DNA of 64,000 nt from Cryobacterium frigoriphilum (GTDB taxonomy: Bacteria > Actinomycetota > Actinomycetes > Actinomycetales > Microbacteriaceae): NCBI RefSeq assembly GCF_004403305.1, contig NZ_SOHE01000018.1:62001-126000 (forward strand), given 5' to 3'. A program made the translations under genes and the position numbers. This document shows positions 1 to 64,000 of this stretch, in pieces (within the stretch, counting starts at the first letter, position 1; every line of letters begins with the position of its first letter). Under the pieces are notes generated by a model that was not told where the DNA came from, did not search any database, and saw nothing but the letters and a program-made list of their open reading frames with translations.

Positions 1-3
1 TAC

Positions 4-93
4 GTGACAGCTGTGAGGCCGCGACCCCGCTATAGCAGGATTGCTCGCTCACAGCTGTCACTTATCGACATAGACATCGACATCGACATCGAC
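4..93. repeat. Perfect 14-bp inverted repeat plus short GACATC array
   Basis: The arms GTGACAGCTGTGAG (4-17) and CTCACAGCTGTCAC (48-61) are perfect inverted copies around a 30-nt spacer. They are followed at 66-93 by GACATCGACATC-type hexamer repeats. The element lies just beyond the stop of the response regulator gene, which is read leftwards. It could be a terminator stem, although there is no T tract, or an operator of a gene outside the window. The sequence does not decide between these. Confidence 0.6.
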
Positions 94-119
94 GCCCGGC
101 AAGGGTGCGAGATCGTCTC

Positions 120-914
120 TCAGCCGTGACGCGCGGCGGGGGTCACGCTGTAGAGCAGTTCGGGGCGTCCGCGGGCGCCGTACCGATGGGTGACGTCGAC
201 GAGGCCGGCCTGCCGCAGAAAGTCCAGGTAGCGGCGGGCCGTGCCTCTGGCGAGGCCGCAGCCCGTGGCCACCTGAACGGCGGTGCTCACCTCCTGGGCG
301 CGCAGTGCCCGCAGAATGAGCTCGACGGTCGGTGCCGAAAGCCCCTTGGGCATCGCCGCGAGCTCCGAGGTCTGGCCGATCGGCCGCGTCGCGGGGCCAG
401 AGCCAGGGCCAGAGCCAAAGCCCGCGCCAGAGCCCGCGCCAGGTCCGGGCACCCGGCCGGCAATCAGCCGGTCGATGTCGACCTGGCGCAGCGGAATCTG
501 CCCGGTGTCGCTCAGCGCCCGCGCCGCGAACCGTGCCCGGTATGCCGCGAGGCGCAGGTCGAAGATCGCCCGGGAAAAGGGTTTGACCAGGTAGTCCTCG
601 ACGCTTGCCGCTGCGGCCTGACGTACGGTCACGGCCTCCGTCGCGGAGCTGACGACGATGACGTCGACGTTGTCGAAGGTCAGCGCCCGCAGCCGATGCA
701 GCACCTCGATGCCGCTGAAGTCGGGCAGGTGCATGTCGAGCAGCACGAGATCCACCTCGTTCTGGGTCACGAAGGCCACGGCCTCGGCCCCGGTTACCGC
801 TGTCCCCAGCACGGTGAAACCGCCGACCCCCTCGAGGTAGCGCACGTGCAGGCGCGAGACGGATGCGTCATCCTCGACGATAAGAGCGCGAATGCCGGTC
901 ACCGGGCGCGTCAT
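120..914 (-). CDS. CitB/DcuR-type response regulator of the tct system
   Basis: A 264-aa two-domain response regulator. The N-terminal receiver domain has the acidic pair (VEDD), the phospho-acceptor Asp in LLDMHLP and the conserved Lys in LVKPFS. A Gly/Pro/Ser-rich linker (GPGAGSGAGFGSG type) leads to a C-terminal helix-turn-helix of the CitB kind (around LARGTARRYLDFLRQAGLV). The start is the ATG at 914, whose ATGA overlaps the stop of the sensor kinase gene, so the two are translationally coupled. A further in-frame start at 941 lies inside the kinase gene and is less likely. The pair diverges from tctCAB, so it probably activates tricarboxylate uptake when substrate is sensed. The role is inferred from family and context. 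Confidence 0.88.
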   Translation of the reverse strand: MTRPVTGIRALIVEDDASVSRLHVRYLEGVGGFTVLGTAVTGAEAVAFVTQNEVDLVLLDMHLPDFSGIEVLHRLRALTFDNVDVIVVSSATEAVTVRQAAAASVEDYLVKPFSRAIFDLRLAAYRARFAARALSDTGQIPLRQVDIDRLIAGRVPGPGAGSGAGFGSGPGSGPATRPIGQTSELAAMPKGLSAPTVELILRALRAQEVSTAVQVATGCGLARGTARRYLDFLRQAGLVDVTHRYGARGRPELLYSVTPAARHG

Positions 915-2398
915 CGACGTGCCGTTTCGGCCGGTGCGCACTCGTGGCGAGGTACACCAACGGCGGGCAGCCTGACCTGAAAGCGGGCACCGCCGGCTTC
1001 TGAACTCCCGACGTCGATGGCGCCACCGCGACGCAGCACGATCTCACGCACGAGCGCCAGCCCCACCCCGCGGGGAATGTCGACCCCGCTGCGCCGTTCG
1101 CGGAGCTTGGTGCTGAAGCCGCGCTCGAACACCCGGGAACGCAGTCCCGCGTCAAGGCCGGGGCCGTTGTCGCTCACGGTGAGCGCGAAACCATGTGCAT
1201 CGGCACACACGCGCACCTCGACCCGGGCGCTCGGGCCGAGCGTGGACACGGCATCGACGGCGTTCCGCACCAGATTGGCGGTCACAGTGACCTGCTCGTC
1301 GTCGACGTGGGCAGCGGGCGCGGAGCACTCGGCGTCGAGCAGGAACCTGCCCCCGCGCGCCGTCACCGTGGCGAGCTGGGCCGCCAGCGTCGCGCGCAGG
1401 CCCAGGGACTCGATCGTTCGCGGAATCCCGACCAGCTCGGCCTCGTCTGGCGCGTCAGCCCCGGCAGCCCCGGCAGCCGCGGCAGCCCCGGCGACCGGCA
1501 CGAGCGAGCCGATGTAGTCGAGCGCCTCGCGCGGTTCCCCGCCCTCCACCAGCCCGTACACCACGTGCAGGCGATTGGTGAATTCATGGGTCTGACTGCC
1601 GAGTTCGACGGCGAGGCGCCGCTGCACGTCGAGTTCACGGCTGTCGGCCTCGAGCCGCGCGAACCGCCGACTCACCACTCGGTTCACGGCTGCCGCCGCC
1701 AGAATGCCCAGGATCAACGATCCAAGCACCCAGGGTGCCAGCTGCAGCACTCCCTCGTTGAGGTCGGCCGCGACGTGACTCTGCAGCAGGCCAACCGACA
1801 CGGTACCGATGATCGCGGCGTCGGTCGTTGCGGGACTCGACGGTGCGGGACTCGGCGTTGCGGTACTCGGAGCTGCGGTACTCGGCGCTGCGGCAGCCGA
1901 CTCGGACGAGAGCGCCCAGACGGGTACCTTGGCGCGCAGGGTCAGCCCGAGGGTGCCCTGCTCCACTCCGACGAACGTCTCCCCCTGCAGCACCCGCGAC
2001 GCATCGGTCGAGACCGGTCGACCGCGGGCATCCGGTGTCGGATGGGTCAGACGGATGCCCCGGGCGTCGGTGATCACGATGTAGTCGACCCCCGAGGCCT
2101 GCCGCACGATTTCGGCCAGGGGCTGCAGCGCCTCGGTCGCGGCACTCGTGTCGGGGCTGGCACTGGCCTCGCTGGCCTCGCTGGCCTCGCTGGCCTCGAT
2201 GGCCTCGATGGCCTCGATGGCCTCGATCACGGCGGGCAGTCCGGCGAGGCTCTCGGCCACGGCGGTGACGCGGTCCACGGTGCGGTCCTGCAGCAGGCGC
2301 TGCTGCACGCTGACCGCAACAACACTCGTCACGCTCACGCACACGGTGACGATCAGAACCTGCACGAGCAGCAGCATGCCGCGTCGCTTCCAGATCAT
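911..2398 (-). CDS. CitA/DcuS-family sensor histidine kinase
   Basis: A 495-aa membrane kinase. The first transmembrane helix is at about residues 8-29 and the second at about 210-230, enclosing an extracytoplasmic sensor domain of the CitA/DcuS PAS type. The H box reads SQTHEFTNRLH, typical of this family, followed by N box NLVRNAVDAV and G box DNGPGLD. Unlike classical CitA there seems to be no cytoplasmic PAS domain between the second helix and the H box. The sensor domain carries repeats of IEA and SEA triplets encoded by 9-bp DNA repeats near 2161-2230, and an APSTA-type repeat. The ribosome site GGGAG lies just upstream of the ATG. The product likely phosphorylates the overlapping response regulator in response to a di- or tricarboxylate. 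Confidence 0.87.
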   Translation of the reverse strand: MIWKRRGMLLLVQVLIVTVCVSVTSVVAVSVQQRLLQDRTVDRVTAVAESLAGLPAVIEAIEAIEAIEASEASEASEASASPDTSAATEALQPLAEIVRQASGVDYIVITDARGIRLTHPTPDARGRPVSTDASRVLQGETFVGVEQGTLGLTLRAKVPVWALSSESAAAAPSTAAPSTATPSPAPSSPATTDAAIIGTVSVGLLQSHVAADLNEGVLQLAPWVLGSLILGILAAAAVNRVVSRRFARLEADSRELDVQRRLAVELGSQTHEFTNRLHVVYGLVEGGEPREALDYIGSLVPVAGAAAAAGAAGADAPDEAELVGIPRTIESLGLRATLAAQLATVTARGGRFLLDAECSAPAAHVDDEQVTVTANLVRNAVDAVSTLGPSARVEVRVCADAHGFALTVSDNGPGLDAGLRSRVFERGFSTKLRERRSGVDIPRGVGLALVREIVLRRGGAIDVGSSEAGGARFQVRLPAVGVPRHECAPAETARR

Positions 2399-2615
2399 TC
2401 TGCTCCCGCTGCGCCCATCGATTCGTGCCGTGCCTCGTGCCGTTGTTCGTGCCCCGTGCCCCGTGCCCCGTGCCGTTGTTCGTGCTCTTGTTCGTTCTCC
2501 CAGAGTGCATCTAAGTCCACAACTACTGTTTTGAGACTAGTCGCTCGATGCCGATGGCAGGGTTGACCCCACTCCTGCGGCAACAACGATGTCGCCCGTA
2601 GAAAGGGATTCGTGC
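2399..2615. promoter_or_regulatory. Divergent control region between sensor kinase and tctCAB
   Basis: This 217-bp spacer separates the divergent kinase and tctC starts and should contain both promoters and the regulator site. Visible elements are a CCCCGTG/CCGTTGTTCGTG direct-repeat run at about 2440-2500, the palindrome GACTAGTC at 2535-2542, and the ribosome site GAAAGGGA at 2602-2608 for tctC. I cannot assign the -35/-10 boxes with confidence. Confidence 0.45.
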
Positions 2616-3596
2616 ATGAAAAAAACGATTCTCACGGTCGCATTCGCGGCCGTGACCGCGGTGCTGGTGCTTGCCGCCACCGCCAATGCCAGCTCGGCCG
2701 GTGGCGGCGCCACCGCCCGCAGCAAGCTCACTCTGCTGGCCCCCGCTGCCCCCGGCGGCGGCTGGGACGGCTTTGCCCGCGAGTCGCAGCAGGCGCTGCG
2801 CGCGAACGGCATCGTCAATAACGCCCGGGTGATCAACGTTCCCGGCGCGGGCGGCACGATCGGCCTCGGCCAGGTCGCCCAGATGGACGGTCGCGAAGAC
2901 CTGCTGCTGGCCACCGGTGCGGCCATGATGGGCGGCATCGAGCTGTCGACGGCCGACGTGTCCTTCGACGACGTGACGCTCATCGCCCGGGTCGCCGACG
3001 ATTACAACGTGCTCGTCGTACCCAAGGACTCACCGTATGAGACCATCGATGAGTTCACGGCCGCCTGGGCCGCCGATCCGGGTGGAACCGCCATCGCCGG
3101 CGGCTCCCTCGGCAGCATCGATCACCTGCTGAGCGGCCTGCTGGGCCGGGAAATCGGCATTGATCCCGCCGCGGTCAACTACGTCGCCTATGCCGGCGGC
3201 GGCGAGGTGCTGACTTCCCTGCTCTCCAACACCGCCTCGGCCGGAATCTCCAGCTACAACGACTTCCGCGACCAGATCGAGGCCGGTTCCGTACGTGCCC
3301 TCGGCACTTCGGCCGCCGAACCCGTCGAGGGCATCGAGGTGCCCACGTTCATCGAGTCCGGCTACGACGTGGAGATGTCGAACTGGCGCGGCTACGCGGC
3401 GCCCCCCGGCATCAGCGAGGAGGCCCGCCAGGAACTCGTCGACATCGTCACCGAGATGCACGCCACCCCGGAATGGGATGACGCCATGTCCCGCAACCGC
3501 TGGAGCGACAGCTACGCCACCGACGGCGAATTTCAGGACTTCATCGACACGGAAAGTCTCCGCGTCGCATCCATCGTTGAGGAGCTCGGCCTGTGA
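2616..3596 (+). CDS. tctC: Tripartite tricarboxylate transporter substrate-binding protein TctC
   Basis: A 326-aa secreted solute-binding protein of the TctC/Bug family. The N-terminal signal peptide MKKTILTVAFAAVTAVLVLA ends near ATANASS. The mature part shows family motifs APAAPGGGWDGFAR, VPGAGGTIGLGQV, LARVADDYNVLVV-like text and GGSLGSIDHL. It binds a carboxylate outside the membrane and passes it to TctAB. The ATG at 2616 is chosen because GAAAGGGA precedes it by about 7 nt; an earlier in-frame ATG at 2589 lacks such a site and would spoil the signal peptide. It overlaps tctB by 4 bp (GTGA). The substrate, citrate or another tricarboxylate, is not determined. Confidence 0.92.
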   Translation: MKKTILTVAFAAVTAVLVLAATANASSAGGGATARSKLTLLAPAAPGGGWDGFARESQQALRANGIVNNARVINVPGAGGTIGLGQVAQMDGREDLLLATGAAMMGGIELSTADVSFDDVTLIARVADDYNVLVVPKDSPYETIDEFTAAWAADPGGTAIAGGSLGSIDHLLSGLLGREIGIDPAAVNYVAYAGGGEVLTSLLSNTASAGISSYNDFRDQIEAGSVRALGTSAAEPVEGIEVPTFIESGYDVEMSNWRGYAAPPGISEEARQELVDIVTEMHATPEWDDAMSRNRWSDSYATDGEFQDFIDTESLRVASIVEELGL

Positions 3597-4315
3597 CTGA
3601 CAACACCGGGACTGACAACACCGGGAACGCGAGCACCGGGAACGAGAGCAGGTTCCATCCGGCGGCCGGCACGGTGACGGATGCCGCGGCATCCGCTTCA
3701 CCCACCGGGTCACCGCAGTCATGGCTGGCCGGCCGCAGCGAGCTCGTCGTGGCAGCCCTGACCCTGGGCATCGCCGTGTTTCTGACCATCGGCATCGTGA
3801 CGATGGATATACCCGACGGTGCCGGCGCCCCCGGCCCGACCTTCTTTCCCACCATCGTGGCCGCACTGCTCTACGTGCTCGCGGTGCTGCTGGCGGTGCA
3901 GGTCGTGCGGGCTCCCCGCCCGATTGACGGCGACAGCAACTCCAGCCGGGTCGGCGTCTCAAGCGACCTACTGAACGACGTCGGCGACATCGACACCACG
4001 AGCGAGATTCGCGTGATCCGGTCGACCGTTCACCCCAAGACCACCGCGAAGATCGGCCTGACCGACTGGAAGACCACCGGCATCGTGCTCGCGTGCGTGA
4101 TCGTCTTCGTGCTCATTCTGCAGCCCGTCGGCTGGCTGCTCTCCGCCGCCGCGTTGTTCTGGGCACTCGCCCGGGCCCTCGGCAGCAGGCGCCCGGTGTT
4201 TGACATTGGCGTCTCGCTGATTTTCTCCTCGTGCATGCAGCTCGCATTTTCGGCCGGTCTCGGCCTGACCCTTCCTTCGGGAATTCTGACGGGAGTCTTC
4301 TCATGGATCAGCTAG
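3593..4315 (+). CDS. tctB: Tripartite tricarboxylate transporter small membrane subunit TctB
   Basis: A 240-aa protein with a hydrophilic N-terminus of about 45 residues and four predicted membrane segments, as in the TctB family (IGIVTMDIPDGAGAPGPTFFP is typical of the first loop). The start is a GTG overlapping the tctC stop (GTGA). The N-terminus is encoded by three 15-bp tandem copies of ACTGACAACACCGGG (3596-3640, the third diverged), giving a TDNTG repeat. It forms the membrane part with TctA, whose gene overlaps its 3' end by 13 bp. Confidence 0.9.
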   Translation: MTDNTGTDNTGNASTGNESRFHPAAGTVTDAAASASPTGSPQSWLAGRSELVVAALTLGIAVFLTIGIVTMDIPDGAGAPGPTFFPTIVAALLYVLAVLLAVQVVRAPRPIDGDSNSSRVGVSSDLLNDVGDIDTTSEIRVIRSTVHPKTTAKIGLTDWKTTGIVLACVIVFVLILQPVGWLLSAAALFWALARALGSRRPVFDIGVSLIFSSCMQLAFSAGLGLTLPSGILTGVFSWIS

Positions 4316-5811
4316 GCAACCTGCTCGAGGGCTTCTCGGTCGCCCTCACCCCGATGAACCTGGTCTTTCTGGTCATCGGCGCGGTACTCGGCACCGCCGT
4401 CGGCGTGCTGCCGGGGCTCGGTTCGGCGATGGCCGTGGCCCTGCTGCTGCCCGTCACGTTCAGCCTCGATCCGACCGGCGCGTTCATCATGTTCGCGAGC
4501 ATCTACTTCGGTGGCCTGTTCGGGGACTCGACCAGCGGCATCCTCTTGAATACGCCCGGCAACAGCTCGGCGATTGCGACCTCGTTCGAGGGCCATCGCA
4601 TGGCCAAAGACGGGCGCGCGGCCAAGGCACTCGGCACAGCCGCGATCGGCGCCTTCATGGGCGGCATGATCGCCACGACCCTCGTCGTGTTCTTCTCGCC
4701 CTACCTCGTGCGCCTCGCCACCCTGTTCGGGCCGGCCGAATACTTCGCCCTCGCGGCATTCGCGTTCGTGGCGATCTCGGCCGTTGTTGCCGAGTCGGTC
4801 GTGCGCGGCCTGATCGCACTCGGCATCGGACTTGCGCTCGCCATGGTCGGCATCGATGGCCAGAGTGGCGCCGCCCGGTTCACCCTCGGCATGCCGGAAT
4901 TCTTCGACGGCATCTCGATCATCGTCGTCACGGTGGGCTTGCTCGCCATGGGCGAGGTGCTGCACGTGGCCTCGCGCATCCACCGCGAAGGTTCCGCCAC
5001 GCGGGTCACCACGCAGGGCTCGCCGTACCTCAACTGGCGCGAGTTCAAGCAGGCGCTGCCGGCATTCTTGCGCGGCACCAGCTTCGGCCTGCCGTTCGGT
5101 GCGATTCCGGTGGGCGGCTCCGAGGTACCCACGTTCCTCGCCTACGGCACCGAGAAGAAGCTCGCCAAGCGGCGCGGCGACACGATGTTCGGCGGTCGCG
5201 GAGCGATCCAGGGCGTGGCCGGACCCGAAGCGGCCGGCAACGCCACCGCCGGTACCGCGATGGGCGCCCTGCTCGCGCTCGGCCTGCCGACGTCGGCGAC
5301 GGCCGCCATGATGCTCGCCGCCTTTCAGCAGTACGGCATGCAGCCTGGCCCGCTGCTCTTCGAGCGCAGCGCCGACCTGGTCTGGCCGCTGCTCGCGAGC
5401 CTGTTCGTGGGCCTCGTGATTCTGCTGATCATCAACCTGCCGTTCGCCTCGGTGTGGGCCAAGCTGCTGCTCGTGCCCAAGCACTACCTGTATGCCGGCG
5501 TGGCCGTGTTCTCGGTGTTCGGCGTCTACGCGATTGCCTCATCGATGAAGGACCTGTGGCTGCTCGTGGCAATCGGGGTGCTCGGCTTTGTGATGCGGCG
5601 CTTCGCGATTCCGCTGGCCCCGGTGCTGATCGCGGCGATTCTCGGACCCCTCGCCGAGACCGAGTTGCGCCGCGCGCTCGCGGTATCAGAGGGCGACGTG
5701 GGCATTCTGGTCGCATCCCCGATCTCCGTGACGCTCTACGCGATCATGGCGATCGCCATCCTGATCAGCATCGTGCAGCATCTGCGGCACCGCCGGGCCG
5801 CCGCCCTGTAG
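4303..5811 (+). CDS. tctA: Tripartite tricarboxylate transporter large permease TctA
   Basis: A 502-aa polytopic membrane protein, the usual TctA length. Recognisable family motifs are GVLPGLGSAMAVALLLP, FGDSTSGILLNTPGN, and the second inverted half with GVAGPEAAGNATAGTAMGALL and LGLPTSATAAMML. It is the ion-coupled permease that takes substrate from TctC. The start MDQLGNLL at 4303 lies inside the end of tctB and implies coupled translation; upstream in-frame ATG 4231 would add a non-family extension. tctCAB forms one operon divergent from its probable two-component regulator. Confidence 0.93.
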   Translation: MDQLGNLLEGFSVALTPMNLVFLVIGAVLGTAVGVLPGLGSAMAVALLLPVTFSLDPTGAFIMFASIYFGGLFGDSTSGILLNTPGNSSAIATSFEGHRMAKDGRAAKALGTAAIGAFMGGMIATTLVVFFSPYLVRLATLFGPAEYFALAAFAFVAISAVVAESVVRGLIALGIGLALAMVGIDGQSGAARFTLGMPEFFDGISIIVVTVGLLAMGEVLHVASRIHREGSATRVTTQGSPYLNWREFKQALPAFLRGTSFGLPFGAIPVGGSEVPTFLAYGTEKKLAKRRGDTMFGGRGAIQGVAGPEAAGNATAGTAMGALLALGLPTSATAAMMLAAFQQYGMQPGPLLFERSADLVWPLLASLFVGLVILLIINLPFASVWAKLLLVPKHYLYAGVAVFSVFGVYAIASSMKDLWLLVAIGVLGFVMRRFAIPLAPVLIAAILGPLAETELRRALAVSEGDVGILVASPISVTLYAIMAIAILISIVQHLRHRRAAAL

Positions 5812-5825
5812 GCGGATAGTCCGCC
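5811..5825. terminator. Short hairpin after tctA
   Basis: GGCGGA-TAG-TCCGCC forms a perfect 6-bp stem right at the tctA stop codon, in the gap between the convergent tctA and HD-domain genes. There is no T tract, so an intrinsic terminator role is only tentative. Confidence 0.35.
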
Positions 5826-5872
5826 CTGCCCCTCGCGAGAGCGGGACTCGGGCGGGACGAGAGCGGGGCGAA

Positions 5873-6562
5873 CTAGCGGTTGCGGGCGAAAGTCCACACC
5901 CGCGAGCCTCGGCTGCGTGGCCGCGGGCGCGGGGCCATCCCGAGCTCCGTGGTCAGCAGGGGGTCATCCCCCGCGGCGCGCAGGGCGCGAGTGGCGCTGC
6001 GCTTGGCGATCCACTGGTCGGCCTGCACGGCCGGCAGGGTGGTGCCGAGCGCCCGTGCCGACGCGGCACAGCTCGCCTCGAGGCGCCGCCGCGAGAAAGC
6101 ATCGAGCTCGGCGAGGCGGTCAGGGTCGGTGAGATCGGCCAGGCAGGCCAACTCAACCTCCCGGGCAATCGGGTCCCCCGCGATGAGCTCCGCCGAGATT
6201 CCGTCGAGGCCGTCGCCGCTGTGCGAGAACGCAGCCACCGCCATCAACAACCGGTCAGAGACGAGCGCCCGCAGATCCCGGGCCAGGGTCGGACTGCACG
6301 ATTCGTCGTGCAAAATGGCCTCGTGCAGCAGCGTGTCGTGTAGCACCGCGACGATGCGGGCATCGTCACTGCTCACCATCTCCATGATGCGAAGCGGATG
6401 TTCAATGGCCGGGTGGCCGGCGGCATCCGTCAGCCCCGCATACGCGACGCGGGCGAACGCGATGACGTCATCGAGCAGTGGAACCGATTCGTCGGCCCTC
6501 CACCGCGCGCGCGCGAGCCGGAGTTCGGTCGTGCGCTGAGGTGTGGTGTGCGGCGTGGCCAT
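5873..6562 (-). CDS. HD-domain protein related to the RelA/SpoT hydrolase fold
   Basis: A 229-aa cytosolic protein. Residues about 30-100 resemble the N-terminal HD domain of GTP pyrophosphokinase/hydrolase proteins: FARVAYAG, IEHPLRIMEMV and RIVAVLHDTLLHE supply metal-binding His and His-Asp residues. No synthetase, TGS or ACT domain is present, so it is a stand-alone HD protein and its substrate is unknown. The ATG at 6562 is preceded by AAAGGA with about 7 nt spacing; an upstream in-frame start at 6625 has no such site. It is transcribed alone, convergent with tctA. Confidence 0.7.
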   Translation of the reverse strand: MATPHTTPQRTTELRLARARWRADESVPLLDDVIAFARVAYAGLTDAAGHPAIEHPLRIMEMVSSDDARIVAVLHDTLLHEAILHDESCSPTLARDLRALVSDRLLMAVAAFSHSGDGLDGISAELIAGDPIAREVELACLADLTDPDRLAELDAFSRRRLEASCAASARALGTTLPAVQADQWIAKRSATRALRAAGDDPLLTTELGMAPRPRPRSRGSRVWTFARNR

Positions 6563-6625
6563 GAGATCGTCCTTTGATCGTCTAGTCCCAGTCTTGAAGG
6601 CACCGTACACCCGGTCTAGGGTCAA

Positions 6626-6864
6626 AGGTCACGAACGACGGTTCTGTCGCCCCCCATGAACCACCCCTGCTCGGCACACACCCGGGCTCAAGTCCCGCGC
6701 AGCGGCGCAGCACCCGCGCAACGTGTTTCCACAAGCGCGGCCCCGGCGCTGCGCGGGTAGTGCGCCGCTACGCGGGTGGTGTGCATCCCGCGCAACGGCG
6801 CAGCACCCGCGCAACTCACCACAGGCCTGCCCACGCGCTGGCGCATCACCCGCGCAACGGCGGA
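6626..6864. repeat. GC-rich interspersed inverted/direct repeat cluster
   Basis: No gene is supported here. A 29-bp module starting CCCGCGCAGCGGCGCAGC occurs at 6694-6722 and again at 6787-6815 with one change, a partial copy lies at 6847-6862, and an inverted diverged copy lies at about 6744-6780. The inverted and direct copies can fold into strong stems, REP/BIME-like in layout. The region follows the stop of the carbohydrate-binding lipoprotein and precedes the HD gene promoter. It may act as a transcription terminator or a mobile palindromic repeat. Confidence 0.6.
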
Positions 6865-8661
6865 TCATCGGCCGGTTGGGCCGCCGCCCATGCCGCCGGC
6901 GGCCGCGACGCCCGCCGTGACCGTGGCCACGAGCACGCCGTCGGCGTACACCTCGTAGCTGGCGCCGTCCACGACGTCGGCCGACGAGAACACCACCGAC
7001 TGGAACGCCTTCACGGCCTCATGCTCCAATACCTGCGAGCCACCCGCAGCGACGACGGTGACGACCGTGCCCGCTGCCTGGGTCGACCCGAGGCTGGCGG
7101 ACAGGGTCCCCTGGCCGGAGGTGGAATCAGGCGTGACGACCATGCCGGAGCTGCCCACGGCGAGCAGCGAGCCGCCGCTGATCTCAAAGGTTCCGTCGAC
7201 GTCGAGCGAGCCGTTACCGTTGTCGGTGGGCCCGTTCACGACGAGGCTGCCGCCGGTGATCGAGGCCGATCCGTTCGAGTCGAAACCGTCACCGGAGGCG
7301 TTGATCGTGATCGACCCTCCGGTGACGTTCAGCGAGTAGTCGCCGGCCTGACTCATGCCGCCCCGCTGCCGTTCGGTGCCGCTCGCACTGCCGCCGGCGG
7401 CGTTGATGCCGTCGTCGCTCGCGGCGATCGTGAGAACTCCGTCACTGACGGTGATCGCGGCGCTCTCGAGGCCCTCGTAGGATTCGGTCACGGTGAGCGT
7501 GCCGCCCGAGACGAGCAGCTCGACGTCGGCGTGCACCGCATCGTCGCCGGCCGCGAGGGTCAGCCCGCCGCCGGCCACGTGCACGATCGAGTCGGAGTGC
7601 ACGGCATCGTCGGCGGCGTCCACGTTGAGGGTGCCGCCCTCGATCACGACGATCACGCCGGCCTTGAGGCCCTTCGCCGAGGCGTCGTCGGCGACGGATG
7701 CCCCCGCTCCGCCCCCGGATTCGATGCCGACGTCGCCGCCGGTGACGACGACATCCGTCACCGCAGCTACGCCGTCACCGTCGGCGATTACGTCAATCGT
7801 TCCCCCGGTCAGCGCGATAAAGCCCGCGGCCGCATCCTCGGCGTTGTCGGAACTAAGGCCATCGCCGCCGGCCGTCAGGTCGAGGGTTCCGCCGGTGACG
7901 ACCAGATAGTCCTTGCCGCGCAGGGCGTCGTCCGCGGCCGTGACGGTGATCGTGCCGGAGTCGATGACGAGGCCGTCCTTGCCGGTAATGCCGTCGTTGC
8001 CGTTGCCGTTCACGGTCAGCGCCCCGGTTCCGGTGATCGTCAGGTCGGCAGAGCTGTAGAGCGCGGCGTTGGCCTCATCGGCCTCGGCATAGCTGGAGGT
8101 GTCGCTCAGCACGTTCTCTGAGCCGGCGGCCAACACGACAGCGACGGTGTCGGCATCCGTCACGTTGATCGCGGCGGTCGTCGAACTGGACACGTCGATG
8201 CCGTCGAGCACGAGCCGTACGGTACCGGAATCGGCCGTGTTGACGATGACCTGGCCGTCAGCGAGGGTTCCGCTGAGCCGATAGGTGCCGGCCGCGGTGA
8301 TCGTGACCGTGCTGCCGCCGGCAGCACTCGAACTGACCGAGACGGCACCGGATGCCCCGGTGCCGGTTGCCGAGGACGCGTCGCCAGCCAGGGTGACCGC
8401 GATCTCGGCGGACTCTTCCCAGGTGGCGGCGCTCGTGTCAGTCACGGCCAGGTTGGCGGTCAGCACCTCCGCCGCGGTGGACAGGGCCGTGGCGGAGGCG
8501 CTCGTGGTGGCACCGGCGACCGTGTCGGCCGTGCTGCTGTCGGTACTGCTGCTGTCGGTACGGGCGGCCGGGGTCGAAGCGCACCCGGCGAGCAGGGCGA
8601 CGGCGAGCACGAACGGAACGGCACTCAAGGCACCACGTCGGCGGGTCGAGGGAAAATTCAT
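6865..8661 (-). CDS. Cthe_2159-like carbohydrate-binding beta-helix lipoprotein
   Basis: A 598-aa exported lipoprotein. The signal peptide ends in the lipobox LLAGC (MNFPSTRRRGALSAVPF...). The rest is a long parallel beta-helix-like repeat of short motifs such as ITGTGALTVNGNGNDGITGKDGL, VIDSGTITVTAADDALRGKD and TGGTLDLTAGGDGLSSDN, typical of the carbohydrate-binding domain first described in Clostridium thermocellum Cthe_2159 (DUF4353). It ends in a Gly-rich GGMGGGPTGR tail. The ATG at 8661 overlaps the VTC stop as ATGA. Together with VTC and DUF4956 genes it forms a conserved bacterial neighbourhood whose joint function is unknown; a cell-surface polysaccharide role is likely for this member. 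Confidence 0.8.
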   Translation of the reverse strand: MNFPSTRRRGALSAVPFVLAVALLAGCASTPAARTDSSSTDSSTADTVAGATTSASATALSTAAEVLTANLAVTDTSAATWEESAEIAVTLAGDASSATGTGASGAVSVSSSAAGGSTVTITAAGTYRLSGTLADGQVIVNTADSGTVRLVLDGIDVSSSTTAAINVTDADTVAVVLAAGSENVLSDTSSYAEADEANAALYSSADLTITGTGALTVNGNGNDGITGKDGLVIDSGTITVTAADDALRGKDYLVVTGGTLDLTAGGDGLSSDNAEDAAAGFIALTGGTIDVIADGDGVAAVTDVVVTGGDVGIESGGGAGASVADDASAKGLKAGVIVVIEGGTLNVDAADDAVHSDSIVHVAGGGLTLAAGDDAVHADVELLVSGGTLTVTESYEGLESAAITVSDGVLTIAASDDGINAAGGSASGTERQRGGMSQAGDYSLNVTGGSITINASGDGFDSNGSASITGGSLVVNGPTDNGNGSLDVDGTFEISGGSLLAVGSSGMVVTPDSTSGQGTLSASLGSTQAAGTVVTVVAAGGSQVLEHEAVKAFQSVVFSSADVVDGASYEVYADGVLVATVTAGVAAAGGMGGGPTGR

Positions 8662-9542
8662 CGGGTGCTCCAAGCGGTGGGGGCGGGCTGGTGAATGTAG
8701 CGGCTCAATACCCGCACCCACCTATTGGCGGGCAGCTCGGGGCAGAGCGCCGCCATGCCGGTGCCGAATTTGGAGATAACGGCGGGGCGGTGGCCGTGTG
8801 CCCAGAGCACGCGGTCAACGGCACCGGCCCGCGCGCCGGATTTGGTCTCGACGACGGTCAGTTCGGGCAGGTCGAGCCTGCGTTCGTTGTCTATCACCCA
8901 TGACAGGTCGGTGTCGATCGTCGCCCGGCTTTCGGAGGCCGGCAGGTAGAGCGTCGTGCGCCGGTAGCGGGTGGTGAGCGCCCGGGTGAAGCCAAGCGCC
9001 GCGCTGCCGCCGATACCCGACTCGTCGAGAATCTGGTCGGCATAGCGGCGGCCCTCCGGCGTGAGTCGGTTCCCGTCTGCGGTGTCGTAGGGCAGACGCT
9101 CCTTGACGGTGACGCTGCGCCCGCCGCGGGTTTTCACCTCCAGATAGGTGGCGGCGGAGTCGAGGTAGGTGCGGGTGCGGATCTTGAACCTCCGCCGCCG
9201 CGGCTGCGCCGTCAGAAAGTAGCTCGTGCGCTCGGGGGTATCGAAGTAGATCGATTCGTAGGCGAACGCGCGCACTCCCCCGATGTCGAGTACTCGGGTG
9301 TCGTCGGCCAGGTCGACGAGCACGGCGTCAAGGTCGGCGAGCGGCAGCACGTATTTGCGATCGACGCGGGTCTGCAGGCTCGCCCGCTCGGTCAGCTCCT
9401 CGAGGCCGATCGGCTCGAGGGCGGGCAATTCGAGGCCGGGCATATCGTGGGTGGGAATATCAGGCCCGGTCAGATCACGGCCCGTCAGATCACGGCCCGT
9501 CAGATCACGGCCGGTCAGATCAGGGGCGGCGAGCCGGGTCAC
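8658..9542 (-). CDS. VTC domain (polyphosphate polymerase-like) protein
   Basis: A 294-aa protein of the VTC/CYTH-like tunnel fold. Visible motifs are the basic strand RVDRKYVLP, IYFDTPERTSYFLT, RRFKIRTRTY, TYLEVKTRGGRSVTVKERL, VVETKSG and SKFGTGMA, supplying the basic and acidic residues that line the active tunnel in yeast Vtc4. Bacterial members are presumed to handle nucleotides or polyphosphate, but the activity is not shown for this group. The N-terminus is a DLTGR repeat made by four 15-bp DNA units (9471-9530). It starts with GTG overlapping the DUF4956 stop (GTGA) and is coupled to the following lipoprotein gene. Confidence 0.85.
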   Translation of the reverse strand: MTRLAAPDLTGRDLTGRDLTGRDLTGPDIPTHDMPGLELPALEPIGLEELTERASLQTRVDRKYVLPLADLDAVLVDLADDTRVLDIGGVRAFAYESIYFDTPERTSYFLTAQPRRRRFKIRTRTYLDSAATYLEVKTRGGRSVTVKERLPYDTADGNRLTPEGRRYADQILDESGIGGSAALGFTRALTTRYRRTTLYLPASESRATIDTDLSWVIDNERRLDLPELTVVETKSGARAGAVDRVLWAHGHRPAVISKFGTGMAALCPELPANRWVRVLSRYIHQPAPTAWSTR

Positions 9543-10237
9543 GAGTTGATCCGAGACAGCACGGCCGTTTCGGGCAGCGGATGCTCGGGCAGCGGATGCT
9601 CGGGCAGCCGGCCTGCGGGCCGGGCGGCGGCATCCGCTGCCTCGGTGACGGCACTCTCACGGGCAGCCGCCGGGCGAGCGAGCCGCTCACGCACCTCGTA
9701 GCGCACGTCAACGACGGTGGTGTCGTTGACGAGGTCGAGCCGCGTCACGTGCGCCGAATGTACCCGGGCGCCGAGCAGCTCGGTGAGGTGCAGCTGCAGT
9801 GCGGTCTCATCGGCGATCGCCCGCTCCAACACGACCGTCTGCTGCCGGTACTGACGGAAGAGGCGAGGGTGGTCGCCCACGAACATGACGGCGACGATGA
9901 GGCCCATCAGGGCGACCGCGAACCAGTTCAGTGTCGTGGCGGTCGCACTCAGCCCGGCGAGCAGGCCGAGGGCGAGCGAGGCGAAGTAGTACGCGACCTC
10001 GTGCTGCTCGATCTCGGTCGACCGCAGCCTGATGATCGACAGCACCCCAAACAGTCCCAGCCCGAGTCCAACGCCGACGGCACTCGACGCGAGTACCATC
10101 GCGACGGCCAGCACGCCGACGTTCACGCCGAGGTAGGCGGCGATCAGGTCCCGCCGGCGGTGACGCGGAAAGTACAGGCCGAATGTGAGCAGGCTGATGA
10201 CGCACAGGTCAATGGCGATCATCGCATATTGCAGCAT
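9539..10237 (-). CDS. DUF4956 membrane protein
   Basis: A 232-aa protein with four predicted membrane helices in residues 1-125 (MLQYAMIAIDLCVISLLTFG, LGVNVGVLAVAMVLASS, LGLFGVLSIIRLRSTEI, YYFASLALGLLAGLSA) and a cytosolic C-terminal domain, matching the DUF4956 family found beside VTC-domain genes. The sequence SIIRLRSTEIEQHEVAYYF is the family signature. The ATG at 10237 has GGAGGA five nt upstream. The C-terminus carries LPEHP repeats from 15-bp tandem units (9571-9600). It is first gene of a three-gene overlapping operon; it could anchor the VTC enzyme at the membrane. Confidence 0.85.
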   Translation of the reverse strand: MLQYAMIAIDLCVISLLTFGLYFPRHRRRDLIAAYLGVNVGVLAVAMVLASSAVGVGLGLGLFGVLSIIRLRSTEIEQHEVAYYFASLALGLLAGLSATATTLNWFAVALMGLIVAVMFVGDHPRLFRQYRQQTVVLERAIADETALQLHLTELLGARVHSAHVTRLDLVNDTTVVDVRYEVRERLARPAAARESAVTEAADAAARPAGRLPEHPLPEHPLPETAVLSRINS

Positions 10238-10249
10238 GGGGGTCCTCCA

Positions 10250-10311
10250 GATGAACACTCAGTGAGTTGGCACAGGTCAATTCGAGGTTTTCGAATTCGT
10301 TAGTGTTCATC
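10250..10311. promoter_or_regulatory. Nested inverted repeats in the DUF4956-VTC operon leader
   Basis: An outer perfect 10-bp inverted repeat GATGAACACT (10250-10259) and AGTGTTCATC (10302-10311) encloses an inner perfect 7-bp one, AATTCGA (10279-10285) and TCGAATT (10291-10297). The block sits directly upstream of the ribosome site of the DUF4956 gene. It looks like an operator pair or a structured RNA leader. Confidence 0.55.
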
Positions 10312-10416
10312 CAGCCAGTGCTGGCTATGCGTCGCCGATGGGCCTCCTATGAAGAAGTTAAGAGTGTTGCAGCAGTTTTGAGCGTTGAAGCAGTCACGTT
10401 GCAACGGTCACGAGTA

Positions 10417-11406
10417 TCAGCGCACGGCGGAGAGCTCCTCGGGCTCGGCGATGACATCGACCATGGCCGTGCCGCGCAGCACGGTGACGGGCAGCGGATG
10501 TCCGATCGCCTCAACAAAGAGCAGCCGCTGCAGGCTCTGCGCGTCGTGCACCGGCTGGCGTCCGGCGGAGAGCAACAGGTCACCGACTTTAAGTCCGGCG
10601 CGTGCGGCCGGCGATCGTTCGATCACGTCGACGACGCGCAGGGCGATCTCCTGGCCGACGCGCACGGCGACCTCCGGCCGCAAGGGTGTCGGGGCGCTGA
10701 TCAGGCCGAGGTAGGCGCGCCGCACGCGGCCGTCGCGCAGCAGCGCGTCGATGATGCGCCGGGTCGTGAGGTTGATGGGTACGGCCAATCCCAGGCCGAC
10801 GCCCGCGACGGCGGTGTTGATGCCGATCACGATTCCGCGAGAGTCTGCGAGGGCGCCACCCGAATTGCCCGGGTTGAGGGCGGCATCCGTCTGAATCACG
10901 TCTTCGATGACCCGGCCGGCGTCACCGAACCGGGTCGGCAGCGACCGGCCGAGGGCGCTGACCACGCCGGCTGTGACCGATCCGGACAGCCCCATCGGAT
11001 TGCCGACGGCGACCACGAGCTGGCCGACGCGCAAGCTGTCGGCGTTGCCGAGGGTCGCGGGGGCGGGAACGAGGCCAGCGCGGGCGTGCAGCACGGCGAG
11101 GTCGGAAAGGGGATCGGCGCCGACGATGTCAATGGGGCTCGTGGAGCCGTCGGCGAAGGTGGCGTTGCCCGCCGATGCCCCGGTGATCACGTGGGCGTTG
11201 GTGAGCAGATGGCCCGATTCGGAAAAGACCACCGCCGAGCCACCGCCCCGACGGGCATTGCCCCGGGACGTGGCCAGAAACATCTCGATGGCGGCGACCT
11301 GTCTGGTCACGGTCGCCGCGACGTCGGTCACGACCCGCGAATACGCATCGAGCGCATCAGCGGGAATCCCCTCGGCTTCGGCTCCGAGCGGATCGGTTTC
11401 ACTCAT
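10417..11406 (-). CDS. HtrA/DegP-like trypsin-fold serine protease with PDZ domain
   Basis: A 329-aa S1C protease. The catalytic triad is visible as His72 (LTNAHV), Asp102 (LSDLAVL) and Ser182 (NPGNSGGAL), followed by a C-terminal PDZ domain (IERSPAARAGLKVGDLLLSAG). Unlike membrane-anchored actinobacterial HtrA there is no signal peptide or transmembrane helix at the N-terminus, so it may act in the cytosol. The ATG at 11406 has GAAAGGA about 7 nt upstream. It is likely a quality-control protease. Confidence 0.87.
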   Translation of the reverse strand: MSETDPLGAEAEGIPADALDAYSRVVTDVAATVTRQVAAIEMFLATSRGNARRGGGSAVVFSESGHLLTNAHVITGASAGNATFADGSTSPIDIVGADPLSDLAVLHARAGLVPAPATLGNADSLRVGQLVVAVGNPMGLSGSVTAGVVSALGRSLPTRFGDAGRVIEDVIQTDAALNPGNSGGALADSRGIVIGINTAVAGVGLGLAVPINLTTRRIIDALLRDGRVRRAYLGLISAPTPLRPEVAVRVGQEIALRVVDVIERSPAARAGLKVGDLLLSAGRQPVHDAQSLQRLLFVEAIGHPLPVTVLRGTAMVDVIAEPEELSAVR

Positions 11407-11453
11407 TTATCGTTCCTTTCGTGCGGGTAGTGCGGCTAGTGCGGGTAGTGCGG

Positions 11454-11945
11454 TTAGGCGGTATCGAGGTCTGTGCCGTCGTGCGCGGCCTGCAGCGCGG
11501 CAATGTCGAGCTTGGTCATGGCGAGCATGGCCTGCATGGTGCGGCCCGACTTCTCGGGGTCCGGGTCAGAGAGAAGTTCACCGAGCACCGCCGGCACGAT
11601 CTGCCAGGACAGCCCGAACTTGTCTTTCAGCCAACCGCACTGGCTCGGCTCGCCGCCGTCAGCGGTGAGCCTGCTCCAATAGTCGTCAATTTCGGGCTGG
11701 GTATTCGCGTTGACGAACAGCGAGATTGCCTCGCTGAACTGAAAGGCGGGACCGGCGTTCAGGGCCTGCACGCGCAGGCCGTCGATCTCAAAGGTGACCG
11801 ACATCGCCGTGCCGGCCGGAGCCGGCGAGCCTTCGGGGTATCGCGTCACCTGAAGAATGCGGGAGTTTCTGAACACGGAGGTATAGAGCGTGGCTGCTTC
11901 CTCGGCCTGGTTGTCAAACCACAGAAACGGGCTGATGTTCTGCAT
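11454..11945 (-). CDS. VOC-family (PhnB-like) protein
   Basis: A 163-aa protein of the vicinal oxygen chelate fold, of the group annotated as PhnB or 3-demethylubiquinone-9 3-methyltransferase-like. Motifs are ISPFLWFDNQAEEAATLYTS, VFEIDGLRVQ-like text, FQFSEAISLFVN, CGWLKDKFGLSWQIVP and the C-terminal AMLAMTKLDIAAL. The enzymatic role is unknown. AAGGAG lies 6 nt before the ATG. It follows the ATP-grasp gene on the same strand but is separated from it by a strong hairpin. Confidence 0.8.
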   Translation of the reverse strand: MQNISPFLWFDNQAEEAATLYTSVFRNSRILQVTRYPEGSPAPAGTAMSVTFEIDGLRVQALNAGPAFQFSEAISLFVNANTQPEIDDYWSRLTADGGEPSQCGWLKDKFGLSWQIVPAVLGELLSDPDPEKSGRTMQAMLAMTKLDIAALQAAHDGTDLDTA

Positions 11946-12027
11946 GACGCACTCCTTCGTTCGCTGGGCGGGCGCGCACTGAGGTGACTATCGTACCTTT
12001 CGAACGGCTTTGAGTGCCATCTCTGCG

Positions 12028-12049
12028 GGCACCTAATTATTTAGGTGCC
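12028..12049. terminator. Perfect 9-bp inverted repeat between ATP-grasp and VOC genes
   Basis: GGCACCTAA-TTAT-TTAGGTGCC is a perfect palindromic hairpin. It lies within 27 bp of the stop of the ATP-grasp gene and about 80 bp before the start of the VOC gene. It is flanked by a direct repeat GTGCCATCTC (12015 and 12045). It may be a terminator of the upstream unit or an operator of the VOC gene. Confidence 0.5.
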
Positions 12050-12075
12050 ATCTCACGGGCGCCGCGGTGAGCGCA

Positions 12076-13065
12076 CTAGTCAGCGGAGTACCGGGCCGCG
12101 AGTTCGCCGCCCAGAAAGCGGGCCACCGATCGCGCGCCACCCGCCTCGGACAGGCCGGCCTCGACGTCGGGGTTGTAGTTGGTATTCGTGTTCACGTCAT
12201 AGGTGACAAAACGACCGTCGGCCGTCTCGATGAATTCGACGCCGGCCACCTCGATTCCGTGCTCGGCCAAGAAGGCCTCAATTTTCACGATCAGCGGATG
12301 CCCCGCCTCGATCTCGTCGCGCCGGGTAAACAGGCTGGCTCCCGCGCCGGGCACGGCGCACACCGCTGGGGCCAGGCCGGGCGCCGGCTCGACCACGCAC
12401 GCATCGGCCGGACACAGCTCGAAGCTGCCCGCGGAGGTGTCGACGCGCACCGCGTAGACGAACCGACCGCCGACGAACTCCGCCCGGGTGATGAAGGGTT
12501 CGGCGCTCAGCACGTACTCCTGCAGCAGGGTGACCCCGTCGATCGGAACCTCAAAATCGGCCCCGGCGACGTAGGCATCGAAGTCGGTGTAGCTATCGAA
12601 CCGGCGCACACCGAGCCCTTTGCCGCCCTGGTTGTGCTTGGTGATGAACGGCAGGGCCAGTTCGCGAGCGCGCGCGCCGAGATCGTCGACCCCGAATACG
12701 GCGATGGTGGCCGGAACGTCGAACCCGGCCGCGCCGAGCTGCACGTACTGGGCCACCTTGCTCACCTCGAGTTCTACGACGTGGGTGCCGTTGATCACCC
12801 GACGGCCGTGCGCTTCGAGCCAGCGCAGCACCGAACGGGCGTATTCCTTCGCGTGGGCGTGGCCGCGGGTGTGTGACGACGCGCTCAGGCGCGACCAGAA
12901 CACGCCCTCCGGCGGGGCCTGGGTGAGGTCGATCGAGCCGGCATCCAGCATCCACTCGCGGTACGGCACACCCTCGGCCTCGAAACCGGCCAGCAGGGGC
13001 GGCATCCAGTCGTTGTTCTCGTGCACAATGTAGACAACCGGGGTCGCCGCAGCCAGAAACGTCAT
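12076..13065 (-). CDS. RimK-like ATP-grasp ligase
   Basis: A 329-aa protein of the ATP-grasp fold: residues about 100-300 include the glycine-rich ATP-binding strand ITKHNQGGKGLGVRRF, LLQEYVLSAEPFITRAEFVGGRFVYAVRV and the magnesium-binding end EFIETADGRFVTYDVNTNTNYN. This resembles RimK-type amino acid ligases, but the acceptor substrate is unknown. An ATG at 13065 follows a -10 box TAGGCT (13072-13077) by 6 nt, suggesting a leaderless message. It lies 63 bp after the class I glutamine amidotransferase gene on the same strand, and the two may act in one amidation or ligation pathway. Confidence 0.8.
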   Translation of the reverse strand: MTFLAAATPVVYIVHENNDWMPPLLAGFEAEGVPYREWMLDAGSIDLTQAPPEGVFWSRLSASSHTRGHAHAKEYARSVLRWLEAHGRRVINGTHVVELEVSKVAQYVQLGAAGFDVPATIAVFGVDDLGARARELALPFITKHNQGGKGLGVRRFDSYTDFDAYVAGADFEVPIDGVTLLQEYVLSAEPFITRAEFVGGRFVYAVRVDTSAGSFELCPADACVVEPAPGLAPAVCAVPGAGASLFTRRDEIEAGHPLIVKIEAFLAEHGIEVAGVEFIETADGRFVTYDVNTNTNYNPDVEAGLSEAGGARSVARFLGGELAARYSAD

Positions 13066-13128
13066 GGCGCCAGCCTACGTCGAGCTTCCGCTGCCTCGCG
13101 GCGCAGGGTCGCCGCCCGGGCGCAGTTT

Positions 13129-13923
13129 CTACGCTTCGCCCGGGTACCTGATCTGCGCCACGGATGCCGCGGCATCCGTCGCCGTCGCATCGTCGGCGCC
13201 GAAACGCGCGACAAACGCGGTGAGCAGCTTCGCCGGTTCGGTGACGGTCGAGGCGCCGATTGCCGTCATCACGTCGTTGAGGCGATCCGGGTGAAAGTAG
13301 CCATTGTCGCGGTAGATGCGCAGCCGGGTGACGATGCTCTCCCGGGTGAGTTCGGGATGAAACTGGGTCGCGTAGACGTTGCGGCCGACCCGGAAAGCCT
13401 GCACCGGGCAGGCGCGACCGCTCGCCAGCACCACCGCGCCGGGCGGCACCTGGCTGCAGGCCTCCTTGTGCCCGACAAAACCGACGAAGTTCGGCGCGAG
13501 CGCAGCGAACAGCGGATCGCTGCGCCCGTCATCGGTCAGGGTGATCTCGATCGGGCCGGCCTCCTCACCCCAGGCGCTGTCGACGACCCCGTGCAGGTGC
13601 GCGGTGAGCAGCCCGATGCCGTAACAGGCGCCGAGGAACGGAAAGTCCTGTGCGATCACGCGGTCGAGCAGGTGCCCGAGTTCGTGCTCGACCCGGCGCT
13701 GCACCGCCGTCTTCTCGTCATCGGGATCGCCCGCGTTGAAGGGGCTGCCGCCCACGATGATGCCGGAATAGTCGGCCAGGTCGATCTCCGGCATCGGCCC
13801 GGCCTCGAGCCGCACCCGGTGCAGCTGCGAACGCGTGAGCCCGGCGCCGGCGAGAAACCCGGAATATTCGTCATCGGCGGCTTCGTCTTCGGGGCGCGTG
13901 GCCAGCAACAGAAACGGTTTCAC
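13129..13923 (-). CDS. Class I glutamine amidotransferase-like protein
   Basis: A 264-aa stand-alone class I amidotransferase. The nucleophile elbow is FLGACYGIG with Cys100, and the rest of the triad is His189 and Glu191 in TQFHPEL. IIVGGSPFN and GHKEACSQVP are typical of GuaA-like stand-alone members. The GTG start at 13923 lies 6 nt after TAACAT (13930-13935), again suggesting a leaderless message. It precedes the RimK-like ATP-grasp gene. It could supply ammonia or cleave gamma-glutamyl groups; the partner is not known. Confidence 0.82.
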   Translation of the reverse strand: MKPFLLLATRPEDEAADDEYSGFLAGAGLTRSQLHRVRLEAGPMPEIDLADYSGIIVGGSPFNAGDPDDEKTAVQRRVEHELGHLLDRVIAQDFPFLGACYGIGLLTAHLHGVVDSAWGEEAGPIEITLTDDGRSDPLFAALAPNFVGFVGHKEACSQVPPGAVVLASGRACPVQAFRVGRNVYATQFHPELTRESIVTRLRIYRDNGYFHPDRLNDVMTAIGASTVTEPAKLLTAFVARFGADDATATDAAASVAQIRYPGEA

Positions 13924-14005
13924 GCGCCCATGTTACTGACGTTCCGCACTTCTCGCCGACGATGGCGCGCGGGCCGGCGCACCGGGCGGCCGATACTGTG
14001 GGTGA

Positions 14006-15280
14006 GTGACAGCGAGGGCAGCGGATGCGGGACGGGGGCGACCCGCAGCATCCGCCGACTGGACTGGCCACTCGCACGGCAGCAGCGACTATCGCCGCCT
14101 GCTCGCCGGCCTGTTCTTCGCCGGAATCGCCACCTTCGCGCAGCTCTACTCGCCGCAGGCGGTGCTCGCCCATCTCGCCGACGATCTTCGGGTCAGTGCC
14201 GCGGATTCGGCGCTCGTCGTGTCCGCCTCGACCATTGGGCTCGCAATCGGGGTGATCCCGTGGTCGGTCGTGGCCGACCGCATCGGCCGGGTGCGCGCCA
14301 TGGCGATCGCCGTCATCGCCGCGACCGTGTTCGGGCTGCTCGTGCCGTTCGCCCCCACCTTTTCGCTGCTGCTCACCGGGCGACTCGTCGAGGGACTCAT
14401 GCTCGGCGGGGTGCCGGCGATCGCGATCGCCTACCTGAGCGAGGAGATCGAGCCCCGGCACGCCGCGCGTGCCGCCGGAACCTACGTCGCCGGTACGTCG
14501 ATCGGCGGGCTGCTCGGCCGCCTCGTCGCCGGCCCGGTCACCGAGTTCAGCAACTGGCGAGTCGGCGTGTTCGCTGTCGCGGTGCTGTGCGCGATCTCAG
14601 CGGTGCTGTTCATCGTGCTCGTGCCTGCCTCCCGCGGCTTCGTTCCGCGGCCCGCGCGCCGGGCGTCCCGTGCTGCGCCGCCCGCGCACCCGCCACTGCT
14701 GCATTTGCTGCGCGAGAACCTCAAATCGAAGCGGATGCTGGCCCTCTACGCCCAGGGGTTCCTGCTGATGGGCGGGTTCGTCGCCCTATATAACTACCTC
14801 GGCTTCAGGCTCAGCGGTCACCCGTTCGGACTCCCCCAATCGCTCGTGAGCCTCGTGTTCGTGGCGTATCTCGGCGGCACCTGGTCGTCGGCGCAGGCCG
14901 GAATTCTCGCCGCCCGCTTCGGCCGCTGGGCGGTGCTGCTGAGTTCCCTCGCCCTGATGGTCGTCGGGGTCCTGCTGACCCTGTCGCCGCTGCTCGTCCT
15001 CACCCTGCTCGGCGTGCTGCTGGCGACGGCGGGATTCTTCGCGGCGCACGCCGTGGCATCCGGCTGGACCGGTGTCGAGGCCACCGTGGGCCGGGCCCAG
15101 GCCTCATCGCTGTACAACCTGTCGTATTACGCCGGGTCGAGCCTGTTCGGCTGGCTCGGCGGGGTGTTCTTCGTGACCTGGGGCTGGGCGGGCACGGCCG
15201 GCATGGTCGCCGGCCTCGCCCTCGCCGCCGCGCTGCTCACGGTGCTGCTGCTGCGCCCGACCCGCTCACCGCGGCCCTGA
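14006..15280 (+). CDS. Major facilitator superfamily transporter (YnfM-like)
   Basis: A 424-aa twelve-helix transporter. The first half shows FAQLYSPQAVLAHLADDLRVSA, the loop motif ADRIGRVRAMA and LLLTGRLVEGLMLGGVPAIAIAYLSEE, as in the YnfM/arabinose-efflux-like MFS group. The substrate is unknown; drug or sugar efflux is typical. The GTG at 14006 follows TACTGT (13994-13999) by 6 nt, so translation is probably from a leaderless message. The gene is divergent from the amidotransferase gene with an 82-bp gap. Confidence 0.85.
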   Translation: MTARAADAGRGRPAASADWTGHSHGSSDYRRLLAGLFFAGIATFAQLYSPQAVLAHLADDLRVSAADSALVVSASTIGLAIGVIPWSVVADRIGRVRAMAIAVIAATVFGLLVPFAPTFSLLLTGRLVEGLMLGGVPAIAIAYLSEEIEPRHAARAAGTYVAGTSIGGLLGRLVAGPVTEFSNWRVGVFAVAVLCAISAVLFIVLVPASRGFVPRPARRASRAAPPAHPPLLHLLRENLKSKRMLALYAQGFLLMGGFVALYNYLGFRLSGHPFGLPQSLVSLVFVAYLGGTWSSAQAGILAARFGRWAVLLSSLALMVVGVLLTLSPLLVLTLLGVLLATAGFFAAHAVASGWTGVEATVGRAQASSLYNLSYYAGSSLFGWLGGVFFVTWGWAGTAGMVAGLALAAALLTVLLLRPTRSPRP

Positions 15281-15330
15281 CCGCACGCCCCAGCCCGCAC
15301 GCCCCAGCCCGCACGCCCCAGCCCGCACGG
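15281..15330. repeat. 14-bp tandem repeat, 3.5 copies
   Basis: The unit CCGCACGCCCCAGC is repeated perfectly three times and then partly (CCGCACGG). It fills the gap between the convergent MFS transporter and LigD-polymerase genes. Confidence 0.85.
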
Positions 15331-15332
15331 CG

Positions 15333-16352
15333 CTACGTCGGGCGGGCGCGGCTGGGCTGCACCCGCGGTGGCTCACCTGGCATCTTCGGAAAGTCGGGTG
15401 GAAACGGCAGCTCGCCGAGTCCGGCCGCCAGATCGCGGCTCCACCAGGCGAGCAGGGTGTCAATCGTTCCGGGGGCGTCGTGCAGCCCCGACCAGGGGTC
15501 ACCGAGTCTGCGCAGGCGTTCGGGCACCGTGAGAATCGTGAACGCGGCGGGATCGGCGTGTTCAAGCTCGTCCCAGGTGAGCGGGCACGACACCGGAGCA
15601 TGCCCGAGCGGGCGTGGGCTGTAGGCCCCCGCCATCGTGCGGTCACGGTTGGCCTGATTGAAGTCGACGAAGATCCGTTCGCCGCGCAGTTCCTTCCACC
15701 AGGCGGTAGTGACCCGGTGCGGCATCCGTCGTTCAAGTTCGCGGGCGGCGGCGATCACCGCGTGCCGCACCTCGAGAAACTCGTGTTGGGCGACGATGGG
15801 CGCGAAGACGTGCAGGCCACGGTTACCGCTCGTCTTCACAAACGCCGTCAGTCCGGCCTCGGCGAGTACCGCGCGCAGCTCGATCGCGACCGTGATCGCA
15901 TCGTCGAAGGCCGTGCCCGGCTGCGGGTCGAGGTCGATGCGCAGCTCATCGGGCAGGTCGGTTGCACCGGCGCGCGAGGCCCAGGGATGAAACACGATCG
16001 TGTTCATCTGCACCGCCCAGACCGCGCCCGCGGGTTCATCGATCACGAGCTGCGGATGCTGCCGCCCGCTCGGATAGACCACCGTCACCGCCCTGACGAA
16101 CTCCGGAACGCCCTTCGGCGGGTTCTTCGAAAAGTACTGCTCGCCCTCGATGCCGGCCGGAAATCGTTGCAGTGACACGGGCCGATCACCGTTGGCGGTG
16201 ACGAAGGCGTCCCCCACGTCGATGATGTACCGGGCCAGGTCGAGCTTGGTCAGGCCGAGGTCGGGGTAGAGCACGCGCTCAGGGCTCGAGAGCCGCACCT
16301 CGCGCACGCCCGACGGTGCGGGAACGGACACCATCACGGCATCGCTCGTCAT
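15333..16352 (-). CDS. LigD-type primase-polymerase (NHEJ polymerase domain)
   Basis: A 339-aa stand-alone copy of the LigD polymerase domain, an archaeo-eukaryotic primase-like enzyme that fills ends during non-homologous end joining. Catalytic acidic residues are visible at Asp140 and Asp142 (RIDLDPQPG) and Asp231 (IFVDFNQANRDRT); KTSGNRGLHVFAPI is the nucleotide-binding motif. Other family text includes YFSKNPPKGVPEFV and AVWAVQMNTIVFHPW. No ligase or nuclease domain is fused and no Ku gene is in the window. GAGG lies just before the ATG, preceded by a six-codon mini-ORF that overlaps it. Confidence 0.9.
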   Translation of the reverse strand: MTSDAVMVSVPAPSGVREVRLSSPERVLYPDLGLTKLDLARYIIDVGDAFVTANGDRPVSLQRFPAGIEGEQYFSKNPPKGVPEFVRAVTVVYPSGRQHPQLVIDEPAGAVWAVQMNTIVFHPWASRAGATDLPDELRIDLDPQPGTAFDDAITVAIELRAVLAEAGLTAFVKTSGNRGLHVFAPIVAQHEFLEVRHAVIAAARELERRMPHRVTTAWWKELRGERIFVDFNQANRDRTMAGAYSPRPLGHAPVSCPLTWDELEHADPAAFTILTVPERLRRLGDPWSGLHDAPGTIDTLLAWWSRDLAAGLGELPFPPDFPKMPGEPPRVQPSRARPT

Positions 16353-16381
16353 GCTGCCTCACCCGTCATGCGCACAACCTA
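16349..16381 (-). promoter_or_regulatory. -10 box and overlapping six-codon ORF before the LigD-polymerase gene
   Basis: TAGGTT (16376-16381) is a good -10 box. An ATG begins 6 nt after it at 16369 and opens a six-codon frame (M-T-G-E-A-A) whose stop overlaps the LigD-polymerase start as ATGA. It may be a leaderless leader peptide that couples translation, or simply the 5' leader containing the GAGG ribosome site. Confidence 0.4.
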
Positions 16382-16502
16382 CCCGCATCCAGCACACCCC
16401 GGGGCCGGCCTAGCGCCAGCCGGAACAGGACAAGACCTGAACAGTGCGTAAACACCGGCGAGTTCACCGCCGAGAGCACCGGTGTCGGAGTAGTCAGTTA
16501 AC

Positions 16503-18308
16503 ATGAACCCGCACCCGGCCGTCCGTCGACAACTCCCACGGGCAGACCGCGCCACCCGTCTCGTGGACCTGTCCGTGGCCGCAACCCTGATTGCCTCAGA
16601 CACCCCCGCAACGCATATCGATCGCATGTTCCGATCCGACCGCGCACTGCGCTGCTTGGTGGTGAAGCGCTCCGGAACCCTGTCGCTCCTGTCCCGGGAC
16701 CATGTCGAATACACCCTCACCGGTCGGCTCGGCTACGGAAGATCCATTCATACCCGCTCCACGGTCGGTGATCTGGTCCCCGACGACACACTGGTCGTGC
16801 CCGGGCACACCGAACTTGCTGAGGCCGCGCAACTGATTCTCGACCAGCCGGAGAGTCGACGCTATCGTGACGTCATCGTGATGACGGATGCCGCCCCGCG
16901 CGTCGTGTCCGTGTCGCAGGTTTTCCAGCGCCTCTCTGAAGATTTTCGCTATGCGGCGCTGCATGACCCCCTGACCGGACTACCCAATCGTCGCAAGTTT
17001 CAGGATCGCGGCACCGCACTGCTGGCAGCGGCAGCTCTCTCGGCGGCGGTCACGTCGGCGGTCACGTCACCAGCGAAACCAGCCGCCGCGGACCGCCGGT
17101 GCACCATCGGCGTGCTGTATATCGACCTGGACGGTTTCAAGGCGATTAACGACACCTTCGGTCACCGGATCGGGGACGAGATTCTGGTCGACTTTGCTGA
17201 TCGGCTGCGAGACCACGTGCGCGACTCCGACGTTCTGGCTCGGCTCGGCGGCGATGAATTTGCGGCCCTTCTGTTGGACATCAGCGAGGGTGAGGCCGCG
17301 GACATCGCCCAACGCATCGTGACGGCGGCTGCGGCGCCGTTTGCCTCCGACGGGCACCTGCTCTACCTCTCGGCTTCGGTCGGGATCGCCCTGCTTAACG
17401 ACATGCCCGACGACTCCGACCTCAGCCCGCTGGAAGCCCTGCTGCGTGAGGCCGACGCGGCAATGCTCAAGGCCAAGAACGCCGGTCGTCATCAGGTTGC
17501 CCGACTCGATGGGCGCGGTGAGACTGCACCGATCGCCCGCAACGCGAGCATTCGTCGGCGCCTGCAACATGCCGTCGCTTCTCAGGCCTTCACGCTGAAC
17601 TTTCAACCGCAACTCGATATCCGCAGCGGGCAGTACTCAGCCGTTGAAGCCTTGCTGAGGTGGACAGACGAGGAACTCGGCTCGGTGCCACCGAACGAGT
17701 TCATCCCGATCATGGAGCTGTCGGGAGATATTCACCGAGTGGGTCGATGGGTCATCGACCGGGTCTGTGAGCAGGCCCGGCTCTGGGTCGACGCCGGCGT
17801 ACCACGCCGGATTGCCCTCAACGTATCGCCACTCCAGTTGGCAGCGCTGACGCTTGTGCCCGATCTCACGGCGGCTCTGGCCAGACACGGCATTCCGGCA
17901 CGCCTGATTCAGGTGGAGATCACCGAGAGCTCGGCCATCGCCGACATGCCCCGGGCCATCGATCAGCTGAACCAACTGCGTGCGGCGGGAATCGGAATCG
18001 CGCTCGACGACTACGGAACGGGGCACTCGTCCCTGGCCATGCTGCGGGCGTTGCCGCTCAACGTGCTCAAGATCGACAAGTCTTTCGTAGACGACATTGA
18101 CACGTCGACCTCCGACGCCCTGCTCGTGGGCGGGCTCATCAGTACCGCGCACGCGCTCGGGCTGACGGTGACCGCTGAAGGAATCGAACGCATGGCACAA
18201 CTGACGATTCTGCGTGATCTCGGCTGCGACACGGTACAGGGATTTCTCATCGCCCGACCGACGACACCGGGCGAACTCGTCGCGCCCGACGTCGTCGAAG
18301 TGGCCTAG
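16503..18308 (+). CDS. Bifunctional GGDEF-EAL cyclic-di-GMP protein with CBS-like N-terminus
   Basis: A 601-aa soluble protein. Residues 1-145 look like a pair of CBS modules (FRSDRALRCLVVKRSGTLSLLSRDHVEYTL, DVIVMTDAAPRVVSVSQVF). The GGDEF domain has the intact active motif at 249-253, preceded by LPNRRKF and the metal site LYIDLDGFKAIND. The EAL domain has EALLR from residue 382, NVSPLQL, VEITES, DDYGTGHSSL, KIDKSFV and AEGIE, all catalytic positions being present. Both making and breaking of cyclic-di-GMP are therefore possible. The N-terminal domain probably senses a nucleotide ligand; this is inference. It ends 14 bp from the convergent VOC gene. Confidence 0.9.
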   Translation: MNPHPAVRRQLPRADRATRLVDLSVAATLIASDTPATHIDRMFRSDRALRCLVVKRSGTLSLLSRDHVEYTLTGRLGYGRSIHTRSTVGDLVPDDTLVVPGHTELAEAAQLILDQPESRRYRDVIVMTDAAPRVVSVSQVFQRLSEDFRYAALHDPLTGLPNRRKFQDRGTALLAAAALSAAVTSAVTSPAKPAAADRRCTIGVLYIDLDGFKAINDTFGHRIGDEILVDFADRLRDHVRDSDVLARLGGDEFAALLLDISEGEAADIAQRIVTAAAAPFASDGHLLYLSASVGIALLNDMPDDSDLSPLEALLREADAAMLKAKNAGRHQVARLDGRGETAPIARNASIRRRLQHAVASQAFTLNFQPQLDIRSGQYSAVEALLRWTDEELGSVPPNEFIPIMELSGDIHRVGRWVIDRVCEQARLWVDAGVPRRIALNVSPLQLAALTLVPDLTAALARHGIPARLIQVEITESSAIADMPRAIDQLNQLRAAGIGIALDDYGTGHSSLAMLRALPLNVLKIDKSFVDDIDTSTSDALLVGGLISTAHALGLTVTAEGIERMAQLTILRDLGCDTVQGFLIARPTTPGELVAPDVVEVA

Positions 18309-18322
18309 CGCCCGGCCAGGCT

Positions 18323-18739
18323 CTACTCCTTCGGGCCGAGGATGTTGACCATCCAGTTGATGCCGAATTGGTCGTGGATCATGCCGAAGCTGTCACCCCA
18401 CGGAGCCTTCTCGAGCGGCAGGGCGATGACGCCGCCCTGAGCGAGGCCGTCCCAGTAGCGGCGCAGTTCGGCATCATCGTCGCCGCTGAGCGACACGGAG
18501 ATGGAGCTGCCCGCCGTGTACTCCATCGAATTGGGAGTGTCAGAGGCCATGAGCGTGAAACCGGCGTCGGTCGTCAGCTCCGAGTGCATGATCTTCTCCT
18601 GCTCCGCCGGGTCCTCGCTGGCATGCATTTCGCCGAAGGTGCTGACGGTGAGGTTTCCGCCAAACACGCCATGATAGAAATCCATCGCGGTGCGGGCACC
18701 GTCACGGAAGGACAGGTAGGGATTCAGGGTGCTGCTCAT
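18323..18739 (-). CDS. VOC-family (PhnB-like) protein
   Basis: A 138-aa VOC-fold protein with LNPYLSFRDGARTAMDFYHGVFGG, MASDTPNSMEY, SVSLSGDDDAELRRYWDGL and APWGDSFGMIHDQFGINWMVNI, the common glyoxalase/PhnB-like arrangement. It is shorter than the VOC protein at 11.5 kb and belongs to a different subgroup. GAGGAG precedes the ATG at 18739 by 5 nt. Upstream in-frame starts as far as 18847 would run into the EAL gene and lack a ribosome site. The substrate is unknown. Confidence 0.85.
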   Translation of the reverse strand: MSSTLNPYLSFRDGARTAMDFYHGVFGGNLTVSTFGEMHASEDPAEQEKIMHSELTTDAGFTLMASDTPNSMEYTAGSSISVSLSGDDDAELRRYWDGLAQGGVIALPLEKAPWGDSFGMIHDQFGINWMVNILGPKE

Positions 18740-18801
18740 GGGATCTCCTCGATCGTAGGTACGGGTCGGTGTGTGGGGATGCGAATTCGCGTGCTGCTCG
18801 A

Positions 18802-19914
18802 TTATGAACCGAAATCGGCAATCCGACGAGTTGACGCTGCGTCCCACCCCGCGTCGGGCGCTCCCTCCGCGCGCACCCGCTGCACGAGCCAGTCCACAAG
18901 CTGCTGGCCGGCCACCAGGTGGGAGCCGTCACCGCTGTGCTGCAGGGCATGCCAGCGTCGCACCGCGGCGGCATCCGTCGCCGTGCCCGTCGTGCCTGTG
19001 CCCGTGCCGGTGCCGGTCAGCGCTTTCGTCAGGTACGCGGTCAGTGGGCACTCGTGCAGGGTCGCCAGATGAGGCCAGTCCCAGCGCGAATACTGCCAGT
19101 GGTAGGCGAGCGCGCCGAGGTTGGTGACGATTGTTCCGGCCCGCAGCGGGTACCGATAGCTCGCGATCCAGTCGGGTACGGCCTCGGGCGGCATTGGTCG
19201 GGCCAGAAAGTAGCCCTGGCCGAGCGCCACGCCGAGCACCGTTGCCGCCTCGGCCATGCCCTCGTCCTCGAGCCCCTCCACGACGACCGTGACTCCGAAA
19301 TCGCGCCCGAGCTGGCGCAGCGTAGCGATCAGGCTGAGGGTCTCGGTCGGCCGCCGCCGAATGTCCACCAGCAGGTCACGGTCCAGCTTGATCGACCGAA
19401 ACGGCAGCGTCGCCAATCGCTTCAGGCTGCTGTAGCCACTGCCGAGGTCGTCCATCGCGAGCCCCACCCCGATTTCCAGGAGGTGCTCCACAACGTCACG
19501 CTGACCCGACTGGTTCATCGTCTGGGATTCGAGCAGCTCGAGCTCGAGCCGCCGCGGTTCAATGGCGTGGCGTTGCAGAGCCTCGCTGACCCAGCGCAGG
19601 CAGTCGGCGTGCAGCAGGGTCGCGGGCGCCACATTGACGGATACGGTGACCTCGACTCCGAGGGCGTCCCAGCTGGCCAGATAGGCGAGCGACTGGTCGA
19701 GGCCCTCACGAAACAGCCGATCGAGTTCTGACGCGGTCAGCGGCGGCAGAAAGTCGTCGGGATACATCACCGTGCCGTCGGCGAGGTTCAGCCGGGCGAG
19801 CGCCTCGACGCGGTTCAGCAACCCGGTTTGCAGATCGACGATGGGCTGCATGTGCATGCTCAGGCCGCCGGAAAACAGTCGATCGCGCGGCGAGGAACGC
19901 GGGATGACGGTCAT
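18802..19914 (-). CDS. EAL-domain phosphodiesterase with C-terminal extension
   Basis: A 370-aa protein with a single EAL domain at residues 15-255: MQPIVDLQTG, VEALARL (Glu37), NVAPATLL, LELLESQ, DDLGSGYSSLKRL, IKLDRDLL and VEGLEDEGMAEAA. The catalytic residues appear present, so cyclic-di-GMP hydrolysis is likely. The last 115 residues (from SYRYPLRAGTIV) form a Trp/His-rich extension of unknown role containing a GT-rich repeat. TATGTT (19921-19926) lies 6 nt before the ATG, suggesting a leaderless message. It is near but separate from the GGDEF-EAL gene and points the other way. Confidence 0.85.
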   Translation of the reverse strand: MTVIPRSSPRDRLFSGGLSMHMQPIVDLQTGLLNRVEALARLNLADGTVMYPDDFLPPLTASELDRLFREGLDQSLAYLASWDALGVEVTVSVNVAPATLLHADCLRWVSEALQRHAIEPRRLELELLESQTMNQSGQRDVVEHLLEIGVGLAMDDLGSGYSSLKRLATLPFRSIKLDRDLLVDIRRRPTETLSLIATLRQLGRDFGVTVVVEGLEDEGMAEAATVLGVALGQGYFLARPMPPEAVPDWIASYRYPLRAGTIVTNLGALAYHWQYSRWDWPHLATLHECPLTAYLTKALTGTGTGTGTTGTATDAAAVRRWHALQHSGDGSHLVAGQQLVDWLVQRVRAEGAPDAGWDAASTRRIADFGS

Positions 19915-20001
19915 TCATCGAACATATCGGCGGGGCTTAACGACCGGTCAGCCCACGTTCGGGGCAGGGCCAGTCGCAACCCAGGCACCTTCGAGACACC
20001 G

Positions 20002-20076
20002 GTCACCATTCGATACACCAGTCACCATTCGATACACCAGTCACCATTCGATACACCAGTCACCATTCGATACAGT
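20002..20076 (+). promoter_or_regulatory. 19-bp direct-repeat array ending in a promoter
   Basis: The 19-bp unit GTCACCATTCGATACACCA is repeated perfectly at 20002-20020, 20021-20039 and 20040-20058, and a fourth partial copy (20059-20074) changes into TACAGT, a -10 box 7 nt before the start at 20084. A diverged copy precedes the array near 19986. TTCGAT in the third unit is placed as a -35 element. The array is probably a set of operator sites for the following two genes. Confidence 0.65.
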
Positions 20077-20083
20077 TGCCTGC

Positions 20084-20416
20084 ATGAAGCTGACCGCCAT
20101 CGACCCGCCCAGCCGCAGTTTTTCCCAGTGGCTGACCGAGGAGGAAATCGCTCAGGTGCTCGCCCACAAACGCGGCTGGCGACTCGCCGACGACGGCGCC
20201 GTGTACGCGGGCAAGATCATCAGGAAACGCGTTGCACCGTCACTGACCGCGCTCGGCGCCGCCGCCCTCACCCAACGCTGGGTGAGCCGGGCATCCGCGC
20301 CGCGCAGCGACGGCAGCGGTCCCACCCACATGATGTGGGGCATCTTCGACGCCCGCACCGACGCCGAGATCGCCGAACAGGTTGCAGCGTACGCTGCGGG
20401 TAGCGTGGAGCCATGA
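20084..20416 (+). CDS. Hypothetical protein, 110 aa
   Basis: A 110-aa protein that I do not recognise. It starts MKLTAIDPPSRSFSQWLTEE and has a charged first half (EEEIAQVLAHKRGWRLADDG) and an Ala-rich middle (APSLTALGAAALTQRW), with no signal peptide. The ATG follows the 19-bp repeat promoter directly, in leaderless arrangement. The stop overlaps the start of the hydroquinone-reductase-like gene (ATGA), so the two are coupled and probably co-regulated. Confidence 0.65.
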   Translation: MKLTAIDPPSRSFSQWLTEEEIAQVLAHKRGWRLADDGAVYAGKIIRKRVAPSLTALGAAALTQRWVSRASAPRSDGSGPTHMMWGIFDARTDAEIAEQVAAYAAGSVEP

Positions 20417-21477
20417 CGACCCCGAACCCCGCACCGAGCACGCTCACACCGAGCACGCTCACACCGAACTACATCGAGCCCGGCCAGCCCTTCAACCGTG
20501 ACACCAACTACATCGAAGACCGCATCACCCGCGACGGCCGCGACGGCTGGCCGGTCGAAGCGGGCCGGTACCGCCTCGTGGCCGCCCGCGCCTGCCCGTG
20601 GGCGAACCGCACCGCGATCGTGCGTCGACTGCTCGGCCTCGAGGGCGTCATCTCCCTCGGCTTGCCTGGCCCGACCCACGACAAGAACAGCTGGACCTTC
20701 GATCTCGATCCGGGCGCCGTCGACCCGGTGCTCGGCATCGAACGCATTCAGGATGCCTACTTCGCGCGCTTTCCCGATTACCCGCGCGGCATCACCGTAC
20801 CGGTCATCGTCGACGTGCCCTCGGGCAAGGTCGTCACCAACAACTACCCGCAGATCACGCTCGACCTTGAATCCGAGTGGACGGCCCACCACCGCCCCGG
20901 CGCGCCCGACCTTTACCCCGAGGCCCTGCGCGTCGAGATCGACGAGGTCGCCGAGCTCATCTTTCACGACGTCAACAACGGCGTCTACAAGTGCGGTTTC
21001 GCCGGCAGCCAGAAGTCCTACGAGCGCGCCTACGACGCTCTGTTCGCCCGCCTCGACTGGCTCGAAGAACGCCTCGGTACCCAGCGCTACCTGGTCGGCG
21101 ACACCATCACCGAGGCCGACGTGCGCCTGTTCACGACCCTGGCCCGATTCGACGCCGTCTACCACGGCCACTTCAAGTGCAACCGCAACAAGCTCAGCGA
21201 GATGCCGGTGCTCTGGGCCTACGCGCGCGACCTGTTCCAGACCCCCGGGTTCGGCGACACGATCGACTTCGACCAGATCAAGGCCCACTACTACCTGACG
21301 CACAGCGACATCAATCCCAGCGGAATCGTGCCCAAGGGACCGGATGCACGGGGCTGGCTCGAAGCATCCGGTCGCGAAGCCCTCGGCGGTCGCCCGTTCG
21401 GCGACGGCACCCCGCCCGGCGCGCCGCTTCGCGCCGAACGGGTGCCCGCCATCACGGCCTCAACGGTCGCGGCCTGA
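20413..21477 (+). CDS. Glutathionyl/mycothiolyl-hydroquinone reductase (xi-class GST)
   Basis: A 354-aa member of the xi-class glutathione transferase family. The catalytic Cys is Cys61 in RACPWANR; TVPVIVDVPSGKVVTNNYPQI is the thiol-binding region, and the helical C-terminal domain shows GVYKCGFAGSQKSYE, YLVGDTITEADVRLF and FDAVYHGHFKCNRN. These enzymes reduce thiol-conjugated hydroquinones. In an actinobacterium the thiol is more likely mycothiol than glutathione, which is inference. The N-terminus includes a 15-bp tandem duplication (20433-20462). Translation is coupled to the 110-aa gene upstream. Confidence 0.88.
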   Translation: MTTPNPAPSTLTPSTLTPNYIEPGQPFNRDTNYIEDRITRDGRDGWPVEAGRYRLVAARACPWANRTAIVRRLLGLEGVISLGLPGPTHDKNSWTFDLDPGAVDPVLGIERIQDAYFARFPDYPRGITVPVIVDVPSGKVVTNNYPQITLDLESEWTAHHRPGAPDLYPEALRVEIDEVAELIFHDVNNGVYKCGFAGSQKSYERAYDALFARLDWLEERLGTQRYLVGDTITEADVRLFTTLARFDAVYHGHFKCNRNKLSEMPVLWAYARDLFQTPGFGDTIDFDQIKAHYYLTHSDINPSGIVPKGPDARGWLEASGREALGGRPFGDGTPPGAPLRAERVPAITASTVAA

Positions 21478-21504
21478 TCGGTCCCTGTCCAATCTCGGCC
21501 CTGT

Positions 21505-23535
21505 CTAATCGGTATCTGCGCTGCGGGCTTCCACCTCCTTCTCGGCGAACTCCCCCGTGCGGGAGAACCGCAGCGGAGCGACCGGAAACGGCATCCAGTT
21601 GCGGTTGATGGGTTGTGGGTAACCCGGCTCCACCTGCCAGCCGTTGTTCGGATCGACGCGCACGTACCGAGTGCCAGAGAAGAAGTAGATGCGCTGGTTC
21701 GGTTCGCCCCATGATGCCGCGTCGATTCCGGCGGCAAAGCTCGCCGGGAAGCCGGGCCAGTTGCCCGCGATCGGCTTCGGGTACCCGGCCTCCACGGCCC
21801 ATCCGTTCGCCGGATCAACCCGCAGGTACTGGTTGCCCTTGAAGAAGTAGATCCGTTGGGTGGTCGGGCTCCACAGCGCGACGTCGACCCCGGCCGCGAA
21901 ACTTGCCGGGAAGCCGGGCCAGTTGCCCGCGATCGGCTTCGGGTACCCCGCCTCCACGGCCCATCCGTTCGCCGGATCAACCCGCAGGTACTGGTTGCCC
22001 TTGAAGAAGTAGACCTTGTTGGTGGGCCCGCTCCACAGCGCGGCATCGACCCCGGCCTGGAACGACGCCGGAAAGCCCGGCCAGTTTCCGGCGATCTTCT
22101 TGGGATAGCCCGCGTCCAGGGTGAAGCCGGTGTAGCGCACGTAGTACTCGCCCGAGAACTGGTACAGCGCGTTATTCGCGTAGGTGTGCACGCCGGCGTC
22201 GAGCTTGTTCAAAAACGCCTTCCAGCCGATCTGCGCGTGGGTGAACGTGCAAATGCTGTTGACGTTGTTGTCCATCAGGCACGCCTGGGGATTGACCGCA
22301 CACACCTTGCAGTTGCCGTTGACCTCCGTGAACCAGCGCGCCGACACGCTGTCGCAGGCACACTTCGACGAGGTGTACTCGTCGGGCGCCCCAAAGATGT
22401 GTCCGGTCTCGTGGGCGTAGATGCGGTCGATGGAGGTCCACGCCGTGAGTGATCCCTGGGTGCGCATGACCACTTTGAGGCCGCTGGCGTATCCCATCCA
22501 CGCCGTCGGCATCTTGGTGAAGAACCCGATGTAGCCAAATTGCGACCCGGATGCCGTCTGCAGGGCCTGGGAGAGCTGGTCGTACCCGGCCTGACCGGCG
22601 GGGAATCCCAGCAGCGCGAGAGCCGGATCCCGCCATTTGTCCTCGGCTTCCCAGCCCAGCCCGACCGGCTTGGGATAACCCGGTTCCACATTCCAGCCGT
22701 TGTTCGGGTCCACCCGGATGTAGTCGTTGTAGAAGCGGTTGCGCTTGAAGAAGTAGATCTTGTTCGTGGTGCCGCTCCATAACGCCCCGTCGACACCCTT
22801 GGCGAATTCGTCGGGGAAGCCCGGCCAATTGCCCGCGATCGGCAGCGGATAGCCCGGCTCCACGTTGAAGCCGTTGTTCGGATCGACGCGGATGTATTTA
22901 TCACCCTTGAAGAAGTAAATCCGCTGGTTCGTTCCGCTCCACAGGGCCGCATCGACTCCGGCGGCGAATTCGGCTGGGAAGCCCGGCCAGTTACCGGCGA
23001 TCGCCTTCGGATACCCCGGTTCGACAGCCCAACCCGCGTTCGGGTCGACCCGCAGATACTGACTTCCCTTGAAGAAATACACCCGCTGGTTGGTTTCACT
23101 CCACAGGGCAGCGTCGATTCCCGCGGCAAAGGAGGCCGGGAACCCGGGCCAGTTGCCGGCGATGGGCTTGGGATAACCCGGGTCGGCATTCCAGCCGTTG
23201 TTCGGGTCAACACGGATGTACTCGCTGCCGTTGAAGAAGTAGATCTTCTGCGTCGTGCCGCTCCAGAGCGCGTCGCTGATGCCGCGATAGAAGGGCTCGG
23301 TGAGACCCGGCCAATTGGCCCCCTGCCAGGCCGTGAAATTCTGCAGGGTCGCCACCCGTGACGAAATCACCCACGACAAACGCGCGCGCGGCTCGTTGCC
23401 GGCGAGGGCGTCGAGGCCGGTCTGCACCTCGGCGATGACGTGCGCGCGCTCGGCCGCGGAGATGGCGTAGTCGCCGGGTCCGGCGACAAACACGATTCCC
23501 GCTGAAACCCGGTTGATCATGCGTTCATTAGCCAT
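21505..23535 (-). CDS. Hemopexin-repeat zinc metalloprotease with split catalytic domain
   Basis: A 676-aa protein without signal peptide. Residues 1-73 (AGIVFVAGPGDYAISAAER) look like the first strand and helix of a metzincin-like domain. Residues 75-300 are four hemopexin-type repeats (WPGFPASFAAGIDAALW, YFFKGSQYLRVDP). Residues 300-440 carry the rest of the catalytic domain with HETGH at 375-379 and GAPDEY after it, plus seven Cys residues (KCACDS, GNCKVC, QACLMD, SICTFT). A partial and three full hemopexin repeats follow to about residue 655. GGAGGAG precedes the ATG. It overlaps the 132-aa gene by 8 bp. The catalytic role is likely; export route and substrate are unknown. Confidence 0.8.
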   Translation of the reverse strand: MANERMINRVSAGIVFVAGPGDYAISAAERAHVIAEVQTGLDALAGNEPRARLSWVISSRVATLQNFTAWQGANWPGLTEPFYRGISDALWSGTTQKIYFFNGSEYIRVDPNNGWNADPGYPKPIAGNWPGFPASFAAGIDAALWSETNQRVYFFKGSQYLRVDPNAGWAVEPGYPKAIAGNWPGFPAEFAAGVDAALWSGTNQRIYFFKGDKYIRVDPNNGFNVEPGYPLPIAGNWPGFPDEFAKGVDGALWSGTTNKIYFFKRNRFYNDYIRVDPNNGWNVEPGYPKPVGLGWEAEDKWRDPALALLGFPAGQAGYDQLSQALQTASGSQFGYIGFFTKMPTAWMGYASGLKVVMRTQGSLTAWTSIDRIYAHETGHIFGAPDEYTSSKCACDSVSARWFTEVNGNCKVCAVNPQACLMDNNVNSICTFTHAQIGWKAFLNKLDAGVHTYANNALYQFSGEYYVRYTGFTLDAGYPKKIAGNWPGFPASFQAGVDAALWSGPTNKVYFFKGNQYLRVDPANGWAVEAGYPKPIAGNWPGFPASFAAGVDVALWSPTTQRIYFFKGNQYLRVDPANGWAVEAGYPKPIAGNWPGFPASFAAGIDAASWGEPNQRIYFFSGTRYVRVDPNNGWQVEPGYPQPINRNWMPFPVAPLRFSRTGEFAEKEVEARSADTD

Positions 23536-23926
23536 TGTTCTCTCCTCCGGGCATGCACGGTGCGGTGAACATCAGTTGTTCCTCCGGCGATTCGCCGGGC
23601 TTCTGGGCGGCCTTCTCGCGCCGGTACCCGGCCGATGTGCTGATGCGCAGGCCCGCCACGAAGAGGGTCTCGCTCTCGTCAAGCGGGGGAAACAGGTCGG
23701 GGATGTCCGCATCAAGGGGCAGCAACCGCGCGGCCGGAACGGCCTCCTGCAGATCTGCCTGCGTCAGGTCTGGCGCGTCCACGACGAGGATGCGTCCGCT
23801 GCTCTGGTGCACTTCCACTCCGTACTCGGCGACGGTGTCCAGGGCCCTGCCCAGTGTGTCGTCGGCCTGCGATGCCGGGGGGTGTTCCCCCAGATCCAAG
23901 ACCAGCAGCTTGAGATTGTCGTCCAT
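23528..23926 (-). CDS. Small protein partner of the metalloprotease, 132 aa
   Basis: A 132-aa acidic protein of unknown family, starting MDDNLKLLVLDLGEHPP. The segment ALDTVAEYGVEVHQSSGRILVVDAPDLTQADLQEAV recalls a beta-alpha-beta fold like protease propeptide or inhibitor (I9-like) domains, but I cannot confirm that. The C-terminus is polar and ends PCMPGGENNG. AAAGGAG precedes the ATG by 8 nt. Its stop overlaps the metalloprotease start by 8 bp, so the proteins are made together; it may be an inhibitor, chaperone or substrate. Confidence 0.7.
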   Translation of the reverse strand: MDDNLKLLVLDLGEHPPASQADDTLGRALDTVAEYGVEVHQSSGRILVVDAPDLTQADLQEAVPAARLLPLDADIPDLFPPLDESETLFVAGLRISTSAGYRREKAAQKPGESPEEQLMFTAPCMPGGENNG

Positions 23927-24040
23927 GTTTGTTTCTCCTTTCGCCTCGGTAATCGCTACTGTTCACCGGGGCGCGTTACTGCACCGTTACCGGCTGGCTG
24001 CGGTCTGGTCCTGACCCGCACGCTGTCGCTACCATGAGCT

Positions 24041-25603
24041 ATGGCCCGCTCAGGCACCGGTGATCTCGGCACCACCACGACGGCAGTGGCACAGGCCGTG
24101 GCAGGGGCCGTGGCCGTGGCCGTGGCGCCGGCTGTGGCCGACGATGTCACGCCGGAGCACCGCGACCGTGTTTCCCATCTGGGCACACTGATCGGTGATC
24201 CTGCCGGCCCGCGCATTGTTGCTGTCTCGACGTCCGGAGTCTTTTTGGACCCCACGCTCGTGCCCGCCTTCTGGAGTCGCGCCATCGATGGTCTCGACAG
24301 CGGCATCCAGGGTCACCTCTATACCCGGCCCCACGACGTGTTCGTGCTGCGGCTGCCCGAACTCGACCCGCAGCGCGCCAGCGCAACCGAAGTCCCCGGA
24401 CCGGTCGACGTGGCAGCAGTGCTCGCGATGCTGGAGCTCAACGCGCAGATCTGGGCCGAACTGACCGGTGTGCGGCTGGCCACGGCCGATGACCCCGTCA
24501 TTATTTCGGCCGAGCGTCCGCCGCCGCCGGGAACGATGCTGCCGCCCCACGTGCGCTGGCATGTCGGGTCGCTCCTGGCGGCGGGAGCCGGCGAGTACCG
24601 CACCGGCCGCGGAGCCTTTCTGGCCTTCATCCTGGACGTCAACACACTGACCGCACTCGGACTGCAGGCCGATACGGGTGGCGGCCGGGCAGCCCTGATC
24701 GGTGCGCTCGAACGCAGCCACCTTCGCGCTCGTGCGCGTGCCACGACCGCGCTGATGGACAAGAACAGCGCCATGAACCTGCTGCAGGCCAACCGGATTC
24801 CGTGTGCCCGCACGTACACCTTCACTCGGCAGACGTGGCTCCGAAGCACCGGAGCCCTCACGCCGGGAACGGAACCTTCAACACCGGTTCCATCACGCGG
24901 CCGTTATGTCTTCAAGCCGGCCGGCGGCGCCGCCGGTGTCGGCGTGCTGTGCGATCCCCGCGGGGGGTCCAGCGCGGCCGAGGTCATCGGCCACATCAAC
25001 GAGCTGGCGGTCCGGAAGATTCTTCCCGACCGGTTTCAACTGCAGCGCTTCGTTCCGGGCGTCGCCCTCGGCGCATCCGCCGTCATCGGAAGTCGAACCG
25101 TGCGGGTTCTGGAGGTTCACGAGCAGTTACTCGACGCTGCCGGACGGTTCGTGGGAGCCCGGTGGACTCCGTCGATTGCGGCAGAACACTGGTCGGCAGC
25201 GACGCACATCGCCGCCGGGCTGCGCACCATCCCCGAGCTCTTTCTGCGCGGTCCGATCAGCTGGGACATGATCGCCGGACAGGTGATTGAGGTGAATCCC
25301 CGGCTCACGGCCTCCGCCCCCATCGCCCATCTGCTGTACCACGAAGCGCGGTTGCGGGCGCATCGTGGGCCGGGATTTCGCCTGACCCAAATTGATGTGA
25401 ATACCGCCGTCTCGATCACACCCGGAGACATCACCCGACTGCGCGGTCTGATCGACGACCTATGGCGGGACTTCGGGGTTCTTGTGCTGCCTCAGGGCCT
25501 CAATCCGTTTGGCACCTCACGCTGTGTCTTCGTGAACGACGACGACTCCACGACGGCGCAGCAACATTTCTTGGCTGCTCTCGACGTTCCCACCGCGCAG
25601 TAG
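24041..25603 (+). CDS. ATP-grasp ligase, 520 aa
   Basis: A 520-aa protein with an Ala/Val-rich N-terminus, then VGDPAGPRIVAVSTSG-type text, and an ATP-grasp core: DKNSAMNLLQANRIPCARTYTF, the glycine loop YVFKPAGGAAGVGVL, QLQRFVPGVALGASAVIG and metal site VIEVNPRLTASAPIAHLL. It resembles large peptide-ligase ATP-grasp proteins such as PGM1-related enzymes, but the subfamily is uncertain. TACCAT (24030-24035) lies 5 nt before the ATG, suggesting a leaderless message. It is divergent from the metalloprotease pair with a 114-bp gap, so shared control is plausible. Confidence 0.7.
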   Translation: MARSGTGDLGTTTTAVAQAVAGAVAVAVAPAVADDVTPEHRDRVSHLGTLIGDPAGPRIVAVSTSGVFLDPTLVPAFWSRAIDGLDSGIQGHLYTRPHDVFVLRLPELDPQRASATEVPGPVDVAAVLAMLELNAQIWAELTGVRLATADDPVIISAERPPPPGTMLPPHVRWHVGSLLAAGAGEYRTGRGAFLAFILDVNTLTALGLQADTGGGRAALIGALERSHLRARARATTALMDKNSAMNLLQANRIPCARTYTFTRQTWLRSTGALTPGTEPSTPVPSRGRYVFKPAGGAAGVGVLCDPRGGSSAAEVIGHINELAVRKILPDRFQLQRFVPGVALGASAVIGSRTVRVLEVHEQLLDAAGRFVGARWTPSIAAEHWSAATHIAAGLRTIPELFLRGPISWDMIAGQVIEVNPRLTASAPIAHLLYHEARLRAHRGPGFRLTQIDVNTAVSITPGDITRLRGLIDDLWRDFGVLVLPQGLNPFGTSRCVFVNDDDSTTAQQHFLAALDVPTAQ

Positions 25604-25793
25604 GGCGGGTCTGTCCTCGGCAGGCTCCCCTCGGCAGGCTCCCCCCGGCAGGCTCTCGCGGCGTGGGTCTGTAGCGTGGAGTGTCGGTGGGTGGTGAGAA
25701 GCTCGGGTTGAAAAGATGCGTTTCAGACTCCGACAGCGGGAGCTGGTGCAGCACGGTCAGCCGGCCGAACAGGCCGCCACTCGGGGCGTCGAT
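25604..25793. repeat. Spacer with three 14-bp repeats
   Basis: CCTCGGCAGGCTCC occurs at 25615-25628 and 25629-25642, with a diverged third copy at 25643-25656. The rest of the spacer shows no convincing gene; a leftward frame here has poor coding quality and no family match that I recognise. Confidence 0.6.
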
Positions 25794-25836
25794 AAATACC
25801 AGAGTCAGAAAAAGTTCTTGATATTCTCTGGTATTT
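25794..25836. promoter_or_regulatory. Perfect 11-bp inverted repeat upstream of the DUF222-HNH gene
   Basis: AAATACCAGAG (25794-25804) and CTCTGGTATTT (25826-25836) are exact inverted copies with a 21-nt spacer. They lie in an AT-rich stretch 28 bp before the HNH gene start. This is a likely operator for that gene or a leader hairpin. Confidence 0.6.
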
Positions 25837-25863
25837 GTCTTCATTCAGGAGTAAACTGAGAAT

Positions 25864-27354
25864 ATGTCACAGACACTCCCGTCGGACACAGATGCCGACC
25901 ACAATCCGGTAGACCAGCTCGCCCACATCAACGAGCTGCTCGCCAAGGCCCTGACCGGGCTGACCTACTCACTACAAGATGATGCCTTGTCACTCGCCCT
26001 TCTTGATGGTCTTGAGCAGCTCGGCCGCCGCGTCGATGGTGCCCGCGTTGCATCAACAGCGGATGTCGCCCGCCGCGCCGACGTCGAGCTCTACGGCGGC
26101 ACCGCCAGCCTCTCCAAGCGCATGGGCTGCACCGGAAAGCTCGACCTGATCATGAGCGTCACCCACGTGTCAGTGCGGGAAGTGAAGCGACGCATCAGCC
26201 TCGGAGCGCTGACGTCCGTGCGGTCAGAGGTGGGACAGCTGCGACCGGCCGTGTTTCCCACCGTGAGTGCAGCACTGGCCGCCGGGGAGATTGGCGTGGA
26301 CTCGGCCGAGATCATCGTGAAAGGCCTGCAAGAGGTCATCCGGCAGGCCGACCCCTCGGATCTGCACCTCGCCGAACGAGTGCTCGTCGCCAACGCGACG
26401 GGCGCCCTCAACGACGACACCGCCGGTCTCCCCGGTGCAGGTATCGCGTTGCCGGCCGATCGGATGCGGGTGTTGGTACATGAGTGGCAGGCCCGCCTTG
26501 ACCCCGACGGCATCGCGCCCCAGGAAGAGGCTCGGGAGGCCAAGAGCAGCATCAGCTTCGGCTCATTCGAACGGGGCCTCTACCGGATCTTCGGCGGCGT
26601 GACCCCCGACCTGCGCGGGGAGTTCGAGACGTATTTCGCGTCGCGGCTGTCGGCGCGGGCGACGGTGAAGTTTCTCCCCACGGCCGGGCCGGCTGAGCTG
26701 GCCGGGGCCGACGGGTCCGACGTCGTGCCTGACACCGAGGTCGTGCCCGACACCGAGGTCGTCGACATCGACCGCCGCCCCGCCGGGGAAAAGCGGGCCG
26801 ATATTCTGCGCGACATGGTCCGTGAAGCCGCCCGCGACCCCAAAGCCGGAGTGATGGGCGGCTCCGCCCCCACCGTCACGGTGCACGTCAACGCGGTCGA
26901 CCTCAACGCCGGCCGCGGCGTCGGCTGGATCGACGGAGTCGAAGCCCCGGTCTCACTCACGACCGTCGACCAGGCCCTCTGCAGCGGCGGATTCATCCCC
27001 ATCCTGTTCGGCCCGAACAACGAGGTCCTCCGTGTCGGCGATAAACGGCGGGCGTTCTCCCCGGCGATGACGAAAGCGATCATGTCTCGCGATGGCGGCT
27101 GCATCATCTCCGGCTGCGACATTCCGGCGTACTGGACCGAACTGCACCACGTGAAAAGCTACGCCCAGGGCGGCAAAACCGAAGTCGCCAACGGAGTGTG
27201 CCTCTGTTACCGACATCACCACGCCATCGACACCTCGGGTTGGCAAATCCGCATGACCCACGGACGGCCCGAAGTACTCGGGCCCGCCTGGATAGACCCG
27301 AGCCAAACGTGGCGGCCCGCCCAAAACCACCGCGCCAACCGCGCCATCAGCTGA
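25864..27354 (+). CDS. DUF222 (13E12-repeat) HNH endonuclease
   Basis: A 496-aa member of the 13E12/DUF222 family, often multicopy in actinobacteria. The N-terminal three-fifths is the helical DUF222 domain (LAHINELLAKALTGLTY through VREVKRRISLGAL). The C-terminal HNH nuclease has RDGGCIISGCDIPAYWTELHHV, GGKTEVANGVCLCYRHHHAID, with the His and Asn residues of the HNH motif present. A linker contains an 18-bp direct repeat giving VVPDTEVVPDTE. AGGAG precedes the ATG by about 12 nt. Function is unsettled; it may be a domesticated or mobile nuclease. Confidence 0.9.
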   Translation: MSQTLPSDTDADHNPVDQLAHINELLAKALTGLTYSLQDDALSLALLDGLEQLGRRVDGARVASTADVARRADVELYGGTASLSKRMGCTGKLDLIMSVTHVSVREVKRRISLGALTSVRSEVGQLRPAVFPTVSAALAAGEIGVDSAEIIVKGLQEVIRQADPSDLHLAERVLVANATGALNDDTAGLPGAGIALPADRMRVLVHEWQARLDPDGIAPQEEAREAKSSISFGSFERGLYRIFGGVTPDLRGEFETYFASRLSARATVKFLPTAGPAELAGADGSDVVPDTEVVPDTEVVDIDRRPAGEKRADILRDMVREAARDPKAGVMGGSAPTVTVHVNAVDLNAGRGVGWIDGVEAPVSLTTVDQALCSGGFIPILFGPNNEVLRVGDKRRAFSPAMTKAIMSRDGGCIISGCDIPAYWTELHHVKSYAQGGKTEVANGVCLCYRHHHAIDTSGWQIRMTHGRPEVLGPAWIDPSQTWRPAQNHRANRAIS

Positions 27355-27416
27355 CCCGTGCTGGTCATGTCCGTGAGACAACCGAATGGCCTGCGATGAG
27401 GCGGCAGACGGCAGGG

Positions 27417-28340
27417 TCAGGCGTCACGGCCACGGATGCGACGGGAGAGCTCGGCGGCGGAGCGCGCGATCTCCGCGGCGAGCGCGGGCCAACGTTCTGG
27501 CGACACATTCTGCCGGGGAAACGTGACCGCGATACCCGCGGCCGGCCAGCCGGTGTGATCACGCACGGCTACGGCGACGGATGCGAAACCCTCGGTCACC
27601 TCTCCGTCTTCCCCCGCATACCCCCGCTCGCGCACACCCTCGAGCAGACGGGTGAGCTGCCCGTAGCTGGAGACCAGGTCACCGTGAGGCGCCGGATCCC
27701 ACCCGCCCGAACTCGGGGCGACCGGGCTCGGGGCGACCGGGCTCGGGGCGACCGGGCTCGGGTTCGTGCTCGTGCTCGTGCTCGTGCTCGGGGCGAACGC
27801 TCTCGTTACGAACGCGGCCGGGGTCGGGAACAGCGCCCGAAGCTGCGCCTTGGGCAAGGTCGCGAGCAGGGCGCGCCCGCTCGCGGTGAGGTGACTGGGC
27901 AGGCGCACGCCGACATCCGTCACGAGGGCAGGGCGCCGCGGCGCGCGCTCCTCGACCAGATAGATCACGTCACGCCCGTGCAGCACGGCAAGGTGCGCGC
28001 TCTCGCCGAGGTGGTCCACGAGCGCCGCGAGAATCGGTCGACCCAGCCTGCTCAGGGGCTCCTGGCGGGAGAAGCCCGAGCTCATCTCGAAGGCGGCGAT
28101 GCCGATTCCGTAGCGCTGCACCTCGGGAAAGCGCAGCACAAAACCGTGTTCTTCCAGCACCCCAAGCAGGCGGTACACCGTGGACCGCGGCAGCTCGAGC
28201 GCGGTGGCGATCACCGACGCGGCAACGGGGCCGCGCTGATGGGCCAAAAACTGCAGAATCGTCAGGGTCTGGCGCGCCGCCGGGGCGGTCGGGGCCGCGC
28301 GGCCGGCGAGGGCGGAACTGCGGGGCGAGGGTCTGGGCAT
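27417..28340 (-). CDS. IclR-family regulator, probable hut regulator
   Basis: A 307-aa IclR-type regulator: N-terminal winged helix (QTLTILQFLAHQRGPVAASVIATALELPRSTVYRLLGVLEEHGFV) and C-terminal effector domain (SHLTASGRALLATLP, GYAGEDGEVTEGFASVAVAV, GIAVTFP). A low-complexity insert in the effector domain, STSTSTNPSPVAPSPVAPS, is coded by 15-bp repeats (27712-27756) and a GTGCTC run. It diverges from hutH with a 78-bp gap, so control of histidine use is likely. Confidence 0.85.
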   Translation of the reverse strand: MPRPSPRSSALAGRAAPTAPAARQTLTILQFLAHQRGPVAASVIATALELPRSTVYRLLGVLEEHGFVLRFPEVQRYGIGIAAFEMSSGFSRQEPLSRLGRPILAALVDHLGESAHLAVLHGRDVIYLVEERAPRRPALVTDVGVRLPSHLTASGRALLATLPKAQLRALFPTPAAFVTRAFAPSTSTSTSTNPSPVAPSPVAPSPVAPSSGGWDPAPHGDLVSSYGQLTRLLEGVRERGYAGEDGEVTEGFASVAVAVRDHTGWPAAGIAVTFPRQNVSPERWPALAAEIARSAAELSRRIRGRDA

Positions 28341-28418
28341 GCCCTACTATCTCACCGGCGAGACACCGACGGGTCAGGCACACTCGAATCCAGGGTGGCC
28401 GTGCGGTCAGATAGACGT

Positions 28419-30074
28419 ATGAGCACAGAGACCGCCTCGAACACCCAACGCACCACGCAGTCCCCCGCACGCCAGGCCCCCGCACATCAGGCCCCCGCAC
28501 ATCAGGCACCCACACATCAGGCCCCCACAGGTCAGGCCCGCACGATCACGGTCGGTATCGGGCCGGTGTCGATCGCGGACGTCGTCGCGGTCGCCCGGGA
28601 TGGGGCATCCGTCGTCATCGCCGATGACTCACGCACGGCGATCACGGCGAGCCGGGCCATCGTCGAGGCGCTCGCGAACGACACCGCGCCGCACTACGGC
28701 ATCTCCACCGGCTTCGGCGCGCTCGCCACGACCTTCATCGCCGCTGACCGCCGCACCCAGCTGCAGCAGAGCCTCGTGCGCTCGCACGCCGCCGGCTCAG
28801 GACGCGAGGTGAACCGTGAAACCGTGCGCGGCCTCATGCTGCTGCGCCTGTCGACCCTCCTGACCGGCCGCACCGGCGTGCGGCTGTCGACCGTGGAGGC
28901 CTACGCGGCCGTGCTGAACGCCGGCATCTCGCCGATCGTGCGTGAGTACGGGTCGCTCGGCTGCTCGGGCGACCTCGCGCCGCTTGCCCACTGCGCGCTC
29001 GCCGTGATGGGCGAGGGCACCGTGCGTGATCGGTCCGGCACCGAGATGCCCGCCGCCGAGGCACTCGATTCCGCCGGCCTCACTCCCGTCGTGCTCGCCG
29101 AGAAAGAGGGTCTCGCCCTCATCAACGGCACCGACGGCATGCTCGCGATGCTGTCGCTCGCGATCCACGACCTGCGCGCCCTGCTCACGACAGCGGATGT
29201 CGCCGCCGCGATGAGCGTCGAGGCCCTGCTGGGAACGGATGCCGTCTACGCCGACGACCTGGCCGCGCTGCGCCCGCAAGCGGGCCAACGGGTCTCCGCC
29301 ACGAACCTGCGCGACCTGCTCGCCGGGTCATCGATCGTCGCGAGCCACCGCGGTGCGGACTGCACCCGGGTGCAGGACGCCTACTCCCTGCGCTGCGCGC
29401 CCCAGGTGCACGGCGCCGCCCGCGACACCCTCGACCACGCCGCCCTGGTCGCCGGCCGCGAACTCGCCTCCGCGGTCGATAACCCGGTCATCACGCTCGA
29501 CGGCCGGGTCGAGTCCAACGGCAACTTTCACGGCGCCCCGGTCGGCTACGTGCTCGACTTTCTCGCGATCGTCGTCGCCGACGTGGCAGCCATGTCCGAG
29601 CGCCGCACGGACCGCATGCTCGACCCGGCCCGCAGTCAGGGACTGCCCGCCTTTCTCGCGCACGATGCCGGTGTGGACTCCGGCCTGATGATCGCCCAGT
29701 ACACCGCCGCCGGTATCGTGTCCGAGCTCAAGCGGCTCGCGGTGCCGGCCTCCGTCGATTCGATTCCGTCGTCGGCGATGCAGGAAGACCACGTCTCGAT
29801 GGGCTGGGCCGCCGCCCGCAAGCTGCAGACCGCGATCGACGGTCTCGGCCGGGTGCTCGCGATCGAGGTGATGACCGCGGCGCGCGCGCTCGACCTGCGC
29901 GCCCCGCTCGTGCCCGGCGCGGCAACCGGCGCCGTGCGCGACCGGGTGCGTGAGACCGTGGCCGGGCCCGGCAGCGACCGGTTTCTCTCCCCCGAGATCG
30001 AACTCGTCGTGGCTGCCGTGCAGTCCGGTGACATTCTCGCCGCGGCTCGCCGCGTTGTGCCCACCCTCGCCTGA
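28419..30074 (+). CDS. hutH: Histidine ammonia-lyase
   Basis: A 551-aa lyase that converts histidine to urocanate and ammonia. Family motifs are [30 protein letters not shown] and [32 protein letters not shown]. The MIO-forming tripeptide is Cys182-Ser183-Gly184 in place of the textbook Ala-Ser-Gly. The N-terminal 40 residues include a QAPAH repeat from four 15-bp DNA units (28473-28532) before the family core begins at [12 protein letters not shown]. The ATG at 28419 follows the divergent IclR promoter; longer frames upstream run into the regulator gene and are rejected. It is the first gene of hutHUFI. Confidence 0.93.
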
Positions 30075-30099
30075 TTTGCCTCGCAGAAACGGATGCGTC

Positions 30100-31764
30100 A
30101 TGACTGAACACCTGCCCCGCCCGGTGCGCGCCGCCCGCGGCACCACCCTCACCGCGAAGGGCTGGGCAACCGAGGCCCCGCTGCGGATGCTCATGAACAA
30201 CCTCGACCCCGAGGTCGCCGAACGCCCCGACGACCTCATCGTCTACGGCGGAACCGGCAAGGCCGCCCGTAACTGGGAGGCCTACGACGCGATCGTGCGT
30301 ACCCTCGAAACCCTCGAGCTCGACGAGACCCTGCTCGTGCAGTCCGGCAAGCCGGTCGGTGTGTTCCGCACCCACGAGTGGGCGCCGCGGGTACTCATCG
30401 CCAACTCCAACCTCGTCGGCGACTGGGCGACGTGGCCCGAGTTTCGCCGACTCGAGCACCTCGGCCTGACCATGTACGGGCAGATGACGGCCGGTTCGTG
30501 GATCTACATCGGTACCCAGGGCATTCTGCAGGGCACCTTCGAGTGTTTTGCCGCCGTCGCCGAGAAGAGGTTCGGGGGAACCCTGGCCGGCACCCTCACC
30601 CTGACCGGCGGCGCCGGCGGCATGGGCGGCGCTCAGCCGCTCGCCGTCACCATGAACGGCGGTGTGGTACTGATCATCGACGTCGACCCGGCCCGCCTGC
30701 AGCGCCGCGTCGACCACGGCTATCTCGACGAGATGACCGAGAACCTCGACGATGCGCTCGCCCGGGTGCTGGCCGCAAAGTCCGAGAAGCGCGCCCTCTC
30801 GGTCGGTCTCGTCGGCAACGCCGCGACCGTCTTCGCCGAACTCCACGCCCGCGGGGCTGCCATCGACATCGTCACCGATCAGACCTCTGCCCACGACCCG
30901 CTCAGCTATCTGCCGGAGGGTGTGGCGGTCGCCGACTGGCACGCCGAGGCGGCGCGTGATCCGGAGGGCTTCACCCTCGCCGCCCGCGCTTCGATGGCCA
31001 AACAGGTGCAGGCCATGGTCGACTTTCAGGACGCCGGCGCGGAGGTCTTCGACTACGGCAACTCGATTCGCGCGGAGGCGCTGCTCGGCGGCTGCGCGCG
31101 GGCGTTCGACTTTGCCGGGTTCGTACCCGCGTACATCCGCCCGCTGTTCGAAGAGGGCAAGGGACCGTTTCGGTGGGTGGCTCTGTCGGGCGACCCTGCA
31201 GACATCATTGCGACCGATCGGGCGATTCTCGAGCTGTTTCCGAACGATGCCAAGCTCGCTCGCTGGATCGCCGGCGCGCAGCAGAAGGTGCACTTCGAAG
31301 GGCTCCCGGCCCGCATCTGTTGGCTCGGCTACCAGGAACGGCACCTCGCGGGCCTCAAGTTCAACGAGATGGTCGCGAGCGGTGAACTCAGCGCGCCGAT
31401 CGTGATCGGCCGGGATCACCTCGACTCCGGCTCGGTCGCCTCGCCGTACCGGGAGACGGAGGGTATGAAGGACGGCTCGGATGCCATCGCCGACTGGCCG
31501 CTGCTGAATGCGCTGCTCAACACCGCGTCGGGAGCGACGTGGGTGTCGATCCACCACGGCGGCGGCGTCGGAATCGGCCGTTCCATTCACGCCGGGCAGG
31601 TCATTGTCGCCGACGGCACCGCGCTCGCCGCTCAGAAGATCGAACGGGTGCTCGTGAACGATCCCGGAACCGGCGTCATGCGGCACGTCGACGCCGGCTA
31701 CGAGCGCGCCGCCGAGGTGGCCCGCGAGCGCGGCCTGCGGGTGCCGATGTGGGAGGGCGAATGA
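30100..31764 (+). CDS. hutU: Urocanate hydratase
   Basis: A 554-aa NAD-dependent enzyme that hydrates urocanate to imidazolonepropionate. The sequence is strongly conserved: [21 protein letters not shown] start, [82 protein letters not shown], the catalytic segment [12 protein letters not shown], and [19 protein letters not shown]. Length is normal for HutU. The start is the ATG at 30100, 25 bp after hutH. Its stop overlaps the hutF start (ATGA). Confidence 0.95.
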
Positions 31765-33134
31765 CCCCTGCTGCCCCCGGCCCGACCTACTGGTGCGCCA
31801 CGGCGCTGATCGACGGCGCGCCCGTCGACGGGGTGCGCGTGTCTGTCGGGGCGGGCGGGCGCATCCGTCGCCTGCAGGTGGAGGTCGCGCCGAGTGCCGA
31901 CGACGTAAGTCTCGGGCTCGTGCTGCCCGGATTCGGCAACGCGCACTCGCACGCCTTTCACCGGTCGCTGCGGGGGCGCACCCACGATGGCGGCGGGGAC
32001 TTCTGGCAGTGGCGGCAACGCATGTACGCGGCCGCGGCCGCGCTCGACCCGGAAGCTTATGAGCAGCTGGCCCGCGGGGTCTTCGCCGAGATGCTCACGA
32101 GCGGATACACCGCGGTGGGCGAGTTTCACTACCTGCACCACCGACCGGACGGCTCGCCGTGGGACCGGCCGCACGCGATGGAACACGCGCTGGCCCGGGC
32201 GGCGGTCGCCACCGGTATCCGCCTGACCCTGCTCGACACCTGCTACCTCACCGGCGGAATCGGCCAGCCGCTCGCCGCGGGGCAGCGCAGTTTCAGCGAC
32301 GACACCGCAGAGCGCTGGCTTGACCGCTGGCACGACCTGCGCCTGAGCCTCGCGGGCTTCGCAGACACCGTGACCCTCGGCGCCGCCCTGCACTCGGTGC
32401 GCGGCGTATCCCGGGCGCAGATCGCGACCGTACTCACCGGGCTGCCCGACGACGTGCCCCTGCACGTGCACCTGAGTGAGCAGCCACAAGAGAACGCAGA
32501 CTGCCTGCGGGAGTACGGCCTCACCCCGACCGGGCTGCTCGCCGAGCTCGGCGCTCTGTCCCCGCGGCTGAGCGTCGTGCACGCCACTCACCTGACCCCG
32601 CACGACGTGGCCCTGCTCGGGGCGGCCGGCGTCACCGCCGTGTTCTGCCCGAGCACCGAGGCCGACCTCGGCGACGGCATCGGCCCGGCCAGACGACTGG
32701 CCGACGCCGGCGTGCGCCTCGCTCTCGGCTCCGACCAAAACGCGGTCGTCGACCCGCTGCTCGAAGTGCGCGGCCTCGAACACGGCGAGCGCCTCGCCTC
32801 CGGGCGGCGCGGCAGGTTCGATCCCGCCGAGCTCGGAACAATCGCGACCGACAACGGATACCGTGCCCTCGGCCTCGCGGGCGGCCTGCGGGTCGGCGCC
32901 TGGTGTGACCTCGTCGAACTAGACGCGGCCTCGCTGCGCACGGTCGGCTGCGCCCCCGGCCAGATTCTGCTCGCCGCCACGGCCGCAGACGTTGGCTCGG
33001 TCATCGTCGGCGGTCGACTGGTGGCCCAAAACGGGCTGCTGGCAATCGGCGACGATACCGACCCGGCCGTTCTGCTCGGACGCGCTCTGGCACGACTCGA
33101 CGCCAGCACTACGAGAACAGGGGGCACAGCATGA
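31761..33134 (+). CDS. hutF: Formimidoylglutamate deiminase
   Basis: A 457-aa amidohydrolase-superfamily enzyme that releases ammonia from formimidoylglutamate, giving N-formylglutamate. Metal ligands are in [23 protein letters not shown] and HATHLTPHD, with the Asp in [29 protein letters not shown] and [14 protein letters not shown] are typical of HutF. The ATG overlaps hutU (ATGA), and its stop overlaps hutI (ATGA), so three genes are coupled. It acts after HutI in the pathway although placed before it. Confidence 0.92.
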
Positions 33135-34330
33135 CGATCGAAACGAGCGAGCTGATCACCGATATCGGCGAGCTGACCACTCAGGCCGACGGTGAGCCAC
33201 GCCGGCCCGACCGAGCCGTGCTCATGCAGGGTGGCCGCATCCGCTGGATCGGCAGCGCGGCGAACGCCCCCGCCGCCGACACCCGCGTCTCGGTCGGCGG
33301 CCGGGCGGTGCTGCCCGGCTGGGTCGACTCGCACACCCACCTGCTCTTCGCCGGAGACCGGTCGGCCGAGTTCGAGGCGCGAATGCAGGGGCAGCCCTAC
33401 GCGGCCGGCGGCATCCGTCAGACGGTCGAAGCGACCCGGGCGGCGACGGAGGCCGAACTCGAGTCGAACCTGCGGCGCCTCGGCGCCGAGGCACTCGCCC
33501 AGGGCACCACCTTTCTCGAGACCAAGACCGGCTATGGGCTCGACGTCGATTCGGAGGCCCGTACGGCCCGGATCGGCGCCCGGCACGCGGATGTCGTCAG
33601 TTTTCTCGGCGCCCACGTCGTGCCGGATGGAATCGACGTGCGCGACTACCTCGACCTCGTGACCGGGCCGATGCTCACCGCTGTGCGCCCGTGGGTGTCG
33701 TTCATCGACGTCTTCTGCGAGAACGGCGCCTTCGACGTGGAGCAGAGCCGCGAGGTACTGCTCGCCGGTCGCACGGCGGGCCTCGGTCTGCGGGTGCACG
33801 GCAACCAGCTCGGGCACGGCGGCGGCATCGCCCTCGCCGTGGAGCTCGGCGCGGCCAGCGTCGACCACTGCAACGTCGTCTCCCCCGCCGATCTAGCCGC
33901 GCTGGCCGCTTCAGGCACCGTAGCGACCGTGCTGCCGGCCTGCGATCTGTCCACCCGGCAGCCTCTCGCCCCGGCCCGGCGGCTGCTCGACGCCGGAGTC
34001 ACGGTCGCCATCGCCACCAACTGCAACCCCGGCACCTCGTACACGACGTCGATGCAGTTCTGCGTCGCAACGGCGGTTCTGCAGATGGAGCTGACGGTCG
34101 AAGAGGCCGTCTGGGCCGCCACCCGGGGCGGAGCCCAGGCCCTGCAGCGAGACACCGGTCCCGACGCGGTCGGGTCGCTGGTTGTCGGCGGGCGGGCCGA
34201 TCTTCAGGTGCTCGACGCACCATCCGTCGCCCATCTCGCCTACCGGCCCGGCGTACCGCTGACGATCGCGGTCTGGCAGCACGGGCAGCGGATGCCCCGC
34301 CCATCGGGCCTCCCCGGAACGACACGCTAG
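33131..34330 (+). CDS. hutI: Imidazolonepropionase
   Basis: A 399-aa amidohydrolase that opens the imidazolone ring to give formimidoylglutamate. Motifs are LPGWVDSHTHLLFAGDRSAEFEAR, TTFLETKTGYGLD, SFIDVFCENGAFD, HGNQLGHGGGIALAVELGAASVDHCN and ATNCNPGTSYTTSMQFCV. Length is normal. It is coupled to hutF by ATGA overlap. No N-formylglutamate deformylase (hutG) or allantoate-amidohydrolase-like gene follows, so the last step is encoded elsewhere. Confidence 0.94.
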   Translation: MTIETSELITDIGELTTQADGEPRRPDRAVLMQGGRIRWIGSAANAPAADTRVSVGGRAVLPGWVDSHTHLLFAGDRSAEFEARMQGQPYAAGGIRQTVEATRAATEAELESNLRRLGAEALAQGTTFLETKTGYGLDVDSEARTARIGARHADVVSFLGAHVVPDGIDVRDYLDLVTGPMLTAVRPWVSFIDVFCENGAFDVEQSREVLLAGRTAGLGLRVHGNQLGHGGGIALAVELGAASVDHCNVVSPADLAALAASGTVATVLPACDLSTRQPLAPARRLLDAGVTVAIATNCNPGTSYTTSMQFCVATAVLQMELTVEEAVWAATRGGAQALQRDTGPDAVGSLVVGGRADLQVLDAPSVAHLAYRPGVPLTIAVWQHGQRMPRPSGLPGTTR

Positions 34331-34377
34331 GGTCGAAGCGGCCCCGCATTATCGCAGCCATTTGACAGGGAGTTCCC

Positions 34378-34674
34378 ATGCAGACCGTGGCGACGATCAT
34401 TGTGAACGCGACCATCACCAAACCCGAGGCTCTGGACGCGATCGCGGCAGCGCTGGGTTGCGCGGTGCAGGATGCAGGCACCGCGCGGCCCTTCGTACCG
34501 CTGCCCCACGGCGGGCGGGTCGTGGTCGACATTCCCAAGTTCGGTGAAGCCCCACCGCTCGCGATCGACGTCTCCGACCCGCGCGGCGCGACCGAATCTC
34601 GGCTCGCCGCCCAGGCGCTGCTCGATCGGCTGACAGCGTCGACAGGCTGGCACATACACCACCTGCACGGTTAG
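34378..34674 (+). CDS. Hypothetical protein, 98 aa
   Basis: A 98-aa protein that I do not recognise, starting MQTVATIIVNATITKPEALD. It has alternating strands and helices, no signal peptide, a conserved-looking VVVDIPKFGEAPPLAIDV and a His-rich end GWHIHHLHG that might bind metal. AGGGAG lies 5 nt before the ATG, so the gene is likely real. It follows hutI by 47 bp and could be a last gene of the hut unit, but no hut role can be claimed. Confidence 0.65.
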   Translation: MQTVATIIVNATITKPEALDAIAAALGCAVQDAGTARPFVPLPHGGRVVVDIPKFGEAPPLAIDVSDPRGATESRLAAQALLDRLTASTGWHIHHLHG

Positions 34675-34746
34675 ATCAGACCTGGTCACCGATCGTGCGC
34701 GGCAAGCCACGAAAACGCGACCGAACGGTAGCTTAGACTCCGTCTC

Positions 34747-36201
34747 ATGGGGACGACGCTATTTGGACGTATGGTCGGCCTCGTCGTGGGTGCGGCCGTC
34801 GTTGCCGCAGCCACGCTGCTCTGGATCGCCGTCGCGTCGGACTCACCCGAGGCGGGTAAGGCCCCCAGCGAGGGGCTGATCTTGGGAATCTGGAGCTACC
34901 TCTACGCCCTCGAAGCGCCCCCATTCCGCGTGCTCTGGGCCGCCGTCGCCCTCGCCGTTCTGTTCGCCGCCGGAGTTGCCCTGCTCGAGCGGAGGGTGAC
35001 CAACAAGTCCCGCCGGTCCTCGAACGCACGCACCGCACCGCTCGCACCGAAAATCGTGATGGCCGCCACGCGTGGTACCTATGCGGGGCCCGTGCGTATT
35101 ACCGTGCTGATCCCCGCCTACAACGAGGAGGCGTCACTGTCGGCGACGCTCAGCTCACTGCTCTCGCAGTCGCATCGACCGGAGCGAGTGATCGTGGTGG
35201 CCGACAACTGCACCGACAGCACCGCGACGATCGCGCGACGGCACGGGGTTGAGGTGTACGAGACCATCGGCAACCGCGACAAGAAGGCCGGCGCTCTGAA
35301 CCAGGTGTTGGAAACAATTCTGCCCGCCCAGGGCGACAACGACATCATCATGGTGCTCGACGCGGACACCACGCTCGACGCCGGTTTTCTACAGGCCGGA
35401 GTTGCGCGCTTCACGAGCGACCGGGCGCTCATGGCCATCGGCGGTCTGTTCTACGGGGAACCGGGCGCAGGCCTGCTGGGCCAGATGCAGCGCAACGAGT
35501 ATGTGCGGTATTCGGCGCAGATCCACCGCCGTCGTGGCAAGGTTTTTGTTCTGACCGGCACCGCCTCCATGTTCCGGTCCCGCGCCCTGCGCGAGGTCGC
35601 CCGCAGTCGCGGCGCCAGCATCCCGGGAACCCCCGGCCACGTCTACGACACCCTGGCATTGACCGAAGACAACGAGCTGACGATCGCGCTGAAGTCTCTT
35701 GGGGCGCTGATCATTTCGCCCTCGGAGTGCACCGTCGTCACGGAGGTGATGCCGACACTCGGCAGCCTGTGGGTGCAGCGACTGCGCTGGCAGCGCGGCG
35801 CCCTCGAGAACCTCGGCGCCTACGGCATCACGCCCCCGACCTTTCGGTATTGGGCGCAGCAACTCGGCATCGGCTACAGCGTCATCGCTCTGACCGCGTT
35901 CATGTTTCTCATTCTGCTCACCCTGCTCTCGATCGATGCCTGGGTGTGGTTTCCGTTCTGGCTCGGCCTCGGAGTCGTCTTCACGACCGAACGGGTCGTG
36001 TCGGTCTGGAAGGGTGGCTGGGCTGCCCGGTTGCTCGCCGTCACCGTCGTGCCGGAACTCCTCTTCGATATGTTCCTCAATGTGGTGTACGTCAAGGGCA
36101 TCGTCGACATCACCCGTGGCCGGCAGGGCACCTGGGGCCACGTGACCCACACTCCGCCTGCCCCCACACAGACGGCCCCCGAACCGGTGGCGAGCTTGTG
36201 A
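34747..36201 (+). CDS. Processive family 2 glycosyltransferase, membrane-bound
   Basis: A 484-aa inner-membrane glycosyltransferase. Two N-terminal helices (about 8-30, 60-80) precede a GT2 domain with ITVLIPAYNEEASLSATL, DNCTDST, VLDADTTL (Asp205, Asp207), TEDNEL (307-308) and QRLRWQRG (344-350). These D,D,D,QxxRW signals mark processive enzymes such as poly-N-acetylglucosamine or cellulose/hyaluronan synthases. C-terminal helices (about 365-430) form the export pore. TAGACT (34734-34739) lies 7 nt before the ATG, suggesting a leaderless message. It overlaps the 81-aa gene that follows (GTGA). The polymer is unknown. Confidence 0.88.
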   Translation: MGTTLFGRMVGLVVGAAVVAAATLLWIAVASDSPEAGKAPSEGLILGIWSYLYALEAPPFRVLWAAVALAVLFAAGVALLERRVTNKSRRSSNARTAPLAPKIVMAATRGTYAGPVRITVLIPAYNEEASLSATLSSLLSQSHRPERVIVVADNCTDSTATIARRHGVEVYETIGNRDKKAGALNQVLETILPAQGDNDIIMVLDADTTLDAGFLQAGVARFTSDRALMAIGGLFYGEPGAGLLGQMQRNEYVRYSAQIHRRRGKVFVLTGTASMFRSRALREVARSRGASIPGTPGHVYDTLALTEDNELTIALKSLGALIISPSECTVVTEVMPTLGSLWVQRLRWQRGALENLGAYGITPPTFRYWAQQLGIGYSVIALTAFMFLILLTLLSIDAWVWFPFWLGLGVVFTTERVVSVWKGGWAARLLAVTVVPELLFDMFLNVVYVKGIVDITRGRQGTWGHVTHTPPAPTQTAPEPVASL

Positions 36202-36443
36202 TCGCCCTGCCCGTGATATCGGCCGGAATTCTACTTCCCGAGGCCACGCTGCACTCGGACTTTTTCGCCATCCTCGCGGCGTTCGTGGCCATCAACACGG
36301 TCATGTACGCGGCCCTCGCGATCGCGAAGATCGTGCCGATGGTGCATCTGGGCGATCTGGTTCCCGGGCGACGGCGTCGTTCCGAGACCCGCAGCATCCA
36401 TCCGGAGACCAGCCCGGATATTCCCGACGCCCCCAGCACGTAA
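36198..36443 (+). CDS. Small membrane protein coupled to the glycosyltransferase, 81 aa
   Basis: An 81-aa protein with one or two hydrophobic segments (LPVISAGILLPEA, FFAILAAFVAINTVMYAALAIAKIV) and a basic, Ser-rich cytosolic tail (PGRRRRSETRS). It starts with a GTG overlapping the glycosyltransferase stop (GTGA). I recognise no family. The tight coupling suggests an accessory subunit of the polysaccharide synthase. Confidence 0.7.
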   Translation: MIALPVISAGILLPEATLHSDFFAILAAFVAINTVMYAALAIAKIVPMVHLGDLVPGRRRRSETRSIHPETSPDIPDAPST

Positions 36444-36461
36444 ACGTCTAGGATCGGTGGC

Positions 36462-37370
36462 ATGCCGGACCGCGCACCTGACTCCAACCCTTTCGCCGTC
36501 CCGGGGGCGGGCCGACCGCGCACCGGCTGGTACGACGTCAACGACTGCCGACTGTATGTCGAGATTCGTGGCGAGGGCCCCGCCCTGCTCATCTCGGGGG
36601 CGGCCAGCGACGACGCGGAAATGTTCCGACCGATCGCCGAACGACTCGTCGGCTTCACCGTCGTGACCTTCGATCCTCGCGGAACCCGGCGCAGCAGCAG
36701 GAGCGGCTGGCCCTGCGACTCAGCGCAGCATGCCGACGATGCCGGCGACCTGCTTCGAGCCCTGCACCTTGTTCCCGCACACGTCTTCGGCGCCAGTGCC
36801 GGCGGAATCGTTGCCGTACAGCTCGCCCTGCGCCACCCCGACCTCGTGGGCCGCGTTCTGGTCTGCGAACCGGGCTACTTTCGGTGCACGCCAGCCGGGG
36901 CCGAGCTCTATTCCCGGGCCAGAGCATCCGTCGATGAACATCTCATTGCACACCCCGAAGACTGGGCGGGCGCTCTGGCAGCCGGATTGCTGGCCGCGCA
37001 GGCCACCCCGCCCCGTCACGACTCGCTTCGCGAGTTGCTCGAACCCCCGGCGGGATTGGACTGGTACGCCGCACGCGCACACGAGCTGGCCGAGAACTTC
37101 ATTCGGGATGACGTACCGCTGACGGGTGAAGTGGTCGATCGTGCCGGACTGGCCCGGTCCGCGGTCGATTTCCAGTTCGTCTCGGGAAGCGAGTCGAACC
37201 CTGTCTTTCGAGAGATCGTCGAAGAACTCTCCCGAATTCGGCCGCCCATCGGCCGTTCAGGCCCGGTCAGTGCAGATGTCATCACGGGAGCGGGTCACGT
37301 GGCATATTTCACCCCCGAGCTGATCGCCGACTATATCCGCGGGCAGTGCCCTGAGCCGGCAGTGCCCTGA
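36462..37370 (+). CDS. Alpha/beta hydrolase
   Basis: A 302-aa alpha/beta hydrolase. The nucleophile elbow is GASAGG with Ser112; the oxyanion region is near LLISGAASDD, VVTFDPRGTRRSS is the following strand, and the catalytic His is likely in TGAGHVAYF near residue 279. The substrate is unknown. TAGGAT (36449-36454) lies 7 nt before the ATG, in leaderless arrangement. The last codons include a 16-bp tandem duplication (CAGTGCCCTGAGCCGG), which lengthens the C-terminus by two residues. It is convergent with umuC, 12 bp away. Confidence 0.85.
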   Translation: MPDRAPDSNPFAVPGAGRPRTGWYDVNDCRLYVEIRGEGPALLISGAASDDAEMFRPIAERLVGFTVVTFDPRGTRRSSRSGWPCDSAQHADDAGDLLRALHLVPAHVFGASAGGIVAVQLALRHPDLVGRVLVCEPGYFRCTPAGAELYSRARASVDEHLIAHPEDWAGALAAGLLAAQATPPRHDSLRELLEPPAGLDWYAARAHELAENFIRDDVPLTGEVVDRAGLARSAVDFQFVSGSESNPVFREIVEELSRIRPPIGRSGPVSADVITGAGHVAYFTPELIADYIRGQCPEPAVP

Positions 37371-37382
37371 GCCGGCATGACC

Positions 37383-38723
37383 TCAGCGGGCGTGAACGGT
37401 GGCGAGCTCGTTCCAGTGCGTCGTCGCGCGCGGGGAGACCAGGTCACGGCGCATCGTCCAGCCGCGGTTGCTGCGTAGTCCGCCGAGGCCCAGGCCCAGG
37501 GTCTCCGCTCCGTATTTCGCTGTGACGGCATCCAGGACCGCGCCGGCGGCGAAGGGGGCGGGATCGGTTCCGAAGATGTCGAGGGTCGCGTGTGACTCTC
37601 GTGCGGAGAATTCGTGCAGGCTGACGCCGACTCGCACGTACTGCCGATCCGACTGCAGCTGCGGCCCGAGGGCGGCGATCGCGGCCCGATACATTTCGAC
37701 GGGGTCATCGGTCGGGTCGGGGAAGGCGAGGGAGACGGCGTGCGTGACGTGGTCCTCCTTGAACGGCGAGGTAGACGCGTAGGCGCGCATGAGCCGGGCC
37801 AGGGAGCCCTGCTCGCGCAGCCGGGCCGCGGCCCGTTGGGTGTAGACGGAGAGCACTTCCCGCAGCTCGGGTACCGTGCTGATCGGGATCGAGAATGACC
37901 GCGAGAACTGGATCTGTTCCTTGTCGGCGCGCAGCTCTTCGAGCGGCAGGCAATCGAACCCACGCAGTTCCTGCACGACGCGTTCCTGCACGACACCGAA
38001 GCGGCGCCGCACCCGCACGGCATCCGCGTCGCGCAGGTCAGCCGCGGTGTAGATGCCCAAGGCAATCAGCTTCTGCGCCGTGCGGGCTCCGATACCCCAG
38101 ACCTCGCCGACCTCGATGGACCGAAAGATTGCGGTCAGCTGCTCCGGCGAGTACGCGGCCAGATTGCAGACCCCGTTCAGCGCCGCAGCGGTCTTCGAGC
38201 CGCGGTTGGCGAGTTTGGCGAGGGTCTTGCTGGTCGCGATGCCGACACTGACCGGCAGGCCGATCAGCTTCTTCACGGCGGTTCGAATCTCCCGGGCGGT
38301 CGCCGTCACCTCGCGCGCGGTGCCGGTGAGACGGATGAAGCTCTCATCGATCGAATACACCTCCTGCGACGAGGTGTAGCGGCCGAGCAGTTCCACGGTG
38401 CGGGCGGACAGATCCCCGTAGAGCTCGTAGTTGCTCGAGCGGGCGATGACCCCCTGCTGGGTCGCCTCTGCCGCGATGCTGTGCCACGGCACGGCCATGT
38501 CGATGTTCAGGGCCTTCGCCTCCTGGGAGCGGGCGACGACGCATCCGTCGTTGTTGGACAGCACGACGACCGGCTTGCCCTCGAGTCTGGGGTTGAAGAT
38601 GCGCTCGCAGGAGACGTAGAAGTTGTTCGCGTCGACGATCGCGATGGAGGGCGCGATGGAGGGCGGGGTGGAGGGCGGGGTGCGGGGCGGGGCGGAGGGC
38701 GGGGCGGAGGGCGGATTAGACAC
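37383..38723 (-). CDS. umuC: Y-family DNA polymerase V catalytic subunit
   Basis: A 446-aa UmuC-type translesion polymerase. Catalytic acids are Asp31 ([12 protein letters not shown]) and Asp126-Glu127 (YSIDESFI); [10 protein letters not shown] and [17 protein letters not shown] are family motifs, followed by HhH motif [16 protein letters not shown]. The C-terminal little-finger region is full length. The N-terminal 27 residues are a Pro-rich SAPPS/TPPS repeat from short GC-rich tandem DNA units that precede the normal UmuC start. It overlaps umuD by 8 bp and should be SOS-induced with it. Confidence 0.92.
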
Positions 38724-39192
38724 GGTGCAGGCACCGGGTAACGACTCCCCAGATGGTCAGCTCGCTCATTTCGCCGAGCACGATGTCGGGGTAGGCCGGA
38801 TTCTCGGGTACCAGACGGATGCTGCCGGGCACGCTTGCGTTGTGGTTGATGCGCAGACGTTTGATCGTCAGTTCGCTGTCGACAACGGCGATGACCACGC
38901 TGCCGTCCCGGGCGTCGAGGGAACGATCGACGATGACCTCGTCGCCGTCGAAGATTCCCGCGCCGGTCATGCTGTCGCCGCTGACCCTTACGATGAACGT
39001 CGCGGTGGGGTCCTGAATCAGGTGGCGATTCAGGTCGACCGGGCCGGTGTAATAGCCACCGGCCGGCGAGGGAAAGCCGGCATGAACCGCTTCCGGAGCC
39101 GCTTGGGCGTACCCGCGTGTCGGCCCGGTGAGCTCGTCGGCCTCGGCGACCGCGACCGGGTCCGCCACGGTCCACCGATGAGGAACATACAT
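38716..39192 (-). CDS. umuD: LexA-like self-cleaving UmuD
   Basis: A 158-aa S24-family protein. The cleavage site is Ala38-Gly39 (VHAGFPSPA); the catalytic dyad is Ser74 (SGDSMTG) and Lys111 (ELTIKRL). There is no DNA-binding domain, which fits UmuD and not LexA. After RecA-stimulated cleavage it joins UmuC to make polymerase V. The ATG at 39192 is the first start after an in-frame TAA; a -10 box TAAACT (39199-39204) lies 6 nt upstream, so the message is probably leaderless, and the SOS box covers the start codon. Confidence 0.9.
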
Positions 39193-39204
39193 TCGATTAG
39201 TTTA
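39181..39204 (-). promoter_or_regulatory. SOS (LexA) box overlapping the umuD start
   Basis: On the minus strand TCGAATGTATGTTCCT (39196 to 39181) matches the actinobacterial LexA consensus TCGAAC-N4-GTTCGA at most positions. It begins right after the -10 box TAAACT (39204 to 39199) and includes the umuD ATG, so bound LexA would block the transcription start itself. Confidence 0.7.
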
Positions 39205-39246
39205 GCTTCCCTTGCAGTCACACCCTCCCCCTCCCGCGAGAGCGGG

Positions 39247-40740
39247 TCACCACATGCCGAGAAGCTTCATCCAGGCACCGCCGGCGACGACCCAGATGCC
39301 GATCAGCACGACACTCATGATGAAACCGATGCGGAACCACTCGCTCGTTTTCACGTAGCCCGAGCCGTAGGTGACGCCGGCCGGCCCCGACGCGTAGTGC
39401 GTGATGGCACCGAAGAGGTTGCCGATGAAGCCGAGCACGAGCGCGGCGAACAGCGGTGGTGCGCCCGCGGCGATCGCGGCCCCGAGGAAGATGGCGTACA
39501 TCGCCACGATCTGCGCGGTGTTCGAGGCGAAGAAGTAGTGCGCGTAGAAATACACCAGGGTCAGAATAGCGAAGGCGAGCATCCACGGCAGGCCGCCGAC
39601 GGCGAGGGCCACGCCGTCGCCGATCCAGGCGATGACGCCGAGGGCGTTGAGCTGGTCGGCCATGCCGACGAGCACCGAGAAGAAAATCAGCGTGCTCCAC
39701 GCCGAGCCGTTTGTGGCCATGTCCTTCCAGGTCAGAACCCCGGTCACGAGCAGGATCGATACGCCGACAAACGCCGCTGTCGTGGCCGTGACGCCGAGCA
39801 TGCTGCCGAAGATCCACAGCACGAGCAGCAGCACGAAGGTCAGCGCCATGATGATCTGGCCGCGGCTGAGGCGCCCCATCTTGGCCAGTTCGGCCTTCGC
39901 GAAGGCGGGAGCCTCCGGGGTCTTGGTGATCGTCGGAGCGTAGATCTTCGACATTACCCACGGCACGGCGACGAGGCTCAGCACGCCCGGTACCAGGGCG
40001 GCGAGTGCCCAGTTGCCCCACGTCACGTCAATGCCGGCGTCGACCGCGGCCTGCTGAGCGATGGGGTTGCCCGCCATCGCGGTGATGAACATCGCCGAGG
40101 TGACGGCGTTCACCTGCAGCGACGTGAAGGAAAGGTAGGCGCCGAGCTTGCGGCGGGACTGGTCGGTGTCGGGGGTCGATCCCTGCTCGCGGCTGAGCGA
40201 GGCGATGATCGGGTACAGAACCCCGCCATTGCGGGCGGTGTTCGACGGGGTGGCGGGAGCCAGCACGAGATCGGTCAACGCCATGCCGTAGCTGAGTCCC
40301 AGGCTTGATCCGCCGAGCTTCGAGATGAACCACAGGGCGATGCGGCGCCCGAGGCCCGTGATGAGAAAGCCCTCGGCGATGAAGAATGCGGCCACGATGA
40401 GCCAGATCGTCGGGTTTGCGAAGCCTTCGAGCGCCTCGGTGCCCGTATCCATGGTTCCGGTGACCATGGCGAGCGACAGCCCGATCAGGGCGACGGATGG
40501 CGTGGGCAGCGGCTGCAGAATCAGGCCGAGAATCGTGCCCACGAAAATGCCCAGCATGTGCATGCCCCGAGCGTCGACGCCCTGCGGCGCCGGGATAACG
40601 AAGATGCCGACCGTCACGAGCACAATCACGAACACCTTGATGATGAGCGCTCGGCGGCCCGGGTGCTTCACGCCCGGTTTCTCGGGCGGGGTGGGGTCTG
40701 TTGTGCCGGGCAGATTGGTACGACTGCTGGTGTTGCTCAT
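39247..40740 (-). CDS. DASS/SLC13-family dicarboxylate symporter
   Basis: A 497-aa membrane protein of the divalent anion:sodium symporter family (CitT/2-oxoglutarate-malate translocator type), with about 11-12 helices. The two SNT-type substrate/sodium motifs are visible: LAPATPSNTARNGG in the first half and FFASNTAQIVAM in the second, with ITHYASGPAGVTYGSGYV near the end. Likely substrates are dicarboxylates such as malate or succinate. GGAG lies 4 nt before the ATG. It diverges from the GAF-LuxR regulator gene with a 162-bp gap. Confidence 0.88.
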   Translation of the reverse strand: MSNTSSRTNLPGTTDPTPPEKPGVKHPGRRALIIKVFVIVLVTVGIFVIPAPQGVDARGMHMLGIFVGTILGLILQPLPTPSVALIGLSLAMVTGTMDTGTEALEGFANPTIWLIVAAFFIAEGFLITGLGRRIALWFISKLGGSSLGLSYGMALTDLVLAPATPSNTARNGGVLYPIIASLSREQGSTPDTDQSRRKLGAYLSFTSLQVNAVTSAMFITAMAGNPIAQQAAVDAGIDVTWGNWALAALVPGVLSLVAVPWVMSKIYAPTITKTPEAPAFAKAELAKMGRLSRGQIIMALTFVLLLVLWIFGSMLGVTATTAAFVGVSILLVTGVLTWKDMATNGSAWSTLIFFSVLVGMADQLNALGVIAWIGDGVALAVGGLPWMLAFAILTLVYFYAHYFFASNTAQIVAMYAIFLGAAIAAGAPPLFAALVLGFIGNLFGAITHYASGPAGVTYGSGYVKTSEWFRIGFIMSVVLIGIWVVAGGAWMKLLGMW

Positions 40741-40902
40741 GATTCTCCGCGGTTACTCGACGATCCCTCTCGCCCAGGCCACGCTGCGGGAACGGAGTCC
40801 GTTCTCCCAGTTTAACCGCGCGACAGCTGACCTGCGCGACGAGCCCGGCTTCGCGGGGAAGCTGCTAACATCCGGCTAACCGTGAGATGCGGGAAAGGCA
40901 CC

Positions 40903-41778
40903 ATGACCGAACCCAACGATGATGTTTACCGGCCGAGCGACCGGGAGTTGCTGAAGGGCGCCATCCGTCAGCTGGCCGCGCAGACCGGTCTCGGCGTCAT
41001 CTTCGCCGGCCTCGTCAATCACAGCGAGCTGGTGATCACCGAATTCGTCGGCACCACCACCCAGGGTTTGAAGAACCTCAACGTGCAGCCCGGCGAGGGC
41101 GTAGGCGGGCGAGCCCTGCGCCACGCCCGGCCGGTCGGGGTCTCTGACTATTTCGATTCCGACCGCATCACCCACCATCACGATCAGGCGGTGCGCATCG
41201 AAGGCCTGCGGTCGATGGTCGCGCTGCCCGTACTCGTCGACGGCCGGGGGCGCAGCATCCTCTACGCTGCCACCCGCGACCGCTCCCCCATCGGCGAGCG
41301 TCTGGTCACCGAACTCGGCATCGGTGCCCTGCAGATCTCCCGCGAGCTGCAGATTCGCGACGAGGTCGACCATCGGGTCGCCATTTTGCGGGTCGTCGGC
41401 AGCCTCGCCGCCGAACCGATCGACCGCGACCTGATCGAGGTCGTGCGCCTCGCCCACGCCGAACTGCTGTCCGTCGCCAGCATCACGGCCGATCCTGCCC
41501 TGGCCGAGCGCATCCTGGCGGTGACCGCACGGCTCGTGGGAACGGCATCCGCTTCGGGCAGCACCTCCTCGACAACGGATGTTCCGCGCCTGACCCCGCG
41601 CGAGACCGACGTTCTCGCGCAGGTCGCCCTCGGTTGTTCCTATGCGGAGGTCGGCAAACGGCTCGCCCTGCAGAGCGTCACGGTCAAGAGTTACATGCAG
41701 GCGATCATGGCCAAGTTCAACGCCCACAGCCGAAGCGAGGCCGTGCTCGTTGCCCGCAGGTTCCACCTGCTGCCCTGA
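40903..41778 (+). CDS. GAF-LuxR transcriptional regulator
   Basis: A 291-aa regulator. Residues about 10-160 form a GAF-like domain of the IclR/GAF kind (TGLGVIFAGLVNHSELVITE, VQPGEGVGGRALRHARPVGVSDYF, RSMVALPVLVDGRGRSILYAATR). The C-terminus is a LuxR helix-turn-helix (LTPRETDVLAQVALGCSYAEVGKRLALQSVTVKSYMQAIMAKFNAHSRSEAV). The ATG at 40903 is preceded by GGAAAGG. It lies between the divergent DASS gene and the MHS transporter gene, so it probably controls uptake of a small acid sensed by the GAF domain. Confidence 0.85.
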   Translation: MTEPNDDVYRPSDRELLKGAIRQLAAQTGLGVIFAGLVNHSELVITEFVGTTTQGLKNLNVQPGEGVGGRALRHARPVGVSDYFDSDRITHHHDQAVRIEGLRSMVALPVLVDGRGRSILYAATRDRSPIGERLVTELGIGALQISRELQIRDEVDHRVAILRVVGSLAAEPIDRDLIEVVRLAHAELLSVASITADPALAERILAVTARLVGTASASGSTSSTTDVPRLTPRETDVLAQVALGCSYAEVGKRLALQSVTVKSYMQAIMAKFNAHSRSEAVLVARRFHLLP

Positions 41779-41922
41779 TCCGGTGACGACGCAACCCGTG
41801 ACGACGCAACCCGCCAGCCACATCACCTCCCTCGGGAGGTAGTGGGACGCCGCGTTGCCTGCCACGCTGGCATCTCGCCGGGACAGCTTGGTCCCGACCG
41901 ACGATGTCAAGGGAGATATCGC
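41779..41922. promoter_or_regulatory. Spacer before the MHS transporter gene
   Basis: The 15-bp unit GTGACGACGCAACCC is duplicated at 41783-41812, and CCTCC-CTCG-GGAGG (41826-41839) forms a 5-bp hairpin. AAGGGAG at about 41909-41915 is the ribosome site for the transporter gene. No gene is present. Confidence 0.5.
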
Positions 41923-43305
41923 ATGCTCGAACGCACCGCACAGCGCCGCGCGCAGCCCGCTCCGCGCCGCACCTCGATGGCCCGTGTGGCCGTCGCCAGC
42001 TCGATGGGCAGCATCATCGAGTTCTACGACTTTCTGATCTACGGAACCGCCGCGGCACTGGTCTTTCCGCAGGTATTCTTTCCCGCCCTCGGCTCCGCGG
42101 CCGGCACCCTCGCCAGTTTCGGCACCTTCGCCGTCGCCTTCGTTTCGCGTCCGCTCGGCGCGATTCTGTTCGGCCATTTCGGCGACCGGCTCGGCCGCAA
42201 GAAGACCCTCGTCAGCACCCTGCTGATCATGGGCATCGCCACCGTCACCATCGGCCTGATGCCCGACGCGAGCGTCATCGGCGTCGCAGCGCCGATCATC
42301 CTCGTGCTGCTGCGCTTTCTGCAGGGCTTCGCCGTTGGCGGCGAATGGGCCGGTGCCGCACTCATGGCCGCCGAATACGCTCCCCCGCGTCGCCGCGGCC
42401 TCTATGCCGCGTTCCCCCAGCTCGGGCCGTCGATCGGGTTCGCCCTGGCCAGTGGAACCTTTCTCATCATCAACCTGACGCTCGGCGACAAGTCGGAGGC
42501 GTTCCTCAGCTACGGCTGGCGTATCCCCTTCATCCTCAGCGCCGTGCTCGTGATCATCGGCCTCTACATTCGGCTCAAGATCGAAGAGACCCCCGTGTTC
42601 AAGGCCGTGACGGATGCCCAGACGGCCAAGCCGGTCGCCCGCAAGCTCCCGGTTTGGGAAGTCGTGCGCAACCAGCCGCGCCAGATCCTGCTGGGCGGCG
42701 CCTCGACCATGATGCTCTTCGCCTTCTTCTACACCGGAACCGCGTTCCTCTCGGCCTACGGCACCAATCCAGAGGGCCTCAACCACAGCCGTCCGACCAT
42801 CCTCACCCTCGGCATCATCGGCGCCCTCGTCTTCGCCGTCGGCACGATCGCGAGTGCGATTCTCTCTGACCGGGTCGGCCGCCGGGCGGTCATCGTCACC
42901 TCCTGCATCGTCGCGGTGCCGTGGTCGCTCGCCCTGTTTCCGATCCTCGACATTGGCACGACCTGGTCCTTCGGCCTCGGCCTCTCGGGCACCCTGCTCA
43001 TCGTCGCCGGCATCTACGGCCCGGTCGGCGCGTTCCTGCCCGAACTGTTCGCTACCCGCTACCGCTACACCGGTGCCGGAATGGCATACAACCTCGGCGC
43101 TCTCGTCGGCGGCGGCATCACCCCGCTCGTGGCGGCATCCATCATCGCGAGTGCCGGCAGCGCCTCCATCGGCCTGCTGCTCGCCGGGGTCAGCGTCATC
43201 AGCCTGATCGCGACGTTCGGCCTGCCGGAGACCCGCGGCATCGATCTCGCCACGGCGGAGGTCGCCGCCGGCCGAGTGCCGGTTCGCGACGACGCACTCG
43301 TGTAG
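41923..43305 (+). CDS. MHS-family MFS metabolite:proton symporter
   Basis: A 460-aa twelve-helix transporter of the metabolite:H+ symporter family (ShiA/ProP/KgtP-like). Motifs are SSMGSIIEFYDFLIYGTAAALVF, the loop GHFGDRLGRKKTLV, LLRFLQGFAVGGEWAGAALMAAEYAP and SDRVGRRAVI, ending FGLPETRGIDL. The likely substrate is a small carboxylate, osmolyte or amino acid. ATG 41923 follows GGGAG; an upstream in-frame start at 41842 lacks one. It follows the GAF-LuxR gene on the same strand and ends at a strong intrinsic terminator. Confidence 0.88.
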   Translation: MLERTAQRRAQPAPRRTSMARVAVASSMGSIIEFYDFLIYGTAAALVFPQVFFPALGSAAGTLASFGTFAVAFVSRPLGAILFGHFGDRLGRKKTLVSTLLIMGIATVTIGLMPDASVIGVAAPIILVLLRFLQGFAVGGEWAGAALMAAEYAPPRRRGLYAAFPQLGPSIGFALASGTFLIINLTLGDKSEAFLSYGWRIPFILSAVLVIIGLYIRLKIEETPVFKAVTDAQTAKPVARKLPVWEVVRNQPRQILLGGASTMMLFAFFYTGTAFLSAYGTNPEGLNHSRPTILTLGIIGALVFAVGTIASAILSDRVGRRAVIVTSCIVAVPWSLALFPILDIGTTWSFGLGLSGTLLIVAGIYGPVGAFLPELFATRYRYTGAGMAYNLGALVGGGITPLVAASIIASAGSASIGLLLAGVSVISLIATFGLPETRGIDLATAEVAAGRVPVRDDALV

Positions 43306-43326
43306 CCCCCACCTCGATGGCTCGCC

Positions 43327-43380
43327 CTCCGGGGGCGTCTGCGGCTCCGACCGCAGGCGCCCTCGGAGTTTCTGCGTTTT
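43327..43380 (+). terminator. Intrinsic terminator after the MHS transporter gene
   Basis: CTCCGGGGGCGTCTGCGG (43327-43344) pairs with CCGCAGGCGCCCTCGGAG (43351-43368) with two mismatches or G-T pairs, loop CTCCGA, followed by TTTCTGCGTTTT. This is the clearest Rho-independent terminator in the window. Confidence 0.8.
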
Positions 43381-43409
43381 CGCGTCTGCGGGCGGCTAGG
43401 GTTGCCAGA

Positions 43410-43997
43410 ATGCAGCCCCTGCCCCAGCCCCAGCCCCTGATGCGGCCCCTCACCTTTCGCCGCGCCGACCTCGACGCCGCCCCCGCCCTGATCGAGCTCG
43501 TGACGAGCGCGTATCGCGGTGAGGCCAGCCGGCAGGGCTGGACGACCGAGGCCAACCTGATCTCCGGGCAGCGGATCGACCTCGAGCTGCTGAGCACGGA
43601 CATCCGTCGCCCCGACAGCGTCGTGCTCCTCGCCGAGCGCGCCGGCATTCTCGTCGGATGCGCGCATGTGGCACGCACCGATGCGACACATGCCTATTTT
43701 GGAATGTTCGCCGTTCGGCCGCTCGGTCAGGCGCGCGGCGACGGCACACGAATACTCGCGGAGGCCGAGCGCTTCGTAGCCGCCGAGTGGGCCACCACGG
43801 TAATGACCATGACTGTGCTCGATGCCCGCAGCGAGCTGCTCGCGTTCTACGAGCGCCGCGGCTACCGGCGCACCGGCCTCTACAAGCCGTTTCCGTACGG
43901 CGACGTCCGGTTCGGGCTCCCCCAGCGTGACGATCTGCGCCTTGAGGTGCTCGACAAGGTTCTCGAGTTTCACAATATGGACAAGCAACCGGTTTGA
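43410..43997 (+). CDS. GNAT-family acetyltransferase
   Basis: A 195-aa GNAT protein: LTFRRADLDAAPALIELVTSAYRGEASRQGW at the start, then VVLLAERAGILVGCAHVARTDATHAYFGMFAVRP, with the acetyl-CoA loop changed to LGQARGDGTRILAEAERF, and LLAFYERRGYRRTGLYKPFPYG. The acceptor is unknown. TAGGGT (43397-43402) lies 7 nt before the ATG at 43410, a leaderless arrangement; an internal ATG at 43440 (MRPLTF) is an alternative start that removes a PQPQP repeat. Confidence 0.82.
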   Translation: MQPLPQPQPLMRPLTFRRADLDAAPALIELVTSAYRGEASRQGWTTEANLISGQRIDLELLSTDIRRPDSVVLLAERAGILVGCAHVARTDATHAYFGMFAVRPLGQARGDGTRILAEAERFVAAEWATTVMTMTVLDARSELLAFYERRGYRRTGLYKPFPYGDVRFGLPQRDDLRLEVLDKVLEFHNMDKQPV

Positions 43998-44135
43998 CAC
44001 GCGCGAACCCGGAACGTACCGTCAGTTAGGCGCTGTGCTTTCATAAGTGCGCCCTGGGGCTGTCCACAATATGGATCTGAGCCCTGAGGCAGTTGCCTGA
44101 TTTCAACAATGATGTTGCAACCGGAAGGTTATCTC

Positions 44136-45500
44136 GTGTCGTCCACGATTGAAAAACGTTCGAAGGGCCCTGTCGCCGCGTTCATGCGGCCAATAAATAC
44201 GCTGGTCGAGCGCTATATTCCGAGCGCGCTGGTGTTTGTCATCGTGCTCACCGTCATCGTTGCGATTCTCGCCCTGACCCTCACCGACTCCGGACCGATC
44301 GATGTGGTTCGCAGTTGGGGCGACGGACTGGCCGGACTGCTGGCTTTCATGACGCAAATGGCTCTCGTGCTGCTGCTCGGTCATATTCTCGCCAATACCA
44401 GCCCGGTTCACCGGCTGCTCGGCCGTCTCAGTCGGGTCCCCAAGACCGCGCTGCAGGCGTACGTGTTCGTGTTCGTTATCGCGTCCGTCGCCTCCCTCAT
44501 CACCTGGGGCCTCGGCCTCGTCGTCGGCGGCCTGCTCGCGAAGGAGGTCGCCGCGCAGATGCGGGCCCGGGGTATCCGTGTGCATTTCGCACTGCTGGTA
44601 GCCGCCGGATACTCGGGTTTTGTGGTGTGGCACATGGGCTATTCGGGATCTGGACCGCTCACCGCCGCGACCGAAGGCTCGTTTCTCGCCGAACAGCTCG
44701 GGCGCACGATTCCGCTGAGCGAGACGACATTCTCGCTCTGGAATATCAGCGCCGCGATCGCGACGATCATCATCGTCGCGCTCGCGCTCGCGCTGGTGGC
44801 GCCGCGCCGCCAGAACGACATTTACGAGTTGAGCTTCGACGCCCGCGAGGCCGAGGTCGCTGAGGAACCCGTGACGACACCCGCCGACCGGCTCGATGCG
44901 AGTCGGATCCTGACCACGCTGGTCGGTCTCGCTCTCGTGGCCTACCTCGTCGTGCACTTCGTCGAGGGCGGAACCTTGACCCTCGACATTGTGAACTGGA
45001 CCTTTCTGGCCCTGATCTTTCTGCTCGTGCGCAACCCGTTCGAGCTGATTCGGCTGACGAAGGATGCCGCCTCAAACGTCGGCGACATTCTGCTGCAGTT
45101 TCCGCTCTACGCCGGAATTCTCGGAATGATGACCGGCACCGGCCTGATCGGCATCTTCTCTGACTTCTTCGTGGACATCTCCACGGCGCAGACCTTCGGA
45201 GTGTTCGCCCTGCTGTCGGCTGGACTGGTCAACTTCTTCGTACCCTCCGGCGGCGGCCAGTTCGCCGTGCAGGGGCCGATCATGCTCGATGCCGCCGAAC
45301 GCCTCGGCGTTGACCCGTCAATCGCGATCATGGCCGTCTCGTACGGCGACCAGTGGACGAACATGATTCAGCCGTTCTGGGCGCTGCCGCTGCTCGCGAT
45401 CGCGGGCCTGAAGATGCGCGACATTCTCGGGTACACGACGGTCACGTTCCTGGCGGCCGGGCTGGTATTCGTCGTCACCATGTTGCTCGTGAGCCTCTGA
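44136..45500 (+). CDS. atoE: AtoE-like short-chain fatty acid transporter
   Basis: A 454-aa membrane protein of the short-chain fatty acid transporter family (AtoE), with about 10-12 helices. Family motifs include RYIPSALVFVIVLTVIV, SVASLITWGLGLVVGGLLAKEV, AAGYSGFVVWHMGYSGSGPL, LLSAGLVNFFVPSGGGQFAVQGPIM and SYGDQWTNMIQPFWALPLLAI. It likely imports acetoacetate, butyrate or similar acids. A GTG at 44136 is chosen because GGAAGG lies 7 nt upstream; an earlier ATG at 44109 has no ribosome site. AGGCA-GT-TGCCT at 44087-44098 lies in its leader. Confidence 0.88.
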   Translation: MSSTIEKRSKGPVAAFMRPINTLVERYIPSALVFVIVLTVIVAILALTLTDSGPIDVVRSWGDGLAGLLAFMTQMALVLLLGHILANTSPVHRLLGRLSRVPKTALQAYVFVFVIASVASLITWGLGLVVGGLLAKEVAAQMRARGIRVHFALLVAAGYSGFVVWHMGYSGSGPLTAATEGSFLAEQLGRTIPLSETTFSLWNISAAIATIIIVALALALVAPRRQNDIYELSFDAREAEVAEEPVTTPADRLDASRILTTLVGLALVAYLVVHFVEGGTLTLDIVNWTFLALIFLLVRNPFELIRLTKDAASNVGDILLQFPLYAGILGMMTGTGLIGIFSDFFVDISTAQTFGVFALLSAGLVNFFVPSGGGQFAVQGPIMLDAAERLGVDPSIAIMAVSYGDQWTNMIQPFWALPLLAIAGLKMRDILGYTTVTFLAAGLVFVVTMLLVSL

Positions 45501-45547
45501 CCGGCCCGGCCCGCCATCACGGAATGCACTCGGCTACAGGCACCCGA

Positions 45548-45575
45548 CTGCCTGAACGTGACTGCCTGAACGTGA
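45548..45575. repeat. 14-bp tandem duplication
   Basis: CTGCCTGAACGTGA occurs twice in tandem, ending exactly at the stop codon of the aldo/keto reductase gene, in the gap between the convergent atoE and reductase genes. Confidence 0.85.
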
Positions 45576-46409
45576 CTACGGGATGTAGTTGAACTCGTCC
45601 GGGTTGGGGCCGGTGCGCTCGTCGCGGTTGAGGGCGCCGATCGCGGCGAGGTCGGCATCCGTCAGTTCGAAGTCGAAGAGGGCGAAGTTCTGCTCGACAC
45701 GGCTCTGGGTGACCGACTTCGGGAAGATCACGTCGCCCCGCTGCAGGTGCCAGCGCAGGGTGACCTGGGCGGTCGTGCGGCCCAGACGCTCGGCGATCGT
45801 GGTGATGACCGGGTCGGCGAGCACGCCACCCTGGGCGAGCGGGGACCAGGCCTCGGTCACGATGCCGTTGGCGGTGTTGAAGGCGCGCAACGGTTCCTGG
45901 GTGAGATACGGGTGCACCTCGATCTGGTTGACGGCCGGCACGGTGTCGGTCTCGTCGAACAGGCGCTGCAGGTGCTCCTGCTGAAAGTTGCTCACGCCGA
46001 TCGTCTTCACGCGTCCGGAGCGCTGCATCTCTTCCATGGCCTTCCAGGTCTCGACGTAGTCGCCGACCGCGGGGAGCGGCCAGTGAATGAGGAACAGGTC
46101 GAGGTAGTCGAAGCCGAGGGCCTCGAGGGTGCCGTCGAAGGCCGCGAGGGCGTCGGCGCGGTCGTGGAAGCCATTGTTGAGCTTGCTCGTGACGTAGATG
46201 TCGGCGCGGGCGATTCCGGACTCGGCGATCGCCTGACCGACCTCCTTCTCATTGCCGTACATCTCGGCGGTGTCAATGTGGCGATAGCCCGCCTTCAGGG
46301 CGGCGAGGGTCGCCGCCTTGGTGGTCTCCGGCGTGACCTGGTAGGTGCCGAAGCCAAGCTGCGGGATCGTCGTGGCGTTGTTCAGGGTGATGGTGGGGAC
46401 GTTGGTCAT
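45576..46409 (-). CDS. Aldo/keto reductase
   Basis: A 277-aa NADPH-dependent aldo/keto reductase (2,5-diketo-gluconate reductase-like). The catalytic tetrad is visible in order: Asp in HIDTAEMYGNE, Tyr in the same motif, Lys in VTSKLNNG and His in FLIHWPLP. IPQLGFGTYQV, KTIGVSNF and VIFPKSVTQSRVEQN (cofactor binding) are typical. GAGGAG lies 4 nt before the ATG. It follows the quinone oxidoreductase gene by 33 bp and is probably co-transcribed, as part of a carbonyl/quinone detoxification pair. Confidence 0.92.
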   Translation of the reverse strand: MTNVPTITLNNATTIPQLGFGTYQVTPETTKAATLAALKAGYRHIDTAEMYGNEKEVGQAIAESGIARADIYVTSKLNNGFHDRADALAAFDGTLEALGFDYLDLFLIHWPLPAVGDYVETWKAMEEMQRSGRVKTIGVSNFQQEHLQRLFDETDTVPAVNQIEVHPYLTQEPLRAFNTANGIVTEAWSPLAQGGVLADPVITTIAERLGRTTAQVTLRWHLQRGDVIFPKSVTQSRVEQNFALFDFELTDADLAAIGALNRDERTGPNPDEFNYIP

Positions 46410-46442
46410 GGTGCTCCTCGTTCGGGTTGATGAGGGAAAGGG

Positions 46443-47360
46443 TCAGGGGGTGACGATGATTTTGCCGCGGGTGTGGCCGAGCATGCTGAGGCGGTAGGCA
46501 TCCGCTGCCTCGGCCAATGGGAAGGTACGGGCGACCTCGACGCGCAGTCCCTGTTCGTCGACGAGGTCGGCGAGGGCCTGCAGGTCGGTCGCAGCGGGGT
46601 CGACCCAGATCCAGGTTCCGCCGTGCTGTTCGACCTCGGCGTCGGCGACGGATGCGTGCCGCCCGCCCTCGGCGAGCACCTCGAGTGTCGTGTCGAGCAC
46701 ACCACCGACGAAGTCGGCGACGACGCTCACGCCGTCGGGCGCGAGCGCGCGCACGCGCTCGGCAAGTCCGCTGCCGTAGGTGACGGGTTCGGCGCCGAGG
46801 GTGCGCAGGTAGTCGTGGTTGACGGCGGAGGCGGTCGCGATGACGCGGGCACCGCGAGCGGCGGCAATCTGGATGCCGATCGAGCCGACTCCCCCGGCGC
46901 CGCCGTGGATCAGCACGGTATCCGTTGCGGTGACGACCAGGCGGTTCAGCACCTGGAACGCGGTCATGCCGGTGAGCGGCAGGCCGGCGGCCGCGGGCCA
47001 GGTCAGCGAGGCGGGCTTGCGGGCGACGAGCCGTTCGGGAAGCGCAATGAACTGGGCGAAGCTGCCACCGTGCACCCAGTCGGTGCGCCCGTTGGCGATG
47101 ACCTCGTCGCCGATCTGAAACCCATGGGCGTCAACGCCCACGGCCTCGATGACGCCGGCCACGTCCCAGCCGGGGATGGCTGGAAAGACGACGTCGATCA
47201 TCGAATCGAGGTATCCGCCCATCACCTTCCAGTCGACCGGATTGACCGCGGCGGCCTTGACGCGAATCAACACCGCTCCCGGGCCGACCTTGGGCAGCGG
47301 CCGCTCGGTGAGCTCAAGAACGTCGGGGCTTCCGTATCTCGCGTAGGTGATTGCGTGCAT
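46443..47360 (-). CDS. NADPH:quinone oxidoreductase-like (zinc-free MDR) enzyme
   Basis: A 305-aa medium-chain dehydrogenase/reductase without catalytic or structural zinc ligands. Motifs are MHAITYARYGSPDVLELTE, AVNPVDWKVMGGY, FPAIPGWDVAGVIEAVG and the Rossmann segment VLIHGGAGGVGSIGIQIAAARGARVIATAS. It likely reduces quinones or enones with NADPH. The start is uncertain: the ATG at 47360 matches the family N-terminus, while 47375 and 47390 are possible and none has a strong ribosome site. It heads the pair with the aldo/keto reductase. Confidence 0.88.
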   Translation of the reverse strand: MHAITYARYGSPDVLELTERPLPKVGPGAVLIRVKAAAVNPVDWKVMGGYLDSMIDVVFPAIPGWDVAGVIEAVGVDAHGFQIGDEVIANGRTDWVHGGSFAQFIALPERLVARKPASLTWPAAAGLPLTGMTAFQVLNRLVVTATDTVLIHGGAGGVGSIGIQIAAARGARVIATASAVNHDYLRTLGAEPVTYGSGLAERVRALAPDGVSVVADFVGGVLDTTLEVLAEGGRHASVADAEVEQHGGTWIWVDPAATDLQALADLVDEQGLRVEVARTFPLAEAADAYRLSMLGHTRGKIIVTP

Positions 47361-47391
47361 TGTTGTGTCTACCATTACCAGCGAAACCACC

Positions 47392-47500
47392 CCCCGATCG
47401 GGGATATTCCATCCTGCTCTGTTCTAGGCCCGACTTTCAGCCGACGCTCAGAAATGAGGACACTCATTTTTCGTTACTGATCAGCGGAAGGACACCACGA
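47392..47500. promoter_or_regulatory. Palindromes upstream of the quinone oxidoreductase gene
   Basis: The perfect palindrome CCCCGATCGGGG (47392-47403) lies 32 bp from the oxidoreductase start. A second, AAATGAG-GACA-CTCATTT (47452-47469), is a perfect 7-bp inverted repeat. Both are candidate operators of a redox-responsive regulator. GGAAGGA at 47486-47492 is a ribosome-like site before an ATG at 47501. Confidence 0.55.
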
Positions 47501-47762
47501 ATGTCCGTCGATGAGGTCGCCACGTTCCCGCCCACCGGCCGACGTGAGCGCAGCAATCAGGCTCATCGCGCGCGGCTGTCGGCACACTCACCCGCAGCGA
47601 CCGGTTCGGCCACCGCCCAGGAAACCACCCGTCGAGCAGCGGATGTCGCACTCCGGCTGTGCGCCGAGGCTCGCCCGGCCGCATTCTCGCCCGGCCGCAT
47701 TCTCGCCCGAAGACGCTTCACCCCCGCCGGACGCCGCCGGCTGGCTCAGCACCGCCCGATAG
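47501..47762 (+). pseudogene. Possible small gene broken by a 16-bp duplication
   Basis: An ATG at 47501 with GGAAGGA 8 nt upstream opens a frame (MSVDEVATFPPTGRRERSNQ). At 47671-47702 the unit TCGCCCGGCCGCATTC is present twice in tandem; the extra 16 bp shift the frame. With one copy the frame would stop at 47762 and give a protein of about 81 residues; as it stands the frame runs on antisense to the molybdoenzyme gene. I recognise no family, so this may be a decayed small gene or chance. Nothing else is seen between 47361 and 47788. Confidence 0.3.
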
Positions 47763-47788
47763 CGGCACTGTCCCTGGCGGGCCGGGCA

Positions 47789-50122
47789 TCAGGCGGCGCG
47801 TTCGAGGCGCACCACCACGGCCTTCGAGACCGGGGTGTTGCTGCCCTCGGCAACGCTGTCGAGGGGCACGAGCACGTTGGCCTCGGGAAAGTACGCGGCG
47901 GCGCATCCGCGGGGCGTGGGGTACACGACCAGACGATAATTGCGCAGCACCCGATCGACCTGATCGTTGAACTCGCTGTGCACGTCGACGAAATCGCCGT
48001 CGGCGAAACCGAGAGTGGCCAGATCGTGCTTGTTGATGAAGACCACGTGCCGACCCTTTTTTATACCGCGATAGCGGTCGTCGTTGCCGTAGATCGTGGT
48101 GTTGAACTGGTCGTGCGAGCGCAGGGTCTGCAGCAACAACCGTCCAGGCGGGATCTCGATGTGCTCGAGCTGGTTCACCGTGAGGTGCGCCTTACCGGTG
48201 GGCGTGCTGAAGGTTCGAGAATCCCGCGGCCCGTTCGCGAGCACGAACCCGCCGTCGTGTCGGATGCGCTCGTTATAGTTCTCGCATCCGCTCACCACGC
48301 GGGAAATATGCTCACGAATGAGGTCGTAGTTGGCCTCGAAACCGGCCCAATCCACTCTGGCGACATTCGCGACATCAGCAGCGCCGGCCCGGTCTGCGAG
48401 AACCGCGCGGGCCATCCGCGAAATGATGGCGACTTCGGAGAGAAGGTTCGGCGAAACCGGGGCAACGGTGCCCTGGGAGGCGTGCACGGCGCACACGGTG
48501 TCCTCGACCGAGACGAATTGCTCGCCGCTGATCTGACGGTCGATTTCGGTGCGGCCCATCGTCGGCAAAATCAGTGCGGCCTCACCCGTGACGACGTGCG
48601 AGCGGTTGAGCTTGGTCGAGATCTGCACCGACAAGGCCGTGCGACGCACGGCGGCCTCGACGACGGCGGTATCGGACACCGCTCCCACGAAGTTGCCGCC
48701 AAGGCCCACCCACACCTTGATCGCCCCGTCGCGCATGGCCCGCACGCTGTCGACCGCGTCGACGCCGTGCTTTCGGGGAGGATTGAAATGGAACTCCTGC
48801 GCAAGCGCGTCGAGGAACTGGGGCGGCATCTGCTCCCAGATTCCCATCGTGCGGTCACCCTGCACGTTGCTGTGCCCCCGAATCGGCGATGCTCCGGCGC
48901 CCGGCTTACCGATGTTGCCGCGCAGCAGCAGCAGGTTGATGACCTCCTTGATCGTCGCGACGGCTTTCTTCTGCTGCGTGAGGCCCATCGCCCAGGTGAT
49001 AATCACCCGCTGCGCCTTCAGATACCGGGCGGCAAGTTCGTCGATTACCTCTACCCGCACCCCGGTGGCGGCGAGCACCGCGCGCTCGTCGAGCCCGGTG
49101 AGGTGTTGCCGCAACTCCTCAAGACCGACGCAATGCTGCTCGAGAAAGGCATGATCGAGCACCGTCCCGGGGTTCGCGGCCTCAGCGTCGAGCACGCGTT
49201 TGCAGACCGCCTGAAGCAAAGCCATATCGCCACCAAGACGAATCTGCACGAACTGGTCGGCGATATCGGTGCCGTGTCCGATGACGCCGCGCATCGTCTG
49301 TGGGTTCTTGTAGCGGCGCAGCCCGGCCTCGGGCAGTGGGTTCACGGCAACGATTTCGGCCCCGTTCGCCTTGGCCCCTTCGAGGGCCGTCAGCATGCGC
49401 GGATGATTCGTGCCGGGGTTCTGCCCCATCATGATGATCAGGTCAGCCAGGGCGAAATCTTCGTAGCTGATCGTGCTCTTACCGATGCCGATGGTCTGGC
49501 CCATGGCCCAGCCGGTGGATTCGTGGCACATATTGGAGCAGTCAGGCAGGTTATTCGTGCCGAACGCGCGCACGAACAGTTGATAGGCGAACGCGGCCTC
49601 ATTCGAGGCGCGCCCGCTCGTGTAAAACGCTGCCTCATCGGGGCTGTCGAGTCCGTTGAGGGTCTGAGCGATGACGTCGAACGCTTCGCTCCAGGAGACG
49701 GGCCGATAGCTATCCTCCCCGGCGGGTTTGTACACCGGCTCGACGAGGCGGCCCTGCATCCCCAGCCAGTACTCCGACTTATCCTCCAGTTCGCTGAGCG
49801 GATGCTGCGCCCAGAAGCTCGTGGGCACCGTCACCGGAGTGGCCTCCCACGTCACGGCCTTCGCACCGTTCTCGCAGAACTCGAAGGAACTTCGGTGCGC
49901 CGGGTCGGGCCAGGCACAGCTCATACAATCGAAGCCGTCTTTCTGATTCATGGCCAGCAGGGTCTTGAAGCTGCGACCCGGTCCCATTTTGGCCAGAGCC
50001 GGCTGCATCGAGTGCAGCACGCCCGGGACCCCGGCCGCCCAGGATTTGGGGTGCGTGACCTCGATGTTGTCGTCGTTCAAGTCGGAAAGGTTAGTCGGTT
50101 CAGCAGACACGGGTAGCCTCAT
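47789..50122 (-). CDS. FdhF/YdeP-family molybdopterin oxidoreductase
   Basis: A 777-aa member of the formate-dehydrogenase-alpha-like YdeP group. The N-terminal motif FDCMSCAWPDP with FCENGAKAV (Cys66, Cys69, Cys83) is typical, followed by molybdopterin-binding regions AFYTSGRASNEAAFAYQLFVRAFGTNNLPDCSNMCHESTG, MMGQNPGTNHPRML and the C-terminal dinucleotide domain LLLQTLRSHDQFNTTIYG. Molybdenum bis-MGD chemistry is expected; the substrate is not known and formate is not assured. No FdhD or cofactor gene is adjacent. The ATG at 50122 is chosen as the first family-like start, without a clear ribosome site; a longer in-frame start at 50218 seems unlikely. Confidence 0.87.
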   Translation of the reverse strand: MRLPVSAEPTNLSDLNDDNIEVTHPKSWAAGVPGVLHSMQPALAKMGPGRSFKTLLAMNQKDGFDCMSCAWPDPAHRSSFEFCENGAKAVTWEATPVTVPTSFWAQHPLSELEDKSEYWLGMQGRLVEPVYKPAGEDSYRPVSWSEAFDVIAQTLNGLDSPDEAAFYTSGRASNEAAFAYQLFVRAFGTNNLPDCSNMCHESTGWAMGQTIGIGKSTISYEDFALADLIIMMGQNPGTNHPRMLTALEGAKANGAEIVAVNPLPEAGLRRYKNPQTMRGVIGHGTDIADQFVQIRLGGDMALLQAVCKRVLDAEAANPGTVLDHAFLEQHCVGLEELRQHLTGLDERAVLAATGVRVEVIDELAARYLKAQRVIITWAMGLTQQKKAVATIKEVINLLLLRGNIGKPGAGASPIRGHSNVQGDRTMGIWEQMPPQFLDALAQEFHFNPPRKHGVDAVDSVRAMRDGAIKVWVGLGGNFVGAVSDTAVVEAAVRRTALSVQISTKLNRSHVVTGEAALILPTMGRTEIDRQISGEQFVSVEDTVCAVHASQGTVAPVSPNLLSEVAIISRMARAVLADRAGAADVANVARVDWAGFEANYDLIREHISRVVSGCENYNERIRHDGGFVLANGPRDSRTFSTPTGKAHLTVNQLEHIEIPPGRLLLQTLRSHDQFNTTIYGNDDRYRGIKKGRHVVFINKHDLATLGFADGDFVDVHSEFNDQVDRVLRNYRLVVYPTPRGCAAAYFPEANVLVPLDSVAEGSNTPVSKAVVVRLERAA

Positions 50123-50177
50123 CTCGGCCGTGTCTGGGCACGGACTACTTAAGTCTGACTGACAGGTGCTTCGCTGG

Positions 50178-51251
50178 CTAGCCCTGATCGGCCTTCGCAT
50201 GGGCCGTACTCGGCGCATCTTCAGCTTCTTTCAGCGGCGGCGTGGTGATCGCGATGGATCCGGTTAGCACGCTGACAAGCGGCAGCGCCGCGATGATCGG
50301 GATGGCCCCGGTCAGCAGCCCCGGCCCCGCCTGGGCACGAGCGTGCGTCGCCGTGGACAGCATCGTCACCCCCATCAGCGCCGCGGCGCCGCCCACCATG
50401 GCGCCCAGGCTCGGCACCTCGCCCAGCAGCACCCAGCCCAGCAGCACCGAGAAGATGGGAATGACCAGCAGCAGCGACCCGCCTTCGGCCACACTCGTGC
50501 GGGCCAGCGTCACGTTCCAGAGCGAGTACGCCACCGCCGTGCCCAGCACGACGAGCACCACCAGTGCCAACCAGACAGATGCCGGAACGTGCGCGGGCAG
50601 CGCCTCGAAGCGAGCCGTCGGCAGGGTCGCCAACCCGCCAACGAGGCAGCCCCAGAAGACCACCTCGACCGGCGGTACGCGGGCCAACAGCGGCTGCTGC
50701 ACGATCAGGAAGATCGACAACAGCAGAGCCGCCGCCACGATCAGCAGCGTGTTCCCCTCAAATCCGGTCGCGGTGCTGTCCCCCAAGGTGATGACCACGA
50801 CCCCCAGAACGGCGACGCCCATGCCGAGGTAGCCGCGCAGCGTGGTGCGCTCGACCAGAATGAAATAGCCCAGCACGAAGGCGAACACCGGAGAGATGTT
50901 GAGCAGCAGGCTCGTCGTGCCGGCCGGAACGGTGGCCTGGCCGAAGTTCAGCAGCAGGCCGTAGCCGCCGTACCCGCAGAGCGCGACCGCGAGCATGCGC
51001 GGCAGGTCGCGTCGGGTCAGCCGCAGCCCCTGCCGCCTGACCACGAGGTACAGTCCGAGCACGGCGGCGGATGCCAGGTAGCGCAGCGGCGTGAGGTCCT
51101 GCGGAGCGAACACGCTGAGCGCTTCCCGGGTCGCCACGTACGCCGGCGCACTGGCGAGCACCATGAGCACGTCGGCTCGCAGCAGCCATTTTCGCACGGT
51201 CGTGACCTTCCCCCGGGAGGCTCGACCGCTACCGGTGACGCCCACTCTCAC
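50178..51251 (-). CDS. EamA/DMT-family transporter
   Basis: A 357-aa ten-helix drug/metabolite transporter. The first EamA repeat includes FAPQDLTPLRYLASAAVLGLYLV and GYGLLLNFGQATVPAGTTSLLLNISPVFAFVLGYFILVERTTLRGYLGMGVAVLGVVV; the second ends SVAEGGSLLLVIPIFSVLLGWVLLGEVPSLGAMVGGAAALMGV. The substrate is unknown. It starts with GTG at 51251, without a clear ribosome site. A short C-terminal tail follows an extra hydrophobic segment. Confidence 0.87.
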   Translation of the reverse strand: MRVGVTGSGRASRGKVTTVRKWLLRADVLMVLASAPAYVATREALSVFAPQDLTPLRYLASAAVLGLYLVVRRQGLRLTRRDLPRMLAVALCGYGGYGLLLNFGQATVPAGTTSLLLNISPVFAFVLGYFILVERTTLRGYLGMGVAVLGVVVITLGDSTATGFEGNTLLIVAAALLLSIFLIVQQPLLARVPPVEVVFWGCLVGGLATLPTARFEALPAHVPASVWLALVVLVVLGTAVAYSLWNVTLARTSVAEGGSLLLVIPIFSVLLGWVLLGEVPSLGAMVGGAAALMGVTMLSTATHARAQAGPGLLTGAIPIIAALPLVSVLTGSIAITTPPLKEAEDAPSTAHAKADQG

Positions 51252-51374
51252 ATCGCACCGAACACCCGCGATACTGTGAAAATGCTACGGCATGGTGCGG
51301 CGGCCTTGCCCCACAGAATGGGCGGTCACAGGCTCTTTCGGCGTGTCGCGCCACCCCCTTTCACGGGTCACGCT

Positions 51375-51443
51375 CTCACCCGCGAAAGCGGGTGAGTCGT
51401 CGGTTCGGCCGCGTTAAACCGCCGACTCACCCGCTTTCGCGGG
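51375..51443. terminator. 27-bp near-perfect inverted repeat at the helD 3' end
   Basis: Arms 51379-51405 and 51417-51443 match over 27 bp with one mismatch; the loop of 11 nt holds the helD stop codon. The right arm is the last nine codons of helD. A nested perfect hairpin CTCACCCGC-GAAA-GCGGGTGAG lies at 51375-51396. The structure could end transcription of helD although no T run follows. Confidence 0.6.
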
Positions 51444-53675
51444 CCGGGAAGCGGGCCGGGAAGCGGGCGTCTCGGCGAGGTACAGCCGCTGCGTCGAGCG
51501 GGTCATGGCGACATAGAGTGCCCCGGCACCACGTTCGGACGCGGCGAGAATCGCGGAGGGGTCGACCACGATCACGGCGTCGAACTCGAGGCCCTTCGAA
51601 TCGTGCGGCGTGAGCAGCGCGATCGGCCGGCTGAGTCCGAGCGCACCACGGCCGATCATGCTGCCGAATTCCGCGCGCAGGGTGGCGTACAGGGCATCCA
51701 ACGCCTCGTCCACCACGATCACGGCGAGGGTGCCCGCCGCGGGAAGCGCGCGGTCCGTGCGAATGGCGGCCGCGACATCCGTCACCGTTTCGACCGGCCA
51801 TTCGCTCGCCCGCACCGAGCGCGCCGGCGTGATCGGCAGGCCGTGCGCGATCGCGGTGGTCTCGGCGGCGGCGGCGATCTGGCTGGGCGTGCGGTAGTTG
51901 ACGGTGAGTTCCTCGAGGCGCCAGCGGTCGATCTCGAAGGAGCCGGCGAGAACGGGCTTGAGCGCATCCTTCCAGCTGCGCGCCGCCGCGGCCGAGGCGG
52001 CCTGGGCGATATCGCCGACGATCGTGAACGATCGGCGCGGACCGCGGCGCAGCAGCAGGCGCCACTGCATCGGCGAGAGCTCCTGGGCCTCGTCGACGAC
52101 GACATGGCCGTAGGTCCAGGTACGGTCGTGTGCGGCGCGCTCGGCGGTCGTTCCGCGATCGGTGAACTCGGTGAAGCCGTCGGCGAGGTCTTCGGCGCTG
52201 ACCAACCCCTTCACCTTCATGTTCTCAATGGCGGCTTCGGCGTTTTCCACGTCGAGCTGCCGCTGTTGGTCGGCCGCCCGCTTCTTGGCCTGGTCGACGG
52301 CGCTGTATTCGCCGAGGTGTTCGGCGGCCTCGTCGAGCAGCGGCACGTCGGCGATCGTGAATTCCGCGTCGCGGGAGCGCAGCAGCAGGGCCCGTCGCTC
52401 GGCCGTCCACGCCGGGGTCAGCTCGGCGAGCCACTGCGGCCGCGCGTACAGGTCCTGCAGCAGCTTCTCGGGGGTCAGCGGCAACCAGGCCGTGTTCAGG
52501 GCGATCCGCACATCGTTGGAGCCGCGCAGGTCTTCGCGCAGCAGCGGAATGTCATCGTCGTCGAGCGATCGGCTGCGTACCTGCAACTGGCCGAGCCAGG
52601 CCTTTGCGAGGGCATTGAGCGCGTGGTTCACGAACGCCACGCGCGCTTCGTTGTGCGGCTTGCCGCTCGACCTGGCGTGCTCGATCGCGTTGCGGATCAG
52701 CTGGGGGCTGAGCCGAAGCGGGTCGCCGTTCACCTGCAGTTCCTGGGCTTCGGCCGGCACCTTCTGGCGGCTTCGCACGGCCCGGGCGATCAGGTCGGCC
52801 ATGAACGTCTGCCCCTTGAGCGCGGCGACGGCCGGCGGGTCTTCCCGCGTGGCCTCGACGCCCGGGTAGAGCTGCCCGACCGAGGCGAGCACCACTCCGG
52901 TCTCCCCGAGCGAGGGCAGCACGGCTTCGATGTACTGCAGGAACGACCGTGACGGTCCGACGATGAGCACGCCGGAGTTCTGCAGCCGGTCACGGTGGGT
53001 ATAAAGAAGGTACGCGGCGCGGTGCAGCGCCACGGCGGTCTTGCCGGTGCCGGGCCCGCCCTGCACGACGAGCACGCCATTCAGCCCCGAGCGGATGATG
53101 CGATCCTGCTCGGCCTGGATCGTCGAGACGATGTCGGACATCTGCCCGGTGCGTTGCTGGGTGAGGGCGTTCAGCAGCGCACCCTCCCCCTGGTGCAGGC
53201 TCGCGGCGCCCTCACCATCGAGCAGGGTCGCGTCGAGTACCTCGTCGTCGATGCGGGTGACGCGGCGCCCTTCAGAGGAGAGGTGCCGCCGCGCGCGGGC
53301 GCCGAGCGGGGTCGCGGCAGTGGCCTGGTAGAAGGCGCTCGCGAGCGGCACCCGCCAGTCGAGCAGCATGGGGTGCAGGGCTTCGTCGCGCAGTCCGACC
53401 CGGCCGATATACCGGTAGACGGATGCCCCATCCGGCGTCTCCGGGGCCGTCTCCAGCCGCCCGAACGCGAGCCGATCGTCGACGTCGCGCAGCTGCACGA
53501 TGCGTTCCTGGTACAGCCGTGCAAAGGAATCCCGTTCAGTGCGGGCCTGGTGGTTGCCGCCGACGTTGAGCGATCGCACGTCGCGAAGCTGCTGCTCGGC
53601 CTCGCTCAGCAGGGCGTCCAGCCGCGAGTAAAGCGCGGTGACGTAGTCCTGCTCACGCTGAAGTTCCTGATCCAC
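51414..53675 (-). CDS. helD: HelD-type UvrD-like helicase (RNA polymerase recycling factor)
   Basis: A 753-aa superfamily 1 NTPase of the HelD/HelR kind. An N-terminal coiled-coil (LYSRLDALLSEAEQQLRDVRSL) is followed by Walker A GGPGTGKTAVALHRAAYLLY, a long central insert, Walker B VVVDEAQELSPMQWRLLLRRGP, motif III FTIVGDIAQAA, and C-terminal LLTPHDSKGLEFDAVIVVDP and ALYVAMTRSTQRLYL. Actinobacterial members remove RNA polymerase from stalled complexes, and some protect against rifampicin. GTG 53675 is chosen because GAGGGG lies 7 nt upstream; a TTG at 53711 would add 12 residues. TAAACT (53718-53723) is its likely -10 box. Confidence 0.85.
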   Translation of the reverse strand: MDQELQREQDYVTALYSRLDALLSEAEQQLRDVRSLNVGGNHQARTERDSFARLYQERIVQLRDVDDRLAFGRLETAPETPDGASVYRYIGRVGLRDEALHPMLLDWRVPLASAFYQATAATPLGARARRHLSSEGRRVTRIDDEVLDATLLDGEGAASLHQGEGALLNALTQQRTGQMSDIVSTIQAEQDRIIRSGLNGVLVVQGGPGTGKTAVALHRAAYLLYTHRDRLQNSGVLIVGPSRSFLQYIEAVLPSLGETGVVLASVGQLYPGVEATREDPPAVAALKGQTFMADLIARAVRSRQKVPAEAQELQVNGDPLRLSPQLIRNAIEHARSSGKPHNEARVAFVNHALNALAKAWLGQLQVRSRSLDDDDIPLLREDLRGSNDVRIALNTAWLPLTPEKLLQDLYARPQWLAELTPAWTAERRALLLRSRDAEFTIADVPLLDEAAEHLGEYSAVDQAKKRAADQQRQLDVENAEAAIENMKVKGLVSAEDLADGFTEFTDRGTTAERAAHDRTWTYGHVVVDEAQELSPMQWRLLLRRGPRRSFTIVGDIAQAASAAAARSWKDALKPVLAGSFEIDRWRLEELTVNYRTPSQIAAAAETTAIAHGLPITPARSVRASEWPVETVTDVAAAIRTDRALPAAGTLAVIVVDEALDALYATLRAEFGSMIGRGALGLSRPIALLTPHDSKGLEFDAVIVVDPSAILAASERGAGALYVAMTRSTQRLYLAETPASRPASRPAKAGESAV

Positions 53676-53810
53676 GTGTGTGCCCCTCAAGTGCCAACCC
53701 CTCAATTCCAAACACCTAGTTTAGATCTCTTCGCTGGGTCGACCGCGCGGGTCTACTGTGTGCAGCGACGGTGTGACGCTCAGCTATCCGCGACGGAGCA
53801 GGAGACCACG

Positions 53811-54878
53811 ATGAAGGCAATTGTGCAGGACACCTACGGGCCCCTCGACGTGCTGAAGCTGCGGGATGTGCCTAAACCGACCGCCGGTGACGGCGAGGTA
53901 CTCGTGAAGGTGCGGGCGACATCCGTTCACGCCGACGTCTGGCACGCCGTGCGCGGTGAACCCTACGCGCTGCGCTTCATGGGCTCGGGAGTGCGGCGGC
54001 CGAAGACCGCGATTCCGGGAACGGATGTTGCCGGCCTCGTCGAATCCGTCGGGCCATTCGTGACCGATTTTCGACCGGGCGACGCCGTCTACGGCGAGTG
54101 TGTCGGCGTGAACCAGTGGCACAACGGCGGGTCCTTCGCCGAATACGTCGCGGTGCCAGCCAAACGGCTGGCGCCGATGCCGACCCGGCTGAGCTTCGAA
54201 CAGGCCGCCGCGATCCCCACGTCGGCGAGCATCGCTCTCGGCTGCCTGCGTGACGAGGGCCGCATCCGGGCCGGCCAGCGGGTGCTCATCAACGGCGCCG
54301 GTGGGGCCGTCGGCACCTTCGCGGTGCAGCTCGCGCACGCCTTCGGCGCACACGTGACGGCCGTGGACAGCCCCGAAAAGCTCGACATGCTGCGGGCGAT
54401 CGGCGCGGACCGGGTCGTCGACTACACCCGGGTGGACTACACCCAGGAGGAGATCGGGGTGCACGAGCACCTCGAAAAGCCCTACGATCTGATCCTCGAC
54501 ATCGCAGGCAACCATCCGTTTTCCCGCTGCCGGCGGGTGCTCGCGCCCACCGGCACCTATGTGCTCGTGGGGCACGACCATTACGGCGCAACCGGACACA
54601 AGTGGATGGGCAGCCTCGGCCGGTTCTTCCCGCTGATGCTGCGCAGCGCCTTCGTGAAGCAACTGCCCGGGCTGCGGGGGGCGAAGGCACCGAATGACCG
54701 CTTCGCGGTCGTCACCCAGATGGTCGAAGATGGCGATCTGATGCCGGTCGTCGACCGAACGTATCCGCTCGCCGAAGCGGTCGCCGCCCTGCGCTACCTG
54801 ACCGAGGAGCAGACCCGCGGCAAGATCGTGCTCACCGTGGGCGACGCTCCCGACGAGCGGATGAGTAACGGGGATTGA
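53811..54878 (+). CDS. Zinc-free MDR alcohol dehydrogenase/quinone reductase
   Basis: A 355-aa medium-chain dehydrogenase of the quinone-reductase-like class: MKAIVQDTYGPLDVLKLRDV, VRATSVHADVWHAVRGEPYALRFM, AIPGTDVAGLVESVG, Rossmann motif VLINGAGGAVGTFAVQLAHAFGAHVTAVDS and QTRGKIVLTV near the end. AGGAG lies 6 nt before the ATG at 53811. It is divergent from helD and convergent with jetC, whose stop is only 12 bp away. The gene occupies the place where jetD would be expected. Its last codons (DERMSNGD) run into a tRNA-like sequence. Confidence 0.88.
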   Translation: MKAIVQDTYGPLDVLKLRDVPKPTAGDGEVLVKVRATSVHADVWHAVRGEPYALRFMGSGVRRPKTAIPGTDVAGLVESVGPFVTDFRPGDAVYGECVGVNQWHNGGSFAEYVAVPAKRLAPMPTRLSFEQAAAIPTSASIALGCLRDEGRIRAGQRVLINGAGGAVGTFAVQLAHAFGAHVTAVDSPEKLDMLRAIGADRVVDYTRVDYTQEEIGVHEHLEKPYDLILDIAGNHPFSRCRRVLAPTGTYVLVGHDHYGATGHKWMGSLGRFFPLMLRSAFVKQLPGLRGAKAPNDRFAVVTQMVEDGDLMPVVDRTYPLAEAVAALRYLTEEQTRGKIVLTVGDAPDERMSNGD

Positions 54879-54896
54879 ACTCGCGACCTCCTAGGC
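54866..54896 (-). other. tRNA-like 3' fragment at the jetC/oxidoreductase junction
   Basis: Read on the minus strand, GGAGGTCGCGAGTTCAATCC followed by CCGTT resembles the variable loop and T arm of a tRNA (TTCAATC loop). No acceptor, D or anticodon arm can be found, and one T-stem pair is mismatched, so this is at most a remnant, of the sort left by integration or deletion at a tRNA gene. Confidence 0.35.
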
Positions 54897-57800
54897 GGGC
54901 ACCGGGGTCGACAGGGACGTCGAAACAAGCGGCGTGATGTAGGAATACCCGGTGGTGTTGTTCTTGGTCATCGACAGCACGAGATCCATGTGCGGCTCGA
55001 GCGCGGTGACCTTGTCGAGCGGGGCACCGACGATGAGCTGAAAACCGAGTCCCTTCCACGCCGCGACGGCTCGACCGGCGAACTCGGCGTCGGACTTGAC
55101 GAAACCCTCGTCGAGGAACACCGGCGCGAATCGGGGTCGGGTGCGGCTCTCGTCGCCGAGCTGAAATCGCAACGCAGCCCCCACGACGAACGCCACGAGC
55201 TCCTGCGACTCGCCACCGCTCTTGCCTCCGAGCGATGAGTAGGTGCTGACCTCGACCCCCTCGGGAGTCAGGCGCACGGCCGTGATCTCCACGTGCTTGC
55301 GCACGTCGAGCAGAAGCTCGCGCTGGCCGTCGCCGCGGCCGCCACCGCCCTCACCGCCGCCGTCGGGCTTGCGAATGAGCGCCATGAACGCCCGCAGCCG
55401 GGTGAAGCGGTTCTCGGTCTGCTCGTCGGTGAAGAGTTCGGTCGCGCCCGACGACAGCAGCGTGAGTTCGCGTCGAAATGCGGTCGCATCGTCGCGGTGC
55501 AGCCGTCGCAGGCTGATCTTCAACCGGTCACGGCCCGCACCAAACGGCAGCGTCGTGAGGATCTCGTTGATGGGCCGCAGCCGGTCTTCGATCTCTTCGA
55601 TCGCGGTCGTGAACGCGCCGGCCAACGGCACGAGGTCTTGGCCGCTCCACGCCGCGAGGCGGCGCTTCCACTCCTGGCGCCGCTCGTGCAGACCGAGCGT
55701 GTACACGGCGTCGAGAATGTCGTTGTAGCTCGTGAACGACTCCATCGACACCCCGATGTTCGGGTCGGGCCAGCGACTCTGAAACGTCTCGAAAATGCGC
55801 AACAGCGAGTCGCGGGCGCTTGCGGCGGCGCCACGGTCCTGTGCGGACTGCTCCGTCAGGCGCTCCCGCAGGCGTTTCACGCCTCCCGCGAAGGCTGCGA
55901 GGTCGTGCTGGTCGCCGACGAGGGCGAACTGGGCGTCCAGGTGCGCGGCGTTGTCGGCGGTCAAGACCACGGAGTCGCCCCGCTCGATGCGGTCGAGCCC
56001 GTCGGTGACCACGTCCTGGTCATCGACGATGTGGCCCTGTTCGGCGCCGAGCCGCACGGCGTGCTGGTCGGTGGAGTGCTTGAGCTTCTGGGCGGCCTCG
56101 AGTTCGCCGGCGAGGCGTGCCTCCTCCTCTTTCAGGGCGCGCAGCACGTCGCTGCCGGCCAGCACCCGTTCCTGCTCGGCCTGCTTGTCGGCGATTTTCG
56201 ACTCGGCGGCGGGCACGTCGATACCGAGCCACGCGGCATCCGCGACGAATTGGTGGGCGGCCTTGCGGGCGCGCAGATCCGCGATGCGCTCGCCGAGAGC
56301 GGATGCCTCCTTCGCCACGGCGTTCGCCGTCGCCGTGCACTCGGCGAGTTCCGTGGTGATGTCGTCGAGACGGGCGCGACTGGAGAAGCCGATGATGGAC
56401 TTCTGGTCCTGATTCCAGCCGTGGGCGCCGCGGGAGCCGTTGCGGGTCTGCCCGCTCGGCGTGACGCGGGGGCCGTCGCCGACCAGTTCGGCCGGCGTGG
56501 CCACGCAGAGCGCGTCCAGGTTCGTTGCCTGCACCCGCTCGCGGGCCCAGCCGCTGAAGGGCGAGTCGACGAAGGTGAGCTTGCCCGAGACATAGCGGGC
56601 GTCGCCGGCTACCGGTTCGAAAGCACGCAACGGCACACCCTCGAAGTGGATTCGCACCGGGATGCGCAAGGGGTCGATGGCCTGGCTGAGGGCGGCGAGT
56701 TTCGTCTCGTCGACGAGCATGACCCGCACGACGGATGCGAGGGTGACCTCGGCCGCCTGGCGCCACTGCTCCTCGTCGGCGGCGAGGTCGATGAGTTCGG
56801 CCACGAAGGGCAGGTCCTCGGCCGGGATGCCGGCGGCCTCTGCGATCATCAGCCGCGCGTTGTGCAGGTGCTGCGGCACCAGGCTCGCCCGGCCGGCGAG
56901 GTAGCCGTGCTCCTGCTTGAGGGCGCGAATCTGTTCCTCGACGGGATAGGAGGTGCGCTGCAGGGTTGCGCGGTCGGCGTCGAGGGCATCCGCTGCCGGC
57001 GTGAAGGTGCCGAGAAAGTCGGCCGCGACGGTCTGCGCGGCCAGAAACTCGGGCTGAGAGTGGATCGGCGTCTCGAGCACGGCCACCCGGGCGTCGAAGG
57101 TGGCACGCTCGGCGGCAACGTCATCACGCTGGTTGCCCAGCTGCTCGAGATCGTTCGCGAGGCTCGCGAGCACGTCGCCGCCATTGTCGCGCTGTTGGGC
57201 CTGAACCGCGGCGACTCGGGCCTTCAGCTCGGTCTCGGCGTCGCGGGCGCGGGCCAGTTCGACGAGGTTGCCGCGACGTTCGGCGCCGTTCAGATCGGCC
57301 GCGCCGTCAAGCAGGGCGCGCTCGGTCAGCAGCCGCCAGAGCACGAAGGGAGTATCGCCGGCGCGGTGCACCCCGAAGGTATCGATCAGCTCGGCCTTCT
57401 CGCTCGCTGCCTCATAGTCGCGGTGCAGGGCGGGGATGCGTTCGAGCACCTGGGCCTTCTGCGCTTCGGTGACCATGGCCCGGTACGACCGTTCGAGGTC
57501 TTCGAAGTGCGCGACGGCCTTGTCGGCGGCGGCGTAGGTCGCCGGTTCTTCGAGCACCATCGATTTGTAGAGGCCGTCGACGGTCTTGACCTGCTGTCCG
57601 GCCTGGATGCGGGCGAGCAGGCGCAGGGCCTTGCCGCCCTCGCCGTTCGCCCCGATGCCGAGCCGCGTGTACAGCGTCTGGGCGAATGCGGCGTAGGTGT
57701 CGAAGATGTCGAGCTCGGGAAAACGGTTCTTGAGTGCCCGTTTGTCGAAGCGGCTTTCGGTGACCTCGGCGAGGTCACGCAGGTCGAGGCGACCGTCGAT

Positions 57801-58292
57801 CGTCGCCATTTTCATTGACAGGTCAGCGAATTTGCTCGCCCCGCGCGGCACGAAGTAGGCCCGCAGCACCGTGAAGCGGCGGTTGTTGTCGTCGATGAAC
57901 GTCATCGCCACGGCGCCCCAGGTGGCTTCCTGAGAACCGCGCAAGACCTGATCCTGCAACGCGCCCGTGCCCGCCTCGCGGCTGGAGTCGGTCTTTCCGC
58001 GCAGGTAGGTCATCAGGTTGCGCTGGTCGACACTGCGCGCCCGGCCGGAGCCGGCATCATTGCTCGCACCGTTGAAGGGGGTATCGGAGGGCATCATGAG
58101 GGCGAGGTAGGCGTCGAGCAGGCTGCTCTTGCCGGTACCGGAGGCCCCGGAGACGAGCGTCGCGGTCGGCGCAAAGGCAATCTCGTGGTGGCCCTGGAAG
58201 CCGCCCCAGTTGACCATCTGGAAGGACTCGGCCTTCCACTGGGTGGTGCCCTCGGTCGAGCCGTCGATGTAGAAAAGGGGGGAATCAGTCAT
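54891..58292 (-). CDS. jetC: Condensin-like ATPase JetC (MukB/SbcC-like)
   Basis: A 1133-aa SMC-like ATPase. The N-terminal head has [14 protein letters not shown] and Walker [10 protein letters not shown] (49-57); long coiled-coil arms with a hinge region span roughly 280-800; the C-terminal head has the signature [11 protein letters not shown] (from 1021) and Walker [11 protein letters not shown] (Asp1061-Glu1062). Length, order and neighbours match the Wadjet/MksB-type motor JetC, which extrudes DNA loops. It overlaps jetB by 8 bp. No jetD nuclease gene follows: the next gene is a convergent oxidoreductase 12 bp away. Confidence 0.88.
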
Positions 58293-59022
58293 TCGCGGGG
58301 CTCCAGATGGCGGGCAGGGCTAAGTTGTCGGCGAGGTCTGGCGCTGGGCTCGCTGGGGCCCCGTTCTGGCTGACCAGCCAGTCGAGTAGTTCGCCGAGCC
58401 GTTGGACCGGCAGCAGCACCTCTATCACCGCCGACACTCGAAACCGGTCGGCGTCGCTCGTCTTGAGCAGCACCCGCGCCTTGGCGAGGCTGTCGACGGC
58501 AGCCGCGGCCCGGCGGGCATCACCGGAACGGTCGGTCGCGTGTTCCGGGCGAAAGTGCGCAACGTTGTCCACGAGATTGTCGCGGTCGACGAGCACGATC
58601 TCCTGACCGCTTGCCCGCTCGCTGCGAAACCGCTGGCGCAGCAGCACGAGCAGAATCGTCTCTTCGCGAGTGTACGCCACATCGTGCAGCAGGGTCGGAA
58701 AGCGGTCGCCGCCCTCGGCGACGGCCTGGCGTTTGAACGCGACCTCGTAGTGCAGGTCGACGTGCAGGTCGAGAAAGACGTCGTTCAGGCGCGAGCGCAG
58801 CAGGCTCTGCGAGGCCAGCAGGGTCTGCCATTCCGCGGGCTGCAGCGCGGCCGAGATGTAGCGGTGCTTGAGCAGCAGCACGAGGGTGCGGCGTTGTTCG
58901 ATGCTGAGCCCGCCTTCGTCGCCCTCGAACAGCGAGAAGCTGGCCGGGTCGCGCTCGACGCTTGTATCGTCTCCGGTAGCGTCCGTGCGGTCGTCCGTCT
59001 CGTTGTCAGTCATGCCGCTCAC
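58285..59022 (-). CDS. jetB: Wadjet kite-like subunit JetB (DUF4194)
   Basis: A 245-aa protein matching the DUF4194/MksE-type winged-helix kite subunit: [87 protein letters not shown] and [27 protein letters not shown]. It should bridge JetA and the JetC heads. A GTG at 59022 overlaps the jetA stop (GTGA); ATG at 59013 is an alternative start. It overlaps jetC by 8 bp. Confidence 0.85.
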
Positions 59023-60557
59023 TCATTCTCGTCTGAAGTCTGGTTTGGTTCGGTCGGGCCGTACGGCAGGGCGGCCAGGGCTGCGGTCTCGGCATCCGTC
59101 AGCATGATGCGCGGCACGGTGAAGCTGCGCACGCTGCCGTCGGGCCGCACGGTCTCGAAGCTTTCCACGGCCTCGGCCCGGTGCACGGCGTCGACCTGCG
59201 TCGCGATCTGCAGCATGCCCAGAATCTCGACCGGGCGCCGCAGCGTCACCGCGAGCGCGTTGAACGCCGCTCCGACGGATGCCGCATCCCCCGTGCTGAA
59301 GGCCGTCACGATCGCGTCGCGCATCTCCTCGAGCAGCGGACCGCCCTGCTGGCGCATCGCGTCGAGGCTCGGCGGTTCGGGTGCGTCACCCATCACGTCG
59401 TCGAGCTCCGGCGGCGCGAGATGGGCGGCGGGATCGTAGAACCGTTCCTGCAGGTGCTCCACCTCCAGGGTGCCCGGCATGAGTTCCGCCGTGACGGTGG
59501 CGCGCGGGCCGGCCGTCTGCATCCAGACGGCGAGTTCCTTGTTGATGCCCTGCAGCATCCGCTCGAGTTCGCGGTCCTTCACGACGTCGTGGTTCACAAT
59601 GTGCTCGCGCAGGGTCGTGCTGAGGCCGTTGCGCTGGGTAAGCACGTCGTCGATACCCTTGCGGATCAGGCCGACGGTGCCCATGAAGCCGCGGCGGTCG
59701 GTCGCGGACAGTTCGAGCGCGAAGGGGTGCAGCAGGATCGTCTCGAGGTCGTTCTTGAGCGCGAGCATGAGCGTGTCGTTGCGCAGCAGGGCGAAGGCGC
59801 CCTCGAAGGCACGGCCCTCTTTGGTGGAGGTCATCAGGGCATCCGTCTTGGCGAGGTAGTCGTCGAGCACCTCGCTGATCGGGCGTTCCTCACCGCGGAA
59901 GTCGTTGATGATCTGCCGGTGCATGCCGGCGACGGACTCTTCGACCCGTTTGAAGTCGCTCGGCAGCTGATTGATCAGGTCGATGAGGTTGGCGTAGCCC
60001 TCGAGCATCTGCTCGTTGGAGGCGCTCGCGACGTCGCCGCCGGCATCCAGACGATCACGTTCGCTCTGCTTCTCGGCGATCTCCTGGTCCAGGCGACGGA
60101 TGCGTTCCTGCCGATCCGGGTTCGCCTGCGTCGCACGGTGCCTGGCCGTGTCGACGATCGTCGTGAGGCGGGACTCGCTGATCAGCGCGCGGTCGCGGGC
60201 GAGGCCGTCGACGAGCAGCAGCGCCTCGAGGGCGTGGGAGGTGAGGGAGTAGAACTCCTCTCCGTTGTCCGAGCTGTTGTCCCCCATTTCGCGGTACAGC
60301 CACAGGTCGTTCATCCATTGCACGCACAGTGCGCGGCCGTTCTTGCCTGGCACCTCGCTGCCGACGCTGCGGAGGTCGGCGAGGTAGGCATCCACCTGGG
60401 TGTGCAGCAGATCGGCCTGCACGCTGCGGCGGTCCCGGCTGAAAGAACTCTTGAAGACGGCGAGCACGAACGGAGCCCATTTGCGGTCCAGCAGGCGCAG
60501 GGTGGGTTTGTCGAAGGCCTCGCGCACCCGCGCCAATTCGGCCGCAATCTCACTCAC
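59019..60557 (-). CDS. jetA: Wadjet kleisin-like subunit JetA (DUF3375)
   Basis: A 512-aa DUF3375 protein (MksF/MukF-like kleisin role): [128 protein letters not shown], then a C-terminal winged-helix region. GTG at 60557 is chosen because AAAGGA lies 8 nt upstream; a longer frame to 60641 lacks support. It is first gene of jetABC; a possible -10 box TAAAGT lies in the leader. With JetB and JetC it forms the loop-extruding complex of Wadjet. Confidence 0.87.
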
Positions 60558-60710
60558 GTTGTTGTTCCTTTCCCGCCCCGGGTTCAACTTTAACCGAAAC
60601 GATTGTTGAGCGAACACCCGACGCGGGGCGTGAGCCGGCACGAGTCGGCCGGTGTGCGTCGTGTGTGAGACTGTCAGAACGACTTTTCTGGATTTTCTGG
60701 AGGCCCCACG

Positions 60711-61016
60711 GTGAACGACCCGCGCGCGAACATAAACGGCAACAACCTCTTCACTCTGGGTGCACCCCGGGCCGACTACACGAAGACGCCCGGCCGGGTG
60801 CCGGGGTTCTGGCTGTCCCTCGGCGGCTTCGTGCTGGCAATTGTGTTTCCGTTTCCGGCCGTCATCGTCGCCGTGATCGGGCTGACCTTCACGATGCAGG
60901 CCTACCGAGTGATTCCGGTTCGGGCGCGCGGCCGCGGCCTGGTCTTGGCCGGATTGGGGTTGTCGATTGGTGCCATTGCGCTCGTCTTGCTGCGCTCGAT
61001 CGCCTCGCTCTTCTAG
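60711..61016 (+). CDS. Small DUF4190-like membrane protein, 101 aa
   Basis: A 101-aa protein with a polar N-terminus (MNDPRANINGNNLFTLGAPR) and two or three hydrophobic segments (FWLSLGGFVLAIVFPFPAVIVAVIGLTFTM, GRGLVLAGLGLSIGAIALVLL), laid out like DUF4190 proteins. A GTG start at 60711 follows GGAGG by 7 nt. It diverges from jetA with a 153-bp gap. Function unknown. Confidence 0.72.
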   Translation: MNDPRANINGNNLFTLGAPRADYTKTPGRVPGFWLSLGGFVLAIVFPFPAVIVAVIGLTFTMQAYRVIPVRARGRGLVLAGLGLSIGAIALVLLRSIASLF

Positions 61017-61146
61017 ATTTTCCGGGATTCACCCAGAATTAGCCGGATTTTCCGGTCGGTCGTTTGGTTGAGTCGCGCAGATCGCACCTTCGTTTCTGAA
61101 ACGAAGGTGCTGTTTACGCGATCGAACATTTAACCCTGCCCGGGCC

Positions 61147-61177
61147 TTGCCGGCGCGTGGGAGGCCACCCCTAGACT
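61147..61177 (+). promoter_or_regulatory. Promoter of a leaderless membrane-protein gene
   Basis: TTGCCG (61147-61152) and TAGACT (61172-61177) are placed as -35 and -10 elements with a 19-bp spacer, and the ATG follows the -10 box by only 6 nt, so transcription should begin at or next to the start codon. Confidence 0.55.
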
Positions 61178-61183
61178 GCCCGC

Positions 61184-64000
61184 ATGGGGAAAACCTGGAG
61201 TGAGAGCGCTGTTCGGTATCTCGTCGACCCGCACATCTGCCCGCGCTGTGACGCGGCGCTGCGGGAACCCGGCTGGTGCCGCGACTGTGGCGCCGATCTC
61301 GGCGGCCCGGTCGCGGTCGAACTGGCGGCGGCCTCGTCGCAGGCAGCGGATGCCCTCGGTGCCCGCCAGCGCATCATCGGCCGGCTGCCGACCACGACCG
61401 GCCCCGCCGCGTGGGGCGCCCCGGTCGGCTCGTCCGTAAGCCCGACCGTGAGCTCGCCCCTGAACTCGCCCTTGAACTCGCCGGCCCCGGCCGCCGCCCT
61501 TCCGAACTATCAGGTGCCAGAGTGGGCGGCCGCCGGAGTCGCCGCGGCGCCGGCAGACCCGAGCTCGCAGGTCAGCGTGCAGTCGGTGCTCTCCGTGGCC
61601 GGTGCCGCCCTGCTCGCCGTCGCGGCGCTCGTCTTCACGTTCCTCAATCCCGAGCTCACGAGTTTTGCCGGGCGCACGACCATCATCGCCGTCATCACCG
61701 CGGTCTTTCTCGGCGGTGCCTGGTTTTTCGCGCGCAGCGGCCTGCAGTTCTCCGCGGAATCGGTCGGCGCGCTCGGCGGGGTCTTCGTACTGCTCGACGT
61801 GTGGGCATTCTCTCAGCTGGCCCCGTTCGGGGTCAGCCCCTTCGTGTTCGCCGGCATCGGCACCCTCGTCTCCTCGGCAGCACTCATGTTCATCGGCGCG
61901 CGGGCCCGGGTGCGAACGTGGGTGTGGACAGCCGTCGTCGGTCTCGCCCTCACACCGGGCCTGTTCGGCTCAGCCGGCGGCAGCGTCTGGTCTGCGGTGC
62001 TGGGCAGCCTCGTCGTGGCGGCCGTGGTGCTGGGCCTGCACCCACTCGTGCGGCGACTGGCCCCGCGCTTTGGCACGGCCCTCGGCGTGGAACGCGGCAC
62101 CGCCCTGGTCATTCAGGTCGCGGCAGTGGGGGTGTCCCTCGTGCAACTCGCGGTTCTCGACGTTCCCCTCGGCGCGGCGCGGGTCTTCGGCACCGCCGGC
62201 ATCCTCGCGTGCCTGGCCGTGGTGGCCGCCCTCGGCAGTTGGAACGGACTCCCCCGGTTCTGGAGTTTCGCATCGGGAGCCTTCGCCGTGGCCGCCATCG
62301 GCCTGCTTCCGTTCACCCTTAACCTGCCCGACGATGAGTGGATTGTGGCCCTCGTACCGCTCGTCACCGGCGCGGCACTCGTGGGCATCACGGCGCTGCG
62401 CGGCACGGTGACGGTCAACCGGCCCAGCCTCGTCTCTGGCGCCTGGGTCGTGGCCCTGCTCGGCGCACTGCCGGCCATCTTTGTTGCCGGACTTCAGCTG
62501 TTCTCCCCGGTCCTGACGCTCGTGCTCGGCTTCGAGACACGCGGTTCGGACTCGTTTATCGTGTCGCCGACCCTGGGGCTGGCCACCCTGGGTGGTGTCA
62601 CGGCCACCGCGGCGACGCTGTGGGCGCTGTCCCTGCTCGCGCACCGGGCCCTGCTGGTCGACCCGGTGCCGCTGGCCGACCCGGTGCCGCTGGCCGACCC
62701 GGTGCTGCCGGTCGATCAGGTGCCGCTGGCCGGTCGGGAAGGCAGGACCCTGACCCTGCGCGGCCGGGCGCTCGCGGCGCTGATGCTCGTGCTGCTGACC
62801 GTCACCGGCTGGAACGGCTTCGACCGGCCCGTGCAGTCGATCATCGGGCTCGTGCTGGCCGTCGCGGTGAGCGTGGTACTCGTGCGGGTCGGGTCCGTCG
62901 TGCAGGCTGCCGCGGCGGTGCGCACCCCGCTCATCGTTGGCGCACACGTGTTGCTCATGCTCGCAGCAACCGTCGGCTGGATCCAGACCTCATCAACCGT
63001 GTGGGTCGGCGCTGCGGCCGTGCTGGTGCTCGTCGCGGTGGCCCAGACCCGGCCCACCGCGGCGCGCCCGGTCTATTTCGGCGTGGGCTACGCCTACGCG
63101 CTGGTCATCTTCGCGACCGCACTCGATCTCGCGCGCGTGGAGAGCATCGCGGTGCTCTGCCTCACGACGACTCTCGCACTGCTGTTCGCGCTGGCCACGA
63201 CGCTCACGACCTGGCTGACGCCGCGCAGCTGGTACGCCGCGCTGATCGTGACCGCGGTGCCGTTCATGACCGGTGTCGTCGGTGTACTGCTGGAACGCAG
63301 CGGCTGGACCGCGCTCTCGACCGGCGTGGCCTTCGCTCTGGCGTTCACTCTGCTGACCACTCGGCGAACCGGCATGACCCTGCTGCTGCGCTCGGCCGCC
63401 GCCGCGTTGCTCGTGCCGTCTCTCGCCGTCGTGGTCGTCTGCCTCGGCGCGCAGCTGCCCATGAGCGGATCGCCGATCGTACTTCCGATCGTGGCCGTGA
63501 TCGTCGCGGTGACCATTCCGCTGGCCTCGCTGATTGCGCGATGGCTGGCGAATTCGGGTATCTCGATCGCCGAAGCGGATGCCGCCCGTCGCTGGATCGA
63601 GGTCTCCGCCGGAGTCACCGGGGCGCTCGCGGTGCTGCTCGCCCTCGTGCGCATCGCCGCCGGGCTGGAGACGACTTTTCTCGTGCTCGTCATTCTGGGG
63701 GTCGGTGCCGCCGCCAGCGCCCTGACCATCCACCACCGCTTCGCCTGGTGGGCGGCCGCCACGTGCTGGACCGGCGCCCTGTGGTGTGTCTGGGCGATCC
63801 AGGGCGTCGAGGTACTCGAACCGTATCTGCTGCCGCCGGCGCTCGCCGCGGTCGTCGTCGGAGCCTGGCTCACGCATCGCGGCCGGGACGGTGACTCACT
63901 CTTCACCACCGGACTGCTGATCGCCGTCGTGCCGAGCCTGGCCGTGCTCGTCGTCACGCCGAGCAGCCTGGAGGTCACGACGCCCTGGCGCAGCTATGGG
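61184..64000 (+). CDS. SCO7613-like zinc-ribbon polytopic membrane protein (partial)
   Basis: At least 939 residues, open to the window end. The N-terminus has a zinc ribbon HICPRCDAALREPGWCRDCGAD, then a Ser/Pro/Ala-rich linker (residues 60-125) and at least twenty hydrophobic segments starting at VQSVLSVAGAALLAVAALVFTFL. This arrangement matches the actinobacterial family named for SCO7613. A cytosolic loop holds a DPVPLA repeat from 18-bp DNA units (62666-62701). No catalytic motif is visible. A -10 box TAGACT lies 6 nt before the ATG. Function is unknown; envelope-related transport or stress functions are guesses. Confidence 0.78.
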   Translation, partial: MGKTWSESAVRYLVDPHICPRCDAALREPGWCRDCGADLGGPVAVELAAASSQAADALGARQRIIGRLPTTTGPAAWGAPVGSSVSPTVSSPLNSPLNSPAPAAALPNYQVPEWAAAGVAAAPADPSSQVSVQSVLSVAGAALLAVAALVFTFLNPELTSFAGRTTIIAVITAVFLGGAWFFARSGLQFSAESVGALGGVFVLLDVWAFSQLAPFGVSPFVFAGIGTLVSSAALMFIGARARVRTWVWTAVVGLALTPGLFGSAGGSVWSAVLGSLVVAAVVLGLHPLVRRLAPRFGTALGVERGTALVIQVAAVGVSLVQLAVLDVPLGAARVFGTAGILACLAVVAALGSWNGLPRFWSFASGAFAVAAIGLLPFTLNLPDDEWIVALVPLVTGAALVGITALRGTVTVNRPSLVSGAWVVALLGALPAIFVAGLQLFSPVLTLVLGFETRGSDSFIVSPTLGLATLGGVTATAATLWALSLLAHRALLVDPVPLADPVPLADPVLPVDQVPLAGREGRTLTLRGRALAALMLVLLTVTGWNGFDRPVQSIIGLVLAVAVSVVLVRVGSVVQAAAAVRTPLIVGAHVLLMLAATVGWIQTSSTVWVGAAAVLVLVAVAQTRPTAARPVYFGVGYAYALVIFATALDLARVESIAVLCLTTTLALLFALATTLTTWLTPRSWYAALIVTAVPFMTGVVGVLLERSGWTALSTGVAFALAFTLLTTRRTGMTLLLRSAAAALLVPSLAVVVVCLGAQLPMSGSPIVLPIVAVIVAVTIPLASLIARWLANSGISIAEADAARRWIEVSAGVTGALAVLLALVRIAAGLETTFLVLVILGVGAAASALTIHHRFAWWAAATCWTGALWCVWAIQGVEVLEPYLLPPALAAVVVGAWLTHRGRDGDSLFTTGLLIAVVPSLAVLVVTPSSLEVTTPWRSYG

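Follow-up and report, generated by a model that had tools for sequence, protein, structure and literature searches.

What does a Wadjet-type operon do when the DNA-looping subunits are encoded without the nuclease? This question is raised by a jetABC cluster in Cryobacterium frigoriphilum, found in a 64-kb stretch of DNA on contig C61, referred to here as the window. The genes concerned are as follows:

59019–60557, minus strand: jetA, kleisin-like subunit (DUF3375), GTG start; matches PF11855 and PADLOC JetA1
58285–59022, minus strand: jetB, KITE-like subunit (DUF4194), GTG start; matches PF13835 and PADLOC JetB1
54891–58292, minus strand: jetC, MukB-like SMC ATPase of 1133 aa, ATG start; matches PADLOC JetC1
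53811–54878, plus strand: zinc-type dehydrogenase gene (PF00107/PF08240), convergent with jetC, at the place expected for jetD

Each of the three subunits was recognized by its own family models. JetA scored 336.7 bits against PF11855, covering the whole model, and 593.5 bits against PADLOC JetA1; JetB scored 116.7 bits (PF13835) and 361.8 bits (PADLOC JetB1). JetC matched PADLOC JetC1 (PDLC00517) with 1350.7 bits over residues 5–1125 and is related to solved JetC chains (8dk2_C, E = 1.8e-38). No NCBIfam family was matched above its cut-off. The Walker A, signature (SLGGKSGGE) and Walker B (PVFLDEGF) motifs of JetC are all intact in the motif alignment. The jetA stop (59019) overlaps the jetB GTG (59022) by 4 nt, and the jetB stop (58285) overlaps the jetC ATG (58292) by 8 nt. 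Gene calls were made with a codon-bias caller and the exact starts are approximate: the jetA GTG at 60557 corresponds to the jetA start of a relative (L204), the longest open reading frame starting at 60641, and an alternative jetB start, the ATG at 59013, agrees with many relatives. These results bear out the sequence-only reading, which had assigned the three overlapping genes to JetA, JetB and JetC with an intact ATPase, and had placed a convergent dehydrogenase gene 12 bp beyond jetC (jetC stop at 54891, dehydrogenase gene end at 54878). A counterpart of the dehydrogenase (≥ 50% identity) was found at one of 52 other Cryobacterium loci, and it is probably a neighbour that does not belong to the jetABC system. 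As in type I Wadjet, homologues of JetA, JetB and JetC are encoded in one operon; the Toprim nuclease JetD is not encoded with them.

The sequence-only reading had seen no JetD candidate in the window and had offered three explanations, namely that the nuclease was lost, that it is encoded elsewhere, or that the complex works as a chromosome organiser; it had proposed a whole-genome JetD search, a comparison with related Microbacteriaceae and a test for selection on jetABC, all of which were carried out. A PF09983 search found no JetD anywhere in the window. The 4.38-Mb assembly, in 93 contigs, has a single match; this full-length JetD, encoded on contig C69, lies inside its own complete jetABCD operon and clusters in the tree with JetDs from relatives of that operon. 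No JetD relic was detected by tblastn within 5 kb of the window locus (19 JetD queries, including two duplicates and several partial sequences) or beside 85 distinct jetD-less loci (87 rows, two being duplicates), the best E value of 0.067 being judged a chance match.

Orthologous jetABC was present in 53 of 57 Cryobacterium genomes and absent in four, while JetD_C matches of any kind were patchy (23/57). Among the 52 Cryobacterium orthologs with readable downstream DNA, none had jetD next to jetABC; downstream DNA was short at L168 and L156, which end 204 and 537 nt after jetC, respectively. The three subunits stay together, with starts that overlap or nearly abut, and jetC was split at 3 of the 53 loci, where sequencing errors are possible. 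The jetD-less state is also the commoner one in the wider samples. In the family it was found at 36 of 60 JetC loci, a count that merges split JetC matches and disregards the small JetC matches at the second place of G063 and in G082 as well as the partial JetD matches of G129 and G212. In the class, 39 of 67 full-length JetA loci had no JetD_C within 12 kb downstream; this count omits split or partial JetA (G360, G372, G628, G566, G506, G375, G406, G393, plus the second places of G078 and G582) as well as JetD matches below 100 bits.

The surroundings of jetABC in Cryobacterium form no single conserved neighbourhood or chromosomal site. Of the 53 loci, 20 have a HelD-like helicase nearby, and a protein of about 180 aa without a Pfam match flanks 24 but is absent beside the window locus. 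In another genus (g49), a 6-kb jetABC block, 91.7% identical in DNA between two genomes, sits in different surroundings in each, indicating that jetABC is able to move. A circular 220-kb plasmid of Mycolicibacterium fortuitum also carries jetABC, with jetA annotated in two pieces and no adjacent jetD annotated.

Loss of a JetB motif along with JetD was looked for, but in most scored loci the motif proved to be retained. The window JetB has the N-terminal motif LFEGDEGGL, and a review (PMC10586767) describes an N-terminal IFDR motif of JetB as contacted by JetD. An LFEGD-like motif was kept in 76 of 84 scored jetD-less JetB proteins and in 14 of 16 jetD-bearing ones. The eight jetD-less misses comprise two calls without the N-terminus (L087, L095), a near match (L091) and L099–L103, which have no such motif; the two jetD-bearing misses are a near match (L107) and a short call (L109). 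Several class-level families do not show the pattern, such as L218–L226, which have RFDGD instead. Should the motif serve to dock JetD, its persistence in jetD-less loci would lack an explanation. It may or may not be the IFDR motif: the stretch aligned to the solved JetB chain 8dk1_E showed no such motif there, and the alignment from another search covered only the part beyond it.

The retained motif and the full-length JetD on C69 would both fit a JetABC that acts as Wadjet with a JetD or other nuclease encoded elsewhere. However, the C69 JetD is tied by position and by its tree grouping to the second, complete operon, and 32 of the 53 Cryobacterium carriers had no JetD_C match anywhere in the genome. 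A profile built from seven JetDs of related systems gave a close JetD in one of the 57 genomes (G269), there behind a second JetC, and its remaining strong matches were JetDs already found with PF09983. JetD in trans as a general answer is thus rejected for most carriers by these searches for JetD homologues, and we regard action through a separately encoded nuclease as quite improbable.

Selection on jetABC was estimated from pairwise Nei–Gojobori dN/dS for 26 chosen pairs (21 jetD-less, 4 jetD-bearing and 1 mixed). Across the jetD-less pairs dN/dS was 0.03–0.17 for jetC and 0.02–0.21 for jetA; jetABC is under purifying selection. JetABC protein distances also track rpoB distances (Mantel r = 0.62, or 0.72 without one outlier; p = 0.0001) in a comparison of 20 of the 57 genomes over a 1251-nt rpoB piece. 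A decaying Wadjet remnant could account for the few split Cryobacterium jetC genes, for a broken-up locus in another family (L248) and for a jetC in two pieces (L242), but this reading is contradicted by the low dN/dS, by ATPase motifs present in every jetD-less JetC aligned save one or two truncated there, and by retention in nearly all Cryobacterium genomes. Decay was rejected on the first two grounds and can hardly be the explanation.

A functional complex could still serve against plasmids or other foreign DNA: like Wadjet it would recognise small DNA circles, but it would compact or silence them uncut, as proposed for Smc5/6 and viral circles. The close sequence kinship to Wadjet JetABC and the JetB motif retained in most scored jetD-less loci are consistent with this, and part of the same review describes Smc5/6 compaction of circular DNA as a possible restriction route (PMC10586767). 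Set against it are the presence of jetABC in 53 of 57 genomes, unlike the patchy JetD, and the M. fortuitum plasmid that itself bears jetABC. We consider such a role unlikely.

Comparison with related Microbacteriaceae placed the jetD-bearing locus of two Glaciihabitans genomes, whose JetC is 71–74% identical to the window JetC, adjacent to Cryobacterium in the tree, and jetD-bearing relatives branch beside and among jetD-less ones. JetD distances are correlated with those of JetC (r = 0.89, n = 10). Together, the position of Glaciihabitans and this correlation favour repeated loss of jetD. On the wider tree, equal-cost parsimony required 10 changes for a root with jetD and 11 for a root lacking it, and so does not decide between the two root states; with no regain of jetD allowed, 22 losses would be required. 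The direction of change is something we infer. Besides the jetD-bearing loci of the window's family, two of the 28 class loci with jetD were read as controls, so the tree over-represents the jetD-less state; trees were built with FastTree only, and four duplicate loci (L154, L155, L157, L159) were dropped. The suggestion that the nuclease was lost is supported for the lineage, since its Glaciihabitans neighbours have jetD, but not as a recent local event, given the uniform lack of jetD beside the Cryobacterium orthologs.

The window genome encodes ScpA, as do 240 of 249 family genomes; none of the nine without a match is among the 56 genomes with a JetC match. Smc-ScpAB thus coexists with jetABC, and replacement of Smc-ScpAB was rejected on ScpA, the one subunit searched.

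Of the three explanations offered, the chromosome organiser appears to fit best. JetABC is probably a nuclease-free, MksBEF-like loop extruder, an accessory condensin beside Smc-ScpAB, that arose from a jetABCD operon. The MukB-like ATPase JetC, the kleisin JetA and the KITE subunit JetB would, from their anatomy, form a double motor of the Wadjet type, loading onto DNA and using ATP to extrude loops; without JetD, the DNA reeled in would not be cut. The complex would most likely act on the chromosome, as MksBEF does in Pseudomonas aeruginosa, and jetD was most likely lost in an ancestor common to the sampled Cryobacterium species, with further losses of this kind elsewhere in Actinomycetes. 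The intact ATPase motifs, the linked subunits and the retention of jetABC compared with JetD_C support this reading, as do the low dN/dS, the agreement with rpoB distances, the coexistence with ScpA, the intermingling of jetD-bearing and jetD-less relatives in the tree and the JetD–JetC correlation. The lack of a single conserved neighbourhood, the mobility of the block, the four absences, the three split jetC genes, the kept JetB motif and the near-equal parsimony counts stand against it.

Type I Wadjet (JetABCD; MksBEFG/EptABCD) shares full-length subunit homology, gene order and overlapping starts with the window operon, which differs in having neither JetD nor a detected relic and in a genus-wide rather than patchy presence. 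P. aeruginosa MksBEF, in the portions of two papers that describe it (PMC10586767, PMC7083940), likewise combines a MukB-like SMC, a kleisin and a KITE subunit, without MksG and beside Smc-ScpAB, the composition found at the window locus; the likeness is one of composition rather than compared sequences, and the families matched here are those of type I Wadjet subunits. Corynebacterium glutamicum MksBEFG, according to parts of PMC7083940, is an actinobacterial JetABC-type complex that also coexists with Smc-ScpAB, but it has MksG, and its target is plasmids rather than the folding of the chromosome, which counts against the chromosomal reading.

An origin of MukBEF, and likely also of MksBEF, from an immune Wadjet complex is put forward in the review as a tempting speculation (PMC10586767), and our results suggest that bacteria can turn immune machinery to the handling of chromosomes, or chromosome-handling machinery to immunity. 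Tentatively, the same SMC core may have switched many times in Actinomycetes between plasmid-cutting immunity, with JetD, and nuclease-free housekeeping, by loss or gain of one gene, the jetD-less form now being near-core in at least one genus, Cryobacterium. Counting JetA, JetB and JetC matches alone as Wadjet would overstate plasmid cutting in Actinomycetes, given the 39 of 67 class-sample JetA loci that have no JetD_C downstream. Glaciihabitans and Cryobacterium, and the two g49 genomes, offer natural matched jetD-plus and jetD-less pairs in which the role of JetABC without JetD can be asked. A DNA-looping machine best known from plasmid-cutting immunity is kept intact, without its cutter, in nearly all sampled Cryobacterium species.

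Three overlapping genes of the window match the subunits of type I Wadjet, and a helicase gene lies close by:

59019-60557, minus strand: jetA, type I Wadjet subunit match
58285-59022, minus strand: jetB, type I Wadjet subunit match
54891-58292, minus strand: jetC, type I Wadjet subunit match
51414-53711, minus strand: HelD-like UvrD-family helicase, two genes away from jetC

The overlaps are 4 nt (jetA/jetB) and 8 nt (jetB/jetC), and 12 bp separate the end of jetC from a convergent gene of the zinc-type dehydrogenase type, judged from its domains. By domain and PADLOC profiles, the three proteins align to type I Wadjet subunits across almost their entire length. At the E-value limits used, the only matching chains in solved structures were JetA, JetB and JetC, with JetB matching weakly (E = 0.00095). 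Window JetC retains Walker A, signature and Walker B, and the base composition of jetABC is inside the range of the flanking DNA. The helicase, which is HelD-like, is given UvrD domains by Pfam; a homologue lies close to jetABC at 20 of 53 Cryobacterium loci, the window included.

The window was placed at 62001-126000 of contig C61 in its genome, and the whole assembly was searched for Wadjet domains. Two DUF3375, two DUF4194 and a single JetD_C (PF09983) match were found, the last on contig C69 in a complete jetABCD locus. For the JetC of that locus, a C-terminal reading frame of 234 aa in L001 scored best with PADLOC profile PDLC00518, whereas window JetC scored best with PDLC00517, and the two JetCs are 28% identical. 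Since C69 carries a full system with a distinct JetC, the lone JetD of this genome already has partners of its own. ScpA was also found in the assembly.

Orthologs of window jetABC occur in 53 of 57 Cryobacterium genomes (missing from G289, G296, G298 and G299), the nearest relative of window JetC among named contigs being that of C. melibiosiphilum (92% identical). At none of the 53 loci, all inspected, was jetD found after jetC; 52 were readable, as the contig of L168 stops 204 nt past jetC. JetD_C was matched in 23 of the 57 genomes, in four of them (G265, G266, G268, G282) only as a partial or broken copy; of these 23, 21 also have the jetABC ortholog, leaving 32 carriers without a match. 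A second search of the 57 genomes, with a profile built from seven JetDs of related systems, gave a close match (569 bits) solely in G269; the jetD there lies behind a second jetC, whose product shares 48-49% identity with window JetC. Separately, a protein of about 180 aa without a Pfam match adjoins jetABC at 24 of the 53 loci (e.g. L211:11557-12096, L214:5095-5631), upstream of jetA at 12 and downstream of jetC at 12, always on the same strand; it was not seen beside the window locus.

Among 249 Microbacteriaceae genomes, JetC was matched in 56 and JetD_C in 27; coordinate pairing placed jetD downstream at 24 of 60 JetC loci and not at 36. Among 394 Actinomycetes genomes, 67 full-length JetA loci were found, with JetD_C within 12 kb downstream at 28 and none at 39, of which 36 are from outside Cryobacterium and one class locus (L248) is broken up. 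A strong JetD_C match is missing genome-wide in 31 of the 39 genomes with a jetD-less locus. A six-frame search with a JetD profile, which recovered JetD in both jetD-bearing controls, found none at 35 of the 36 loci outside Cryobacterium; 34 of these were judgeable (the contig of L235 ends within or just past jetC), and the 36th, in G164, was inspected separately. For JetD relics, 19 JetD queries (two duplicate, several partial) were run by tblastn against the DNA upstream of jetA and as much as 5 kb past jetC at 85 distinct jetD-less loci (87 rows), and nothing better than E = 0.067 was obtained.

In the JetABC tree, 52 of 53 Cryobacterium loci form one clade (support 0.85) adjoining jetD-bearing Glaciihabitans and MAG locus L156, on a short contig where no jetD is seen (joint support 0.81). 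Jet systems of Streptosporangium, G200 and the second system of G269, all jetD-bearing, branch nearby. Parsimony requires 11 losses if jetD is never regained, or 9 changes at equal costs. On the class-wide tree of 94 tips it requires 22 losses, or 10-11 changes across both root states, in a sample biased to the jetD-less state (two jetD-bearing against 33 jetD-less additions from outside the family sample). Repeated recruitment of jetD would be the alternative to its repeated loss, and the JetD and JetC tree positions do differ for some members, e.g. G200 and G269. The two trees agree in their main splits, and JetD distances are correlated with JetC distances (r = 0.89, n = 10, p = 0.0003; r = 0.82, p = 0.0021 once the most distant member is left out), which on these comparisons speaks for joint inheritance followed by repeated jetD loss. 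Between two Glaciihabitans loci (L064, L068), JetD has diverged far more quickly, at 46% aa identity as against 73% for JetC.

Excluding the mixed pair L097/L098, jetC dN/dS was 0.03-0.17 in 21 jetD-less pairs versus 0.12-0.27 in four jetD-bearing pairs; jetB was under weaker constraint, reaching 0.47 among jetD-less pairs. JetABC distances track rpoB distances across 20 Cryobacterium genomes, and the chromosomal surroundings of jetABC vary. The exceptional Cryobacterium locus, L188 of G270, groups with genus g64 and has a split jetC, suggesting horizontal replacement. A 220-kb circular plasmid of Mycolicibacterium fortuitum (L276, CP089609.1) bears jetABC, with jetA annotated as two pieces and no adjoining jetD in its annotation; two linear actinobacterial plasmids bear jetABC together with jetD. 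In genus g49, L097 and L098, from two genomes, share 91.7% DNA identity over the 6 kb of jetABC, with unlike flanks and jetD in one only, and so offer a natural matched pair for jetD presence and absence.

Open-access titles and abstract openings gave no description of jetD-less JetABC as Actinomycetes core genes; because few primary Wadjet papers were among the literature covered, this is weak evidence of novelty. DUF3375, DUF4194 and AAA_29 appear in a domain table of rapid- versus slow-growing mycobacteria in PMC10551460.

According to PMC10586767 and PMC7083940, the proposed Wadjet mechanism is extrusion of an entire plasmid, which JetD cuts once the motors meet. These sources also describe P. 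aeruginosa MksBEF, which lacks the nuclease and helps organise the chromosome, and C. glutamicum MksBEFG, which carries it and does not fold the chromosome. A shared N-terminal JetB motif is retained without JetD at most scored family loci (lost in L099-L103) and may mark another partner; it is at most a candidate for the IFDR motif, which JetD contacts according to PMC10586767. Because an intact motor without its cutter is kept in 53 of 57 Cryobacterium genomes beside Smc-ScpAB, jetD-less jetABC is best explained as an accessory condensin. From what is known of the family, JetABC would extrude DNA loops, and would do so on the chromosome.
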